Below, one piece after another: positions 1 through 64,000 of a stretch of DNA of 64,000 nucleotides. Origin of the DNA: Bartonella elizabethae F9251 = ATCC 49927 (GTDB lineage: Bacteria > Pseudomonadota > Alphaproteobacteria > Rhizobiales > Rhizobiaceae); assembly GCF_000518165.1 (NCBI RefSeq), contig NZ_JADB01000001.1, positions 62,001 through 126,000 on the forward strand, written 5' to 3'. Position 1 is the first letter of the stretch, and every line of letters begins with the position of its first letter. The translations under genes were made by a program, and so were the position numbers. The notes below the pieces were generated by a model, which saw nothing but the letters and a program-made list of their open reading frames with translations, was not told the DNA's origin and searched no databases.

Positions 1-209
1 ATCTGTTGACGATTTGGTTTGGGGAATATCGCTTAGCTGTCAATGGTGAACGAGACCCTAACTATTGCGAAGAAGCAATAGCCGCTTATATGCGAGGTAA
101 ACACATCACAATTCGTGTTGATATTGGTTTGGGCGCTGGTAAGGCGACGGTTTGGTCTTGCGATTTGACCAAGGAATACGTTATGATCAATGGCGATTAC
201 AGAAGTTAA
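1..209 (+). CDS. argJ: ArgJ, bifunctional ornithine acetyltransferase/N-acetylglutamate synthase (C-terminal part)
   Basis: This is the last 68 or so codons of a gene that enters from the left edge; the frame is open from position 3. ArgJ moves the acetyl group from N-acetylornithine to glutamate in the cyclic arginine pathway, in the cytoplasm. The C-terminal beta-chain signature is visible: the ERDPNY segment, the [12 protein letters not shown] segment and the terminal NGDYRS, which is nearly invariant at the end of alphaproteobacterial ArgJ. The autocleavage Thr and the catalytic N-terminal half lie outside the window. mutT follows about 120 bases downstream, as is common in rhizobial relatives. 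Identity is firm from family knowledge; only the tail is seen. Confidence 0.9.
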
Positions 210-330
210 TGGATGCACGTTCTTTACATATAACGGCCTATTATTAAAAAAAAGAGAATGAGATATATGAATTCTTTTTGAGGTAAGTGAATATGATAAA
301 GAGATAATTATATTCTCATTGGAGAGCGAT

Positions 331-744
331 ATGGGTATAAAAAATTCCCTTCTTCTTGTTGTTGCTTGCGCATTGTTAGATCAAAATAATCGTGTTTTGC
401 TTACCAAGCGTCCTGAAGGAAAATCGCTGGCTGGTTTATGGGAGTTTCCTGGTGGAAAGGTTGAACATGGTGAAACTCCAGAAATCTCATTGATTCGTGA
501 ACTAGAAGAAGAGATTGGCGTGTATGTTCGGGTGGATAATTTACACCCTTTAACGTTTGCGAGCCATAGCTATGCGACATTTCATCTCCTAATGCCGTTG
601 TATCTTTGTCGTCATTATGAAGGTGTTGCTCAAGGACGAGAAGGGCAAAATTTAAAATGGGTTTTTATGAATGATCTTGAGAGATATCCTATGCCTGATG
701 CTGATAAACCATTGGTTCAGGTATTAAAAAATCATCTTCTTTAA
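331..744 (+). CDS. mutT: MutT-type Nudix hydrolase, probable 8-oxo-dGTP diphosphatase
   Basis: A 137-residue protein that would hydrolyse oxidised nucleoside triphosphates (8-oxo-dGTP to the monophosphate) and so prevent A:T to C:G transversions. The complete Nudix box spans residues 42-64 (G, five residues, E, seven residues, then REL-EE-GV), and it is preceded by the GLWEFPGG segment typical of MutT. Length matches the family. I chose the ATG at 331 because GGAGAG lies at 321-326; an in-frame TTG at 319 would place that Shine-Dalgarno inside the gene. It lies downstream of argJ on the same strand and may be co-transcribed with it. Other Nudix substrates cannot be excluded. Confidence 0.9.
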   Translation: MGIKNSLLLVVACALLDQNNRVLLTKRPEGKSLAGLWEFPGGKVEHGETPEISLIRELEEEIGVYVRVDNLHPLTFASHSYATFHLLMPLYLCRHYEGVAQGREGQNLKWVFMNDLERYPMPDADKPLVQVLKNHLL

Positions 745-1218
745 TGAGTATAAGAAGAAAATATTGTTTAAATATAAGTATTTATTTATAATTTTTCATA
801 TTAGATGGAAAAGCTTATAATGATCGCTTTGCATGCTTCAGAAGCATAAAATGGTGCCAGATAATGGATTTATACTTTTTATGCGTATTGTTGTGAGTTG
901 AGCTTTGGGGTGCTAAGAGATATCAGGGGTATTTATTTCATAAGATATCGATGATAGGAAAAATCAAAAGACTCTTTAGAAGAAAATTCTTTGAGCTTGT
1001 CATGAGAGATTATTTTACATGTTCAAGACTTTAAGTATTATCGTAATACATTTAATATAATAACATATTGTTTTATCATCATAAATTACCCTTTTTCTCT
1101 TGAATGTACAAAGAGTGGTGTGTAATTTGAAAAACAATTTTAAAACACATAAAACATACGACTAATGAACGATTAAATATAAAAAACATTCAATGATTTG
1201 TTTTTTATAGGAAAGGGA
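745..1218. other. Intergenic region without recognised gene
   Basis: About 470 AT-rich bases lie between the convergent ends of mutT and the NlpC/P60 gene. I see no tRNA, no persuasive ORF and no clear terminator hairpin. It looks like ordinary Bartonella spacer DNA. Confidence 0.5.
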
Positions 1219-2085
1219 TTAAGTTTCTCGAATTGGTCGGCGTTTTTCTATGGGATACCGTTGATATGTTTGAGCAATACGTGTAATGACTTCCTCTAAT
1301 GGTTCGATCTTAACGTCCATAGAGAAGCCATTTGCATGAACGATATTCTCATGATCAACCATAATGGCAGCATGGCCTTGCCAAAAAATTAAATCACCTC
1401 GTTGAAGTTTATCACTGTCTGAGATTAGATTTCCTATAGTTTTCTGTTGCATGTCAGTATCGCGTAAAACCATTTGACCAGTCATTATCATAGAAAGTTG
1501 GATGATTCCTGAGCAATCAAGTCCAAAGCCACTGGTCCCACCCCAAAGGTAAGGCGTGCGGATAAACATCTCAGCGACAGTAACATAATCTTTATAAACT
1601 TGTTCAATGGGACTAAGATGATTGCTAATAATTGCTTTCCCATTTTCAAGTATAGAATACATGGTTTCACGGACTTCAACTTCATCAATGACACTTACTT
1701 TACTTCCCATGGATAAAGGATACTCCATTGGCCCACACAAATCAGCTTGGAAATACTGAAAAGTACGTGGAACTGAAACGATATGTGTTTGCTTTACGGT
1801 TGATGTACAAAGTGCTGTTGTATCAATATAGCCAACATAATTATCTTTGAGGGATTGTCCCCAAGACATTGTTTCGCCATGTTCAAAGATAAGAAGCTCT
1901 TCCCCGAATAAGCACTCTGTCTGCATTTCACTTTTTTTATTGTTTTCTTTAAACAGTCCAGCAACAGGGACATTAACACGTCTTTTTTCACCTTGCACAA
2001 AGCGCTGCGCTGTAATTTCTGTTTCGAGACATTTATCTGCTAGATCTTCTCTAAATGCATGTAATCTTGGATCTTTAGAGACCAT
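1219..2085 (-). CDS. NlpC/P60 family peptidoglycan endopeptidase with SH3-like N-terminus
   Basis: A 288-residue protein whose C-terminal third is an NlpC/P60 cysteine peptidase domain. The catalytic set is visible as Cys191 in GLDCSG, His238 in QGHAAIM and His250 in VHANG, with the WGG motif at 181-183. Such enzymes cleave gamma-D-glutamyl-diaminopimelate bonds in peptidoglycan stem peptides. Residues about 25-140 fit the paired bacterial SH3-like modules that precede this domain in the dipeptidyl-peptidase VI type. There is no signal peptide, which is usual for this alphaproteobacterial subgroup. The M17 aminopeptidase lies directly upstream on the same strand with a gap of about 160 bases, so the two may cooperate in turnover of muropeptide-derived peptides. 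Confidence 0.88.
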   Translation of the reverse strand: MVSKDPRLHAFREDLADKCLETEITAQRFVQGEKRRVNVPVAGLFKENNKKSEMQTECLFGEELLIFEHGETMSWGQSLKDNYVGYIDTTALCTSTVKQTHIVSVPRTFQYFQADLCGPMEYPLSMGSKVSVIDEVEVRETMYSILENGKAIISNHLSPIEQVYKDYVTVAEMFIRTPYLWGGTSGFGLDCSGIIQLSMIMTGQMVLRDTDMQQKTIGNLISDSDKLQRGDLIFWQGHAAIMVDHENIVHANGFSMDVKIEPLEEVITRIAQTYQRYPIEKRRPIRET

Positions 2086-2242
2086 TTGTTTCTCTTCATT
2101 TTATTTTGAAATAGAATTCACGACAACTACACAAACACAACGCCTCATCTTTAAATAAAGCCAAGAGCATACTTTAAGACCATAAGATAATTCTTTTGAA
2201 GCAGCAAAATTGTCTATCTTTATGGATATTTTGTGTCAAACG

Positions 2243-3610
2243 TCATTTTTTTAAAATATTATAAAGGGCACGAATCGTTTGTGCGGATCCCCCTACGGGG
2301 TATCCTGGTTTTTCTTTTGGAACCCATCCATAAAGGTCGAAATGTGCAAAATGTTCAGCTTTTTCAACAAAAGAATTAAGAAATAAAGCAGCTGTTATAG
2401 AGCCAGCAAAGCTATTTCCAGTTACATTGTTCAGGTCAGCAATGGGGGATGATAACATCTCTTGGTAAGGTTTCCAAAGGGGCATTTGCCAAAGAGGATC
2501 GAAAACAGCGTGAGCCGATTCAGAAATTTGTTGTGCCCATATTGAATCATTACAATAAAATGCGGGAAGATCTGGTCCTAATGCGATACGTGCTGCCCCC
2601 GTTAAAGTAGCCATACAAAGCATGAATTTTGGACTTTCTTCATCACCATAGGCGAGAGCATCAGCAAGGACAAGTCGTCCTTCAGCGTCTGTATTGCCCA
2701 CTTCAACACTTAAACCTTTACGACTTTTAAGAATATCACCTGGTCGGTAAGCATTGGCAGAAATTGCATTTTCTACAGCTGGAATCAAAACACGTAGACG
2801 GAAAGGCAATTTTGCATCCATGATCAGTTTAGCCAATCCCAAAACATGTGCTCCACCCCCCATGTCTTTTTTCATAAGCAACATATTATTGGCTGATTTA
2901 ATATCCAGTCCCCCTGTATCAAAAGTTACGCCTTTACCTACCAACGTTATTGTAGGATGATGTTCTTGACCCCAGTGTAACTCAATAAGTCGCGGTGCAG
3001 TGCTGCCTGCTCGTCCTACGGCGTGGATCATCGGAAAATTATGGCTTAAGAGATCATCTCCACAAATACTTTTGACATGAGCACCGTATATTTTCCCTAG
3101 TTGCCGTGTTTCTTCTTCGAGAGTATCAGGGGTCATATCATTAGCTGGAAGATTGATAAGATCACGGACGAAGAAGACAGCTTCATAAATACGTTGGAGC
3201 TCATCAAAATCAACGGACTCATTGACATAGACCGACAATGTTTTGGAGGAAAAGTTTTGGCGATAACGCTTAAATTGATAGCTTCCCAGTGCCAATCCAA
3301 GATAGGCATTTATTTCATCAGAGGTTTCACCTTCTAAATGCCAGTAACCAGCAGGAAGTTTTTGAGCAAGCAGTCCTGTGATAAAGGGATCGCTCCCGTC
3401 GCCAATTCCAAATAAAACTTTTTTTAAGTGCCCAGTTTCGTGAGGAACAAAGAGTATTTGTCCTGCTTTGCCAGTAAAATCATTAACTTTTATCCATGCT
3501 TTTGTTGAGGCATCAAGTGATAAGTTGGCAAGATTTCTTTGGTTTACCAAGATGATAGGGCAACTGGTATCGATACGTACTGAGCTAAAATGAATGGGGT
3601 GCTGGTGCAT
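2243..3610 (-). CDS. Leucyl aminopeptidase family M17 (PepB-like)
   Basis: A 455-residue cytosolic metallo-aminopeptidase that removes N-terminal residues from peptides using two metal ions. The metal and catalytic residues of M17 are all present: Lys226 and Asp231 in the VGKGVTFDTGG segment, Asp249 in KKDMGGG, and Asp308/Glu310 in the signature NTDAEGRL (307-314). Length is close to PepB (about 430-470) and shorter than typical PepA (about 500), and the N-terminal domain is divergent, so I call the family rather than pepA. It starts 14 bases after the end of coaA on the same strand, so the two are likely co-transcribed. Confidence 0.92.
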   Translation of the reverse strand: MHQHPIHFSSVRIDTSCPIILVNQRNLANLSLDASTKAWIKVNDFTGKAGQILFVPHETGHLKKVLFGIGDGSDPFITGLLAQKLPAGYWHLEGETSDEINAYLGLALGSYQFKRYRQNFSSKTLSVYVNESVDFDELQRIYEAVFFVRDLINLPANDMTPDTLEEETRQLGKIYGAHVKSICGDDLLSHNFPMIHAVGRAGSTAPRLIELHWGQEHHPTITLVGKGVTFDTGGLDIKSANNMLLMKKDMGGGAHVLGLAKLIMDAKLPFRLRVLIPAVENAISANAYRPGDILKSRKGLSVEVGNTDAEGRLVLADALAYGDEESPKFMLCMATLTGAARIALGPDLPAFYCNDSIWAQQISESAHAVFDPLWQMPLWKPYQEMLSSPIADLNNVTGNSFAGSITAALFLNSFVEKAEHFAHFDLYGWVPKEKPGYPVGGSAQTIRALYNILKK

Positions 3611-3624
3611 AGTTTATGAAATCC

Positions 3625-4623
3625 TTATAGTCGTCTAAGTGCGACATACTCGACCAAATGATTTTTTCCCTTTCGTAGAATGAGATTGGATCGTGGTCGT
3701 GTTGGCAATATGTTTTCTTGTAAATTTTTTAAATTAATCGTTTGCCAAAGATCCTCAGCGATTTTTGAGGCTTCTTTTTCATTAAGCAGGGCATAACGGT
3801 GAAAATAGGATTCAGGATTTTGAAAAGCTGTTTTACGTAAACGTTTAAAACGCTCTAAATACCAGTGACGAATGACTTCTGTTTCGGCATCGACATAGAT
3901 TGAAAAATCAAAAAAGTCCGACACGAAAGGAATGGCTTTCCCATCTTTAGGAAGATCACTAACCTGTAGTACATTAATCCCTTCAACAATCAAAATATCA
4001 GGACGGTCAATGGTAATTGTCTGATTTTCTAGAACATCATAAGTCATATGAGAATAAAGAGGAGCAGGGACATTTCCAATACCTGCTTTTATAGCTGAAA
4101 GAAAGCACAGCAATTTTTTAATGTCGTAGGAATCAGGAAATCCTTTACGATTCATACGATTTTTTTGCTCTAAGATCGCATTAGGATAGAGAAAACCATC
4201 CGTTGTGATCAGATCAACTTTAAGGCTAGATGTCCAACGTTTCAATAGTTCTTGAAGGATACGAGCGGTGGTTGATTTTCCTACTGCGACAGAACCAGCA
4301 ATTCCAATAATAAAGGGTGTTTTTTGATTCTCTTCTTGATGGAGAAACTGCTGACGTTTGTGAAAAAGTTCCTGGACTGCTTCAACATGGCATGAGAGTA
4401 GACGCGATAAAGAAAGATAAATGCGTTGGACTTCTTCAAGGTCGATAGGATCATCGATAGAGCGTAAACGTTTAATTTCATCAAAAGTCAAAGTAAGAGG
4501 TGTGTCCGCACGAAACTCTGACCATTCTTGCGCTGTAAAAACACGATAAGGTGAATATCGGTCAGAAATGGATTTGACTAAATTATCTTCTTGGTTAATT
4601 TTTTGTATAGTCGTATTAATCAT
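3625..4623 (-). CDS. coaA: Pantothenate kinase, type I
   Basis: A 332-residue kinase that phosphorylates pantothenate, the first and regulated step of coenzyme A synthesis. The P-loop GSVAVGKS is at residues 110-117, followed by the TTDGFLYPN segment, the [11 protein letters not shown] segment and the RF-RLR basic segment that are hallmarks of the CoaA (bacterial type I) family; length fits the usual 310-330. In rhizobia the gene usually sits beside his genes; here it lies between an M17 aminopeptidase and an asparaginase. It reads in the same direction as both and is 14 bases from the former. Confidence 0.95.
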
Positions 4624-4742
4624 TTTTATTTATCGAAATTTTTTTGCCGCAGCAATCGATGAAGAGCGGAGGACGAATTGCTTTGTATTTAAATAAATTT
4701 TGTTTTGCATGCTCTCTTCTTTAAGATAACAGATCATTTTTA

Positions 4743-5732
4743 TTAACTTATCGTCCAGTCATTCCAGTGTGCGCGGATTTGTGCCAATGAGTACTCTTGT
4801 GCTAAAAAAGTCCATAAAAGAAGACGTGCTTTTACGGCTGATAAATAACCCGACATGAGAGCACCTGAAGCAATCATATCGATTTCTGAACCTTTATAAC
4901 CATAGGTTATACGAGTTGTTGAGCCATTACAACAACGACTCGCAATAATAATTGGTATTTTTTGTGCGTATTGTTTTACAAGATCTGCCTCTTGAAAACT
5001 ACAGTGTCCTGAACCAAAACCAGCGATAACAAGTCCAGCATAATACCCACTTTCAAGACAGAGTTTCATTAAATGTGCATCAGAAGATAAAGAGGAATAG
5101 AGAAGTGCAATTTGATGATCGCAGTTTTGGGGAAGATCAAACGTCATTGGAAAAAATTTTCGGTCATTGAAATAAATGAGTTTTCCTTCTAAAATAGTCC
5201 CTAGAATACCGACAAGTCCTGATTGAAATGTTTCAACCTTGACGGTATGGCTTTTATAGAGCCAATAAGGTGAATGAATCGTATCATTAATGACAACGAG
5301 AACGCCTCTATTACGGCTTTGTGGGGCGGCTGCGACACGCGTTGCTGCTAAAATATTAGCGGGTCCATCAGCGCCTGCTTCGTGAGGGGTACGCATAGCA
5401 CCGGTTATGATGAGTGGTTCAGCTTCCTTCCAATAAAGAGAAAGGAAAAAAGCTGTTTCTTCCAAAGTATCAGTCCCTTGCGTTAAAACAATTCCTTCTG
5501 CACCAGCGTTTATTTGTTGTTTTGCCCACTTGATTATTTCAAAAAGAATTTTAAAAGATAAAGATCCACTTGGCATTTGTATTAATGTTTGTGCATGAAT
5601 ATCAGCAATGTTATTTAAATCAGGAACACTTTTTATGAGGTTATCTGAGGTTAAAGTCGGTTGCATGTGACCAAAACGATCAGCAGTCATTGCAATTGTT
5701 CCACCTAAGGTTCCTATAGCTATTTTTTTCAT
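4743..5732 (-). CDS. L-asparaginase, probably cytoplasmic
   Basis: A 329-residue asparaginase/glutaminase-family enzyme that hydrolyses asparagine to aspartate and ammonia. The two signature threonines are visible: Thr12 in GTLGGTIAM and Thr87-Asp88 in LTQGTDTLEET. A lysine in the LYKSHTVKVETF segment corresponds to the third catalytic element. No signal peptide is seen, which argues for a cytosolic enzyme. The gene is divergent from hslV, with a 218-base spacer holding both promoters. Substrate preference (asparagine against glutamine) cannot be read from the sequence. Confidence 0.9.
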   Translation of the reverse strand: MKKIAIGTLGGTIAMTADRFGHMQPTLTSDNLIKSVPDLNNIADIHAQTLIQMPSGSLSFKILFEIIKWAKQQINAGAEGIVLTQGTDTLEETAFFLSLYWKEAEPLIITGAMRTPHEAGADGPANILAATRVAAAPQSRNRGVLVVINDTIHSPYWLYKSHTVKVETFQSGLVGILGTILEGKLIYFNDRKFFPMTFDLPQNCDHQIALLYSSLSSDAHLMKLCLESGYYAGLVIAGFGSGHCSFQEADLVKQYAQKIPIIIASRCCNGSTTRITYGYKGSEIDMIASGALMSGYLSAVKARLLLWTFLAQEYSLAQIRAHWNDWTIS

Positions 5733-5950
5733 AATTTCCCTCTATAAAGGCACAAACTGTTTACATAAAACTATTTAGCAGTAATTTACATTGACAACAA
5801 TAATATCATTTTTTCAATTTAAACAAATTGAGTGATGCTGAATCATTGTGTTTTGCTATATATGTTCTTAAATAGGACAATAGTTATTGAGTTTTACATT
5901 GGATGAAAAGATAATATTAAAAAGAAAAGTAATATTTAAGGAGTGTCCTT

Positions 5951-6532
5951 ATGACAGAACATAAGCCAGACATAATGTATGGTACAACGATTATTACAGT
6001 ACGAAAAGGTGGCAAAGTCGTGATGGCTGGTGACGGTCAGGTCTCTCTTGGACAAACGATTATGAAGGGTAATGCGCGTAAAGTCCGTCGACTTGGGAAG
6101 AGCGGAGTGGTTATTGCTGGTTTTGCAGGTGCTACGGCAGATGCTTTTACATTATTGGAAAGATTGGAAACAAAGCTTGAGCAATATCCTGATCAGCTTA
6201 TGCGTGCATGTGTAGAACTTGCAAAGGATTGGCGAACAGATCGTTATTTGCGTCGTCTAGAAGCAATGATGCTCGTGGCGGATAAGAAAGTAACTTTAGC
6301 TCTAACAGGGCTTGGTGATGTTTTAGAACCAGAAGATGGGGTTATGGCCATTGGTTCTGGAGGAAATTTTGCTCTTTCAGCAGCGCGAGCACTCATGGAC
6401 TTGGATTTGGATGCCGAAACGATTGCCCGTAGGGCTATGGCTATTGCCGCTAAAATTTGTGTTTACACCAATGATCATTTTACGATTGAAACATTGGATG
6501 CAGAATTATCTTCTTTAGAGAAAGCTATTTAA
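5951..6532 (+). CDS. hslV: ATP-dependent protease proteolytic subunit HslV
   Basis: A 193-residue N-terminal-nucleophile hydrolase, the peptidase half of the HslUV (ClpQY) protease that degrades misfolded and regulatory proteins. An 11-residue propeptide precedes the catalytic Thr12 (MYG then [10 protein letters not shown]), and the GDGQVS and [14 protein letters not shown] segments match the family. AAGGAG lies just before the ATG. hslU begins at the base after the stop codon, so the pair is translationally coupled. I looked for a sigma-32 promoter upstream and saw no convincing one. Confidence 0.97.
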
Positions 6533-7843
6533 ATGTGTGTTGTATTTTCCCCTCGTGAGACTGTTTCTGAACTTGATCGTTTTATTATTGGCCAAAATGA
6601 TGCTAAACGTTCTGTAGCTATTGCACTGCGTAATCGGTGGCGTAGACAACAGCTTGATGAGCCGATGCGTGAAGAAGTGATGCCAAAAAATATTTTAATG
6701 ATAGGACCAACAGGTGTTGGTAAGACAGGGATCGCACGTCGATTAGCAAAACTTTCTGGAGCCCCCTTCGTGAAAGTAGAAGCGACTAAATTTACTGAAG
6801 TTGGTTATGTGGGGCGTGATGTTGAGCAAATTATTCGAGACCTTGTTGAGATTGCCATTTCTCTTGTACGTGAAAAGAAACGCGATGAAATAAAAGAAAA
6901 GGCTCATGTGAATGCTGAAGAGCGCGTTTTAGATGCCCTTGTTGGTAAAACAGCAAGTCCGGCTACCCGTGATAGTTTTCGTAAAAAATTGCGTGAAGGT
7001 GAATTAGATGAGAAAGAGATTGAAATTGAAGTAGCTGATAATAATAGCAATAGTGCTTCAACCTTTGATATTCCTGGTATGCCTGGGGCGCAAATGGGGA
7101 TTATGAATTTATCCGATATTTTGGGCAAAATGGGCAGTCGTACAAAAGTCCGTAAAACGACAGTACGGGATGCTTTTAAACCGCTCATTGATGACGAATC
7201 TGAAAAACTTCTTGATCAAGAACAAATTATTCAAGAAGCACTTCGTGTCGCTGAAAATGACGGTATTGTTTTTATCGACGAGATTGATAAAATCGCAACG
7301 AGGGATGGTGGAGCCAGTGCTGCGATTTCGCGTGAGGGCGTCCAACGTGATCTTTTACCTTTGGTGGAAGGAACAACAATTGCTACAAAATATGGGCAAA
7401 TTAAAACAGATCATATTCTTTTTATTGCCTCAGGTGCATTTCATGTTTCTAAGCCATCTGATTTATTACCAGAACTTCAAGGACGTTTGCCTATCCGCGT
7501 GGAGCTCAACCCTTTAACAAGGGAGGATTTACGACGCATTCTAACAGAACCAGAAGCGAGCTTGATTAAACAATATATTGCTCTTATGGCAACGGAAGAG
7601 GTTCATTTGGAAATAACCGATGATGCGATTGATGCTTTAGCAGATATTGCTGTCGATTTAAATGCAAGGATTGAAAATATAGGGGCACGTCGTTTGCAAA
7701 CTGTGATGGAGCGTGTTTTGGATGAGATTTCTTTTACAGCGCCCGATAAAGCTGGAACATCGTTTAAGATTGATGCTGCTTATGTGAGACAATCTATTGG
7801 CGAGCTTGCTGCTGATATCGATCTTTCTCGTTTTATTCTTTAG
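6533..7843 (+). CDS. hslU: ATP-dependent protease ATPase subunit HslU
   Basis: A 436-residue AAA+ unfoldase that recognises, unfolds and feeds substrates into HslV. Walker A is GPTGVGKT at residues 58-65, Walker B is in the VFIDEIDK segment, and the acidic Asn/Ser-rich I-domain insertion lies between them (roughly residues 110-230). The C-terminal end SRFIL matches the tail that docks into HslV. The start codon follows the hslV stop directly (TAAATG), so translation depends on hslV. Length agrees with the family. Confidence 0.97.
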
Positions 7844-7861
7844 AGATATTGCTTGTTTTGT

Positions 7862-8890
7862 TTATTTTCGTGCTTCGATAATTTTGAAACCATGAGCTTG
7901 TTCATGAATCAACACTGTGCGGAAAATATCTTTTAACAATGTTTCATAGGGTAAGTGGCGGTTTGCAACAAGTAGCAGACTGCCACCTGACTTCAAGCAT
8001 TTTGCAGCATTTATAATAAAATATTTTCCCAAGGAGATATCTGTCGTTTGTTGTGTGTGAAACGGTGGATTTGAAATGATTGTGTCATACAGATTTGAGA
8101 CAGGCTCATGCACAAGATCATGCCAATAAAAATGAATTGGAAAAGGGGCTTTTGTGAGGTTAAGGTGCTGTTTTGCTGCTTTCAAAGCGTTGTAATCTGC
8201 TTCATAAAGATCAAGAGTTGTCAGTTTTACATTGCTTTCAAGTGCAACGTGAGAAAGATAGCCCCAGCCAGCTCCAAAATCAGCTGTTTTTCCAGAAATA
8301 ACTTTGGGCATATAAGAAGCAAGCGCCGCAGATCCTAGATCAATACGACCATGTGAGAACATACCAGAAGTGGTTTGAAATTTATCAAAAGAAAGCGGTG
8401 GTGAGCGCAATTGTGCAATATTTTGTTTCTCTATTTTTGGAGGAACTTGCATCCAAAATACAAGACCATGATTTTTAGAGAGTTTATGGGTGATGGGAAC
8501 AATTTTTTTGACCCATTTCATCATTGAAGCAGCACCAGCCGTTTTATTCCCACTGATTACAATCCATCCACTTGGTTTAACGCATTCTAATAAATCAAGA
8601 AAACAATTTTGGTTAAAACCACGATATTTGCTTAGGTGCAAAAGCGCACCATCATAGATGCGAGTTTTATCAATTTGAGGAGAGCAGTGAAATTGAGTAT
8701 CGACAAATTTTAAAAAATCTGGTCGCCAAGGCGTGATAACTTTTAAATTTTTAGCCCATTCTGAAGAGGGGATTTCTGTTAAACCGAAACTTAGCCAGCA
8801 TTGGTTTGGATCTGGATAAGGGAGTGCATGATTTTCAAAAGGTAACAATGATAACACATGTGGCTCTTTCACAGAAAAATGCCATTCCAA
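7862..8890 (-). CDS. Class I SAM-dependent methyltransferase, RsmC-like (16S rRNA m2G1207 type)
   Basis: A protein of up to 342 residues with the two-domain plan of RsmC/RlmG enzymes: a degenerate N-terminal methyltransferase-like half and a catalytic C-terminal half. The SAM-binding loop is DFGAGWGYLS at 204-213 and the catalytic NPPF motif is at 274-277 in an IISNPPFHT context, which indicates N2-methylation of guanine in RNA. The assigned start at 8890 is a TTG that lies in the loop of the apparent pnp terminator; a GTG at 8872 is an alternative and would shorten the protein by six residues. It reads in the same direction as pnp and lies just downstream of it. Confidence 0.83.
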   Translation of the reverse strand: MEWHFSVKEPHVLSLLPFENHALPYPDPNQCWLSFGLTEIPSSEWAKNLKVITPWRPDFLKFVDTQFHCSPQIDKTRIYDGALLHLSKYRGFNQNCFLDLLECVKPSGWIVISGNKTAGAASMMKWVKKIVPITHKLSKNHGLVFWMQVPPKIEKQNIAQLRSPPLSFDKFQTTSGMFSHGRIDLGSAALASYMPKVISGKTADFGAGWGYLSHVALESNVKLTTLDLYEADYNALKAAKQHLNLTKAPFPIHFYWHDLVHEPVSNLYDTIISNPPFHTQQTTDISLGKYFIINAAKCLKSGGSLLLVANRHLPYETLLKDIFRTVLIHEQAHGFKIIEARK

Positions 8891-8906
8891 TGTTGGGATG
8901 GCATTT
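8875..8906 (-). terminator. Intrinsic terminator downstream of pnp
   Basis: Read on the minus strand, a 9-bp stem (AAATGCCAT with ATGGCATTT) closes a 12-base loop and runs into a T tract, 25 bases after the pnp stop. The structure covers the proposed TTG start of the next gene. Confidence 0.65.
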
Positions 8907-8930
8907 CATGATTACGATAAGAAGAAAAAC

Positions 8931-11126
8931 TTACTCTTCTTTTTTCTTCCGGCGGCGCTTATTTTCAGGTTGCTTTTTTTCATCCACGCATTTTTCTTCT
9001 TTCACCGATTGATCATCGGTCATTTCCTTTCCGGTTTCTTGATCAACGACCTTCATAGATAACCGAACTTTTCCACGCTCATCAAAACCCATGAGTTTAA
9101 CCCAAACCTTATCACCCTCCTTAACAATATCCGTTGTTTTGGTGACGCGTTCTGATGCAAGTTGAGAGATATGAACGAGCCCATCACGAGAACCAAAAAA
9201 GTTTATAAATGCACCAAAGTCTGCAGTTTTTACAACTGTTCCTTGGTAGATAGCACCAACTTCAGGCTCATCGACAATAGAATGGATCCAGCGTTTTGCT
9301 GCTTCAATGGTTTTAGCATCAGCAGAAGCAATTTTAATGGTCCCATCATCTTCAATATTAATTTTTGCTCCAGTTTGTTCCACAATTTCTCGAATAACTT
9401 TACCACCAGAGCCGATCACATCGCGAATTTTATCAACAGCAATATTCATCACTTCAATACGTGGCGAAAATTCGCTGAGTTCAGTCCGTGCACTGGTTAA
9501 AGCTTTGCCCATTTCATGAAGGATATGAATCCGACCGTCTTTAGCTTGTTCAAGTGCGATTTTCATAATCTCTTCGGTAATACCATCAATTTTGATATCC
9601 ATTTGCAAAGCAGTAATACCATTTTCTGTTCCTGCAACTTTAAAATCCATATCTCCAAGATGATCTTCATCCCCTAAGATATCAGACAGAACAGCAAAGC
9701 GTTCTCCTTCTTTAATCAATCCCATGGCAATACCTGCAACGGGGCGCGCGAGCGGAACACCAGCATCCATAAGAGCAAGCGATGTTCCACAAACCGTTGC
9801 CATAGAAGAAGATCCGTTAGATTCAGTAATTTCTGAGACAGCACGAATGGTATAAGGAAAAGATTCTTTCGTTGGCAACATGGGGTGAATTGCTCGCCAT
9901 GCTAATTTCCCATGTCCAATTTCACGACGACCAGGAGAACCAAGGCGTCCTGTTTCCCCTACTGAAAATGGGGGAAAATTGTAATGAAGAAGGAACGTTT
10001 CCTTGTACATCCCTGTTAAGGCATCAACATATTGTTCATCTTCACCAGTCCCCAATGTTGCAACGACAATCGCTTGTGTTTCTCCACGGGTAAAGAGCGC
10101 AGAACCATGTGTGCGGGGTAAAATACCCACTTCTGATTGGATAGGGCGCACGGTAGAAAGATCGCGTCCATCAATACGCCTTTCTGTATCAAGAATGTTT
10201 CCGCGAACAATTTTTGCTTGCAACTGTTTAAAGACGGTTGCAATTTGGTCAGCACTAAATTGACAGTCATCTTCTGTTTCTGGTATAAACTTATGAACGA
10301 CTTCAGTTTTTAAGGCATCAATTGCGGCATAACGTTCTTGCTTATCAGTAATTGTGTAGGCCTTTCGTATACCCTGTTCAGCCATTTCTTGCATTGCTTT
10401 TTCAAGGTCAGAAAGATCTTCAGGAACAAAATCACGCGGATCTTTTGCAGCTACCTCAGCAAGCTTGATAATAGCATCAATGACAGGTTGAAGACCTTTG
10501 TGACCGAACATCACAGCACCCAACATAATATCTTCTGGTAATTCTTGTGCTTCTGATTCGACCATCAAAACAGCACTTTCTGTTCCAGCAACCACAAGAT
10601 CAAGTTTTGATTCAGGCATTTCATCAATATGAGGATTGAGAACATATTGTCCATTACAATAGCCAACGCGGGCACCTGCTATAGGTCCCATGAAAGGAAC
10701 CCCTGACAGGGTCAAAGCTGCAGAGGCGGCAATCATCGCAAGAATATCGGGATTATTTTCAAGATCATGCTGTATAACGGAAACAATGACTTGTGTATCA
10801 TTTTTGTACCCCTCAACGAAGAGAGGACGAATTGGACGATCAATTAAGCGTGAAACCAAAGTTTCATTTTCACTTGGCCGACTTTCACGTTTTAAATAGC
10901 CCCCAGGTATTCGACCAACAGCATAGGATTTTTCTTGATAATTAACGGTGAGTGGAAAAAAGTCCTGGTCTGGTTTTGGGCTTTTTGCCGATACAACGGT
11001 TGCTAAGACAATCGTTTCACCATAGGTAGCAATCACGGCACCATCAGCTTGACGTGCTATTTTCCCTGTTTCAAGGGTGAGCGGACGCCCGGCCCATTCA
11101 ATTTCTATCTTGTGCGTTTTGAACAT
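8931..11126 (-). CDS. pnp: Polyribonucleotide nucleotidyltransferase (PNPase)
   Basis: A 731-residue phosphorolytic 3'-5' exoribonuclease that degrades mRNA and matures small RNAs, usually in the degradosome. Two RNase PH domains (about 10-230 and 320-540) flank a helical domain. A KH domain (about 555-615) contains the [12 protein letters not shown] loop, and an S1 domain occupies 623-692. The tail after it is charged and lysine/arginine-rich. The gene lies 251 bases downstream of rpsO, the near-universal arrangement. The spacer is long enough for a structured leader of the type used for PNPase autoregulation, but I could not confirm one. Confidence 0.97.
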
Positions 11127-11336
11127 TTTTTATCCTTAATGACCAGTGTTTAAATCTTTGATTGCTCACATTCTGGCTTTGCGTAGCATATTTTTAAGCT
11201 CTGGGGTAGACTAACAAGCTACTTCCATCTTTGTTGCGAGAAGAGAGAGATAAATCGCCTTAAATGCGAAATGATGAGCAGTGCTATCCCATAATAACGT
11301 GTCAGTTTTTAAAATTTTTAACGAAAAGCAACATAT

Positions 11337-11370
11337 TGAAAAAATGGGTGGTTTTTTTACACCACCCCAT
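11337..11370 (-). terminator. Intrinsic terminator downstream of rpsO
   Basis: On the minus strand ATGGGGTGGT pairs with ACCACCCAT (one bulge) across an A-rich loop, followed by six Ts. It lies directly after the rpsO stop, so pnp would be expressed from its own promoter or by read-through. Confidence 0.8.
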
Positions 11371-11377
11371 TTTTCTT

Positions 11378-11647
11378 TTAGCGACGCAAACCTAACTTTT
11401 TGATAAGTGTCTGATAACGATTTTGGTCAACTCCTTTAAGATAATCAAGAAGGCGCCGGCGTTGAGACACCATCTTTAAAAGACCACGACGAGAATGATT
11501 ATCTTTTTTGTGAGATTTAAAGTGGTTTGTTAAATTAGAAATACGTTCAGAAAGTACAGCAATCTGTACTTCTGGTGATCCTGTATCACCAACTTTATTT
11601 GCGTATTCTGCGACAAGAGCTTGTTTACGTTCAGCTGTAATCGACAT
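11378..11647 (-). CDS. rpsO: 30S ribosomal protein S15
   Basis: An 89-residue ribosomal protein, the exact family length. S15 binds the central domain of 16S rRNA early in 30S assembly and bridges to the 50S subunit. Conserved segments include [11 protein letters not shown] near residue 25, the [12 protein letters not shown] segment, and the [10 protein letters not shown] segment that contacts rRNA. The gene is upstream of pnp and divergent from the MFS exporter. In other bacteria S15 represses its own translation; the hairpin in the leader at 11731-11747 is a candidate regulatory element. Confidence 0.98.
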
Positions 11648-11961
11648 CGTATTATCCTTTCAAAAAACGAAGAAACACAAAGTCACCCATAGCCGAGATG
11701 TCGTTCAGCTAGGGTCTGCGAGGAAATAAGAAGAGTCGAAGACTCTTACCTATTTTCGCTCTTATATAGGAAAGAAGGTTAAAATACTAGTCCTTGACAG
11801 CATTTTGAAGCCTTTCTTTAAATAAAGGCTTTTGTTTTGAAATATTGATTTAAATAGGGTTTTATGAGAAATTTTTTAAAGATTTATGCATCCTTTTGAT
11901 ACAAAGATTATGAGCGTATGTGTGGTAACAAAAGTAATAAATACCGATTTGGAGGGAAAAG
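11648..11961. other. Divergent spacer between rpsO and MFS gene
   Basis: This 314-base spacer carries promoters for both directions. On the rpsO side I see a TATATA box near 11763-11768 (minus) and a leader hairpin, and on the MFS side a GGAGGG Shine-Dalgarno just before 11962. No gene is evident. Confidence 0.5.
11731..11747 (-). promoter_or_regulatory. Perfect hairpin in the rpsO leader
   Basis: A perfect 7-bp inverted repeat (AAGAGTC, three-base loop, GACTCTT) lies about 85 bases upstream of the rpsO start and just downstream of a TATATA box. If transcription starts near that box, the hairpin is in the mRNA leader. Its role (autoregulation, stability, or none) is inference. Confidence 0.4.
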
Positions 11962-13590
11962 ATGCAGAGCATTTCAACATTCAAGCTTTTTCGTAATTCG
12001 GTATTTCGAAATTTATGGTCATCTACTCTTATTTCTAATTTAGGGGGGCTGATACAGGCTGTTGGAGCAGGGTGGTTAATGGCGTTAATTAGTTCTTCGC
12101 ATTCCATGGTTGGGCTTGTTCAGAGTGCGACAACATTACCACTTGTTATGTTTTCTTTGATGGCAGGGGCATTAGCGGATAATTTTAATCGGCGTCAAAT
12201 TATGTTGAGCGCACAGATTATGATGATGGTTATCTCCATGATCTTATCTGTTTTAGCCTATATGGGATTTCTAACACCTTGGCTTTTGTTATTTTTTACG
12301 TTTTTGATTGGATGTGGCACAGCCTTTTATAATCCTTCTTGGCAAGCAACGATAGGAGATATTGTGAGCAGGGAAAATATTCCTGCTGCTGTTAGTCTGA
12401 ATAGTGTCGGTTTTAATTTGATGCGGAGTATAGGTCCTGCTATTGGGGGAGCCATCATTGCTACTTTGGGGGCTTCTGCTGCTTTTTTGTTTAATGCTAT
12501 AAGCTATATCCCTCTTATTGGTGCATTATTTTTCTGGAAATCGAATGATGAAAACAACTTATTGCCAAGAGAAAGGCTGTTAGGGGCTGTCTCAGATGGT
12601 TTGCGTTACGTTGCGATGTCACCTAATCTCCTGAATATTATGGTCCGAGCGTTCCTTTTTGGTATAGGGGCGATTTCGATTTTAGCCCTTTTGCCAATTG
12701 TTGCGCATAAAGTTCTCGGAGGAAGTGCCCTTCTTTATGGTACATTGCTTGGTTGTTTTGGGTTAGGAGCCATGACAGCAGGGATTATTAATGCATTTGT
12801 ACGGCATCATTTTCGTTCAGAAACAATTATTGCAAGTGCATTTATTGGTTTTGCCGTTTCTTGCTTTTTATTGGGAATAAGCCGCTCATTGATTGTAAGC
12901 CATATTGCTTTATTTCCTGCAGGCCTAAGTTGGGTTTTGGCATTATCATTGTTTAATACCTCTGTCCAACTCTCTACACCACGCTGGGTTGTTGCGCGTG
13001 CTTTAGCACTTTATCAAACGGCATCTTATGGGGGGATGGCTGTTGGAAGTGCAATTTGGGGTGCTTTGGCGGATGGTTATTCTCCAACAATTGCTTTGAG
13101 TGTTTGTTCTCTATTCTTGATTGTTGGGGCTCTTGCGGGGGTAAAATTTAGAATTCAAGAAATTCCTCAAATAGATTTGAATCCTCTTGATCATTTTAGA
13201 GAGCCAGAACTCTTACTTGACCTAAAAGCAAGAAGTGGCCCGATCATGATTATGATCGATTATCAAATTCATGAAAATGATCTGGAAGAGTTTCTCAAAG
13301 TGATGACGCGTCGACGCCATATTCGTTTACGTGATGGTGCGCGTCAATGGGTTCTTTTACGAGATCTAGAAAGACCCCAATATTGGACAGAAGCTTACCA
13401 TATGCCAACATGGGTTGATTATTTACGCCATAATCATCGTCGTACAAAAGCGGATGCTGAAGTTAATAAGCGTTTGCGTCATTTAAATTGTGCTCCTAAC
13501 GGTATAAGAGTGCACCGCATGATTGAACGACAGACAATACCTCAAGTCAATGAGATGCTTTTAAAAGTTCCTTCTGATCATCTTCCTTAA
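11962..13590 (+). CDS. MFS transporter of the EntS/DUF894 (MFS_3) type with C-terminal cytoplasmic domain
   Basis: A 542-residue permease. Residues about 15-400 form a 12-segment major facilitator core with the GALADNFNRRQIM loop between helices 2 and 3 (the MFS motif A position). Residues about 425-520 are a soluble extension rich in Arg and His that resembles the antibiotic-biosynthesis-monooxygenase-like tail found in this subfamily. Relatives export enterobactin or other small molecules; the substrate here is unknown. A GGAGGG Shine-Dalgarno precedes the ATG. It is the only plus-strand gene in a long minus-strand block and interrupts the usual truB-rpsO-pnp linkage. Confidence 0.85.
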   Translation: MQSISTFKLFRNSVFRNLWSSTLISNLGGLIQAVGAGWLMALISSSHSMVGLVQSATTLPLVMFSLMAGALADNFNRRQIMLSAQIMMMVISMILSVLAYMGFLTPWLLLFFTFLIGCGTAFYNPSWQATIGDIVSRENIPAAVSLNSVGFNLMRSIGPAIGGAIIATLGASAAFLFNAISYIPLIGALFFWKSNDENNLLPRERLLGAVSDGLRYVAMSPNLLNIMVRAFLFGIGAISILALLPIVAHKVLGGSALLYGTLLGCFGLGAMTAGIINAFVRHHFRSETIIASAFIGFAVSCFLLGISRSLIVSHIALFPAGLSWVLALSLFNTSVQLSTPRWVVARALALYQTASYGGMAVGSAIWGALADGYSPTIALSVCSLFLIVGALAGVKFRIQEIPQIDLNPLDHFREPELLLDLKARSGPIMIMIDYQIHENDLEEFLKVMTRRRHIRLRDGARQWVLLRDLERPQYWTEAYHMPTWVDYLRHNHRRTKADAEVNKRLRHLNCAPNGIRVHRMIERQTIPQVNEMLLKVPSDHLP

Positions 13591-14060
13591 GGTTAGAACA
13601 GTTTTTTCGTAAAATATTCAATATGATCATATTTTTGAGATCAATTGGTTAGCATAAGAACAAAAAATGAGTGTTTCAATGGTTAATACATTGATTTAAT
13701 GATATTTTGTCATTTTTATGTTAAGTTATACCCTTAAAAATTAAAGCTTCTCTCATTTTAAAGTTATTGATCTTATTTATATTGAATCAATCCAAATTGT
13801 TTTCTTGCACATTAAAAATGGGTGCAAACGTATAGGTAAAAACGATAGAAAAAGAAATAAAAAAGCTCCTTATGAAGTTTCTCAAATACGAGGGGTGTGA
13901 CATTAAGAGATGACACAGTGTATAATGGTGTTGACTTGTCGCACTTCTTTAAGTTTTGATATGAATAAGGTGAGTGTAGAGAAATAAAAAGCAACATAGT
14001 TCTCTTAATCTTATAGGGAATAAGATCTTTCAACAAGAGATGTTTATAAGAAAGAATCAC
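13591..14060. other. Intergenic region without recognised gene
   Basis: About 470 AT-rich bases separate the convergent MFS gene and truB. A minus-strand open frame of 82 codons exists here but has no Shine-Dalgarno, no recognisable motif and a biased Phe/Tyr/Leu content typical of chance frames. Confidence 0.5.
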
Positions 14061-15023
14061 TTAAATTGTGAAAATCCGCTTTGGTTTAAATAGACCTTTG
14101 GCGAGAATGCCAATAGCAAGAAGTTGTTCTTTATAGAGGAGACAAACCTCCTCTTCATCAAGAGGCGTTTTATCAGCACATAAAGGAATAGAATGCCCTC
14201 TCATAACTCTCTGCGCTTGGCTTCCGGTAAGCGGATAATGAGGGAGACAATCTAATGCGGCTCCCGTTTCAATTAACAGTTCATCGAGTGTTGAGAAGTC
14301 TCTTTCAAAAGAACTCTGATTTTCATCTGTGGTGTTTTTATTGGGCGATATTGCTGTTTTTAGTTCATCCCATGTAATGAGATCCTCTTCATCAAAAGGT
14401 GCGACGGCGATACGTCTTAAATCAGCGATATGCCCATAGCACCCCAGATCTCGTCCCATATCGCGTGCTAGCGAGCGCACATAAGTTCCTTTTCCGCAGG
14501 TTATTTCAAAGACAGAGGACTCTTTGGTAGGCATTTCTATTAATTCGAAAGTTTCTATTTCCACTTCACGGGGCGCAATTTCAACGACTTCTCCTTCTCG
14601 GGCTAGATCATAGGCGCGATTTCCAGCAATTTTAATCGCTGAAAATTGTGGAGGTGTTTGCAAAATAACACCTGTATATTGAGGAAGAAGAGAAAGTATT
14701 TCTTCTTGTGTTGGACGTTTGAGAGATGTTTTCGTTATTTCTCCTTCTCGATCATCTGTTGAACGTTCTTGCCCCCAAGCAATATGAAAACGGTAAGTTT
14801 TTTTGCCTTGCATCACGTAAGGAACGGTTTTGGTTGCTTCACCTAAGGCAATGGGGAGAAGACCAGAAGCAAGAGGATCAAGCGTACCTGCATGTCCTGC
14901 TTTTTGTGCGTGAAAGAGCCATTTGATTTGTGAAACAGCTTCTGTTGATTTCATGCCTTTTGGTTTATCAAATATGACCCAGCCAGAAACAGGACGCCCT
15001 TTTTTTTTGCGTTGCCGTGTCAT
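14061..15023 (-). CDS. truB: tRNA pseudouridine(55) synthase TruB
   Basis: A 320-residue enzyme that makes pseudouridine 55 in the T-loop of tRNAs. The catalytic Asp49 lies in the motif [12 protein letters not shown], preceded by the family motif VIFDKPKG (16-23); the RSLARDMG and [10 protein letters not shown] segments also match. I place the start at 15023, four bases after the rbfA stop, because the long upstream in-frame extension reads through rbfA and adds an unconserved hydrophobic stretch. It is the last gene of the rimP-nusA-ylxR-infB-rbfA-truB cluster. Confidence 0.95.
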
Positions 15024-15027
15024 TTCT

Positions 15028-15435
15028 TTAATCCTCATCTTTACCACTATGAAGATCACGCGCAACCTCAGGTGACCGGAGGAGGGCATCAATTTTTGAA
15101 AAATTATCAAAACTATTATCAAGTCTGAAACGCAGTTCTGGCATATATTTCATTTGTCGTAACGCATGACTGATCTCTCCACGGAGAAAACGACTATGTT
15201 TGTTGAGGGTATCAACAACATCGGTATGGGAAGAATTTTTCAGTGTGCTGAGAGGTGATACAAAGCAAGTAGCAATTTTTAAATCTGGTGACATGCGCAC
15301 TTCAGAGACAGAAATGACAACATCTTTCAAGACCTCATCAAGCAAAATATTACGCTGTAGTATATGCGCTACTGCATGACGGACTTGCTCTGCTACTCTA
15401 AGTTGCCGTTGCGATGGCCCTGCATTTTTCATCAA
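15028..15435 (-). CDS. rbfA: 30S ribosome-binding factor RbfA
   Basis: A 135-residue KH-fold protein that binds immature 30S subunits and helps maturation of the 16S rRNA 5' end; it is needed at low temperature. The N-terminal [17 protein letters not shown] helix, the [20 protein letters not shown] strand pair and the [16 protein letters not shown] segment match the family. It lies between infB (122-base gap) and truB (4-base gap), the canonical order. Confidence 0.95.
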
Positions 15436-15557
15436 AGTTTTATCCTTGCTCCAAGACCTCTTTTTTTGACCATCCAGATAAGGAAAAAAAGAGGCATTGT
15501 GTATAGAATAGCAATAATTTTTCTCATTTTAAAACAGAGTAAAGTTATTGAATTATT

Positions 15558-18086
15558 TTATAACGTGCGATTAATATGTTCGATACGGAAGGTCTCAATG
15601 ATGTCTCCTGCGCGCATATCTTCATAATTTTCAAAGGCTATTCCACATTCTTGACCACTTTGCACTTCATTGACTTCATCCTTAAAGCGTTTGAGTGTTT
15701 TCAGTTTTCCTTCGTGAATAACGATATTATCACGGATAAGGCGAACACCGGCTCCCCGTTCTATTTTACCTTCTGTAACACGACACCCAGCGACTTTTCC
15801 TATTTTTGTAATGTTAAAGACTTCTAAAATTTCAGCATTACCAAGGAATGTTTCACGCTGTTCTGGTGAGAGGAGACCAGACATGGCCGCTTTGATATCA
15901 TCAACAAGATCATAAATGATGTTATAATAGCGAATTTCAATTCCTTGTGTTTTAGCAAAATCACGCGCCTGTTTATTGGCTCGAACATTAAAACCAATCA
16001 CAGCCGAGTTAGAAGCTTCCGCAAGAGAAATATCACTTTCGGTAATTCCTCCAGCACCAGAATGGACAACACGCGCACGAACCTCATCATTTCCTAGTTT
16101 TTCCAATGCTGAAGCGATTGCTTCAATGGATCCTTGCACATCTCCTTTAATAATAAGGGAAAACTCCTTAACACCAGCCGTTTGCAATTTTGTCATCATC
16201 TGTTCAAGAGAACCACGTGAACCAGTTTGTCGAGCAACAGCTTTGTCACGTGCTAATCGTTGACGATATTCAGAAATTTCCCGTGCTTTTGCTTCATGCG
16301 TGACAACAGCAAAACGGTCTCCAGCTTGTGGAGTACCTTGCATGCCTAGAATTTCAATAGGCGTAGAAGGAACAGCTTCTTTGACATGGCGACCATGATC
16401 GTCAATCAAAGCACGCACACGCCCCCATTCATTTCCCGCAACAATAATATCAGAAGGATGTAATGTCCCTTTTTGAACAAGAACGGTTGCAACAGATCCA
16501 CGTCCACGATCGAGCTTGGCTTCAATGACAACGCCCTCTGCAGTTCGCTCAGAATCTGCTTTTAGATCAAGCATTTCAGCTTGAAGCAGGATAGCTTCGA
16601 GAAGCTTATCAAGATTTTGACCTGTTTTAGCGGAAACTTCAACGTCCAAAGTCTCACCGCCCATCGTTTCAACAAACACTTCGTGTTGTAAAAGTTCTGT
16701 ACGCACTTTTTGTGCATTTGCAGCTGGTTTATCAATTTTGTTGATAGCAACAATAATAGGGACACCAGCAGCTTTAGCGTGATTAATTGATTCAATTGTC
16801 TGCGGCATAACACTATCATCAGCGGCGACAACAAGAACGGCAATATCGGTAACACGAGCCCCACGGGCACGCATAGCAGTAAATGCAGCATGCCCTGGTG
16901 TATCAATAAAGGTAATTTTTTGACCGTTTTGTTCTACTTGATAGGCCCCAATATGCTGCGTAATGCCACCTGCTTCACCAGAAACAACATTGGCTTTGCG
17001 AATTGCATCCAGAAGAGAAGTTTTTCCGTGATCAACATGGCCCATAATGGTTACAACAGGGGGACGCGGCTGCATATTTTGAGGATTATCCGTTATATTA
17101 AAGATACCTTCCTCTACGTCAGATTCTAAAACACGTTTAACAGTATGACCAAATTCAACAGCGATGAGTTCAGCAACATCTGCATCAATAACATCGCCAG
17201 GTTTCATCATTTGTCCTTGTTTCATTAAAAATTTAATGACATCAACAGAACGCTCAGTCATACGTTGTGCGAGCTCTTGAATGGTAATTGTTTCAGGAAG
17301 AACAACCTCGCGAGAAATTTTTTCTCTTGGTTCTTGGTTTTGTGCACGCTTAAACTTTTCCTGTCTGCGTCGCATTGCAGCCATTGAGCGCCCCCGTGCA
17401 CTCCCTTCTTCGTCTAATGCGCTATTAAGAGTCAGTTTTCCACGGCGCCGTTCATCAGCTCCTTTGACAATTTTGGGTGCACGTATTTCTGATTTAGCAG
17501 GATTAGCACGTCGGCTATGCCGTTCTTCCTCTTTATTTTCATCTATTTTGCGTTTTTCAATTACAGTTGTGTTTTTAGGCGTAAGAGGAATATCTGTCTC
17601 CTCAATGAGGGGAGGCTCAGAAAAAACAGGTGGAATCTGTACTGGCGATTTTTCTTCTTCTTGTTTTTGAAGTATTTCTTTTTCTTTGATTTCTTGCTTT
17701 AAAATTTCTTCACGTTCTTTAGCGCGTCTTGCTTCTTTTTCAGCTTGTTCTCTCGTTATCCTTTCTTGGATATGTGCTTCTTCTAACGCACGAAGTCTTG
17801 CTTCCATTTCAGCCGATGAAAGATTGCTTTTGGTCACAGATTCCTGAGGTTTTTTTTCTTCAAAACGGGGTTTAGAGCGCTGAGGTGCCACATGCGGCTT
17901 TGTAATAGGCTGAAGGGTCTCAGCTTTTTCATCAGGTCGCGTAATTTTACGTCGTTTGGTTTCGACAACGACAGCCTTCGTACGACCATGGCTAAAATTT
18001 TGTTTGACCGTACTCGTCTCCAAGACAGACCGCTTGAGAGTTAGTGTCTTCTTGCCTGTTGTTTTGTCGTTGTTATTTTCACTCAT
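15558..18086 (-). CDS. infB: Translation initiation factor IF-2
   Basis: An 842-residue GTPase that places initiator fMet-tRNA on the 30S subunit and promotes subunit joining. Residues 1-260 are the poorly conserved charged N-terminal region, with a strong Glu/Lys/Arg coiled coil at about 92-147. The IF-2N segment is near 265-315. The G domain carries GHVDHGKT at 349-356, DTPGH at 395-399 and NKID at 449-452. The C-terminal part holds the fMet-tRNA-binding domain. It overlaps the end of the YlxR gene by four bases, so translation is coupled. Length is typical for alphaproteobacteria. Confidence 0.98.
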
Positions 18087-18718
18087 TGTACTTCCTTCAC
18101 GGCTTGTGCCGTCATCTCACCGTGCTTATTATGCTTGTCATCACGATAGCTGATCAATTTATATGTTGTTTTAAGAAATCCTTCAGCAGCTTTTGTATCC
18201 AATAAAGCTGCGTGCATGACAGGAGTAGAGCCAAAAGCCACGCGCATTTCATCACTTGTAAATAAAGATATGGTTTTTATCGTCCGATTTGTTTGTTGTT
18301 GTATTGCATGAATGGCCTGTGCAATTTTTCGTTTTCCATCGTCTGTTGATTCTTTCGCATGAAGTACAAGAGTCACTTGACCAGAGCGGATAGCAGCATC
18401 AACCTTGGTTGCTCCCATGACAACAGCACCTGCTTTTCTTGCCATAGAAAGGCTTGACAGAGCAGCCTTGAGTAAAAGCGTATCAACAATATGCACAAGA
18501 TTTGGTGCAACCTCAACCTCTGTTTTAAAATTTTTATGAAAAGCTTTCTGTTTTATTGCTTTATCAATAACAGTGTGATGGGCAGAAATCCAAACGCCAC
18601 GCCCTGGTAAATTCGCTTTAAGATCAGGAACAATTTGGTTATTGGGACCAATAACAAAACGGATCAGCGTTTGTGCTGAAGCATTTTGTCGGGTCACAAT
18701 GCAAGTCCGTTCATTCAT
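18083..18718 (-). CDS. YlxR (DUF448) RNA-binding protein with L7Ae-like C-terminal domain
   Basis: A 211-residue protein with an N-terminal YlxR fold (residues about 1-80, with RTCIVTR and LPGRGVWIS as conserved segments) and a second domain (about 95-180) resembling the L7Ae/L30e ribosomal fold, the usual alphaproteobacterial two-domain form. YlxR proteins are nucleic-acid binders encoded between nusA and infB; a precise role is not established for this lineage. The gene follows the nusA stop directly and overlaps infB by four bases. Confidence 0.9.
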
Positions 18719-20350
18719 TTAAAGTGTATCCACATCCAAATCATCTGTTTTTTCATTTTCTGCAGAATTTTCATCTTCTACAGGATTTTCTGTAATAAGA
18801 TCAGCTTGGTCTATCCAGCCTGCTTGTACACGTGCGGCTAAAACCATAGCTTCTGCATCTGCGCGTGTAATGTCAAAAGGGGTTAAAATACCAGAAAAGT
18901 TTTTTGTTTGTCCTTCTTTACGTTCTCTCCAACCAGCTAAATCATCAACGGCATAGCCAGCAAAGTCTTCTATTGTTTTTACACCATCCTCACCCACAGC
19001 AACCAGCATAGCACTTGTCATTCCAGGAAGTGTACGCAATTCGTCAGAAACTCCAAGCTTTTTGCGTTTTTCATCAAGTTCTTTTTCTTGATGCTCAAGA
19101 TATTCGCGGGCCCGACTTTGGATTTCCGTAGCAGTATCATGGTCAAAACCATCAATAGAAGCGATTTCTTCAAGATCAATGTAAGCGATTTCTTCGATAG
19201 AAGAAAAACCCTCTGATGCCATAACCTGTCCGATCATTTCATCAACCTCTAAGGCTTCCATAAACAATTTACTGCGTTCAGTAAATTCTTTTTGACGATT
19301 TTCAGATTCTTCCTTTTCCGTTAAAATATCAATGTTCCACCCTGTTAATTGCGAAGCTAAGCGAACATTTTGTCCGCGTCGTCCAATAGCAAGGCTAAGT
19401 TGGTCGTCCGGCACAATAACTTCAATGCGTTCAGCATCTTCATCAAGAATGATTTTAGAAACTTCAGCAGGTTGCAGTGCATTAACGACAAATGTTGCCG
19501 CATCAGGTGACCAAGGAATAATATCAATTTTTTCACCTTGTAATTCTGCAACAACAGCCTGTACACGGCTTCCTCGCATTCCCACACAGGCTCCAACAGG
19601 ATCAATGGAACCATCGCGTGAAACAACAGCGATTTTGGCCCGTGAACCTGGATCACGGGCAACCGATTTGATTTCTATAATACCATCATAAATTTCTGGA
19701 ACTTCCATCGTAAAAAGTTTGACCATAAATTGAGGATGGGTGCGTGAAAGGAAAATTTGAGGTCCACGTGTTTCACGATGTACATCATTAACAAAAGCTC
19801 GGATACGGTCTCCATAGCGGAAGGATTCACGAGGAATTAATTCATCACGACGCACAATAGCTTCGCCGCGTCCTAAATCAACGATAACATTGCCATATTC
19901 CACACGCTTGACTGTCCCAGAAATAATTTCACCAACTTTATTTTTGAATTCTTCATATTGCTGATCACGCTCTGCATCACGTACTTTTTGTACAATCACC
20001 TGTTTAGCCGATTGTGCTGCGATGCGTCCAAAATCCATAGGAGGTAAAGGATCAGCAAAAAAATCACCGATTTTTGCTTCTTCTTGATGTTTGAGTGCAT
20101 CGGACAAAGTAATTTCCGTTGTATAGTCTTCAACAACATCAACAATTTTAAGCAGGCGCTGTAATTTAATTTCACCTGTTTTGGAATTGATTTCAGCACG
20201 AATATTGGTTTCTTGACCATAACGAGAACGTGCTGCTTTCTGAATAGCGTCAGCCATCGCAGAAATAACAATTTCACGGTCGATTGACTTTTCACGTGCA
20301 ACAGCATCTGCAATTTGCAGAATTTCAAGCCTGTTAGCGCTTGTAGCCAT
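18719..20350 (-). CDS. nusA: Transcription termination/antitermination factor NusA
   Basis: A 543-residue RNA polymerase-associated factor that controls pausing, termination and antitermination. The order is N-terminal RNAP-binding domain (1-125), S1 domain (about 135-200, with the GEIISGTVKRVEYGNVIVDL start), two KH domains (the second with the AIGRRGQNVRLA loop) and a C-terminal region with helix-hairpin-helix repeats and an acidic tail. I place the start at the ATG at 20350, which has AAGGAG seven bases upstream; an in-frame GTG at 20374 would put this site inside the gene. It lies between rimP and ylxR. Confidence 0.96.
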   Translation of the reverse strand: MATSANRLEILQIADAVAREKSIDREIVISAMADAIQKAARSRYGQETNIRAEINSKTGEIKLQRLLKIVDVVEDYTTEITLSDALKHQEEAKIGDFFADPLPPMDFGRIAAQSAKQVIVQKVRDAERDQQYEEFKNKVGEIISGTVKRVEYGNVIVDLGRGEAIVRRDELIPRESFRYGDRIRAFVNDVHRETRGPQIFLSRTHPQFMVKLFTMEVPEIYDGIIEIKSVARDPGSRAKIAVVSRDGSIDPVGACVGMRGSRVQAVVAELQGEKIDIIPWSPDAATFVVNALQPAEVSKIILDEDAERIEVIVPDDQLSLAIGRRGQNVRLASQLTGWNIDILTEKEESENRQKEFTERSKLFMEALEVDEMIGQVMASEGFSSIEEIAYIDLEEIASIDGFDHDTATEIQSRAREYLEHQEKELDEKRKKLGVSDELRTLPGMTSAMLVAVGEDGVKTIEDFAGYAVDDLAGWRERKEGQTKNFSGILTPFDITRADAEAMVLAARVQAGWIDQADLITENPVEDENSAENEKTDDLDVDTL

Positions 20351-20397
20351 CAATTTTCTCCTTCTTTGTGCCACACGATGGGGATTTCCCAGTGATA

Positions 20398-21024
20398 TTA
20401 TTTCTTAAAATTGAGCGTCTTTGTTGAGTTGGTAGGATTATCTTCAGGAATGAATTGTTGACTTAAGTCTTTATTTTTTTTCAATGCATCGCGAATAAGC
20501 TCATCGGTAAGCACTAAATGCGCGCTTGTGATATCACAAAATGAAATAGAGGTATACATGGCTTCTCCGTAAGCAGCTTTATCAGTGTTTAAAATAAATC
20601 CATCCTGCGTGATATTGGTAAGTATTCCACGAAATTTCCGGCGCCCATCAATGGTTATTTTGGTTTCAATTTTTGCAAGATGTCCTTGCCAATGAAAAAA
20701 ATCAGATTTTCTGACCAATGGACGATCAATCCCAGGCGATGAGATTTCTAAATGATATTTGCGTTCGATAACATTTTCTACATCAAGAAGGGGGGAAATA
20801 GTTCGACTAACAGTTTCACAATCTTCTACGGTGAGAGAACCATCAGCTCGTTCAACCATAATTTGAAGTGTTAAACCATTTTGTCCAAGAAGCCTCACAC
20901 GAACCAAACGAAAACCTAAAGGCTTAAGCAGCGGTATGATAAGAGCAGCAACCCGCGCCTCGATACCATCTTCTTCAAACAGACGCGGTTCATCAAGATT
21001 GCTTATTTTTTCAGCTTCGTTCAT
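20398..21024 (-). CDS. rimP: Ribosome maturation factor RimP
   Basis: A 208-residue protein that binds the 30S subunit during early assembly. Conserved features are the LGFRLVRVRL segment, the LTVEDCETVSRTISPLLD segment and the EISSPGIDRPL motif (the family signature) before the C-terminal Sm-like barrel. I place the start at 21024 (MNEAEKI); the longer in-frame reading adds a hydrophobic extension with no similarity to the family. It is the first gene of the nusA-infB cluster, 47 bases before nusA. Confidence 0.93.
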   Translation of the reverse strand: MNEAEKISNLDEPRLFEEDGIEARVAALIIPLLKPLGFRLVRVRLLGQNGLTLQIMVERADGSLTVEDCETVSRTISPLLDVENVIERKYHLEISSPGIDRPLVRKSDFFHWQGHLAKIETKITIDGRRKFRGILTNITQDGFILNTDKAAYGEAMYTSISFCDITSAHLVLTDELIRDALKKNKDLSQQFIPEDNPTNSTKTLNFKK

Positions 21025-21175
21025 ACATTTTATCCAAGTTATTTTCGTCAGTTTTATGATATTAAAAAAGAGCAGGTCCAACGACCCACTCTTCATCATA
21101 AGACCAAGAATTTAGTTATTGATACTCTTAAATTCAAAACTTTTCAAGATGTTTGTGAGAAAAGCACTTGATCAT

Positions 21176-21877
21176 TTATTTCTTGATAAAGGTAAGATAG
21201 GTAGGCGTTCGTCCTTCGCGTAGAGCTTTTGCTTCATAGCGGGTTCCTTTCCATAGTGGATAAGGGGTTTTCCAATCTTGGGGGCTTTCTGCTTTCCACT
21301 CAAAGTGATCATGGTGTGCACAATGATAGAGGGTCCAGTTTACATAACTGTCTATATCGCTCGCAAAGCGAAAAAATTTCCCTGTTTTAAGAACGCGAGC
21401 AAAACGGTTAAGATTTTTTACGTTGATGAAACGTCGTTTCCAGTGTTTCTTTTTAGGCCAAGGATCAGGATAGAAAAGATCTATTCCATCAAGTGAGTTA
21501 TCAGGGAGCCAATCAAGCAGACGTGTAGCATCATCATTATAAAGGCGAAGATGATTTTGGTAGCATGTCTGTTGTTCAAGGGAAAACAATATTTTTGCCA
21601 TGCCATTGATAAAAGGCTCGATGCCGATAAAACCCGTTTGAGGAAAATGTTCCATTTCATGGAGTAAATGTTCACCGCCCCCAAAGCCAATTTCAAGTCG
21701 AATTTCTTTTACTTTGTTTGAAAATAAGGATGTAAGATTTGAGGGAGGAGGGACATTCAAATCAATATTAAAATTGGGGAGAAGCATTTTTATACGTTCA
21801 AGCTGACTGTTTCGTAGTGTCTTTCCTTGTCGACGTCCAAAAAAGGCTTCACTCTTGCGTGCATTATGTTTAATCAT
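21176..21877 (-). CDS. trmB: tRNA (guanine-N7-)-methyltransferase TrmB
   Basis: A 233-residue SAM-dependent enzyme that makes m7G46 in the variable loop of tRNA. The SAM loop [10 protein letters not shown], the FIGIEPF segment, and the catalytic/substrate segment [16 protein letters not shown] match the family; the terminal TKYE-equivalent is the TRYEAKA segment. The gene overlaps metK by four bases (ATGA), so it is translationally coupled. Length is typical. Confidence 0.96.
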
Positions 21878-23142
21878 GGGATTTTGATCATTGTTTGAAA
21901 TGTTTTCACGAGATCAGTTTTTTCCCATGAAAATGAGCCATCATGCTTTGGTTTTCGCCCAAAATGACCATAAGCCGCTGTTTTTGTGTAGATCGGTTTA
22001 TTAAGATCAAGATGTTTACGAATTCCAGTGGGGGAAAGATCCATTATTTTTCGAATGGCTGCTTCAATAACCTTTTCATCGACTTTTCCGGTTCCATGAA
22101 GATTAAGATAAATCGACAAAGGTTGTGCAATACCAATTGCATAGGAGAGTTGAATTGTGCATCGTTCTGCCAAATGAGCAGCAACAATATTCTTAGCCAG
22201 ATAGCGTGCCGCATAGGCTGCAGAACGATCAACTTTTGTTGTATCTTTTCCTGAAAAAGCACCACCTCCATGGGGAGCTGCTCCTCCGTAAGTGTCCACG
22301 ATAATTTTGCGTCCTGTCAGTCCAGCATCACTTTGAGGGCCACCAATGACAAATTTTCCTGTTGGGTTAATATACCAACTGCATTGAGCTGCAATGGGAA
22401 TATCATGTAAAGCTTGACGAATATAAGGCTCAACGACTGTGCGGACTTTATTGGAATCCCAACTTTCGTCAAGATGCTGTGTTGAAAGAACGATGGATGT
22501 TACCTCTATGGGTTTTCCATCTTTATAGCGTATGGTGATTTGACTTTTAGCATCTGGTCCTAATTTCCCAGTTTCTCCTTCTCCTTTATGACGGGCTGCG
22601 GCAAGAAGTTTGAGAATTTTATGCGCATAATAAATTGGCGCAGGCATAAGGTCAGGTGTCTCACGGCAAGCATATCCAAACATGATGCCTTGATCACCTG
22701 CTCCTTCTTCACCATGCCGATCCATCGCATTATCAACGCCTCTTGCAATGTCAGCAGATTGCGGGCGCAAAAGAACATCAATTTTAACAGTTTTCCAATG
22801 GAAACCTGCTTGTTCATAGCCAATGGCACGAATAGCACGGCGCGCTGCCGTACGAAAACGCGTAGGATTAATAAGTGGAAAGCCAGTTTCATCGTAGATA
22901 AATTCTTTATTTTTATCTTTTTTTAAGAGCGTATCGGGAACACGGACTTCACCAGCAATAACAACACGGTTTACACTGACGAGAGTTTCACAAGCAACGC
23001 GCACTAACCAAGGATCAGTACCAGTTTTTTGTGCTTCTTTATAGACCATATCAACAATTTCATCGGAAATACGATCACAAATTTTATCAGGATGCCCTTC
23101 CGATACCGATTCGCTCGTAAAAAGATAATCTTGATGCGGCAT
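21874..23142 (-). CDS. metK: S-adenosylmethionine synthetase
   Basis: A 422-residue enzyme that makes S-adenosylmethionine from methionine and ATP. The N-terminal [13 protein letters not shown] motif, the GAGDQG motif and the glycine-rich GGGAFSGKD motif (P-loop-like, signature 2) are visible. I place the start at 23142 because AAGGAG lies five bases upstream; the in-frame reading from 23169 adds nine unconserved residues and covers that site. It supplies SAM to trmB, with which it overlaps by four bases. Length exceeds the usual 384-400 because of alphaproteobacterial insertions (for example around residues 95-110). Confidence 0.97.
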
Positions 23143-23273
23143 AGGAACTCCTTCAAAAAAGAAAACCAATCATTCAATTAATTGCCTACTAAAGCTTCTA
23201 CGGTTTGCCAATTCCACAGCAAATCTTCAATGCAAATTTATATGAATAAGAGAGAAAAAATATAAGTTTAATT

Positions 23274-23687
23274 TTATAGCTTATCTGTCAAATCTTCCTC
23301 AGACAGTGCCTTTGCCAAGTCAATGATTTTTCGACGCACTTTAGCATCAGATATATTCGTAAAAGCCCGCATCAGCTGGATACCTTCGCTGCTGGAGCAA
23401 AAGTCCATAAAATTGTGATCACTTTCAGCAAAACCCTCTACTTGCTGAGAGGTAAGACCTTTATCAAAAAAGTAAGAAACAGGAACATCCATAATTTCTG
23501 CTATCGCTTGAAGACGACTGGCACCAATACGGTTTGTTCCTTTTTCATATTTTTGAATTTGCTGAAAAGTAATTCCTAATTTTTCACCTAGTTTTTCTTG
23601 AGTAAGTCCTAAAATATTACGACGTAAACGGATACGAGTTCCAACATAGATATCGATAGGGTCAGGTTTTTTTCTAGTTTCGGTCAT
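23274..23687 (-). CDS. XRE-family helix-turn-helix transcriptional regulator
   Basis: A 137-residue DNA-binding protein with a Cro/C1-type HTH at about residues 15-70: the R-RR-ILGLTQEKLGEKLGI helix pair, then FQQIQKYEKGTNRI, a classic recognition-helix signature. The C-terminal half is acidic and likely dimerises. I place the start at 23687 (MTETRKKPD); the longer in-frame reading adds 25 residues without similarity to this conserved family. An equivalent regulator between lnt and metK is conserved in rhizobial relatives, which suggests a housekeeping rather than phage role. Target genes are unknown. Confidence 0.88.
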   Translation of the reverse strand: MTETRKKPDPIDIYVGTRIRLRRNILGLTQEKLGEKLGITFQQIQKYEKGTNRIGASRLQAIAEIMDVPVSYFFDKGLTSQQVEGFAESDHNFMDFCSSSEGIQLMRAFTNISDAKVRRKIIDLAKALSEEDLTDKL

Positions 23688-23836
23688 AATGCAACTCTTT
23701 AATTTCCAGCACTTTTCTTTTAAACCAACATCAGATTTATGCGAAGTTGGTTTATCATACAATTAAAATAATATGTAATATTTTTTCCCAATATTACTGG
23801 TAAACGCAACATAATACCGTACAAGGAGCACTTGAA

Positions 23837-25471
23837 TCATTTAAGCTGTTTTGTAAAACCAAAACCAATACGACACAATAGCATAAGGATGAATAAGATA
23901 AAAGTAGCGAAAGTTCTGTATTCATTGCTTCCTATAGGGGTAATGGCTGATGGAATTTTTGAATCAATAATGCCCACAGCATTTTGTTGAAGAGCTACAA
24001 CGATTCGTCCATAAGAATCAATAACAGCTGATATTCCATTATTGGCTGCTCGTATGAGGGGAATTCCCAGTTCAACGGCACGAAGCTGTGCTTGTTGAAG
24101 ATGTTGATAGGGTCCTGGTGATACACCAAACCATGCATCATTTGTAACATTAACGATTGCTTGAGGCGGGGAACCTTTAAAAGTCATTTCATGAGGAAAT
24201 ATTGCTTCATAACAAACCAACGGTAGATAAGAAAATCCGTTTGGCATTGTGACAGTTTTGCGCACATGCGCAGCACTATATCCACCAATATTATCAGTGA
24301 GAATACGTAATCCAATTTTTTCCAATAAATTCTGATAGGGAAGATACTCACCAAAAGGGACCAAATGAAGTTTATCGGAAGTGTGTAAAATGTTACCTTG
24401 AGCGTTAATGACTGCAATAGTATTAAAATATTGTGTTTGGGAATGAGGGATATCATCACTGGTGCGTATTGCTCCAATAATAGCCCATTGTTTAGGTTTC
24501 AAAAGAGAGGCAATATGCATTGTGACAGATGAGTTATCATAGAGAAGGTAAGGAACAGATGCTTCAGGCCATACGATAAAATCGGGTTCTGGATTTTTAT
24601 CAGTTATTGGTGTTGCACTCAGATTCATATGCGCTTCCAATATAGCTTCTCGTGTATTATCGCGCAATTTTATATTTTGTTGGATCGAAGGTTGAACAAT
24701 GCGAACCCAATAATTGCTCTTTTGATCTTCAGTTGTATTCTCTATCGTATGGAGACGATAAAATCCAAAACCACTGTGAATGAATATAAGTGCTAAGCAA
24801 AGAAAAAGTGCTGCTTTCTTTTTTTCATCAGTGAGTAAAACTGTTGGTAAACTGTAGGTTAAGACAGCAAGAATATTCATTCCGTAAAGTCCTACGATTG
24901 CATCAGACTGCATGAACATCGGGGTTGGCATGGCTGTATAGCCAAGAGCATTCCACGGAAATCCTGTGAATAAGAACGCACGCAACCACTCGGCCAATCC
25001 TAAGGCAAAGGCTAAAACGAAAAAGCGTGCTATTCCTTTTGTCCATAATAAACCGATAATAAAACCAGAAAAAAACCAATACAGAGAAAGGTAGAGAGGA
25101 GGAAATAAAATGGCTAGTGGGATCGCCCAACCAAAAGAATCTGGATCTGTCAACAAAGCATTGCAGAGCCACCAAAGTCCGCAAATAAAATAACTAAAAC
25201 CAAAAGTTCCACAGCTTAAAGCGTAGATAAAAAAATGTTTTTTATTGTTTGGAGAGGACTGTATTGAGTCAATTAAAACGATAAAAATGGGAAAAGTTAG
25301 AAAGCACAGAGGTGTTAAATAAAAGGGTGGCAGTGCAAGGGAAGTAAGAGCACCACATAGAAATATCCATGCTTGTCGCTTCCAGCCGGTAATAGAGAAC
25401 AAAAAAACGATAAAATTGTTTAAAAACGCTCGACTATTCTTTAGAGATGGCATTGTTTTCAAAATTTTCAT
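23837..25471 (-). CDS. lnt: Apolipoprotein N-acyltransferase
   Basis: A 544-residue inner-membrane enzyme that adds the third acyl chain to lipoproteins. About seven or eight N-terminal hydrophobic segments (roughly 25-235) precede a periplasmic nitrilase domain with catalytic Glu303 (WPEAS), Lys367 (SDKLHLVPFGEYLP) and Cys420 (PLVCYEAIFP). A C-terminal membrane helix closes the protein. The assigned start overlaps the end of corC by 38 bases; the ATG 18 bases further in is an alternative. Its lipoprotein substrates would include the SleB-like protein encoded at 47656. Confidence 0.95.
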   Translation of the reverse strand: MKILKTMPSLKNSRAFLNNFIVFLFSITGWKRQAWIFLCGALTSLALPPFYLTPLCFLTFPIFIVLIDSIQSSPNNKKHFFIYALSCGTFGFSYFICGLWWLCNALLTDPDSFGWAIPLAILFPPLYLSLYWFFSGFIIGLLWTKGIARFFVLAFALGLAEWLRAFLFTGFPWNALGYTAMPTPMFMQSDAIVGLYGMNILAVLTYSLPTVLLTDEKKKAALFLCLALIFIHSGFGFYRLHTIENTTEDQKSNYWVRIVQPSIQQNIKLRDNTREAILEAHMNLSATPITDKNPEPDFIVWPEASVPYLLYDNSSVTMHIASLLKPKQWAIIGAIRTSDDIPHSQTQYFNTIAVINAQGNILHTSDKLHLVPFGEYLPYQNLLEKIGLRILTDNIGGYSAAHVRKTVTMPNGFSYLPLVCYEAIFPHEMTFKGSPPQAIVNVTNDAWFGVSPGPYQHLQQAQLRAVELGIPLIRAANNGISAVIDSYGRIVVALQQNAVGIIDSKIPSAITPIGSNEYRTFATFILFILMLLCRIGFGFTKQLK

Positions 25472-26459
25472 TTTCTGGAATGCGAAAAATGCGCAATCGC
25501 TTAATTCGGCGTTTATCAGCTTCTAAAATACGGAATTTATAGCCAGGAACAGCTTCGACAATTTCACCTTTTGCAGGAATACGATCAAGAATGGAGACAA
25601 TTAAACCACCAATAGTATCAACCTCATCACCATATTCCCCTACGATAAAATCAGGTCCAAGAGCTTTCTCTACATCTTCTAATTCGGTTCTTGCATCAAC
25701 AAGCCACTTATTATTGTGTTCGCGTACGATTGCATTGTCAACATGATCATGTTCATCTTCGATATCACCAACGACCAATTCAACAATATCCTCCATTGAA
25801 ACGAGACCATCTGTTCCCCCATGTTCATCAATAACTAAAGCCATTTGCGTTCGTGTGGTTTGCATCCGTGTTAATAATTTGCTTGCAAGCATAGAACTAG
25901 GAACAAAGAGAACAGTTCGGATCAAATCCAATTCACCGATGGGGGTATGTAAATCTGTATGGTTTAATGGAAGCAAATCGGATTTCTGTTCGGTTTTTGT
26001 AGAGTTAATAATAAAGCGAGTCATATAGTTAAGAATATCGCGGATATGGATCATGCCGCGTGGATCGTCTAAAGTTTCAGCATAAACAGGGATGCGAGAA
26101 TGACCAATTTTTGCGAAACATTTAAGGGCTTCTCCAAGCGAGGTATTTATTTCCAATGCTTCAATTTCAGAACGCGGTATCATAACATCATCTACGCGTG
26201 CTTCACGCAAGCGTAAAATATTATGCAGCATCGTACGTTCTTCAGGTGAGAAGAGGGCGGTATCTTTTTCATTGTTAGTTGTAAGCGCAACGGTAAGATC
26301 ATCGCGCAGTGACGTAGATGCACAATTACGGCCGCGTAAGAATGAAAACAAATGATTCATCAGAGAATATTTTTCTGTATGATTGGTCTGTTGAGAGGGA
26401 TCTTTTTCATTATTAGAAGATGTTTGATTGTTATTTTGTGCATTTATTTTGTTTGCCAT
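25434..26459 (-). CDS. CorC/HlyC-type CBS-domain protein (TlyC-like)
   Basis: A 341-residue protein with two CBS domains (about 90-220, starting at the VDDVMIPRSEI motif) followed by a CorC_HlyC FAD-like domain (about 245-330). It lacks the membrane-spanning DUF21 region, so it is a soluble CorC-type protein, often linked to divalent cation handling. The first 60 residues are polar and poorly conserved. It lies between ybeY and lnt, the conserved ybeZ-ybeY-ybeX-lnt order, and overlaps lnt. The historical haemolysin label rests on weak evidence. Confidence 0.9.
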   Translation of the reverse strand: MANKINAQNNNQTSSNNEKDPSQQTNHTEKYSLMNHLFSFLRGRNCASTSLRDDLTVALTTNNEKDTALFSPEERTMLHNILRLREARVDDVMIPRSEIEALEINTSLGEALKCFAKIGHSRIPVYAETLDDPRGMIHIRDILNYMTRFIINSTKTEQKSDLLPLNHTDLHTPIGELDLIRTVLFVPSSMLASKLLTRMQTTRTQMALVIDEHGGTDGLVSMEDIVELVVGDIEDEHDHVDNAIVREHNNKWLVDARTELEDVEKALGPDFIVGEYGDEVDTIGGLIVSILDRIPAKGEIVEAVPGYKFRILEADKRRIKRLRIFRIPENENFENNAISKE

Positions 26460-26543
26460 GGTTTTAAAATCTTCTAAACTTTCTTTTTATGATAGGTGAA
26501 TGAGAGGTTTTAAATGGTATGCTCGTCATATTGATTTTAAAAG

Positions 26544-27035
26544 TTAAATTTTATCATTTATAGATAACTCAGCGTAAGGATCTTTTATGGAGAGCTTTTG
26601 AAGAATTTCTTTTTCGAGCTTTTCCATTTGATGTGCTTCATCATCGGTTTCATGGTCATAGCCAAGAAGATGCAAGATACCATGAACAATCATATGCGTT
26701 AAATGGTCTTGAAATGTTTTTCCTTGTGTTTCTGCTTCGAGAACAACAGTTTCTCGGGCAATAATAATATCACCCAGCATAGGACCAGGAGGGTTTCCTG
26801 CTTTAATTGGGAACGCCGGAAAGGATAATACATTGGTGGATTTATTTTTACCCCGCCATTGTGCATTGATTTGTGTCATATGTTCATCATCCGTAAAAAG
26901 CAAACTAATCTCGCTTACAACATTTTCCAATGAAACATGATGCATCGTCATCGTTAATGCTTTTTCGGTGATATTATAAAGCATTTTCTCATCATTCCAC
27001 CCTGCGCTTTTAACCATTATATCAATAATAATCAT
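26544..27035 (-). CDS. ybeY: Endoribonuclease/rRNA maturation factor YbeY
   Basis: A 163-residue zinc-dependent endoribonuclease acting in 16S rRNA 3' maturation and ribosome quality control. The metal triad is His118, His122 and His128 in the segment [15 protein letters not shown]. The TNVLSFP segment near residue 67 and GDI-IA near 88 are also typical. It overlaps the end of phoH by four bases, so the two are translationally coupled. Confidence 0.95.
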
Positions 27036-28168
27036 GATGAATCAAATTCATTTTTTAATGTATTGCATACGCGTGATTTTTTTTTATTTTGTATTTCAGA
27101 ATCACGATCATAGGCATGAACGATAGCAGCAACAAGCGGGTGGCGTACAACATCTTTTTCATCAAAGCGCACAATGGCAATATTTTCTACATTTGAAAGA
27201 ATACGGATTGCTTCAATGAGACCTGATTTTTGCCCTATAGGCAAATCAATTTGGCTTACATCACCGGTAACAATCATACGTGTTCCTTCTCCAAGACGTG
27301 TGAGGAACATTTTCATTTGCATCGGTGTCGTATTTTGTGCCTCATCAAGAATAACCGCAGCATGAGCAAGTGTTCGTCCGCGCATAAAAGCAAGAGGAGC
27401 GATTTCTATGACACCAGAAGCTAAAATGCGTTCTATTTTTTCTGCTGGCATCATATCATAAAGAGCATCATAAAGTGGTCGTAAATAGGGGTCGACTTTT
27501 TCTTTAAGGTCACCGGGAAGAAACCCCAGATGTTCTCCAGCTTCAACAGCAGGACGTGAGAGAATAATTCGCTCAATGATACCACGTTCTAGAAGCATTG
27601 CAGCATGTGCAACAGCAAGATACGTTTTTCCTGTTCCCGCTGGTCCTACGCCAAATACAAGTTCAGCATGCTCCATCGCGCGTATGTAAGCATCTTGTGT
27701 TGGAGTCCTTGCATGAATTATTTTTTTATGGGTACTCAACCGTGCTGGTATACGTTTCGTTGCAGATTTGTGTGTTATTGTGTTTTCTTTCTCCTTCTGT
27801 GGTATATTCGCCATAGCAATCACTCCTTTTATATCTGATAAAGTGAGCTCTTGATCTGTTTTGGCACGCTCATAAAGCTGCTGCAATACATATTGCGCAC
27901 GTTTTATAACAGAAATATTTCCATGGATTAAGATTTCATTACCACGCGGATGAATACTAAGTTTAAGTTTTTTTTCAATATAAGCAAGATTTTCGTCAAA
28001 TTTACCAAAAACCGCTTTTGCATATTGATTGTTTTCGAAAATCAAAACAACTTGACTCGTATCTGAAGCGCTTTTTCGTTCCAAGCGATCAATTTTTTCA
28101 ATGTCAGCATTTATTTTTTCAGTTGAAGCTTTCAGCTTATTCTCCATATCGACATCAATATTACACAT
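27032..28168 (-). CDS. PhoH-like ATPase (YbeZ)
   Basis: A 378-residue cytosolic P-loop ATPase. A KH-like N-terminal region (about 40-105) precedes the ATPase domain, with Walker A GPAGTGKT at 175-182 and Walker B at VILDEAQN. The sequence GDVSQIDLP near residue 305 is a family hallmark. YbeZ partners with YbeY in RNA metabolism, which fits the four-base overlap. The PhoH name reflects Pho control in E. coli; no Pho box is seen here. Confidence 0.93.
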
Positions 28169-28297
28169 TTTTTTGAGTGAATTTTATAAAAGGCAAATTT
28201 TCTTTCATAAAAATTTATGCTTTAGATGTAATTATTTTCTTTGAAAATAAAAGAGTTTTCCAAAATCTTTATTGTTAACAAGATGGTAGAGGCCTAT

Positions 28298-29674
28298 TTA
28301 TCTATTTGTCACTTCACCGACAAAACTATTTGAGCTTACATTTTTAATATGTGTTGTTACCACACAGCCTGTAGAAGCATCTGTATCCACAACAACAGGT
28401 AAAAGCCAAGGGGAACGCCCCACCATTTGTCCTGAGTGACGTCCAGGTTTTTCGATAAGAACATCCGCTTTTTGACCAATTTTAGAACGCAAAAATGTAT
28501 TTTGCTGTTCGAGAAGGAGAACTTGTAAATGTTGAAGTCGGGCATCTTTGACAGCTTCATCAACATGATTTTTCATTGTAGCTCCTACTGTTCCAGGACG
28601 GGGGGAATATTTAAAAGAATAAGCTGAACTGTATTGCACTTGTTGAATGAGCTTAATGGTTTCTTCAAAGTCTTCATCTGTTTCCCCTGGAAACCCTACA
28701 ATAAAATCACCTGAAAAGGCAATATCTGGCCGTGCAGCCCGAATTTTTTCGATAATATGAAGATAATAAGAGCTTTTATGTTGGCGGTTCATTGCTTTTA
28801 AGATGCGATCTGAACCTGACTGAACGGGAAGATGCAAGTAAGGCATTAACATATCAAGATCTCGATGCGCGGCAATAAGACTATCATCCATATCACGGGG
28901 GTGGCTGGTTGTGTAACGCAAACGCTTTAAACCATCGAGTTTTGCAAGATGATAAAGAAGATCACCAAGACGCCAAGTTTTGCCATCTGCACTTTGTCCA
29001 TGCCAACCATTAACATTTTGTCCAAGCAGCGTAATTTCTTTAACACCCGCTTCAATGAGTTGACGGGCTTCTTCGGTAATTTGCTCGACAGAACGCGATA
29101 TTTCAGCACCGCGTGTGTAAGGAACAACACAAAAAGTGCAAAATTTATCGCACCCTTCCTGTACTGTTAAAAATGCGCTAACACCCCGTTTTCTTACTGC
29201 ACGTTTATTATGAGGCGGCAAATGAGCAAATTTATCTTCAACAGCATAATCTGTTTCAATAATTTTTTTACCTTGTTTGGCTTTTTCTAAAAACTCTGGT
29301 AAGCGATGATACATTTGCGGACCAATAACGAGATCCACTGTTGGAGCACGACGCAAGATTTCACTTCCCTCAGCTTGTGCAACACAACCAGTTACACCAA
29401 CTGTCAAGGGTTTATCAGGCGTTCGCTCTTGACGCATAACACGTAAACGACCAAGATCAGAGTAGAGTTTTTCTGCTGCTTTTTCACGAATATGACAGGT
29501 ATTGACAAGAATAAGATCGGCATCATCAGGCGTTTGTGTTGTCACATAGCCTTGCGCACTAAGACTATCAGTCATCCGCTGGCTATCATAAACATTCATT
29601 TGACACCCATAGGTTTTGATAAAAACCTTTTTAGGAGCAGCAGGAGATGTATTTTTAGGATTTACTTTATTCAT
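28298..29674 (-). CDS. miaB: tRNA-2-methylthio-N6-dimethylallyladenosine synthase MiaB
   Basis: A 458-residue radical-SAM methylthiotransferase that makes ms2i6A37 in tRNAs reading UNN codons. The N-terminal cluster uses Cys24 (TYGCQMN), Cys60 (NTCHIRE) and Cys97 (GCVAQ); the radical-SAM cluster is Cys175, Cys179 and Cys182 in [10 protein letters not shown]-terminal TRAM domain (about 385-450) binds tRNA. Length is standard. It sits 31 bases downstream of rimI and 129 bases upstream of phoH. Confidence 0.97.
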
Positions 29675-29705
29675 AGTGCTTGTCTAAATGTTTTTTATAC
29701 AAATC

Positions 29706-30197
29706 TCAATCTCTTTGCTTAAAAGTTTTTTGCATGATAATTGCATCACCACGACCATTTTTTGACGGGTAGTAGGAAAGACGTTCAGAAATTTTTTGAA
29801 ATTCAAAGCGTTGATAAAGCGTTAAAGCAGAAAGGTTTGTGGATTCTACTTCCAAAAATAATTTTATAGCGCACTTATCGTGAAGATGGCGAATTGTATG
29901 ATCAATAAGTAGGGTACCAATTCCTTGTTGACGATAATAAGGATGGACAGCAATTGTGATGATTTCTGCTTCATCAAGAATGAGACGGCATAGGCAAAAG
30001 CCTAAAATTTGATCAGATTGATTAATAAGAAAGACTTTGTATCCGAAGATAGAGTGATCTGTTAAAAAGGTATCAAAAGTTTTTTCCCCCCAAGCTGGGG
30101 TAAAACAATGTTGATGAATTTGGTGAAGAGTAGCACTATCCTTAACGTCTAGTGGAGCAATTCCAAAACGCTTTTTTGTTAATGAAAATTTAAACAT
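29706..30197 (-). CDS. rimI: Ribosomal-protein-alanine N-acetyltransferase RimI-like (GNAT)
   Basis: A 163-residue GNAT acetyltransferase. The acetyl-CoA loop is seen in the AVHPYYRQQGIGTLL segment (motif A, R/Q-x-x-G-x-G), and the ALTLYQRFEFQKI segment is motif B. RimI acetylates the N-terminus of ribosomal protein S18. Its start overlaps the tsaB stop by one base (TAATG), the usual tsaB-rimI coupling, which is the main reason to call RimI rather than a generic GNAT. Confidence 0.9.
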   Translation of the reverse strand: MFKFSLTKKRFGIAPLDVKDSATLHQIHQHCFTPAWGEKTFDTFLTDHSIFGYKVFLINQSDQILGFCLCRLILDEAEIITIAVHPYYRQQGIGTLLIDHTIRHLHDKCAIKLFLEVESTNLSALTLYQRFEFQKISERLSYYPSKNGRGDAIIMQKTFKQRD

Positions 30198-30883
30198 TAT
30201 TTTTTTCGTGGTAAAGCAAAATTGGTTTGTTGTTTTGCATCAGCGCTGCGTAGATAGAGGGGGCGAGGCGAATTTTGTGGTTGTTTGTTTGCAGAAAGGT
30301 AAGCATAGTTTACAATATCTGCTGCTTCACAAGGGATTTTTTCCAAGACAATTTTTTCGTTTATTTTATGGTTTTTAATATGTTTCTCAATGATATCAGC
30401 CGCTGGGCCAGTCAGTTGGGTTTTTTTGGGCAAATCTTCGAGGATATTTTCAATTGTTTGTAATTTTGGTTCTCCTAAAGGAGTGAGATCCTTATGGAAA
30501 TCTTGATGGTAGAACATCCCTCTCCCTGCTTCAATGACAACAGTAATTGCTGATGCAGTATTTTTACGGGTTGTGACTTGTGCGGCTAACGCTTCAAGTG
30601 CACTTACTCCAACAGCTGGTATTTCAAGTGCTAATGCCAAAGCGCGTGCTGTGGCAACACCAACACGCACACCAGTAAACGATCCAGGACCAACATTGAC
30701 AGCAATACGCTCAACTTGATCAAGCGTCATATTGGCTTGTGTCATTATTTGTGTAATCTGCCCAATAAGTCTTTCAGCATGCCCTTTATTCATGCGCTCA
30801 TCGATACGCGCAATAACAGACTTATGATGAATGAGCGCAACAGCACAATAAATTGAAGCAGTATCGATAGCAAGAATAAGCAT
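30197..30883 (-). CDS. tsaB: tRNA threonylcarbamoyladenosine biosynthesis protein TsaB
   Basis: A 228-residue ASKHA-fold protein that acts with TsaD and TsaE to make t6A37 in tRNAs reading ANN codons. The N-terminal LAIDTASIYCAVAL strand, the GHAERL segment and NVGPGSFTGVRVGVATARAL are the family signature. Unlike TsaD it lacks the metal-binding HxxxH. It overlaps rimI by one base. Confidence 0.95.
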   Translation of the reverse strand: MLILAIDTASIYCAVALIHHKSVIARIDERMNKGHAERLIGQITQIMTQANMTLDQVERIAVNVGPGSFTGVRVGVATARALALALEIPAVGVSALEALAAQVTTRKNTASAITVVIEAGRGMFYHQDFHKDLTPLGEPKLQTIENILEDLPKKTQLTGPAADIIEKHIKNHKINEKIVLEKIPCEAADIVNYAYLSANKQPQNSPRPLYLRSADAKQQTNFALPRKK

Positions 30884-31259
30884 AAAAATATTTTAATTGA
30901 ATAAAACGATAGACAAAAAAATCTACGGTATTTTTAATCTTTCTTATCGTTGTATAGTTCATTTGTATGAAAGTTGCTAGTGCCAATAAGCAACAATATC
31001 TTTTTATGGAATAAGACGAAATGTTGATTTGATCCTTATTTTTTGATTGTTAACAATTTGATTTACAATGATAAATTATTTTTTCTATGTTCACTTTAAA
31101 CCCATAAATCAAAATCATTCTCTTACATATCATAAGCAGAGTCAGTGTATAGATAAAATCATTTAAGAAAGGATTATTTAAATGAAAGAGCTGTTTTAAT
31201 AATGTTGGCAATTGTCTGAGTTTATCACATGTTCTGTTGAAAAAAGAAACAAAAATATT
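30884..31259. other. Intergenic region without recognised gene
   Basis: This 376-base AT-rich spacer lies upstream of tsaB and downstream of the YeiH gene. It must hold the promoter of the tsaB-rimI-miaB group; I cannot place it with confidence, and I see no RNA gene. Confidence 0.5.
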
Positions 31260-32288
31260 TCAAAATGTTATATGATTTAAATCATTCAATTGTATCATGA
31301 TGAGGCTACAAATACCGAGAATAATGATAGAGCAAGTCGAAGCCAAAATAACGCGCCATCCTGCTTTTTTTAATGAACGAATATCAACACCTAGTCCTAA
31401 TGCGGCCATTGAAATGACCGTGAACAATTGAGCAATAAATTTGATCGGATTGAGAGCTGTTTCGGGGATAAGATTACTCGAGCGGACCAACATCATCATC
31501 ATAAAACCAATAATAAACCATGGAACGAGAGTATGCCAACGAAAGTGGATTTGCTCTGATCGACGATAGATGAGTGACAGGGCAAAAATAAGAGGGCCTA
31601 ACATGAGAACGCGTACCAATTTAACAATGGTTGCAATTTGAACACTGGCAAAAGAGACAGATGCAGTAGCCGCCAAAACTTGTGGTACAGCATAAACAAC
31701 CATGCCAGCAAGCACACCATATTGATTAAAGGATAAATTTAGAAGTGGATGTGCAAAGGGGAGACATAAAATAATAAGAATTCCCAAAAGAGCTGTAAAA
31801 GCAATTGATGCAGCAATTTCTTCATGTTTTGCTTTAATGACAGGGGCAACGGCAACAATGGCTGAGTTCCCACAAATAGCATTTCCACAAGCAACGAGCA
31901 TTGCCAAATGTTTAGAAAGCCCGAAAATTCGCCCGATGATAAAGCTAAGAATAATGGTTACAAATATAACGAATACAATGCTTGCAAGTAAACTCCAACC
32001 AGCGGAAAGAACGGCATGAATACTAATACTTGCTCCTAGAAGGACGATAGCAACTTCAAGAAGTGTTTTGGCACAAAAAGTGATACCTTTTTGAAAATAG
32101 GTTGGCATCGTAAAACAACTACGGGTAACAGACCCTAAGAGAATTGCTAAGACAAGACTTTCAAGCCATGCTTGCCCAAAAAGCTGTTTTTCTAGGACTT
32201 CTAAACCATACGCCAAAGCTGATATGAGTAAACATACTAAAATACCAGGACCAAAGTTGTTTAAAAGTGAGAGGTTTTTCTTTAGCAT
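31260..32288 (-). CDS. YeiH/UPF0324 family putative sulfate exporter-like membrane protein
   Basis: A 342-residue inner-membrane protein with about ten hydrophobic segments. The GNAICGNSAIVAVAPVIKA segment near residue 135 and the PQVLAATASVS segment near 200 are hallmarks of the YeiH (Cons_hypoth698) family. Family members are assumed to be transporters; the substrate is not known here. It lies alone between recR and tsaB, 49 bases downstream of recR and on the same strand. Confidence 0.88.
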   Translation of the reverse strand: MLKKNLSLLNNFGPGILVCLLISALAYGLEVLEKQLFGQAWLESLVLAILLGSVTRSCFTMPTYFQKGITFCAKTLLEVAIVLLGASISIHAVLSAGWSLLASIVFVIFVTIILSFIIGRIFGLSKHLAMLVACGNAICGNSAIVAVAPVIKAKHEEIAASIAFTALLGILIILCLPFAHPLLNLSFNQYGVLAGMVVYAVPQVLAATASVSFASVQIATIVKLVRVLMLGPLIFALSLIYRRSEQIHFRWHTLVPWFIIGFMMMMLVRSSNLIPETALNPIKFIAQLFTVISMAALGLGVDIRSLKKAGWRVILASTCSIIILGICSLIMIQLNDLNHITF

Positions 32289-32337
32289 TTGAATATTTCC
32301 CCATCATTAAAGAGCTAAAGGTTCAAAGTAAAAAGTT

Positions 32338-32943
32338 TTAAAGATTTGTTCTTGCTTGTACAGCCGCTGCTAAAGTTCCATCATCAAGATAATCAAGCTC
32401 TCCTCCTACAGGAACACCATGAGCAAGTCGCGTAATTTTAACTGAAAAATTGGAAAGCTGATCGGTGATGTAGTGAGCGGTTGTTTGTCCTTCGACAGTC
32501 GCATTAACAGCAAGAATAATCTCTGTGATTGGGTTTTGTACAACACGTTGTATTAAGGTGGCAATGTTGAGTTCGTCAGGACCTATTCCATCTAAAGGGG
32601 AGAGGCGTCCACCCAATACATGATAACGTGCGGCGAGAGTTTTTGCACGCTCTAAAGCCCACAGATCAGCAATATCCTCAACAACAATGATTGTTGTATC
32701 ATCACGTCGCGGATCTGTACAAATTGAACAAGGATCAATAGTATCGACATTGCCACAAACAGAACAAATGCCGACTTTTTCTATCGCTGTTTGTATTGCT
32801 GCTCCTAAAGGCTCCAGCAAAGTTTCCTTTTTTTTAATAAGATGAAGCGCAGCACGACGCGCTGAACGTGGTCCAAGACCTGGCAACCTTGCTAAAATCT
32901 GAATGAGACGCTCAATCTCAGGGCCTGCAATGTATTTAGACAT
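32338..32943 (-). CDS. recR: Recombination mediator protein RecR
   Basis: A 201-residue protein that, with RecF and RecO, loads RecA at gaps. A helix-hairpin-helix ([11 protein letters not shown], 20-30) is followed by a C4 zinc finger (Cys60, Cys63, Cys72, Cys75) and a TOPRIM domain (about 83-175, with the [12 protein letters not shown] and DGIGPDEL segments). It lies 32 bases after ybaB and behind dnaX, the canonical order. Confidence 0.97.
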
Positions 32944-32975
32944 GTATTTTATCCCGTGGGGAAAAAACCGTTTTA

Positions 32976-33299
32976 TTAAAATGGAAGCTTGAAGCCTGAC
33001 GGGAGCGGTAGCCCTGCTGTCATACTTTTGGTTTTTTCTTCTAGTGCGTTGTCAATTTTTGTTCTTGCTTCATTATAAGCCGCCATAATGAGATCTTCAA
33101 GAATCTCAGTTTCCTCAGGTTTAAGTAATGAAGGATCAATTTGAATGGCTGTTATAACATTTTTGCCATTTAAAGTGATCCTGACGAGATCACCTCCTGC
33201 AGTGCCGGTAGCTTGCAGATTAGCCATTTCCTCCTGAATTTTCTGCATTTTCTCTTGCATTTCTTTGGCTTTTTTCATCATACTCATCATTTCACGCAT
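32976..33299 (-). CDS. YbaB/EbfC family nucleoid-associated protein
   Basis: A 107-residue homodimeric DNA-binding protein of the nucleoid. The N-terminal coiled coil is rich in Met/Lys/Gln (residues 1-30), and the [12 protein letters not shown] segment followed by the [10 protein letters not shown] helix matches the family. It sits 14 bases downstream of dnaX and upstream of recR, as in most bacteria. Confidence 0.95.
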
Positions 33300-33313
33300 A
33301 GGAATAGGTATCC

Positions 33314-35254
33314 TTATTCATCATTGCTATCGTTTTCATTTTCAAATAGATCAGTATTTTTAAAGGTATCGGGGGGTAAATCAAGATCATTTTCTTCTCG
33401 ATTAAGTCGTATATCGACAATTTTTGCTTCTGGAAAATGGTTGAGGATTTTTGCGATATCCGGATCTGTCTCTGCATTGGAAAAAAGAGTCTTTTGAATC
33501 GCAACACTTTCTTCCTGTAAGGTTGGACCGCCGCCTTCATTAACAAAAGTTATCACATAGCGTTTTTTAGCCCATTGAGAGATTTTTTTTTCGATATCAT
33601 GAGCAAGAAATTGTGGGGTATTTTCAGAAAGTCTTAAAGTAATATGCCCAGTTTCAAAGGAAACGGGATGAACAAACTCTTTAACAAGGAGTTTGAAAGG
33701 TACATCATTATGCTGTTCGGCTAATTTAACAATATCGTGTAAAGAATTAATCACGAGGGGTTTAGGTTCAGTAATCTCTCCTATTATTTGCGTGACAGAC
33801 TGCGATAAATTTGCACTCTTTTCAGAAAGTTTAGTCGATTGAGACGTTTCAAGAGGTTCTATTATTTCTTGGGTGTTGGTGTTGTCAGGTTTTTGATTTT
33901 TAACAAAATTTTCTAGTTTTAAGGAGTGGTCTAATTGGTCTTGCAAGGATGTTTTTAAATCTGTCTGATTTGGTAATGTATGTGAAATGCTTGAGGAAGC
34001 ATGGATATCAGCTGTTGTTTCTTTTGTTGTATTATTTGCATTTATCGATTCTTGATGAGAAGAATTTGAAACAAGCGTGAGAGGTGTTTTTTCCTGCGTA
34101 AGTTTTTTTAAGGCTTCATCAAGAGTGGGGAGATCAGCTGTGTGTGCAAGACGAATTAAAAGCATTTCTGTTGCTTGCAGTGGACGTGCAGTTTGATTAA
34201 CTTCTTGTATGCCTTTGAGCAACATTTGCCAGTTTCGGGATAAAACAGGAACGGAAAGTTTTTTTGAAAAGTCTAAGCTTCTTAAACGTTGCTCTTCAGT
34301 TAGTGAGAAATCTTCCACTATTTCTGGTGTGAAACGTAAACGTGTGACCAGATGATTAAAATCGGCCAATTCTGTTAATATCGTTAGAGGATCAGCGCCT
34401 GCATCATATTGGCTTCGTAATTCATGTAAAGCATGGACAACATCGCCTTTCATGATAAATTCAAAGAGATCAATAATACGTGCTTGATCCGCTAATCCTA
34501 ACATTGTACGCACTGCGGTGGCAGTAACATTGCCATTGCTATGGGCAATAGCTTGATCAAAAATGGATAATGCATCACGTGCAGAGCCTTCTGCAGCACG
34601 AACAATCATAGAGAATGCTTGATCTTCTACTTCGACCTTTTCATACTTCGCAATTTTACGCAAATGCGCACTCAAAGCTTTTGATTCAATTCGTCGCAAA
34701 TCAAAACGTTGGCAACGTGAAAGAATTGTAATGGGAACTTTGCGAATTTCTGTCGTGGCAAAAATAAATTTCACATGGGATGGTGGTTCTTCAAGCGTTT
34801 TCAACAAACCATTAAAGGCTTGCGTTGAGAGCATATGGACTTCATCGATGATATAAACCTTATAGCGCGCAGAAACAGGACGATAGCGTATTTGTTCAAT
34901 AATTTCACGAATATCGTCAATGCCGGTATGAGAAGCGGCATCCATTTCTATAACATCAATATGACGTCCTTCGATAATTTGTGTGCAATGCTCACCAAGA
35001 GATTCCAAGGCCGTTGTTGGTTGATCAATATCTTTTGTTTTATAATTGAGTGCACGTGCTAAAATACGTGCTGTTGTAGTTTTACCTACACCACGAATCC
35101 CTGTTAACATCCATGCTTGCGCAATACGACCTTTTTCAAAGGCATTGGTAAGAGTACGCACCATCGCTTCTTGACCAATGAGATCAGAAAAGTTTTGAGG
35201 TCGATATTTACGAGCAAGAACACGATAGGCTGTTTCTGCCGGCACATTTTCCAT
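33314..35254 (-). CDS. dnaX: DNA polymerase III subunits gamma and tau
   Basis: A 646-residue clamp-loader ATPase. Walker A is GIRGVGKT at 52-59, with the VYIIDEVHMLS Walker B segment and the SRC sensor in LSRCQRFDLRR; domain III follows to about residue 370, and residues about 385-500 are a low-complexity linker before the tau C-terminal domain. Of the usual four zinc-binding cysteines between the P-loop and Walker B, only Cys90 remains. I place the start at the ATG at 35254 with GGAAA just upstream; a TTG at 35266 is also in frame. No frameshift site for a short gamma form was found by eye. Confidence 0.95.
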   Translation of the reverse strand: MENVPAETAYRVLARKYRPQNFSDLIGQEAMVRTLTNAFEKGRIAQAWMLTGIRGVGKTTTARILARALNYKTKDIDQPTTALESLGEHCTQIIEGRHIDVIEMDAASHTGIDDIREIIEQIRYRPVSARYKVYIIDEVHMLSTQAFNGLLKTLEEPPSHVKFIFATTEIRKVPITILSRCQRFDLRRIESKALSAHLRKIAKYEKVEVEDQAFSMIVRAAEGSARDALSIFDQAIAHSNGNVTATAVRTMLGLADQARIIDLFEFIMKGDVVHALHELRSQYDAGADPLTILTELADFNHLVTRLRFTPEIVEDFSLTEEQRLRSLDFSKKLSVPVLSRNWQMLLKGIQEVNQTARPLQATEMLLIRLAHTADLPTLDEALKKLTQEKTPLTLVSNSSHQESINANNTTKETTADIHASSSISHTLPNQTDLKTSLQDQLDHSLKLENFVKNQKPDNTNTQEIIEPLETSQSTKLSEKSANLSQSVTQIIGEITEPKPLVINSLHDIVKLAEQHNDVPFKLLVKEFVHPVSFETGHITLRLSENTPQFLAHDIEKKISQWAKKRYVITFVNEGGGPTLQEESVAIQKTLFSNAETDPDIAKILNHFPEAKIVDIRLNREENDLDLPPDTFKNTDLFENENDSNDE

Positions 35255-35477
35255 GAATGTTTCCAACTTTGAAATTTTTTATGCGTACATTTTGATCATA
35301 CACAAAGCATAGGTCAATACTGTACTCTCATATAAAAGGATTTTTTCTCAATCAATGTATTTCTTATGGGATATTTGCTTAAAAATAACCACATCCCTTT
35401 ACATGCTGCATACAAATGATGCTCTAAAGATTAAATACCTTGCTAAAACATAGCATAAAAATAATCCCTTCAGCAAA

Positions 35478-35574
35478 AGGAGGCCGGCACGATGACCCGT
35501 ACCAGAACTCGTTGGGGCTGCTTCTTTCCAGACCTGACCCAGTTGGCGAGTAGTTCGTCCACCACCAACCTCCC
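35478..35574 (-). ncRNA. ffs: Signal recognition particle RNA (4.5S type)
   Basis: Read on the minus strand, this segment holds the invariant SRP apical domain: GGGTCAGGTCTGGAAAGAAG followed by CAGCC, nearly identical to the E. coli 4.5S Ffh-binding loop region. The flanks fold into one long hairpin whose ends pair (GGGAGG with CCTCC). It lies about 220 bases upstream of dnaX, the usual alphaproteobacterial ffs-dnaX order. A T-rich stretch follows the 3' end. The ends are given to within a few bases. Confidence 0.93.
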
Positions 35575-36078
35575 AAGTTCATATTGTCCATTTAAAATGA
35601 AAAATCAAGCTCAGAAACAAAAAATATAACACAAACATAAGAATTTTTCTTTTGAACTTCATTCTTGTATTATAGACAACAAAAAGTAATGGAGATTTAA
35701 ATTTTCAGAAACAACTCCTCCACTGATTTGCCATGAACAAAGCTTTTTTATTTCTCTGTTTATATACGATATAGCGTGTAGCAATTTTGAGAGGTTTCAA
35801 GGCGCAGACAGATACGATAGTCTCATACAAACCAGTCATTCTGATAATGAAAATATAATAAACAATTTCATAATTTACAAAAGTTGTCCAATCTTCAGCC
35901 TTTTTGAAATTTGTTTTTCTTGATGGTTTAACTTTATGATATCGTTTTTATTCCATAAGCAAAAAGCTGAATTTTTCAAAAACTGAGCGTTAATGATTTA
36001 CATGCCCGATTTCGAAAAAACCTCACTTTAAGCCTTTTTATACATCTACGTAACGCTAAGATATTGTTGAAAATATTA
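35575..36078. other. Intergenic region without recognised gene
   Basis: About 500 AT-rich bases lie between the ffs 5' end and the small secreted-protein gene. It should contain the ffs promoter. I see no other gene. Confidence 0.5.
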
Positions 36079-36483
36079 TTAAAAATCCCCTGCTTCACAA
36101 TCTAGACCAATAACTCTTTCTTTAGTAATATTTTTAAAAGTATAATATCCTGATCCAGGGAAACCTATATCGAGGGATTTTACATCTTTGATCGTAAAGA
36201 TTTTATGTTCTTTATCATGTGTTATTTTCTTTTCATCATCTGCAGCAATGTATAGCCCGTTTGCATCAGAAGCAGATGAGTATGATAAAGTAAAGGATAC
36301 TTTTTCGGGTTTAAATGCTTTGCACCCATATTCAGCACCTTGCTGTATTTCATCGGGTGCACCAATTGTAACAGTTTCATTTGGCTTAAAATCCCATACA
36401 GACTCACCAAGTCCAGCAAATGCAATACTAGAGTAGGCGAGAATATTTGCAGCTAATAATCCTTGCGTGAAGATTTTTTGCAT
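36079..36483 (-). CDS. Small secreted protein of unknown function
   Basis: A 134-residue protein that I do not recognise. It starts with a clear signal peptide (MQKIFTQGLLAANILAYSSIAFA, cut after about residue 23), and the mature part of about 110 residues has two cysteines, near positions 54 and 129, that could form a disulfide. It has mixed polar and aromatic content, ending in CEAGDF. The start at 36483 is supported by GGAG seven bases upstream; a longer frame from 36513 would hide it. It stands alone between ffs and pheA with about 500 bases of spacer on each side. It would be periplasmic, surface or secreted. Confidence 0.72.
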   Translation of the reverse strand: MQKIFTQGLLAANILAYSSIAFAGLGESVWDFKPNETVTIGAPDEIQQGAEYGCKAFKPEKVSFTLSYSSASDANGLYIAADDEKKITHDKEHKIFTIKDVKSLDIGFPGSGYYTFKNITKERVIGLDCEAGDF

Positions 36484-36984
36484 TATCTTCTCCTTTTTTA
36501 ACAAAAGAATCATAAATCAGTTTTTATAAATAGGAAAATTCAAACGGAATTCAAAAAAACAGGGTTAAAAAGCATTTTCTCGCTTTATAAAAAGCACGTT
36601 GAAAATTATCTAAATTCAAGAGATTTAAAGACTTATTATCTTAATATACTCTAATCATAAGTTAAATTGTTTTTATGAGCTAATTTAAAAGTTCGTCATC
36701 TTTATGGGAATAAACGGCTAGAGGAAATGATAGATTGTTTTAAGAAGCTTCCTCATAGCTTTGTACATGTCGAATTGCTGTTTATCATAATGTAAATTTC
36801 CAAAGGATATTATTATCAAAGCAATTTATATATTCTATTATCGGATGGTGTTCCTCTTTTTTTCTTTAGTTTCATGATGAAGTGCGTTGAGCGTAAAAAA
36901 AACGAGTTTCTTCAAGACACATTGCTATAGGATTTTTAGGATGTTCTTCGATGTCAGCGAGAAATGATGGTGGTTTTGTTGCTT
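36484..36984. other. Intergenic region without recognised gene
   Basis: This 501-base AT-rich spacer lies between pheA and the small secreted-protein gene. It should contain the promoter for the latter. No ORF or RNA is recognised. Confidence 0.5.
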
Positions 36985-37848
36985 TTATATATACGATGTT
37001 CGATCGTTTTGTGCTGGATAAGTACCGATAATACGAAGTTCTTCAGAAAAGAAAGACAATTCTTCTAAGGCAAGTTTCATCATTGGATCTTCAGGATGTC
37101 CTTCAAGGTCAACAAAGAATTGTGTTGCATTGAAGTTTCCACCAATTTGATAGCTTTCTAATTTTGTCATATTGATACCATTTGTTGCAAATCCTCCCAT
37201 AGCCTTATAGAGAGCAGCGGGGACATTGCGCACTCGAAAAAGAAGACTTGTGATGATTTTTTCGCCATTTTGGGGGATAGGCACGTGCTGTTGAGAACGC
37301 GAAAGAATGACAAAACGCGTAATATTATGAGGGTTATCTTCAACATCTCTTTCAAGGATATCAAGCTCGTAGAGTTCTGCTGCGATCATAGGGGCTAAGG
37401 CTGCTTGTGAACGTTGAGCACTTTTTTTTATAAATTTTGCAGCACCAGCGGTGTCAGCAGAAACAACAGGTTTCCAACCGTTTTTTCGTATGATTTTTCG
37501 ACATTGTGCAAGGGCATGTATATGACTGTGGACGGTTTTAATTTCGTCATGGGTAACGCCGGGCAAAACCATAAGTTGAAAATGGATAGGCAAAAAATAT
37601 TCATCAATGATATAAAGTGATGATTGTGGTAAAAGATGATGAATGTCCGCAACGCGTCCAGCAAGAGTATTTTCAATAGGGATCATAGCAAGATCAGCTT
37701 TCCCATTTTCCACCAAATTAAGGGCGTCTTCAAAAGTAGCAGAGGGCACAGCATCCATATTGGGGAACATATTGGAGCAAGCAATATGGGAATTAGCACC
37801 ATATTCTCCTTGGAAAGAGATTTTATTGGTTTTTTTGAGTGTTTTCAT
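36985..37848 (-). CDS. pheA: Prephenate dehydratase
   Basis: A 287-residue monofunctional prephenate dehydratase that makes phenylpyruvate for phenylalanine synthesis. The catalytic domain (about 8-190) shows [21 protein letters not shown] and the NITRF motif with the essential Thr-Arg-Phe. A C-terminal ACT domain (about 203-280, with [21 protein letters not shown] interrupted only by variable sites) binds phenylalanine for feedback control. There is no chorismate mutase domain. It overlaps kdsB by four bases. Confidence 0.96.
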
Positions 37849-38576
37849 GCTAAAATCTTACGTACTCTATCAAGATCACGTTGTGTGTCTACACTTAAAG
37901 GAATCGTATCGACTATTTCCACATCGATACGCATATTATGCTCTAAAGCCCGTAATTGTTCAAGTTTTTCACGCATCTCGAGTGTAGAGGGTTTGAATGA
38001 TACAAATTTCTCAAGTGCTTCGCGCCGATAAGCGTATATTCCAATATGATGATAAAGAGGCCCCTCTCCATAAGGAGCTGTAGCACGAGTGAAATAAAGA
38101 GCACGAAGGCGATTTTGAGAAAGCGGTGTTCCAATGATTTTGACAACGTTGGGATCTCTTTTTTCATCTTCCTCAATGATTTGAGCCCCCAAGGTTGCGA
38201 TATCAGTAAAGCTATTTTCTAAAGGGTGTAGTGCACTGATGATTTCATGTGGCATGATCGTTGGGAGGTCACCTTGTATATTTAAAATAGCATTGTAGCG
38301 TTGTTCAGGATCAATACGCATTAAAGCTTCATGAATACGATCAGATCCAGACTTATGATCACTGCGTGTTATGAGGTATTCATGTCCATACTCTGCAACG
38401 ACTTTGGCAATATCATTGTGATCTGTTGCAACGATTGTACGCCCTATTGCTGCTTTTTTGGCTTGTTCTGCGACATGAACAATCATTGGCTTTCCACCGA
38501 TTCCAGCGAGAGCTTTTTGGGGAAGGCGGGTTGAGCCTATACGGGCAGGAATAAGGATAATCGGTTCAAGAGCCAT
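37845..38576 (-). CDS. kdsB: 3-deoxy-manno-octulosonate cytidylyltransferase
   Basis: A 243-residue enzyme that makes CMP-Kdo, the activated sugar for the lipid A-core linkage. The N-terminal nucleotide-binding motif [13 protein letters not shown], the VATDHNDIA segment and the NIQGDLPTI metal-binding segment are present. It overlaps pheA by four bases, so the two are coupled, an arrangement shared with rhizobial relatives. The divergent cytochrome gene starts about 100 bases away. Confidence 0.95.
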
Positions 38577-38680
38577 TGCAAGATTCCAAATGTCGTCTGT
38601 GATGCATTTATGATGTTGTGTGTTACAAAGAAAAAGCTTATACTAAAAATGGTAATGAAACCATGAACATTTGAGTTTTT

Positions 38681-39244
38681 ATGAATCGCTCGAAAGTTAT
38701 CCATTTTATTTGTGCGTGTTTATGTGTGCTAGTTATCGTTGTGGGGATTTCCACACTGAGCGATATCATTTACGACCATTCTCCATCAGTCCAATATCAG
38801 CACACAGCTACCAAGAATGATACATTCAAAGAAAAACAAAAAGAATCTCATATCACCGTATCACTCAATAGCCGCCTTCAACAAGGAAATTTTGAAAATG
38901 GGCGTAAAATTTTTCGCCAATGTGCCATATGCCATACTTCTGGACGCAATCAAGCAGGGCGTGTTGGTCCTGTTCTTTGGGAGATTGTTAATCGTCCTTT
39001 GGCCTCAGCAGCAGGTTTTGCCTATTCACGGGCATTGCGCGCACATTCTGATCAAAAATGGGATTTCGTAACGTTAGATCGCTATCTACATTCTCCACGT
39101 AAAGCATTCCCTGGGACTACCATGTCTTTCCGTGGAATTAAAAATGACCAAGATCGTGCAGATCTTTTGCTTTATTTACGCAGTTTATCCGATCATCCTG
39201 TTCCCATACCAACGGATAATAATAAAGCAAACCAGCCAAACTAA
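38681..39244 (+). CDS. Membrane-anchored class I cytochrome c (CycM/c552-like)
   Basis: A 187-residue protein with one N-terminal membrane anchor (about 8-30) and a single haem-binding domain facing the periplasm. The CxxCH motif is Cys81-Ala-Ile-Cys84-His85, and Met148 in FPGTTMSF is the likely sixth ligand. The segment GPVLWEIVNRPLASAAGFAYS is typical of mitochondrial-type cytochrome c. It probably carries electrons to a terminal oxidase. Its position beside kdsB/pheA is conserved in rhizobia. Covalent haem attachment needs a ccm system not in this window. Confidence 0.92.
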   Translation: MNRSKVIHFICACLCVLVIVVGISTLSDIIYDHSPSVQYQHTATKNDTFKEKQKESHITVSLNSRLQQGNFENGRKIFRQCAICHTSGRNQAGRVGPVLWEIVNRPLASAAGFAYSRALRAHSDQKWDFVTLDRYLHSPRKAFPGTTMSFRGIKNDQDRADLLLYLRSLSDHPVPIPTDNNKANQPN

Positions 39245-39740
39245 CTTATGCTATAATAGATGGTTCATTTTAGAAAGAAAGATGATTAGTTTTTTTGTTT
39301 ATGATTTTAGTTTCAAGGTTTTATTGAAAGAGATCTTATTGATGTTTGATAGGGAAAACGCCTCTCACGTAAAACGGAAGATACTTAACGTTACCGATTC
39401 ATCTGCTTGTTTTAAAGAGATTTTGTCAGAAAATACACTCTTTACACTACCATCTGCAGATTGGTTTTCAAGATCTGTTTGCGTCATTTTTTCCACATAT
39501 GCTTGTCTGTGAAATTATAGTTGAAGGATTATCAATTCACAGGATGACGGCTTTCTGCTTTTGAATAATAAATCATTGTGTGGTTAAAGCCCTCCATGAG
39601 GTTTTATTTAATTCTTCTATAGACATCAATACTCCTGTATTTTTCTTATGGACAGAGACAATTGGTTGTTTAAGATATACCGCGAGCGTTTTAAAAATGA
39701 GTAGGGATAAAATCATAATTCTCGAAGTTTCTTAATACTA
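39245..39740. other. Intergenic region without recognised gene
   Basis: About 500 bases lie between the convergent cytochrome and MoeB-like genes. A plus-strand open frame of 126 codons overlaps the end of the cytochrome gene but resembles no family I know and is probably a chance frame. Confidence 0.5.
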
Positions 39741-40508
39741 TTATGTATTTTCTCTGGAATTTGAACGTTTATAGGTAATAACATGAAATTGCGCTAATAA
39801 GCCATTATAGAGGAGAACTTTTCCGACTAATGGGTCTCCGATGTTTGTGATCATTTTAATGACTTCCATGGCTTGTAGGGTTCCAATAACGCCGGGTAAA
39901 GCACCGATGATTCCAGCTTCAGCACATGTTGGGATCGTATCGGGAGCAGGAGGGGTGGGGAATAAATCGCGATAGTGAGGATTATTGTCTTTATACGGCA
40001 TAAGGACAGTTAATGAGCCATTAAAACGTTCTACAGCACCACTTATTAAAGGCTTTTTGCATTGAGCAGCGTGATCAGCAAGAAGATAGCGTGTGGTAAA
40101 ATTATCACTTCCATCAACAATGATATGGTAGGCATTGAGCAGTTTATCCACATTCCTTTCATCTAAGCGTAGGGTGTGTTTTTCGACCATAACATGCGGA
40201 TTTATGGCTTTTATAGTGGTTTCAGCACTGTCTGTTTTGCTTTGGTTGATTGCCTTTGTCTTATGAATAATTTGGCGCTGTAAATTGGAAAGTGAAACGG
40301 TGTCATCATCGACAATTCCAAGGGTTCCAACACCTGCGGCAGCTAAATAAGTTAAGACGGGCGCCCCAAGACCACCAGCACCCACAACAAGAACACGCGC
40401 TTGTTTGAGCTTTTGTTGTCCCGCACCACCAATTTCAGGCAAAATGATGTGGCGTGCATAGCGTTCGATTTCTTCGTTATTGAATTTTGTATCTGTTTCT
40501 TGTGTCAT
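39741..40508 (-). CDS. ThiF/MoeB/HesA family sulfur-carrier adenylyltransferase
   Basis: A 255-residue E1-like enzyme that adenylates the C-terminus of a small sulfur carrier (ThiS or MoaD). The Rossmann motif GAGGLGAP, the [16 protein letters not shown] segment and the active-site [14 protein letters not shown] segment are present. The CxxC zinc motifs of E. coli MoeB/ThiF are absent: the first is HYRD here and no cysteine pair is seen at the C-terminus. Sequence alone does not separate a thiamine from a molybdopterin role. It is divergent from gshB. Confidence 0.88.
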
Positions 40509-40595
40509 GAATTTTCTCTTGTCATCGTTATTTTATTGTTTACTAAGTTTATGGAGCATAGACCAGTCTGCTTTTCGGATAGGGAGGATTTATTT

Positions 40596-41534
40596 ATGAA
40601 AATTGCCATTCAGATGGATCATATTTCAACAGTTCGGATTCAAGGAGATACAACATTTGCTCTCGCTTTGGCAGCACAAGAACGTGGACACTCTCTTTTC
40701 CATTATACTCCAGATCGTTTATCTCTGTGCAATGGTTGTGTGATTGCACGCTTAGAGTCATTGACTGTCTATGATGAAGAGGGAAAGCATTATCAATTAG
40801 GAAAGCCTGTTCGCACAGAATTAAGAGATATGGATGTGGTTCTTTTGCGCCAAGATCCGCCTTTTGATCTCAATTATATCACCACGACACATTTATTAGA
40901 ACGTATTCATCCAAAAACACTTGTTGTGAATGATCCGGCATGTGTCCGCAACAGTCCAGAGAAAATTTTTGTGACAGAATTTTCTGATTTAATGCCTGAA
41001 ACGTTAATTACCAAAGATATTGAAGAAATAACTGCTTTTAGAGAGACATTTGGCGATATTATTGTGAAACCACTTTATGGGAATGGGGGCGCTGGTGTTT
41101 TTTATTTAAAACAAGATGATCGCAATTTAGCATCGTTGTTGGAAATGTTTGCGGACATTTATCGCGAACCTTTTATTGTTCAGCGTTATTTAGAGGCAGT
41201 ACGGAAAGGAGATAAACGGATTATTTTGCTTGATGGTGCGCCTGTTGGAGCCATTAATCGAATTCCGACAAAAACAGATGTGCGTTCTAACATGCATGTT
41301 GGAGGTCGTGCGGAAAATGTTGCGTTAACAAAACGTGATTATGAAATTTGTGAACGCATTGGTCCTGCCTTAAAGGAACGTGGTCTTCTGTTTGTGGGGA
41401 TTGATGTGATTGGAGATTATATAACAGAAATCAATGTAACATCTCCTACGGGAATTCGTGAAATTAAACGCTTCTGCGGTACAGATATTGCACATCTGTT
41501 TTGGGATGTTGTTGAGTTCAAACGTTCAAATTAA
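40596..41534 (+). CDS. gshB: Glutathione synthetase
   Basis: A 312-residue ATP-grasp enzyme that joins gamma-glutamylcysteine and glycine. The N-terminal MKIAIQMD segment, the [10 protein letters not shown] segment, the ATP-binding [12 protein letters not shown] segment and [13 protein letters not shown] near the C-terminus match GshB. I place the start at 40596, with AGGGAGG just upstream; the much longer in-frame reading runs antisense into the MoeB-like gene and is not credible. It precedes the pst operon with a 140-base gap. Confidence 0.96.
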
Positions 41535-41674
41535 TTTACACAAGGATTCAATTATGGTTTTGTTAAAAAAATGATCCATGTTGTTTTTTATTTTGTTATG
41601 TTGCAAATGTGAACTAAAATGAGCGTATGATATAAATTAAGAGGCTTTATCCTCGATTTTTAGGGAGTTTATAG

Positions 41675-42721
41675 ATGAGCAGAGTCTTATCAATTGGAGT
41701 GGGATTGTTTTTTGTGTTACTGCTGTCGGTAAATATAGGCAATGCACGCGATCAAATACAGGTTACTGGCTCATCTACGGTTTTACCTTATCAAAAGATT
41801 GTCGCTGAGACCTTTGGAGAAATTTATCCCCATTTTAAGGTTCCTGTTATCGAATCGGGTGGAACAGGAGCGGGAATTAAGGAATTTTGCCGTGGTGTTG
41901 GGGAGAATACCGTTGATATTGTGAATGCTTCGCGGGCAATGAAATCGAGTGAATTGCAGTCTTGTTTTGAGGCTGGTGTGAAAGAGATTGAGGAAATACG
42001 TATTGGGTATGATGGCATTGTTTTTGCGACAGATATTAAAGGTCCTGATTGGAAATTAAAGCCAGTAGATGTTTATAAAGCTCTTGCAGCTCGCGTTATT
42101 ATAGACGGGAAGTTGCAGCCCAATCATGTTTTGAAATGGAGTGCTGTCAATAGTGCCCTTCCTGATTGGACGATAGCTGCCTATATTCCTGGAGAGAAGC
42201 ATGGAACGCGTGAAGTTTTTGAGGAAAAATTACTTGCTGTGGGCTGTAAAGAGAGTGGTGCCATTGAAGTGATGAAGGCGTTAGGGATGGATGATAAGGA
42301 GATACACGCTGCTTGTATTGCGGTTCGTAAGGATGGAAAAGCGGTTGATATTGATGGTGATTATTCTGAAACATTTGCACGTCTAATTTCGAATAAAACA
42401 GGGATTGGTATTTTTGGTTTATCTTTTTATCAAAATAATGCTGATAGGTTAAAGGTTGCCGATATTAATGGTTTTGCGCCAACAGTTGAGACAATTTCTA
42501 GCGGACAATATCCAGTTTCTCGTCCACTTTTTTTCTATATTAAGAAAGCACATTTAGATATTATTCCAGGTTTGCGAGAGTATGTTGATTTTTTCCTTTC
42601 TGAACAAATGATTGGTCCAGATAGCCCTTTGGCTGAATATGGTTTGATTGTTGCTCCTGAACAGGAACGTCAAGCACAGCGTTCTACTTTTTCTGCTGGT
42701 CGAGTCATGATGTTGAAATAA
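41675..42721 (+). CDS. pstS: Phosphate ABC transporter substrate-binding protein PstS
   Basis: A 348-residue periplasmic phosphate-binding protein. The signal peptide covers about residues 1-24 (ending NIGNA). The phosphate-binding loop GSSTVLPY, the ESGGTGAGIKEFC segment and ASRAMKSSE match the PstS family used with PstC/PstA proteins bearing large N-terminal domains. It heads the pstSCAB-phoU operon. I searched the 140-base upstream region for a Pho box (paired CTGTCAT-like repeats) and saw none. Confidence 0.94.
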   Translation: MSRVLSIGVGLFFVLLLSVNIGNARDQIQVTGSSTVLPYQKIVAETFGEIYPHFKVPVIESGGTGAGIKEFCRGVGENTVDIVNASRAMKSSELQSCFEAGVKEIEEIRIGYDGIVFATDIKGPDWKLKPVDVYKALAARVIIDGKLQPNHVLKWSAVNSALPDWTIAAYIPGEKHGTREVFEEKLLAVGCKESGAIEVMKALGMDDKEIHAACIAVRKDGKAVDIDGDYSETFARLISNKTGIGIFGLSFYQNNADRLKVADINGFAPTVETISSGQYPVSRPLFFYIKKAHLDIIPGLREYVDFFLSEQMIGPDSPLAEYGLIVAPEQERQAQRSTFSAGRVMMLK

Positions 42722-42782
42722 TTTATTGTCGTTCCAGAGTAAGAGTTTTCGGTGCTATTTTTTATAAAAACTGAAAGATAAA

Positions 42783-44243
42783 ATGCGCATTTCCTTCATT
42801 GTTTTTTTGTTATTTCTTTTTGGATTTTGTGGCTTTTGTATTTCTTATATGCGAGCACGTACTCTTGAATATAAACAACATAAAATGCATTCTCGTGCCT
42901 ACTATTACGGCTGGTGGACTTTTTTGATTACTGTTATTCCAGCTTTTATTTTTTTAATTTTGTGGGATGCTGGGAGTACAATTTATCTAGAATATAATGC
43001 CTCTCGAGAGTTTGGGGCGTATAGTGCGCATATAACAGAGTCTGTCAATCATGATCTCCTTTGGGAGATTCTTCGAAATCTCGTCAAAATGATGCATCGC
43101 TTTGAAGGGGATCTATCCACCGCTTCTTATAAGGAAGTGCAGACACAATTACTTGCAAAAGGATTGATGTTGCCTCATGAAGTATCGGATGATTTGTTCA
43201 AAATAGCGCGGTCATGGATGCTTTCTTCTGAAAAGCTTCAATTTATTGGTCGTGTTTTCCTTTTTGCTATTGCCTCTTTTGGTTTTATCTGTGGAATAAT
43301 ACAAATTGCGCCTCATCAACGTGCGCGCAATAAAGTTGAATCTTTAATTATTATTGGATTGGCTTGTGCTTCTATCGTTGCAGTCTTGACGACAATAGCC
43401 ATTGCATTGTCTCTGTTCTTTCAGACAATAAGCTTTTTTCAATCTGTATCCTTTTCAAATTTCTTTTTAGGAACGGTTTGGGATCCGCGTTTTTCCGTGA
43501 GTGGTGCAGGTGATGAAGCTGGACAATTTGGTTTAATACCGCTCCTTGCTGGTACGCTTTATATTGCCTTTGTCGCCATGCTTTTTGCTGTACCTATAGG
43601 CCTATTTTCAGCTCTTTATATGGCCGAGTATGCTTCTGCACGATTACGAGCAATTGTAAAACCATTATTAGAAGTTCTTGCTGGCATTCCAACCATTGTT
43701 TATGGTTTTTTTGCTTTAAAGGTTGTTGGACCATTTTTACGAGATTTGTCTGTTTCTCTCTCAGGTGGGGGTGGTTTTATTATGGCACAAAGTGTTTTGA
43801 CTGCTGGCGTTGTGATGGGAATTATGTTGATTCCTTTTGTTTCTTCTTTGTCGGATGATATTATTACGGCTGTTCCACGTATTTTACGTGAAGGTTCTTA
43901 TGGTTTAGGTGCAACGCAATCTGAAACAATTAAAAAAGTCGTTATACCCGCAGCACTTCCAGGGATTATGGGGGCTATTTTGTTAACGGCATCGCGTGCA
44001 ATTGGGGAAACAATGATTGTGGTTTTGGCGGCAGGCGTTGCAGCAAACTTAACCCTTAATCCTTTCGAAGCAATGACCACCATGACAGTTAAGATTGTTA
44101 ATCAATTAACCGGTGATTTTGAGTTTAATTCTCCACAAACTTTGGTGGCTTTTGCTTTGGGAATGACACTCTTTGTGATGACACTCTTGATGAATATTCT
44201 AGCTCTTTATATTGTGCGTAGATATCGGGAACAATATGAATGA
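42783..44243 (+). CDS. pstC: Phosphate ABC transporter permease PstC
   Basis: A 486-residue inner-membrane permease. The N-terminal 210 residues are an extension with three hydrophobic segments separated by a polar loop, as in long alphaproteobacterial PstC; the transport core (about 245-480) has six helices and the EAA loop region in EGSYGLGATQSETI-KVVIPAALPGI. The stop codon overlaps the pstA start by four bases. It works with PstA and PstB to import phosphate bound by PstS. Confidence 0.94.
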   Translation: MRISFIVFLLFLFGFCGFCISYMRARTLEYKQHKMHSRAYYYGWWTFLITVIPAFIFLILWDAGSTIYLEYNASREFGAYSAHITESVNHDLLWEILRNLVKMMHRFEGDLSTASYKEVQTQLLAKGLMLPHEVSDDLFKIARSWMLSSEKLQFIGRVFLFAIASFGFICGIIQIAPHQRARNKVESLIIIGLACASIVAVLTTIAIALSLFFQTISFFQSVSFSNFFLGTVWDPRFSVSGAGDEAGQFGLIPLLAGTLYIAFVAMLFAVPIGLFSALYMAEYASARLRAIVKPLLEVLAGIPTIVYGFFALKVVGPFLRDLSVSLSGGGGFIMAQSVLTAGVVMGIMLIPFVSSLSDDIITAVPRILREGSYGLGATQSETIKKVVIPAALPGIMGAILLTASRAIGETMIVVLAAGVAANLTLNPFEAMTTMTVKIVNQLTGDFEFNSPQTLVAFALGMTLFVMTLLMNILALYIVRRYREQYE

Positions 44244-45529
44244 ATGAAGATTTTTTTCCTCGTCGCAATATTAGCCTTAAGCGTCGGTATAGGGCTGAAC
44301 GTCGTTTTCGAGCCTATGGTTTGATTGCTATTTTTATTGGTTTGTTTTTTTTATTTGCGCTTTTATGGTCGATCATGCGTCAAGGCTATACGGCTTTTTT
44401 TCAAAGTGAAATGACATTATCAATTTATTTAGATGAAAAGATCATTGATCCAAGTGGTCAACGTCAAACAAAACCACAAGTCCTCATAACAGCGAATTAT
44501 CCGCTTCTTGTACGCAATGCTTTAGCAAAAAAACTTGAAGTCAATCAAAATGATCACACCTCTCTGCGGGACATTAACCGTATGTTTTCAAATAGTGTGC
44601 GTGTTCAACTGCGTGAGATGGTGACAAAAAATCCAAAACTGATTGGCACAATGCAAAAAATCAAAGTTTTGGCAGCCGCGGATATTGATTCTGCTTATAA
44701 GGGGCAGATTGATTTGCATGTAGCAGAAAAAAACCGCAAAGTTTCTAATCGACAAGTAGAATGGATAAAGCGCTTAGCGCATGATGGTACGCTTTATAAA
44801 ACATTTAATATTGGTTTTTTTACATTTGGTGCTTCAAGTCGTCCTGAGACTGCGGGATTAGCTGTTGCGATCATTGGTTCTCTTTATATGATCGGCATCG
44901 TTTTATTGGTTTCACTGCCGATAGGTATAGCAACGGCTCTTTATTTAGAAGAATATGCACGCAAAAATAAATTTACAGATTTTATTGAAGTAAATATCAA
45001 TAACCTTGCCGCTGTTCCTTCGATTGTCTTTGGTCTTTTAGGACTTGCAGTTTTTGTTAATTTTTTAGGATTACCACGTTCAGCTTCTTTTGTTGGTGGT
45101 CTTGTTTTAGCACTCATGACTCTTCCTACGATCATTATTGCAACACGTTCTGCTTTGCGTGCTGTTCCTCTCTCTATTCGTGCGGCAGCTTTAGGATTGG
45201 GGGCATCAAAAACACAAATGATTTTTCATCATGTTGTTCCTTTAGCCGCGCCTGGTATTTTGACTGGTACGATTATTGGAGTCGCTCAGGCTTTAGGAGA
45301 AACAGCACCTTTGCTTTTGATTGGAATGGTTGCTTTTGTTGTTAATATTCCTACAACTCCCATGGATCCGGCAACAGCTTTGCCTGTTCAAATTTTTATG
45401 TGGGCGGGTGAAGCAGAGCGCGCTTTTGTTGAAAAGACATCAGGAGCTATTATTGTCTTAATGATTTTTCTTGCGATCATGAATATTTCTGCGGTTTTTT
45501 TACGTCGACGATTTGAACGCCGCCAGTAA
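44240..45529 (+). CDS. pstA: Phosphate ABC transporter permease PstA
   Basis: A 429-residue inner-membrane permease with a long N-terminal periplasmic domain of the DUF3333 type (about 50-190) and a six-helix core (about 205-420). The EAA segment is seen around AAALGLGASKTQMIFHHVVP. It overlaps pstC by four bases (ATGA) and precedes pstB by 51 bases. It pairs with PstC to form the channel. Confidence 0.94.
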   Translation: MNEDFFPRRNISLKRRYRAERRFRAYGLIAIFIGLFFLFALLWSIMRQGYTAFFQSEMTLSIYLDEKIIDPSGQRQTKPQVLITANYPLLVRNALAKKLEVNQNDHTSLRDINRMFSNSVRVQLREMVTKNPKLIGTMQKIKVLAAADIDSAYKGQIDLHVAEKNRKVSNRQVEWIKRLAHDGTLYKTFNIGFFTFGASSRPETAGLAVAIIGSLYMIGIVLLVSLPIGIATALYLEEYARKNKFTDFIEVNINNLAAVPSIVFGLLGLAVFVNFLGLPRSASFVGGLVLALMTLPTIIIATRSALRAVPLSIRAAALGLGASKTQMIFHHVVPLAAPGILTGTIIGVAQALGETAPLLLIGMVAFVVNIPTTPMDPATALPVQIFMWAGEAERAFVEKTSGAIIVLMIFLAIMNISAVFLRRRFERRQ

Positions 45530-45580
45530 TTTAAATAAAATAACAACTTCGATGAGATTTTTGTAAGGTAAGTTTTTGTC

Positions 45581-46339
45581 ATGAAGATTAAAATGCGTGG
45601 TCAAGATGTGAAGGTTTCTTATGGAGACAAAGAAGCACTTCATGGTATTACCCTTGATATTCCTGAACATCAAGTCACTGCTTTGATTGGTCCATCAGGA
45701 TGTGGAAAATCGACTTTTTTGCGTTGTTTCAACCGTATGAATGATACGATTGAAGGGGCTAAAATAACGGGTCTTATCACTTTGGATGGGGAGAATATTT
45801 ATGACCAAAGAATTGATGTTGTAGAATTACGGGCTCGTGTTGGAATGGTTTTTCAAAAGCCTAGTCCTTTTCCAAAATCTATATTTGAAAATGTTGCCTA
45901 TGGTCCGCGTATTCATGGTTTGGTGAAAACGCGTTCTGAATTGCATGATGTGGTTGAAAAGAGTTTAAGGCAGGCTGGTTTGTTTGAAGAAGTAAAAGAC
46001 CGTCTTCATGATCTTGGAACAAGTTTATCGGGAGGACAACAACAGCGTTTATGTATTGCGCGTGCCATTGCGGTTAGTCCCGAAGTTATTTTGATGGATG
46101 AGCCTTGCTCAGCTCTTGATCCCATTGCGACGGCTCGGATTGAAGAACTTATCGATGCGTTACGGCAAAATTATACAATTGTTATTGTAACACATTCTAT
46201 GCAACAGGCGGCACGTGTTTCTCAATATACGGCCATGTTCCATTTAGGGCATTTGGTCGAAGTTGGTGTAACTGAAATGATCTTCACTTCACCCAAAGAG
46301 CAACGGACGCAAGATTATATTACGGGGCGTTTTGGATAG
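45581..46339 (+). CDS. pstB: Phosphate ABC transporter ATP-binding protein PstB
   Basis: A 252-residue ABC ATPase. Walker A is GPSGCGKST, the signature motif is [14 protein letters not shown] and Walker B is [13 protein letters not shown]; the segment [20 protein letters not shown] is diagnostic of PstB. It powers the PstSCA transporter. phoU starts 21 bases downstream. Confidence 0.97.
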
Positions 46340-46360
46340 GTGAATTGAGGAGTGTAAGAT

Positions 46361-47083
46361 ATGTCTATGAACCATACTGTTCGTTCTTATGATGCAGAAC
46401 TAAAATATCTAAAAGCAAGGATTGCAGAAATGGGGCACCATGCGGAAAGAATGATTGAACGATCTGTTTCATCAGTTGTCTGTAGTGATCTTCAACTTGC
46501 AACGGCAGTGATTGCCGATGATGTATTTTTAGATGAAGCAGAACGTGATATTGATGAAAAAGCGGTTGCTATTATTTGCAAGCGTCAACCAATGGCTGTA
46601 GATTTGCGTGAAATTATTGGAGCTATTCGTATCTCTTCTGATCTTGAGCGAATTGGGGATATGGCCAAAAATATTGCTAAGAGGACTGTTGCCCTTTCAG
46701 AAATACGTCAATCTGCGTCCTTTTATCATGGGCTTGAAACAATTACAGCCTTAGCGCTCAATCAATTAAAAGAAGTCTTAGATGCTTATACGAGTCGCCA
46801 ATTAGAGCGTATTGACGCTGTGCGTGAGCGCGATGAGAAAATTGATGCTTTGTATACTTCTCTTTTTCGTGAACTTTTGACATATATGATGGAAGATATG
46901 CGCAATATTACGGTTTGTACGCACTTGTTGTTTTGTTTAAAGAATATTGAACGAATTGGTGATCATGTTACCAATATTGCTGAAATGTTGCATTATATCA
47001 TAACGGGTTATCATATGTCTTCTGATCGTCCTCGCGATGACCTTACCTATAAAGTTGGCGTAGGTGAGAAGAAAAGAGATTAA
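46361..47083 (+). CDS. phoU: Phosphate signalling protein PhoU
   Basis: A 240-residue all-helical protein of two PhoU repeats (about 15-105 and 120-215), each with the acidic E/D-xx-D metal-binding pattern (for example EAERDIDEKAVAI and RDEKIDALY). PhoU links Pst transport to the PhoR/PhoB phosphate response. GAGGAG precedes the ATG. The usual phoB neighbour of rhizobial pst operons is not present downstream in this window. Confidence 0.95.
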   Translation: MSMNHTVRSYDAELKYLKARIAEMGHHAERMIERSVSSVVCSDLQLATAVIADDVFLDEAERDIDEKAVAIICKRQPMAVDLREIIGAIRISSDLERIGDMAKNIAKRTVALSEIRQSASFYHGLETITALALNQLKEVLDAYTSRQLERIDAVRERDEKIDALYTSLFRELLTYMMEDMRNITVCTHLLFCLKNIERIGDHVTNIAEMLHYIITGYHMSSDRPRDDLTYKVGVGEKKRD

Positions 47084-47655
47084 AAGTTGCTTGTAGATAC
47101 ATTGAGCATTTTCTTACAATACAGAAGCTTTAGAAAGAACATAATAAAGGATATAGTAACCATTGATGAAAAAACATACAGAAGCACCAAAGAGTTTTTT
47201 TAGGCTAACAGGACAGATTGTTAACTCTTAATTTGACATTTTTATATATTGGATGATACCATCACTTGGATTGTGGTCGGAGGGGGATTTTCTTTCTGAT
47301 CATTTTGTTAAGATTTATATTATAAGGGGGGCTCTGTGTTATTTTTTCAATATTGATGCAAAGAGTTTTAATATCCCAGTCTTTTTTCGTATGTAGAATG
47401 AGTAATTATATTATTTTATTGCGATTGAAATGTGTGGGTTGTTAGAGGCTTATATTGTTCCATGAGGAGCGACAATATTGATCTATAAATTTAAGAGTAT
47501 TTTATTTTTTATTTCGCATAAATAGTTTTTGATTACCATTTGTATTAAAATTTTACTGAGTGGTAACAATTAGCTGTATACTTTATTGAGAGATACATTT
47601 AAAGCTCATTTCAAAATTTGAATAGCTCAAAGATTATAGGAATGTGTTGCCTAAG
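47084..47655. other. Intergenic region without recognised gene
   Basis: About 570 AT-rich bases follow phoU, where rhizobial relatives carry phoB. I looked for response-regulator remnants and saw none. No RNA gene is evident. Confidence 0.5.
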
Positions 47656-48492
47656 ATGAAAAAAAATCGTTGGAATGTTTTTGTTACCTGTTGCGTAGCG
47701 CCGTTTGTTGTTGTGGGGTGTGCTGTAAATCATTTAGATGCTGAAAAAGTAAATAATCAAAAAACAAAAACAGTTACGTATCCATTGACAGAGCGCCAAT
47801 GCCTTATGCGTGCGATGTATTTTGAGTCAAATCGTTCGAGCCGTGAAGGGATGATTGCCGTTGGGACAGTTGTTATGAACCGTGTTAATTCAAGCGCTTA
47901 TCCCAAGACGATTTGTGGTGTTGTTGGTCAATATAAGCAATTTGCGCCTGGTGTTTTAACGCGTCCTATGACGGAGAAAGCGTCTGTTGCTCGTGTAAGA
48001 GAAGCTGCTGATGCAGTTTTACGGGGTGAACGAGATAAGAAGGTTAAACACGCTAAGTTTTTTCATACCGCTGGTTTGTCTTTTCCTTATAAAAACATGC
48101 ACTATGTTCATGTTGCAGGGGGAAATGCTTTTTATGAAAAGCGATCCCGTGATGGATCACTTCAAATTCCTACGGATAATCGCCCTTATGATGTTGCTTA
48201 TGCCTTTGCTCAGGAGCGTTCTGGTTATGCGCCAAGCTTTATTGATGAAAGTTTAGAAAGTAAGGGAGTCAAAGCAGAGAAAAATGTATCTCCTCCAACA
48301 GAAGTAGCTCAGTCCAAGACTGTACAACCTACATCTTTTGCTATGGTACAGCTTGATAAAGTTCCCATTCCAACCTATGCCCCTCAACATCTAGCGAGGA
48401 AAGAGGAAAATAAAACAATTATGGCATTGCCTTCATCAGATCAGTTAAATGCAATTGTTGCCATGTTAGAAAAACGACACAGAAACTGGTAA
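47656..48492 (+). CDS. SleB-type cell wall hydrolase, probable lipoprotein
   Basis: A 278-residue protein with a lipoprotein signal (hydrophobic stretch ending VVVGC, lipid Cys22). Residues about 50-165 form a Hydrolase_2/SleB domain with catalytic Glu in the MRAMYFESNRSSREGM segment and the GVVGQYKQFAPG and AKFFHTAG segments. It would cut the glycan strand of peptidoglycan at the outer membrane. The C-terminal 90 residues are Pro/Ser/Lys-rich and probably unstructured. I use the ATG at 47656; a TTG four codons earlier is possible. Confidence 0.87.
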   Translation: MKKNRWNVFVTCCVAPFVVVGCAVNHLDAEKVNNQKTKTVTYPLTERQCLMRAMYFESNRSSREGMIAVGTVVMNRVNSSAYPKTICGVVGQYKQFAPGVLTRPMTEKASVARVREAADAVLRGERDKKVKHAKFFHTAGLSFPYKNMHYVHVAGGNAFYEKRSRDGSLQIPTDNRPYDVAYAFAQERSGYAPSFIDESLESKGVKAEKNVSPPTEVAQSKTVQPTSFAMVQLDKVPIPTYAPQHLARKEENKTIMALPSSDQLNAIVAMLEKRHRNW

Positions 48493-48671
48493 GTTTTTGT
48501 GCGACCGAAGAAGAGTTTTACACCCCATTGCGGTTTATAAATTCAGTGAACTCTTTAGTAATGTGCTACATATAAATAGATGTAGAGACAGTAAATTGAA
48601 AGGATCTGGAAAAGCAATTTAGAATATGGTGGCGTTAAAGAACGCATTTTACTTAAAGAAGGGTATAGGTA

Positions 48672-49922
48672 ATGTATTTTGATATTCATGAGACAATTTC
48701 GCCTGAAATGCTTAATCGTCTTGCAGAAGTTACGGTAAAAGTGGGGCTAAATTTACAAGAGGGGCAGGATCTTGTTTTGACGGCTCCAGTTTCAGCATTA
48801 CCCTTTGTTCGACGTATTGCGTATCATGCTTATAAGGTTGGCGCTGGTGTCATTACACCAATTTTTAGTGATGATATGTTATCGCTTACACGTTTTGAAA
48901 ATGCCCATACAGCTAGTTTTGATTGTGCTCCTTCTTGGCTCTATGAGGGAATGGCGAAGGCTTTTGAAAATGGGGCGGCACGTTTAGCGATAGTTGGTGA
49001 TAATCCTTTACTCCTTTCCAATCAAGATTTTGATAAGATTGCGCGATTAAATAAAGCCACTTCAATGGCTTACCAGCCGGCACTCAAGCAAATATCGAAC
49101 TTTGCTATGAATTGGTCGATTGTTGCTTATCCAACAGCGGGATGGGCTGAGGCGATTTTTCCTTCGTTGCCGCTTAATGAGGCGGTTAAAAAATTAGCTG
49201 ATGCCATTTTTTCTGCTTCACGTGTTACAGGAGAAGATCCTATCCATGCGTGGACTGTTCATAATTCAAATTTGAAGAAACGGTCATCTTGGCTTAATGA
49301 GCAGCGTTTTTCTGCCTTACACTTCACAGGACCAGGGACTGATTTAATCGTTGGTTTAGCAGATGACCATGAATGGCATGGGGGTGCATCCGTTGCAAAA
49401 AATGGTGTTATTTGCAATCCTAACATTCCGACAGAAGAAGTTTTCACGACTCCTCATGCTCATAGGGTTGAAGGTGTTGTTCGCTCAACAAAGCCTCTTT
49501 CCTATCAAGGAACACTGATTGATAATATTGAAGTACGTTTTGAAGCAGGGCGCATTGTTGAGGCCAGAGCATCAACAGGCGAAGCAGTTTTTCAGCAAGT
49601 TTTGCAAAATGATGAAGGTGCAAGCCGATTGGGTGAAGTTGCTCTTGTCCCTCATTCTTCACCAATTTCTAAGAGTGAGCTCCTTTTTTATAATACCTTA
49701 TTTGATGAAAATGCAGCTTGTCATATTGCTTTAGGGCAGTGTTATTCTAAATGCTTTTTAGATGGGGCATCATTGACATCAGAAGAGATTGCAGCACGGG
49801 GTGGTAATAAAAGTGTTATTCATATTGATTGGATGATTGGCTCTGGTGAAATTGACATAGATGGTCTTACGCAGGATGGTGTAAGAGTTCCTATCTTTCG
49901 TAAGGGAGAATGGGCTTCTTAA
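48672..49922 (+). CDS. M29-family aminopeptidase (AmpS/PepS type)
   Basis: A 416-residue metallo-aminopeptidase of the thermophilic-aminopeptidase family. The family metal-binding Glu/His set falls in the segments NIPTEEVFTTPHAHRVEG and ALGQCYSKCF, followed by HIDWMIGSGEIDIDG at the C-terminus, which closely fits M29. The N-terminal segment NLQEGQDLVLTAP is also typical. It probably trims cytosolic peptides. It stands between the SleB-like gene and mutM as an apparent single gene. Confidence 0.92.
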   Translation: MYFDIHETISPEMLNRLAEVTVKVGLNLQEGQDLVLTAPVSALPFVRRIAYHAYKVGAGVITPIFSDDMLSLTRFENAHTASFDCAPSWLYEGMAKAFENGAARLAIVGDNPLLLSNQDFDKIARLNKATSMAYQPALKQISNFAMNWSIVAYPTAGWAEAIFPSLPLNEAVKKLADAIFSASRVTGEDPIHAWTVHNSNLKKRSSWLNEQRFSALHFTGPGTDLIVGLADDHEWHGGASVAKNGVICNPNIPTEEVFTTPHAHRVEGVVRSTKPLSYQGTLIDNIEVRFEAGRIVEARASTGEAVFQQVLQNDEGASRLGEVALVPHSSPISKSELLFYNTLFDENAACHIALGQCYSKCFLDGASLTSEEIAARGGNKSVIHIDWMIGSGEIDIDGLTQDGVRVPIFRKGEWAS

Positions 49923-49989
49923 TCCTGTTATACCGTAAAAGTAAAACACGTCATTTGAGGTTGATAAGTCTCCTTGACAGGGCAAGTCT

Positions 49990-50125
49990 TTCTAGAGTAC
50001 GTGGATGAATATTCAAGATAGTGCTTGATCGTGTAATACCTTTCGTTAAATGAAGTGACATGAGTATGAAGCCAAGTAAAGCCCACTCGACAAGAATCAC
50101 CGTTATTTACAGAGCAGATGGGATT
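49990..50125. repeat. Degenerate dispersed repeat, copy A
   Basis: This intergenic stretch upstream of mutM matches positions 54865-54995 in the same orientation at perhaps two thirds of positions by eye. The best-conserved blocks are ACATGAGTA followed by GAA, then AAG and AAA before CCCA, then CAAGAATC. I cannot tell whether it is a decayed mobile element, a duplicated regulatory leader or part of a wider repeat family. Confidence 0.45.
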
Positions 50126-50209
50126 AAAATTTTTGTTCTTTAAGTGTGGGGAAGAGTTCAATTGATCAGTGGATATGCTTGGAGAGTGCATAATTATTAA
50201 AGAGGAGTG

Positions 50210-51085
50210 ATGCCTGAGCTTCCTGAAGTAGAGACGGTTCGTCGTGGACTCGAATCTGTTGTTACTGATGCAAAGATAATATCTGTCAAACTTAATCGTA
50301 GAGATTTGCGTTTTCCTTTTCCTGAGGCTTTTTCTGAGCGGCTTATTGGCAGAAAAATTCTAGAGCTTGGTCGACGTGCGAAATATTTATTATTTCATCT
50401 TTCTCAGGATGAGACGATTTTAAGCCATTTAGGAATGTCGGGGTCATGGCGTATAGAAAATGCTCTTTTAAGAAAAGCTTTTTCAACGACCAATAAATTG
50501 GTTAAGCATGATCATTTTATCATGGATATTCAGACAAGGAATGGTGAAGTTTATCATCTTATTTATAATGATGTGCGTCGCTTTGGGTTTATGCTGTTAG
50601 TTGATACGGACAAGCTTTATAAACACCCACTTTTAAATAAGCTAGGGCTTGAACCTATGAGTCATGCATTTTCTGGTCGTTATTTACAAAAGGCTTTTGT
50701 TAATAAAAAAATGTCTCTCAAGGGTGTTTTACTTGATCAGTCTATTGTTGCGGGGCTTGGAAATATTTATGTTTGCGAGGCACTTTGGCGGAGTCGTTTG
50801 TCTCCACAGCGTGGTGCATTTACATTGGCATCAAAAACGGTACATGCACGTGAACTTGCAGATTCTTTAGCACAGAATATACGCAATGTAATTTCTGAAG
50901 CGATTTTATCTGGTGGCTCTTCTTTACGTGATTATATGCATATAGATGGTTCCCTTGGTTATTTTCAACATGCTTTTTCAGTTTATGGACGAGAAGGCAA
51001 GGAATGTTTGGAATGCGGAACGCCTATATTACGTATTTTACAGGCTGGACGTTCAAGTTTTTACTGCTCACAGTGTCAAAAATGA
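50210..51085 (+). CDS. mutM: Formamidopyrimidine-DNA glycosylase MutM (Fpg)
   Basis: A 291-residue bifunctional glycosylase/AP lyase that removes 8-oxoguanine; with MutT at 331 it forms part of the GO system. The catalytic N-terminal Pro2-Glu3 lies in MPELPEVETVRRGL, which fixes the start at 50210 rather than the GTG one codon earlier. Other marks are the H2TH region (LLDQSIVAGLGNIYVCE) and the C-terminal zinc finger with CLECG and CSQC cysteine pairs. Length is standard. Confidence 0.96.
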   Translation: MPELPEVETVRRGLESVVTDAKIISVKLNRRDLRFPFPEAFSERLIGRKILELGRRAKYLLFHLSQDETILSHLGMSGSWRIENALLRKAFSTTNKLVKHDHFIMDIQTRNGEVYHLIYNDVRRFGFMLLVDTDKLYKHPLLNKLGLEPMSHAFSGRYLQKAFVNKKMSLKGVLLDQSIVAGLGNIYVCEALWRSRLSPQRGAFTLASKTVHARELADSLAQNIRNVISEAILSGGSSLRDYMHIDGSLGYFQHAFSVYGREGKECLECGTPILRILQAGRSSFYCSQCQK

Positions 51086-51169
51086 ATAAGATGTCTTGCA
51101 AAATCCTACAAGAGGCTTAAAGTCAGGTTCTTACATTATACGAATATATGAGGCTTGAGAGGTTTTTTT

Positions 51170-52564
51170 ATGCTGAATAAAGTACTAACACATCTTGATG
51201 GAAATATAGAAAAGAGCCTTGAACGCCTTTTTTCTCTTTTACGTTTTCAATCGATCTCTACAGACTCGGCTTATAAGGACGCATGTCGTCAAGCAGCTGA
51301 TTGGTTAGTAGAGGATTTAAAAAGCATAGGTTTTGAGGCTTCACGGCGTGATACACCGGGTCATCCAATGGTTGTTGGGCATCATCCAGGACCTTCGGAG
51401 GATTGTTTACATGTGTTGTTTTACGGACATTATGATGTTCAACCTGTTGATCCATTGAGTTTATGGGAGGATGATCCATTTACACCTTCTTTAAAAGAGA
51501 GAGATGGAGAGAAAGTTATTTGTGCCCGTGGTGCTTCAGATGACAAAGGTCAGTTGATGACATTTATTGAGGCATGTCGTGCCTATAAGAAAGAAACAGG
51601 ACAGCTTCCTGTTAAAGTGACTATTTTATGTGAAGGTGAGGAAGAATGTGCTTCTCCTTCTCTTATTCCTTTTTTAAAAGCAAATAAAGATGAACTTAAG
51701 GCAGATTATGCATTGGTTTGTGATACGTCGATGTGGGATGCGAATACACCCTCTATTGCTCTTTCTCTTCGAGGAATTATGGCGGAAGAGATTATTATCA
51801 CAGCAGCAAATCGTGATTTGCATTCTGGTTATTTTGGGGGTGTCGCCGCTAATCCCATTCGTATTTTAGCTAAAATTTTGGCAGGACTTCACGATGAAAA
51901 TAATAAGGTGACGCTTCCTGGTTTTTATGATGGCGTAGAAGAAACACCTCCACATATTTTACAATCATGGAATGCGCTTCATTGTACTGCTGAAAATTTG
52001 CTTGGTCCTATCGGTCTTTTCGTTCCAGCAGGTGAAAAAGGACGGAGCATTTTAGAGCTTGTATGGGCACGTCCTACCATGGAATTTAATGGTATTAGTG
52101 GGGGGTATGAAGGGGAAGGGATGAAAACGGTTATTGCGTCTCAAGCGAGCACAAAAGTATCCTGTCGTCTAGTTCATAAGCAAGATCCAGAGAAAATACG
52201 CCAAGCGTTGCGTGATTATGTCCGTAGCTCAATTCCTGCTGACTGTGCGGTTGAATTTAAGAATCATGGTTCTTCTCCAGCGCTTCAGTTATCTGATGAT
52301 TCACCTTTTATTAAGGATGCAAAGGATGCTTTATCACAAGAATGGGAAGTTCCTGCTGTCTTGACAGCCATGGGAGGGTCAATTCCAATTGTTGCTGATT
52401 TTCGGTCCATTCTTGGTATGGAAACTCTTTTGGTTGGTTTTGGATTGGCTGATGATCGTATTCATTCGCCTAATGAAAAGTATAATCTAAAATCATTTCA
52501 TAAGGGGCAGAGATCTTGGGCACGCATTCTTACCGCTTTAGCAAAGAGGAGGGTGAATGGCTGA
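51170..52564 (+). CDS. M20-family dipeptidase/peptidase
   Basis: A 464-residue zinc peptidase of the M20 family. Metal ligands are in the GHYDVQPVD segment (His and Asp), in RGASDDKG (bridging Asp), in EGEEECASPS (catalytic Glu-Glu) and in a C-terminal His (DDRIHSPNEKYNL). The dimerisation lid occupies about 210-360. Relatives act on dipeptides or acyl-amino acids. I place the start at the ATG at 51170 behind GAGAGG. The stop overlaps rnd by eight bases. Confidence 0.92.
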   Translation: MLNKVLTHLDGNIEKSLERLFSLLRFQSISTDSAYKDACRQAADWLVEDLKSIGFEASRRDTPGHPMVVGHHPGPSEDCLHVLFYGHYDVQPVDPLSLWEDDPFTPSLKERDGEKVICARGASDDKGQLMTFIEACRAYKKETGQLPVKVTILCEGEEECASPSLIPFLKANKDELKADYALVCDTSMWDANTPSIALSLRGIMAEEIIITAANRDLHSGYFGGVAANPIRILAKILAGLHDENNKVTLPGFYDGVEETPPHILQSWNALHCTAENLLGPIGLFVPAGEKGRSILELVWARPTMEFNGISGGYEGEGMKTVIASQASTKVSCRLVHKQDPEKIRQALRDYVRSSIPADCAVEFKNHGSSPALQLSDDSPFIKDAKDALSQEWEVPAVLTAMGGSIPIVADFRSILGMETLLVGFGLADDRIHSPNEKYNLKSFHKGQRSWARILTALAKRRVNG

Positions 52565-53177
52565 GATTCGCGTTCATCAAGGTGATTTGCCAAACTTAGA
52601 CAATTATAAAACTGATGCCGTTGCGATTGATACTGAGACTTTAGGATTACAACCACATCGTGATCGTTTGTGTGTTGTTCAGATTTCTCCTGGAGATGGA
52701 ACTGCGGATATTATACAAATTGCTAAAGGACAAAAAAGTGCTCCTAATTTGTCCAAGCTTCTTAAAGATAATGCAGTTACCAAAATATTCCATTTTGGGC
52801 GTTTTGATCTTGCTATTTTAGCGCATACATTTGGTGTTATGCCAGAGGCTGTTTTTTGTACAAAGATCGCTTCAAAACTCACGCGTACCTATACGGATCG
52901 TCATGGCTTGAAAGAAATTTGTAATGAATTGCTGAATGTAAATATTTCTAAACAGCAACAATCTTCGGATTGGGCGGCAGAAACGTTATCACAGGCACAA
53001 ATTGAATATGCTGCATCGGATGTGTTATATTTGCATCGTTTGAAGGTTATATTTGAAGAACGTTTAAGACGCGAGGAGCGAGAAAGTGTTGCTAAGGCGT
53101 GCTTTCAATTTTTGCCTATGAGAGCTAAGCTTGACCTTTTAGGATGGTCGGAAGTTGATATTTTTGCCCATAGCTAA
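52557..53177 (+). CDS. rnd: Ribonuclease D, short form
   Basis: A 206-residue DEDDy 3'-5' exoribonuclease. Exo I is AIDTETLGL (Asp and Glu), Exo II is HFGRFDLAIL (Asp), and Exo III is YAASDVLYLHRL (Tyr and Asp). It lacks the HRDC domains of the 375-residue E. coli enzyme, the usual state in alphaproteobacteria. It probably trims tRNA and other stable RNA 3' ends. It overlaps the dipeptidase gene by eight bases and ends before a strong terminator. Confidence 0.93.
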   Translation: MAEIRVHQGDLPNLDNYKTDAVAIDTETLGLQPHRDRLCVVQISPGDGTADIIQIAKGQKSAPNLSKLLKDNAVTKIFHFGRFDLAILAHTFGVMPEAVFCTKIASKLTRTYTDRHGLKEICNELLNVNISKQQQSSDWAAETLSQAQIEYAASDVLYLHRLKVIFEERLRREERESVAKACFQFLPMRAKLDLLGWSEVDIFAHS

Positions 53178-53220
53178 CTTTAAAAGTCGGCTTTTAATAG
53201 AAGTGAATTATTGATGCAAG

Positions 53221-53260
53221 AGGACAAAATGCCGGTAATGTAGGCATTTTGTCCTTTTTC
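53221..53260 (+). terminator. Strong intrinsic terminator after rnd
   Basis: A perfect 13-bp stem (AGGACAAAATGCC with its complement) closes a nine-base loop and is followed by TTTTC. It ends the mutM-dipeptidase-rnd transcript and marks the boundary to the gene-poor region. Confidence 0.9.
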
Positions 53261-53261
53261 C

Positions 53262-54209
53262 TCTCATCTTTTCATGAAAAGTTGTAACATAAGTACTCTC
53301 TGATTTAAAATTTAGGCAATAAAAGCAATTTTGAAGAGAGGCTAGAATATACGGTAGATCGAGACTGAAATCTTTGAAACGGGTACACAGTCTAATTTGG
53401 GGAGAATATGAAGGCATCGACGTAAAAACAAACCCCATCCTTATCATCACTAATTCTATTTTACGTCTTTCAAAAGTATCTAAAGCAATATCTATTAAGG
53501 CATGCAGATTATGCATTTCCTCATGCTTTTGTTTTTCACATTCTTTAGCGGAGTCACGTCTCTCAGGCAAAATACTCCCCTAAACGGAATATATGGGTTG
53601 CTCATTCACGTGCTTTTTAAAAAAACTTTCTTAAGATACCCAAGCCCATGACACGGTGGCGTTTATGAATGGTATAACGATAAAATCCTCCAATATGATA
53701 TAAAATCTATTGAGAACTATCATCTTTATGCTTATGGAGTAAAAAGCCGCGACCCTCACACATTTTGCCAACACCCAATTTTGTGACAATCCTTGGCACT
53801 CTTCATAAGAAGCATTTTTATTGTATAGTTTCACTCCACGTAAGTTTCTCCACTTATAATGTGAAAACAAACGGTTTTGGTTAATTCAATATGAGAAAGT
53901 TTTATGGTATTCGGGGGACTAATTCAATATAAATAACGCTATATTTTATTATAAATCAATATGTTGATATGAAACCTGTGCCCTTTATCGTCTCACAGAC
54001 AATGCTTCGTGCTTTTATTCATTGCCAAACACGTATTTTCTATATGTTGACCGCACAGAGTAATTTGCATTTATTTTAAAATTAAAATGCCAAGGCTTGG
54101 TTTTTTGAGGGTTTTCACTTTTTATCTATAAACATGCTATTTTTTCTGGAAATCGGCAATGAAGGCACTAGGTAAAATCCATTATGAATATTTCTATGAG
54201 GTTAAATTT
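53262..54209. other. Gene-poor spacer at the housekeeping/accessory boundary
   Basis: About 950 bases lie here without a gene I can support. Minus-strand frames at 53208-53570 and 53631-53870 lack Shine-Dalgarno sites and recognisable motifs; the first runs through the rnd terminator. They could be remnants, but I cannot assign them. Confidence 0.5.
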
Positions 54210-54539
54210 ATGAATATAAAATATTTTATCGCAGCTTTCGCTACTTTTTTTTCAATCTCTGTCGCTCAGGGGGCTGGCTTTTTGTCTTCTCAAAAATTCA
54301 CAGAGGGCATATCTACTGTTTTTCTTCCTAAAGATCTTTTTTCTAGCGAACAGTTGAGCAAGATCTTATCTGAAGTTGTTCAAATGGAACTTTCTTGCAC
54401 AAAGAACAGTCAATGCATGACAGCAGTTCAGTTAATACCTGTGTCACATTCTGGTAAAAAAAGATTTCAAAAGCCTAAAAAAGGATCAGGAAAAGGCAAA
54501 CGACCAAACCTATTTGCACGAAGTCCAATGAGTTATTAA
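54210..54539 (+). CDS. Small secreted basic protein of unknown function
   Basis: A 109-residue protein I do not recognise. It has a signal peptide (MNIKYFIAAFATFFSISVAQG, cut near residue 21) whose start resembles those of the Hbp proteins downstream. The mature part contains two cysteines seven residues apart (SCTKNSQC) and ends in a strongly basic Lys/Arg/Gly/Pro stretch (GKKRFQKPKKGSGKGKRP). GAGG lies eight bases before the ATG at 54210; an upstream in-frame ATG at 54159 would add 17 residues before the signal peptide. It stands isolated between two long spacers. Confidence 0.68.
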   Translation: MNIKYFIAAFATFFSISVAQGAGFLSSQKFTEGISTVFLPKDLFSSEQLSKILSEVVQMELSCTKNSQCMTAVQLIPVSHSGKKRFQKPKKGSGKGKRPNLFARSPMSY

Positions 54540-55969
54540 AAAGTAAGAAAACAACATCAAAAAGTCTATATCTAAGAATTGAATAAAGAAGATATTGTTT
54601 ATCACTTTAAGACAGAGGGGAGTTATTTATTTGCGAAGGATATCATGATTATGCGCGGGCAAATGAATGGTATTGTTCGGAAAAGATAAGGGGAGGGAGG
54701 TTTTGGTGAAAGAACACACTGTAGAGTGGTGATCGCTCGTTATAAATTTCATTGAATTTATAATGTGTAGATTTTGGATCACTCTATAATGTCGCAAATT
54801 CCCTCATTTTCATTTGAAGTTTGGTTATATAAAGGCGTATAAATCTCCTTTATTTAAGTGTTTTTAGGATACGAGGTGGATCTCAAGAATAGGACTTGGT
54901 TCATATGCCCTTGAATTAAGTCAATTACATGAGTAGGAAACTAAGAAAAACCCATTTGGCAAGAATCTAGGCTGTTTGTATAAAGGATGTGATGAGAATT
55001 CTTCCTCAAATCAAGGAGAAGGCGTAGAGTGAAGTGTAAAAAAGCTTTATTTTAATATTAAATTTTTGATCTTTGCTGGCATGTTTCGACTAGAAATAAA
55101 ATATTTTTCATTTGTCTATGTTTAAAATATCAAATCTCTTTTTTGCTAAATTCATGATTTTTAAAACGAGGTTTTATTTGTAAACTTTAAGAAAGATTTC
55201 TTATTTTTTCAGTTTTAAGGAGAGTTTTTATATAAATTTCAATGTTTATGAATTGTTTTTCTCAGTTTAGTTTATAAAGAGTAAGAAATTGAATGCCGAC
55301 AAAGAAGACTGAAGCTTCGAAAAAGATTTTCTATAAGGTTGTGATAAAAAAGCCATTCTTTCAAAAACAACAAGTGCTTAAAGTAAAAACAAAGAGCAGG
55401 TAAATTAAATGTACTTTTATTGCAATCCATGAAGTATTCGAAACTTTGTTTATGTGTGATACACATCTTTTACAGTAAAAAAACTCTCAAAGAGCTATGC
55501 GCATTTGGTCTTGCAAATAATGAACTAAACACATTGTTTATATAAATTGATTTGTATGAATTTAAATGGTAAAGTTGCATTTGGCTTGTTCTCAAGATTG
55601 TATAGTTTTCTCGCTGTCCTTAATATTAAGTGCCTTCATAAGAAGCCATGTTTAGCTTTTTTTACGGTTTTATCCACACGTGCTCGTTTGTAACGTTGAG
55701 GTGGGTAATTTTAGTTACTTTAAATAAAATGATTTAAGATGAAAGCATTCAATATTACAGAGAAAAAGATAATTTTTTCATTATAATCAATAGGCTAATT
55801 TCCCATAGCTAATAAAAGATGTCCTACATGGGGGATGAAAGAGTTTTTTAATTCATAAAGAAGAAAAATATGGTGAGAGGAACTCATTTGTGCATGGTCA
55901 AGTTTTATTCTCATTGACTATAGCAAGCAATGAAGGGCACTTTGATTGAATTTTTGTTTTTTTTATGAG
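54540..55969. other. Long gene-poor spacer upstream of the hbp cluster
   Basis: About 1.4 kb lies here without a supported gene. The repeat copy B is at 54865-54995. A minus-strand frame at 55272-55466 looks like a chance frame. The region before 55970 leads into the first hbp promoter element. Confidence 0.5.
54865..54995. repeat. Degenerate dispersed repeat, copy B
   Basis: This is the partner of the segment at 49990-50125, in the same orientation. The shared blocks include ACATGAGTA, then GAAAC-AAG, CCCAT, and GGCAAGAATC followed by a conserved TTT-A-A pattern. It lies in a spacer with no gene. Confidence 0.45.
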
Positions 55970-55988
55970 TGTATCATTTTTGCTACAG
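55970..55988 (+). promoter_or_regulatory. H-box promoter element of hbp gene 1
   Basis: TGTATCATTTTTGCTACAG begins 86 bases before the start codon of the first hbp gene. The same 19-bp block precedes all four hbp genes at 73-86 bases. It corresponds in position and context to the H-box reported in Bartonella quintana hbp promoters, where the iron response regulator Irr acts. Confidence 0.82.
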
Positions 55989-56055
55989 ATATCTGAAGTT
56001 TGGGCTCTATATGACATGACGTGTTCAAATAAATATTCAGCTATGGAGAGAAAAT

Positions 56056-56889
56056 ATGAATATGAAATGGTTAATAACAGCTTCTGCTTTCGCTTTTGTT
56101 TCAGTTTCAGCGGCGCAAGCAGCAGATGTTATTGTTCCCCCGAGTCCAACACCTGTTGCTCCCGTTATTGTTGCTCCAACCTTTTCTTGGACAGGTTTTT
56201 ACGTTGGGGGGCAGATTGGTGGTTTTTCGGGTAAAACGAAGATGGATATTCTTGCTAACGGACAAAAGATTCCGGTAGATAAGGATTTTTTGCCTAAACT
56301 ATCTGGTTTTATGGGAGGTCTTTACGCAGGTTCCAATATTGATCTTGGCAATGGCCTTATTCTAGGTGTCGATACAGATATCATGTGGGCTGATAAAAGT
56401 GACACGAAGACAGGAAAAACATATGTCATTGCTCCAGGTCACATCGATTATATTAAAAAGATGTTAAAAGACGCTGCAATTAATATTGGTGAAAATGCAC
56501 TTAAAGCTGGTTCTAAAAGAACACACAGTTTCACTTTTAAAGAAAAGTGGGCTGGTGCAACACGTGTACGTATTGGTTTTGCTGCTGAACGCATTATGCC
56601 TTATGTTGCTGGCGGTATTGCTTATACACAGCTCCAAGATACTGCATCGATCTCAATAACGGACAAAGATTCAGACAAAGTCATAGCTTCTGGAACTCTG
56701 TCTGATGAAACAAAGACCCTTGTTGGTTACACCCTTGGGGCGGGTGTTGATTTAGCCATGACCAATAATATTATTGTTCGTGCGGAATATCGTTATTCTG
56801 ATTTTGGTAAAAAGAAATTCTCAAATGATAAATATGAAACTTCTTACAAAACCAATGATTTCCGTGTTGGTGTTGCTTACAAATTCTAA
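56056..56889 (+). CDS. Haemin-binding outer membrane protein (Hbp/Pap31 family), copy 1
   Basis: A 277-residue outer-membrane beta-barrel of the Omp25/Omp31-like family that in Bartonella binds haemin and, for Pap31, fibronectin. The signal peptide is about residues 1-22 (ending AAQAA). Family blocks are FSWTGFYVGGQIG, EKWAGATRVRIGFAAERIMPYVAGG, VRAEYRYSDFGKKKF and the terminal YKTNDFRVGVAYKF with the C-terminal Phe needed for outer-membrane assembly. Variable loops lie at about 60-80 and 110-160. GGAGAG precedes the ATG. The family letter cannot be assigned from sequence reading. Confidence 0.93.
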   Translation: MNMKWLITASAFAFVSVSAAQAADVIVPPSPTPVAPVIVAPTFSWTGFYVGGQIGGFSGKTKMDILANGQKIPVDKDFLPKLSGFMGGLYAGSNIDLGNGLILGVDTDIMWADKSDTKTGKTYVIAPGHIDYIKKMLKDAAINIGENALKAGSKRTHSFTFKEKWAGATRVRIGFAAERIMPYVAGGIAYTQLQDTASISITDKDSDKVIASGTLSDETKTLVGYTLGAGVDLAMTNNIIVRAEYRYSDFGKKKFSNDKYETSYKTNDFRVGVAYKF

Positions 56890-56914
56890 CAGATGGTAAA
56901 TTAAATAACAAAGA

Positions 56915-56945
56915 GGCTCTATCTCTGATAGAGCCCTATTATTTT
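56915..56945 (+). terminator. Terminator of hbp gene 1
   Basis: A perfect 9-bp stem (GGCTCTATC with GATAGAGCC) with a three-base loop is followed by a T-rich run, 26 bases after the stop codon. Confidence 0.88.
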
Positions 56946-57149
56946 CTGTTGCTATATTATCACACATTATATATTTTATAGTAGATGTGGAAAAGCATTA
57001 TTAAGATTTTATTAAAAAAATTTTATAAACAACAAACAAAAACCACATTTAAAATCAATAAGTTATTTGCATACGCAGTTTGTGGTTTCTCGTACAAAAC
57101 GAAATTATGAAGTAATTTTATCTTCGGCAAACTCTCCATTTCCTGTGAC

Positions 57150-57168
57150 TGTGTCATTTTTGCTACAG
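57150..57168 (+). promoter_or_regulatory. H-box promoter element of hbp gene 2
   Basis: TGTGTCATTTTTGCTACAG begins 75 bases before the second hbp start codon. It is identical to the element of copy 4 and differs at one base from that of copy 1. Confidence 0.85.
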
Positions 57169-57224
57169 CTTTTCTCCGTGTTATCTTGTAGCACTGTGTT
57201 CATAATAAATTAGGAGCAAAGTTT

Positions 57225-58067
57225 ATGAATATAAAATCTTTAGTAACAACTTCTGTTATCGCTATAGCTACAGCTTCTGCAGCACAAGCTGCTGATGTTA
57301 TTGTCCCTCGTGAAACAGCCCCAGCAGTGATTACAGCAGCCCCTGCCTATTCTTGGACAGGTTTTTATCTTGGTGCTCAGATTGGTGGCCGTTCAATGAA
57401 AACTGACAAAGGTTCTAGCACTTTAGGTTATCACGATCTTAAGCTTTCCGGTATGCTCGGCGGCCTATACACAGGTTACAATGTTGATCTCGGCAATGGT
57501 GTGATCTTCGGCTTGGATACAGATGTCTCTTTTATTGGTAAAAAAGACACAATTAACTCCCTTACAAAGTATGTTGGAGGTGTACTTAGTAAAGATCTTG
57601 ACACGATTAATCAACTCCTCGATGATGCTAAGATCGAAAGGAAAGATGGTCTAAAAGTTGCAAAGGGGGATGAATACGTCGAAAGTATTACTATGAAAGA
57701 AAAGTGGTCTGGTGCTACCCGCGTTCGCATTGGTTTTGCTGCTGATCGTATCATGCCTTATATCGCTGGTGGTGTTGCCTATACGCAGATGCAAGGCATC
57801 ACAGCGCTTGAAGTGAAAAAAGATAGATTTTTGCCTGCAGAGGACAATGGTGGTAAACTTGTTGCTTCTGGTAACGTATATGATGAAACAAAGACACTCG
57901 TTGGTTTCACCCTTGGTGCTGGTGTTGACTTTGCAATGACAGACAATGTTCTGTTACGTGCTGAATACCGTTACTCAGACTATGGTAAAAAGAAATACTT
58001 TAAAGACACTGCGGAACTTCAATACAAAACCAACGATTTCCGCGTAGGTGTTGCATACAAGTTCTAA
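57225..58067 (+). CDS. Haemin-binding outer membrane protein (Hbp/Pap31 family), copy 2
   Basis: A 280-residue outer-membrane barrel. The signal peptide MNIKSLVTTSVIAIATASAAQA resembles that of known Pap31. Conserved blocks are YSWTGFYLGAQIGG, EKWSGATRVRIGFAADRIMPYIAGG, RAEYRYSDYGKKKY and YKTNDFRVGVAYKF. The loop at about 95-150 is lysine/aspartate-rich and differs from its neighbours, while the C-terminal 60 codons are nearly identical at DNA level to copy 3, which suggests recent duplication or gene conversion. GGAG precedes the ATG. It has its own H-box and terminator, so it is probably transcribed singly. Confidence 0.93.
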   Translation: MNIKSLVTTSVIAIATASAAQAADVIVPRETAPAVITAAPAYSWTGFYLGAQIGGRSMKTDKGSSTLGYHDLKLSGMLGGLYTGYNVDLGNGVIFGLDTDVSFIGKKDTINSLTKYVGGVLSKDLDTINQLLDDAKIERKDGLKVAKGDEYVESITMKEKWSGATRVRIGFAADRIMPYIAGGVAYTQMQGITALEVKKDRFLPAEDNGGKLVASGNVYDETKTLVGFTLGAGVDFAMTDNVLLRAEYRYSDYGKKKYFKDTAELQYKTNDFRVGVAYKF

Positions 58068-58100
58068 TTTCGTAAATAACGTAATTAATACAAAAAATAT

Positions 58101-58128
58101 AAAGGCCTCGTTTAACGAGGCCTTTATC
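58101..58128 (+). terminator. Terminator of hbp gene 2
   Basis: A perfect 10-bp stem (AAAGGCCTCG with CGAGGCCTTT) closes a five-base loop and is followed by a T-rich run, 34 bases after the stop. Confidence 0.92.
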
Positions 58129-58336
58129 TTATTATATTGTAAAAACTCTAGCATTAAGAGCGATAGGTGCATATAAAACTTCCCACATGAGGTGTTTATG
58201 TGAGATGAACATTCTTGAGTAGAGCTTGCCTCTAGAGTCACCTCGACATAGGAGACATCTTCACATGAATCACAGGAATATTTTTAGACCGGATTAGTCT
58301 ACACTGTCTTTAAAGCAGAATATGAATCACTGAAAC

Positions 58337-58520
58337 GATGACGATAGTTTGTTACAACATTGTAGGTGGTGGCATTAACTTCGCAATGACAGACAATGTT
58401 TTGCTGCATACACAAACGGTCACTCAGATTTTGGTAAGAAGCAATTTGCAAAGGATTATCGAAGACTAGGCTACAAAATCAATGACTTCCGTGTTAGAGC
58501 TCTTACAAGTTCTAATTTCG
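58337..58520 (+). pseudogene. Decayed 3' end of an additional hbp gene
   Basis: This stretch aligns base by base with the last 55 or so codons of hbp copies 2 and 3: a GGTGGTGGC block, CGCAATGACAGACAATGTT, the GATTTTGGTAAGAAGCAATT block and a tail ending ACAAGTTCTAATTTCGT. Frameshifting indels and lost codons prevent translation. There is no start or promoter before it, and similarity continues a little past the stop into the downstream flank of copy 2, so it is the relic of a duplicated hbp unit. Confidence 0.88.
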
Positions 58521-58623
58521 TCAAAAGGGCAATTATGAATACAAAGTATTAATAAAAAATTAAATTTTCAAGAAGTTTTTATCTTTTATAAAACCGCTGT
58601 TTTCTGGGCTTTTTATTTGTAAT

Positions 58624-58642
58624 TGTGATATTTTTACTACAG
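58624..58642 (+). promoter_or_regulatory. H-box promoter element of hbp gene 3
   Basis: TGTGATATTTTTACTACAG begins 73 bases before the third hbp start codon. It differs from the consensus at three positions, two in the left half (TC to AT) and one in GCTACAG (G to A), so binding may be weaker. Confidence 0.8.
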
Positions 58643-58696
58643 ATTTTTGCTCTGTAACCTTGTAAAATCATTTATAGTGAATTTAGGAGCAAAATT

Positions 58697-59581
58697 ATGA
58701 ATATAAAATTTTTAATGGCAACTTCTGTTGTCACGTTGGTTTCAGTTTCTGCAGCAAATGCAGCTGATGTTATAGTTCCTCATGAAGTTGCACCAGCAGT
58801 GGTTACAGCCCCATCATTCTCTTGGACAGGTTTTTATCTGGGTGGTCAAATCGGCAATTTTTCGAGTAAAACCAAAGTAACTATTCCAGGGGAAGACAAA
58901 GAGCTTTTCAAGAAAGATAACACACCAAGCCCTTCTGGTTTCATGGGGGGTATTTATGCAGGATCTAACGTAGACCTTGGAAGTGGCCTTATTCTTGGTG
59001 TTGAAACCGATGCTGTTTGGGCAGACCGTGAAGAATCAAAAACAGCTCGTGAATCGACTCTTACTAAAAAAGATGCAACATTTTTTAATGATGCCCTTAA
59101 AAAAGCTAAGGTTGAACTAACAGGACAGCAAAAATTTATAGAGGATGACCAAGTAACGGAAACGCACAGTTACAAAGAAAAATGGTCTGGAGCTACCCGC
59201 GTTCGTATCGGTTTTGCTGCTGTTGACCGCATTATGCCTTATGTTGCTGGTGGTATTGCCTATGCGCAAGTGCAGGGTATTCAATCCGTTGCTGGAAAAG
59301 GAGAGAGAGCTAAAGTTGAGCAGAAAGCTGATGGGGGTGAAGAGTTACCAGAAGGAAATAAGCAAACTATAGATTTGACGGGTGGTACTTGGGCTGATGA
59401 CACGAAGACAATGGTTGGTTTCACTATTGGTGGTGGCGTTGACTTTGCAATGACAGACAATGTTCTGTTGCGTGCTGAATACCGTTACTCCGATTTTGGT
59501 AAAAAGAAATTCGCAAACGATACCCGTGAGTTCAATTACAAAACCAATGATTTCCGTGTTGGTGTTGCATACAAGTTCTAA
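58697..59581 (+). CDS. Haemin-binding outer membrane protein (Hbp/Pap31 family), copy 3
   Basis: A 294-residue outer-membrane barrel. The signal peptide is about 1-22 (ending AANAA). Blocks FSWTGFYLGGQIGNFSSKTK, EKWSGATRVRIGF, VAGGIAYAQVQ, RAEYRYSDFGKKKF and YKTNDFRVGVAYKF are present. Two loops are longer than in copies 1 and 2: about 110-155, and a Lys/Glu/Gly-rich loop at about 205-235. A single Val is inserted in the usual AADRIMPY block (AAVDRIMPY), a clean three-base insertion. GGAG precedes the ATG. It is probably monocistronic. Confidence 0.93.
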   Translation: MNIKFLMATSVVTLVSVSAANAADVIVPHEVAPAVVTAPSFSWTGFYLGGQIGNFSSKTKVTIPGEDKELFKKDNTPSPSGFMGGIYAGSNVDLGSGLILGVETDAVWADREESKTARESTLTKKDATFFNDALKKAKVELTGQQKFIEDDQVTETHSYKEKWSGATRVRIGFAAVDRIMPYVAGGIAYAQVQGIQSVAGKGERAKVEQKADGGEELPEGNKQTIDLTGGTWADDTKTMVGFTIGGGVDFAMTDNVLLRAEYRYSDFGKKKFANDTREFNYKTNDFRVGVAYKF

Positions 59582-59621
59582 TTTCATAAAACTGAAATTA
59601 GAAACATAAAATAAACTTCTT

Positions 59622-59656
59622 AGAGGCTCTGTCGAAGACAGAGCCTCTACTTTTTT
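59622..59656 (+). terminator. Terminator of hbp gene 3
   Basis: A perfect 12-bp stem (AGAGGCTCTGTC with GACAGAGCCTCT) closes a GAA loop and is followed by ACTTTTTTC. It resembles the copy 1 terminator in sequence. Confidence 0.93.
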
Positions 59657-59862
59657 CTATTACTATATTATCACACATCCTATATTTTATTTGCGGATGT
59701 AAAAAGATATTCTTCAGATTTTCTTAAAAACTTTCTCATAAACGATAGATAATAATTACACTGTAAGTTCAACATTTTATCGGTATTTATAACCTGTAAT
59801 TTCTTATACGAAGTGAAAGTATGCAGCGATTTTATTTTGGATTATTCTCCATTTTTGATGAT

Positions 59863-59881
59863 TGTATTATTTTTACGACAG
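59863..59881 (+). promoter_or_regulatory. Orphan H-box element without an hbp gene
   Basis: TGTATTATTTTTACGACAG matches the hbp promoter element at 15 to 16 of 19 positions. The 200 bases before it align with the spacer between hbp copies 1 and 2, and the 60 bases after it resemble an hbp leader, but no hbp start or coding sequence follows. It appears to be the promoter of a lost hbp gene. Confidence 0.72.
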
Positions 59882-60429
59882 CGTCTCTTCGTTTAAACTT
59901 ATAGTATTGCGCTCATAAATAATTGCCTAATTAAAAAATCCATTAAGATCTTTCAGAAAGTTTCTAACTATTGCTTGTGTTTCTTTACGATGCTCAATAC
60001 CAACCAATAATATATTTCTTATCAATTGCTTCGTATGGAACATTGCCTATTGTACATCAGAATGAGTTCTCTCTATTTTTGGGTACATTTAGAGAGGTTA
60101 TACTATCAAGTTCAGGTTTAGATCTTAATGATCTTACCCCATTTTTCGATAGAGACGACAGGGATCATGCTACCGCTTTGTGGGGGAGAGCTTGTAGATT
60201 TCTTTAGTTATAGGATTAAAGTCGTACGTATTGGCAATAAAAAGAAAAATAGCAAATCTCTTCAAGAGAGATTTTCAGCATTTTTATTACCAATACAAGT
60301 TTTCATCATAATTTTTTGAAGTTCGTTATAAGAAAAAACATATTCTTTGCTATAGTAGCTAATTATGAATTTATCATTATTGTTTCTTTATTTCACGTGC
60401 AATTTCCCTATGGCGTAAATCACGCTTTT
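59882..60429. other. Scarred intergenic DNA after the orphan promoter
   Basis: About 550 bases lie here where a fifth hbp gene would be expected. Short frames exist on both strands (for example 59971-60207 plus), but none resembles a family I know, and the strand of any ancestral gene is unclear. Confidence 0.45.
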
Positions 60430-60858
60430 ATTCTCAAAGAATTGTTTTTGCTGTGAGAAAGAGGGGGGGGGGGACATCTTCAGGGATGCTCGTGTTTCCG
60501 GAAATATAGGTTAACCCACAAATCTCGGTATTTCTAAAAATCTTAACTTTGCCATAAATTTGACCACAGATTTTGGAATAAAGATGTATTTTTACATTAT
60601 CATAAACACTAGCATAATCATACACCCAGCAATCGCCATCATGGGATAGTTTTTTCCTTTTTAATATAACCACCTAGATAGTCATCCTTGATATCATCAA
60701 AATCCCTTAAGGTATGAAAGTGGTGTAAAGTAATGCCATCAAAAGTAAGGTTTTCATTCGTAAATTCGTATTTTTTTGCAGGCTCTTGTTTATTAACAGA
60801 CACAGTTTTATTTTCAATGTTAGAGGAAATTGTAGTGTTTTTTTGATATAGTTGTCAT
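60430..60858 (-). pseudogene. Frameshifted phage-type hexapeptide-repeat protein gene
   Basis: On the minus strand three frames together give one protein. An ATG at 60858 starts the first; after a 7-A tract the second frame reads KKYEFTNENLTFDGITLH and then DDYLGGYIKKEK. A further A tract before 60655 shifts into LSHDGDCWVYDYASVYDNVKI, GQIYGKVKIF and YISGNTSI. This is the layout of a widespread phage-associated family in which a KYEF-TFDGITLHRI-LGGYIEKE-NLSHDGNCWVY region leads into left-handed beta-helix hexapeptide repeats. Both breaks are at A homopolymers. The 3' end contains an 11-bp C tract. Function unknown. Confidence 0.8.
60463..60473. repeat. 11-bp homopolymeric G (plus)/C (minus) tract
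   Basis: Eleven consecutive G bases lie on the plus strand in an otherwise AT-rich region. On the minus strand the tract encodes the Val-Pro-Pro-Pro part of the last frame of the hexapeptide-repeat pseudogene. Such tracts slip readily during replication. Confidence 0.95.
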
Positions 60859-61118
60859 AGTTCAATTCTTATCGTTATTTAAATTTTCTATTAACCTTCT
60901 CTAATGGGACTCGGTGCTATAAAATTCGGCATACAGTCCGTCACTATGCTTTTTTATTGTCAATTATTTATGGGCTTTTTTGATATTTTTTCTAATTTTT
61001 GCTTTTTATAAGATTAGAAATGTTCGTTATTCTCGATTCCTTGACGCTTCAAGGTATTACAACGCCTTTTGAAGGAAAACAGCGAGAACTTTGGGGAAGT
61101 GAATACGGTTTCAAATTT

Positions 61119-61870
61119 ATGATATTATTGTTGCTGAGGTTTACTATCATATCAAAAAGCGTTCTATAGTATCGGTGACAGATCCTTATGTTGAAAGATG
61201 TATAGGTCTTGTCGATATCCAGCTTTTAATCAAGCAGTTAACTAAAGTCTACTTAGATAAAGGCTTATGTCACAGTTCGTATATCCCAGACTAGGATATA
61301 AAAAGAACCAATAATTACCTTCTTGGCAATAAGGTTGGAGGGGGTCCGTCAATATAGTGTCGCCATAGTGGCACCAATTTGGGGATTTTGCATTCTCGGT
61401 AGGATATTAGGGGAAACCTAAACTTTTGATGTCATTTATTTGCAAGGATTTCCTCTTTTTCATTCAGTTAAAAACATGCTCTAGAAGCAGGTGATGCGAA
61501 GTCTTAATTTGCCAAATTTACTGGTACGATCAGTGTCATGACATCTTTTCAGGTGAGCGGGTGGAATTTTATATTAAGCACTCTTTTAAGCGGCAATATT
61601 CAGCGCATAATTTATTGGCTGCAGAGCAGATATCTTTGGGGGGCTCCAATGTTCGTGATACGCGTGAGAGTTTGATTTTTGGCAATAACAGTTTTTATCC
61701 GTAATGATTTGATACTGAGAACCGTTCCGTGGTGCAACAATGGGATTCTTAAAAAGACTTTTGGAGAACGTCGCCCCTTTGTTAGTTTGGACTATGGTCT
61801 TGTTTTTGCACAACCTTTGTACGGTTTTACAAGCCGGTATCATCGTTATATTTGCCAGCCCCCAATGTTG
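61119..61870 (+). pseudogene. Decayed FhaC/ShlB/HecB-type two-partner secretion transporter
   Basis: Pieces of one TpsB outer-membrane transporter remain in order. Positions 61119-61320 give the POTRA region (SVTDPYVERCIGLVDIQLL, then QLTKVYLDKGL and SSYIPD), broken by an in-frame TAG at 61292 where the family has Gln (PDQD). Positions 61531-61711 give the late barrel segment (HDIFSGERVEFYIKHSFKRQ, then SAHNLLAAEQISLGG and NVRDTRESL); the frame then shifts by one base near 61703 and continues as RNDLILRTVPW, then RRPFVSLDYGLVFAQPLYGF. The middle of the barrel is missing. FhaC-type proteins export filamentous haemagglutinins; no fhaB is seen in the window. Confidence 0.85.
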
Positions 61871-62280
61871 CTAGCCCTTGCATTAAGACGGTTCATAAGA
61901 GCCGTTTTAGTTTTTTCTTATACAGTTTTACCTACACGCCAGCTGCGCTTTTGACGTGCAAGTAAATGGTTTTATTGATTTAAGATAAACAGATTTGAAA
62001 TGAGAGAATCTTACGATATTCGAGACTCTCATTCAACATGTGAAACAGTAAATTATCATTATAAATCAACGCATTGTTATGAATGAACAGTTTGCCTATT
62101 GGATAGCAGGTGTTAAGCTTGCAGAGGGAATGGTTTCTTTTGATGCCAGTTATTCCAGTATTTTCTATAGCACCGTCAAGCATAAAAAGTCAGACAGGTT
62201 TTTTGCATTTTTGTTTTTCGTAATTTAAGATACAAATAAAATATCAAAAATAGGCCATGTTAGTAAATAGATGAAACTTT
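61871..62280. other. Spacer between the transporter remnant and the hbp remnant
   Basis: About 400 bases lie here with stop codons in all frames at short intervals. Short frames on both strands have no recognised similarity. It could contain further decayed coding sequence. Confidence 0.4.
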
Positions 62281-62415
62281 GATGATATTTGGATAAAAAA
62301 GTCAGTGACTGTTTTACTATTTTAGCTGACATTGATTTCCTAATGGTAAGCAAAATTCTATTGTGTACAGAATATTGTTACTGAGATTTCGGTAAAAGAA
62401 ATTTACAAAAAAAAT
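62281..62415 (+). pseudogene. Second decayed hbp 3' fragment
   Basis: From about 62331 the sequence aligns with the third-from-last block of hbp copy 1: ATTGATTT, then ATGG, then ATTCTATTGTGTACAGAATA and TTGTTAC, then GATTTCGGTAAAAGAAATTT. That corresponds to the VRAEYRYSDFGKKKF region. The frame is lost and the last strand (the YKTNDFRVGVAYKF block) is missing. It lies just upstream of the promoter of hbp copy 4 and may be the 3' end of the gene whose promoter is the orphan at 59863. Confidence 0.68.
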
Positions 62416-62567
62416 ATAATCATTAACAGCTATGTGAAAATTTAGGGAAAATGAATCCAACTTTAAGACACATAATTTTAGTATGGCTTAGTTGATAAAT
62501 TTTCATTGGATGAAAAATTAAATAATTAAGAAGCCTTATTTTCATAATTTCTTTATTTTTTTGTGAG

Positions 62568-62586
62568 TGTGTCATTTTTGCTACAG
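62568..62586 (+). promoter_or_regulatory. H-box promoter element of hbp gene 4
   Basis: TGTGTCATTTTTGCTACAG begins 75 bases before the fourth hbp start codon, the same sequence and distance as for copy 2. Confidence 0.85.
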
Positions 62587-62642
62587 ATCTTTCAAAAAAG
62601 ATGCTCTATATACATTTCATTTTGGATATTTGGAGAGATTTT

Positions 62643-64000
62643 ATGAATACAAAACGTTTAATAACAGCGTCTATTTTTTCTTTAATTTCAGCGTCCACAG
62701 CGCTAGCTGCTGATGTACTGATTCCTCATCAGACAGCACCATCGACTCCTTCTTCTACTATTGTTGCCCCCACTTTTTCATGGACAGGGCTCTATTTAGG
62801 TGTCCAAGCTGGTGGCTTTTCGAGCAAGGCTGATATGGCTCTTGTCGGTCAAGAAAAGAGTTTTCCACTGGATAAAGAGTTCTCTCCTAAACTTTCAGGT
62901 TTTGCTGGTGGTTTTTATGGAGGGTCTAATATTGATCTCGGTGACAGCTTTATTTTTGGTGTCGATACGGATTTAACACTGTCTGGAAAAAAGCACACAA
63001 AGACTATTACTATAGGTTCATCTGATAACATTACAGTAGAAAATGCAGTGGGAAGATCCCGTAGATCAGCAGAAACGTCTCTTCCAAACTCACAAACAGG
63101 GACACCAACATCAACACAAACAGCCGCTTCAGGACAATCTGCACAAAAAGCACCTGCTGCATCAGATTCAGCAACAACAAAACCTGCGCTAGGAACACCT
63201 GCAGCCGGAGCAACTGGAGCGGGAACACCTGCAGCCGGAGCAACTGGAGCAGAAACACCTGCAGCCGGAGCAGCTGGAGCAGGAACAGCTGCAGCCAGAG
63301 CAGGAGAAGGTACATCTGCATCCGCAAAATCTGCATCTGCACAACCATCATCAGCAGCACCTGAAAAATCTGCACCCGCAAAACCTGCACCTGCAGCAGC
63401 AGTAGTAGCATCCGCTGCCGCAGCATCTGCAAAACCTACACCTGCAGCAGCAGCAGCATCCGCTGCCGCAGCATCCGCAAAACCTGCACCTGCAGCACCC
63501 GAAAAACTTGCAGCACCCGCATCAGCACCCGCACCCGCAGCAAAGTCTGCATCTGCACAACCATCAGCAGTAGAAAGAACAGTGCCAGCTGGGCCACTTG
63601 TACTGGCGAGGTCAGGATCATCTAACTCAGGGACAGGTGCTTCCTCTGGAGCAAGTGGAGCAAGTGGAGCGAAAAATGGGGGGTATCATAGTGCCCATGG
63701 TAGTGGATATTCTAATTCGCATGGTGCATCTCACCCAGGTGGGCATCATGGCTCTGGTGCTAACCCACACGGTTCAAACGGTACTAATCCACATGCTTCC
63801 CGTCCTCATGGAGCGCAAAGTCAACAAGCAGCGGATAAGGGTAATACCAGCGTATATGGTATAGAACAAATGAAAAAGATGGCTTCTGAACTTGGTCTTG
63901 AGGATGAAGTTGAAACTGTAAATCATACTTTCAAACAAAACTGGGGTGGTGCTACACGGGTACGTATCGGTTTTGCTGCTGATCGCTTTATGCCTTATCT
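62643..64000 (+). CDS. Hbp-family outer membrane protein with large Ala/Pro-rich and His/Gly-rich loop insertion (copy 4, partial)
   Basis: The frame is open from the ATG at 62643 (GGAGAG upstream) to the window end, so at least 452 residues are seen. A signal peptide (ending ALAADV) is followed by normal Hbp sequence to about residue 141 (FSWTGLYLGVQAGGFSSK, then KLSGFAGGFYGGSNIDLG). Residues 142-397 are a low-complexity insertion: Ala/Pro/Thr/Gly/Ser repeats, then a His/Gly-rich stretch with nine His in residues 349-389. Normal sequence resumes (TFKQNWGGATRVRIGFAADR, FMPYL). The insertion falls where copies 1-3 have their longest variable loop, so it is probably surface exposed. The gene continues beyond the window; about 90-100 more codons are expected. 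Confidence 0.9.
   Translation, partial: MNTKRLITASIFSLISASTALAADVLIPHQTAPSTPSSTIVAPTFSWTGLYLGVQAGGFSSKADMALVGQEKSFPLDKEFSPKLSGFAGGFYGGSNIDLGDSFIFGVDTDLTLSGKKHTKTITIGSSDNITVENAVGRSRRSAETSLPNSQTGTPTSTQTAASGQSAQKAPAASDSATTKPALGTPAAGATGAGTPAAGATGAETPAAGAAGAGTAAARAGEGTSASAKSASAQPSSAAPEKSAPAKPAPAAAVVASAAAASAKPTPAAAAASAAAASAKPAPAAPEKLAAPASAPAPAAKSASAQPSAVERTVPAGPLVLARSGSSNSGTGASSGASGASGAKNGGYHSAHGSGYSNSHGASHPGGHHGSGANPHGSNGTNPHASRPHGAQSQQAADKGNTSVYGIEQMKKMASELGLEDEVETVNHTFKQNWGGATRVRIGFAADRFMPY
63195..63300 (+). repeat. 30-bp tandem repeats inside hbp copy 4
   Basis: Three full 30-bp units (63195-63224, 63225-63254, 63255-63284) and a partial fourth encode TPAAGATGAG, TPAAGATGAE, TPAAGAAGAG and a degenerate TAAARAG. 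The unit is a multiple of three, so copy changes keep the frame. Confidence 0.9.
63381..63494 (+). repeat. 48/51-bp tandem repeats inside hbp copy 4
   Basis: Two units, 63381-63431 (51 bp, encoding KPAPAAAVVASAAAASA) and 63432-63479 (48 bp, encoding KPTPAAAAASAAAASA), are followed by the start of a third (KPAPA). They differ by one codon in an alanine run and two substitutions, which points to slippage or unequal exchange. Confidence 0.9.

Follow-up and report, generated by a model that had tools for sequence, protein, structure and literature searches.

Why does the fourth gene of an hbp cluster in Bartonella elizabethae F9251 carry a long, low-complexity insert that ends in a cluster of histidines, and what might such an insert do? 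The gene lies at the end of the 64,000-nucleotide stretch of DNA analysed here (the window), whose 3' edge cuts it. The frame stays open beyond that edge, and in the genome it is the open reading frame at 8102-9781 of locus L009, with an MNTKR start at 8144 (window position 62643). From this start the protein has 545 residues and reaches the usual Hbp C-terminus, ...TNDFRVGVAYKF, so normal Hbp sequence does resume after the insert, as the original prediction had it. That prediction was also right about a normal Hbp start followed by a long Ala/Pro/Ser/Gly insert with nine histidines in 41 residues, and about the size of copies 1-3, given as 277-294 residues and measured at 277, 280 and 294. 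The gene ileS is 3' of the fourth copy in the F9251 genome. Features of the locus are collected in Table 1.

Table 1. Features of the hbp cluster and of its fourth gene, in window coordinates except where a genome position is given.
Feature	Position	Strand	Residues and basis
hbpB coding sequence	62643..64000, on to G000:C1:126280	+	open reading frame; genome placement of the window
hbp copies 1-3, without insert, same cluster	56056-56889, 57225-58067, 58697-59581	+	
Likely signal peptide	62643..62708	+	residues 1-22, ...STALA then ADV; by eye
Barrel strands 1-3	62787..63011	+	residues ~49-123; transferred from L010 model
Loop 2 insert	63015..63851	+	residues 125-403; low confidence, no strand predicted
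Stalk: base with basic patch GRSRRSA, then Ala/Pro/Ser/Gly repeats	63015..63686	+	residues 125-348
LVLARS motif near stalk end	63597..63614	+	residues 319-324
Histidine-rich tip, nine His in 41 residues	63687..63809	+	residues 349-389
Conserved VYGIEQMKKMASEL segment	63852..63893	+	predicted helix, base of loop
Barrel strand 4	63915..63974	+	residues ~425-444; transferred from L010

Ala, Pro, Ser and Gly make up 67% of the 279-residue insert. The stalk in the window holds in-frame tandem repeats with periods of 6, 9, 12, 15, 30 and 48, all multiples of three, so that the insert is partly repeats. The tip histidines are residues 349, 352, 360, 364, 368, 369, 376, 384 and 389; among 20,000 shuffles of the whole protein, none reached nine histidines within 41 residues. 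A small correction to the original prediction is that copies 1-3 already have a loop at this place: counted from where the GVDTD-like motif ends up to the fourth residue ahead of GATRVR, it has 54-58 residues in them versus 321 in copy 4. Searches with Pfam and NCBIfam found no described domain within the insert, and an Rfam scan of window positions 55000-64000 returned 0 matches to structured RNAs. The idea that a second copy in the same genome donated the stalk or tip was rejected: DNA matches extend over only 19-27 bases (E > 0.5), and the sole match at the protein level is HbpB itself. The region between copy 3 and hbpB (window 61301-62077) has no open reading frame longer than 91 aa. It contains stretches of about 530 bp and about 245 bp that match many dispersed sites in other Bartonella genomes, the latter recurring in the F9251 genome at C1:211120-211373 and C18:426-670.

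The fourth hbp gene is HbpB, an ordinary long member of the Hbp/Pap31 family. Its product scores 35.1 bits against Pfam model PF13505 (cut-off 28.7) and 46.9 against PF02530 (cut-off 22), models of the OMP_b-brl/Porin_2 type, and conserves the N- and C-terminal Hbp sequence that marks the family. As HbpB it is recognized by the extra central part, by its grouping on the barrel alone and by its place beside ileS. With its first 148 residues as query, 42 of 71 Bartonella genomes reach 164 bits or more in their best match, and these carry HbpB; below them comes G006 at 150 bits, whose protein (L067) has no such loop. Among the 29 genomes without HbpB, hbp genes were examined in four (G006, G002, G046 and G015). 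One HbpB gene (L063, genome G035) has a run of N inside its stalk, which suggests that assembly is difficult in this repeat-rich region; leaving that gene out gives the gap-free set of 41 orthologues used below. In a quick tree built from barrel sequence, from which the F9251 paralogue L006 was omitted as it gave no usable row, the 41 HbpB proteins fall on one side of a branch and eight other Hbps on the opposite side (SH-aLRT 99). The gene 3' of hbpB is ileS in 24/24 of those loci whose flank is 330 nt or longer, and also in 14/14 longer loci whose genes are among the same 41.

Identical coding sequences put names to members of the set, which include B. tribocorum, B. queenslandensis, B. grahamii, B. 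gabonensis, B. massiliensis, B. koehlerae and B. taylorii records, among others. The HbpB of genome G032 has 445 residues, with a tip of 83 residues and eight histidines in the insert. A search of 199 genomes of the order gave, among the matches listed, only partial barrel matches outside Bartonella; these include long frames too, such as one of 670 aa in G212. With HbpB present in 42 of 71 Bartonella genomes, the idea that the insert is an invention unique to the F9251 genome is ruled out.

Published work on Hbps is cited here from excerpts. In these, HbpB of B. quintana is about 11 kDa larger than other Hbps, with a central part that they lack, and hbpB of B. henselae is 1,182 bp long versus 831-846 bp for the other three hbp genes (PMC3483173). 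The original prediction, which knew of no described Hbp with this design, is thus not supported on this point: the insert is common in the genus, and the extra central part of HbpB is already in print, so that one of the refuting conditions given with that prediction applies in part. The F9251 protein has the MNTKR start, C-terminus and extra central part in common with HbpB of these two species, and differs from them in a longer insert and an Ala/Pro-rich stalk. HbpA/Pap31, HbpC, HbpD and HbpE have the same barrel, gene cluster and conserved strands as HbpB, but their loop 2 is short and without a histidine-rich tip. The two-part build of the insert appears to be little described; in the open-licence literature, to the extent of the text available from it, we found no description of a genus-wide split into a conserved histidine tip and a turned-over stalk. 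A further paper on the family deals with point changes in Hbps, and its available text is not about the HbpB loop (PMC12673931).

Because the F9251 gene is cut by the window edge, a close orthologue, L010 (554 residues, 15-row alignment), was modelled with AlphaFold2. The model has eight strands; the turns that follow strands 2, 4 and 6 are short, while strands 3 and 4 are separated by the insert, which has short helices at both ends. Confidence is low overall (mean pLDDT 52.4, pTM 0.41), and nearly all of the insert is below a pLDDT of 50. Strands were transferred to F9251 HbpB by equal numbering up to the insert. Matches to the model among PDB structures include NspA, OmpA, Ail and OmpX, which are like HbpB in fold and low in sequence identity to it; their loops are of ordinary length. 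In eight-strand outer-membrane barrels it is the loops after strands 1, 3, 5 and 7 that face the outside, so loop 2 of HbpB should be outside the cell. The insert is accordingly predicted to be a disordered loop, probably extracellular by the usual barrel topology, in agreement with the extracellular loop that had been proposed. Escherichia coli cells expressing Hbps bind Congo red, from which a surface location was deduced (PMC3483173, in excerpt).

Across the 41 orthologues, protein length ranges from 356 to 658 residues and insert length from 83 to 389 (median 264). Histidines are confined almost entirely to the tip: 396 of the 402 in the inserts occur within the last 90 residues before a conserved YGIE-like (Tyr-Gly-Ile-Glu-like) segment, which amounts to 396 in 3678 tip-side residues versus 6 in 6430 residues of stalk upstream. 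At least five histidines are present in 40 of 41 inserts, the exception being L054 with two, and Cys and Trp are absent from all 41. Gly follows the tip histidine in 190 of 396 cases, while Pro (95), Ser (82) and Gly (70) are frequent before it, and 228 of 355 neighbouring histidine pairs are spaced by 2-5 residues. In 16 disjoint species pairs, tip histidines are retained at 220 of 282 aligned places (0.78), and all other tip residues together at 868 of 1338. Ser (178/286), Ala (144/218) and Asn (68/116) are retained less than His. Every pair was counted in both directions, so p values for tip retention are overstated, and because Gly (240/303, 0.79), Gln (62/80, 0.78) and Lys (32/35, 0.91) are kept as well as His or better, the retention signal is not specific to histidine. 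Together these counts are moderate evidence for retention of the tip as a unit. The histidine-rich part is a distinct element that persists when the stalk shrinks or changes, in keeping with the two-part insert on an Hbp barrel that was first proposed.

The anatomy of HbpB, the confinement of histidine to its tip, the persistence of that tip and the fast turnover of the stalk are shown by these data. HbpB is an eight-strand Hbp/Pap31 barrel in which loop 2, joining strands 3 and 4, is extended by a spacer, predicted to be disordered, whose last part before strand 4 is a histidine-rich patch of Gly/Asn/Pro character. On the reading that we favour, that patch would serve at the surface to capture haem, or else a divalent metal, and the stalk would be a hypervariable spacer tolerant of changes in length and sequence, altered by repeat slippage and recombination, with immune pressure perhaps behind the change. 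We hold this reading tentatively, with slightly less than even confidence; the adhesin and immune-decoy functions raised in the original prediction are likewise putative.

The stalk turns over fast. Its length up to the first tip histidine is 4 residues in L066, 19 in L065 (a B. taylorii record) and as much as 333 in L059; given stalks of 4 and 19 residues, the tip can exist almost without one. Median identity over 820 pairs of orthologues is 0.749 for the barrel, 0.419 for the tip and 0.286 for the stalk, and median G+C is 0.387, 0.505 and 0.493, respectively. In one species pair, L027 and L028, the barrels are 99.3% identical in protein. DNA identity between the two genes is 97.8% as far as about 57 nt into the stalk, and it is 91.6% again from about 33 nt before the stalk ends. 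Between those flanks blastn finds one 109-nt match only, at 78%, and the stalk cores are covered to 22-27% at the DNA level. The best stalk match of L027 is L031 (206 nt, 90%), although the L031 barrel is less close. The closest barrel to that of F9251 HbpB belongs to L029 (94.6 and 97.7% DNA identity in two parts), and no stalk core in common was detectable between these two genes. Among 36 stalk cores, one of them without any match, the nearest neighbour by barrel is the nearest neighbour by stalk core in 6 of 35. Stalk turnover of this sort fits repeat slippage together with recombination; immune selection is not demonstrated by turnover itself.

Two short motifs recur in the inserts. A basic R-x-R-R-S-like motif stands at the start of the stalk (window 63048-63068) in 34 of 41 orthologues and could be a protease site or merely a basic patch. 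A loose LxLARS motif, sometimes repeated, occurs in 35 of 41.

Turnover this extreme beside near-identical barrels, the stalk match between L027 and L031, and the rarity with which barrel and stalk neighbours agree suit a loop that is mainly an antigenically variable shield, exchanged or expanded to escape antibodies, in which the histidines would be secondary or structural. Excerpts of PMC3483213 add that, in B. henselae Houston-1, genes for hemin-binding proteins were among those on a high-SNP fragment that lies apart from the main variable zone. Low-complexity sequence, however, turns over fast without immune selection too, and a shield leaves unexplained why the tip keeps its histidines when the stalk has next to none. 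HbpB was, moreover, undetected in cultured cells by western blot and also in proteomics work as cited in the available part of PMC3483173. We consider a shield as the main role unlikely, though well worth keeping in mind.

For a capture patch, as favoured here, the excerpted data on ligands conflict. Recombinant HbpA-D of B. henselae, each with a C-terminal six-His tag, all bound haem on blots, while an earlier claim cited in the same paper has it that HbpB of B. quintana does not bind haem (PMC3483173). Since HbpA, HbpC and HbpD of B. henselae are of ordinary size and bind haem, the insert is not needed for haem binding. HbpB improved the use of haem through HemR in E. coli, perhaps owing to the level of HbpB, and knockdown of each Hbp led to higher sensitivity to peroxide (PMC3483173). 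Transcription of hbpB and hbpC in B. quintana is reported to be up when haem and oxygen are high and the temperature is low (PMC3483173, PMC3799009) and to rise under gut-like conditions (PMC3483173, PMC3799009, PMC10936683). The tip may hold haem, or else Zn, Cu or Ni, on the cell surface, as we infer with moderate confidence. It would be of greatest use to the bacterium inside the arthropod vector, in a gut rich in haem, the setting in which transcription of B. quintana hbpB reportedly rises.

The ligand of the tip could instead be Zn, Cu or Ni, with a role in storing metal or in resisting metal limitation or poisoning by the host. In favour of this, the spacing of 2-5 residues is common among its histidines, Cys is lacking, and the context is Gly/Asn/Ser. 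Metal-binding histidine-rich segments are similar in kind to the HbpB tip. Set against this, the published excerpts give Hbps a part in haem binding and have hbpB follow haem level, temperature and oxygen; we rate a metal tip of this kind as improbable.

The insert could also lack any function of its own and be a low-complexity expansion that the protein tolerates. In-frame tandem repeats and stalks of 4 to 333 residues are what such an expansion would produce, and an unrelated long loop exists elsewhere: genome G015, which lacks HbpB, has a second, apparently separate long-loop Hbp (L077, G015:C1:314572-316398) away from ileS. This protein of 609 residues has an Hbp barrel with a long loop 2, as HbpB does, but the loop of 364 residues is Ser/Lys/Glu-rich with only two histidines and the gene neighbourhood differs, so long loops arise without a histidine tip. 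In HbpB, by contrast, the tip persists in 40 of 41 species of a single clade while the stalk is lost or changed, and histidine is retained more than Ser, Ala or Asn; we judge an insert without function quite improbable. An assembly or frame artefact, for which the N run in the G035 stalk might speak, has practically no chance in view of 41 independent open frames, one per species and several on single-contig assemblies.

A more far-reaching form of the capture reading, which we regard as doubtful but not to be neglected, is a two-module surface device, in which a conserved, histidine-rich disordered haem sink would be kept away from the membrane by a stalk cassette swapped between Bartonella species and rebuilt by in-frame repeats. 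If true, binding would be kept while the exposed surface keeps changing, and HbpB would match the histidine-rich proteins that detoxify haem as a bacterial counterpart tethered to a barrel, at work in the gut of a blood-feeding vector. Plasmodium proteins of the HRP2 type, in which low-complexity histidine-rich sequence binds haem (PMC7725123, in excerpt), offer a likeness in mode of action only; the HbpB tip has far fewer histidines and sits on a barrel, and homology is not claimed.

Bartonella must acquire haem and yet, inside its vector's gut, survive toxic levels of it. Among several Hbps with unsettled separate roles, HbpB alone has the conserved histidine-rich tip, which provides this paralogue with a distinct function open to testing and may explain the conflicting reports on haem binding by this protein. 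The pairing of a near-identical barrel with a replaced stalk also recommends HbpB for work on how the cell surface varies across the genus.
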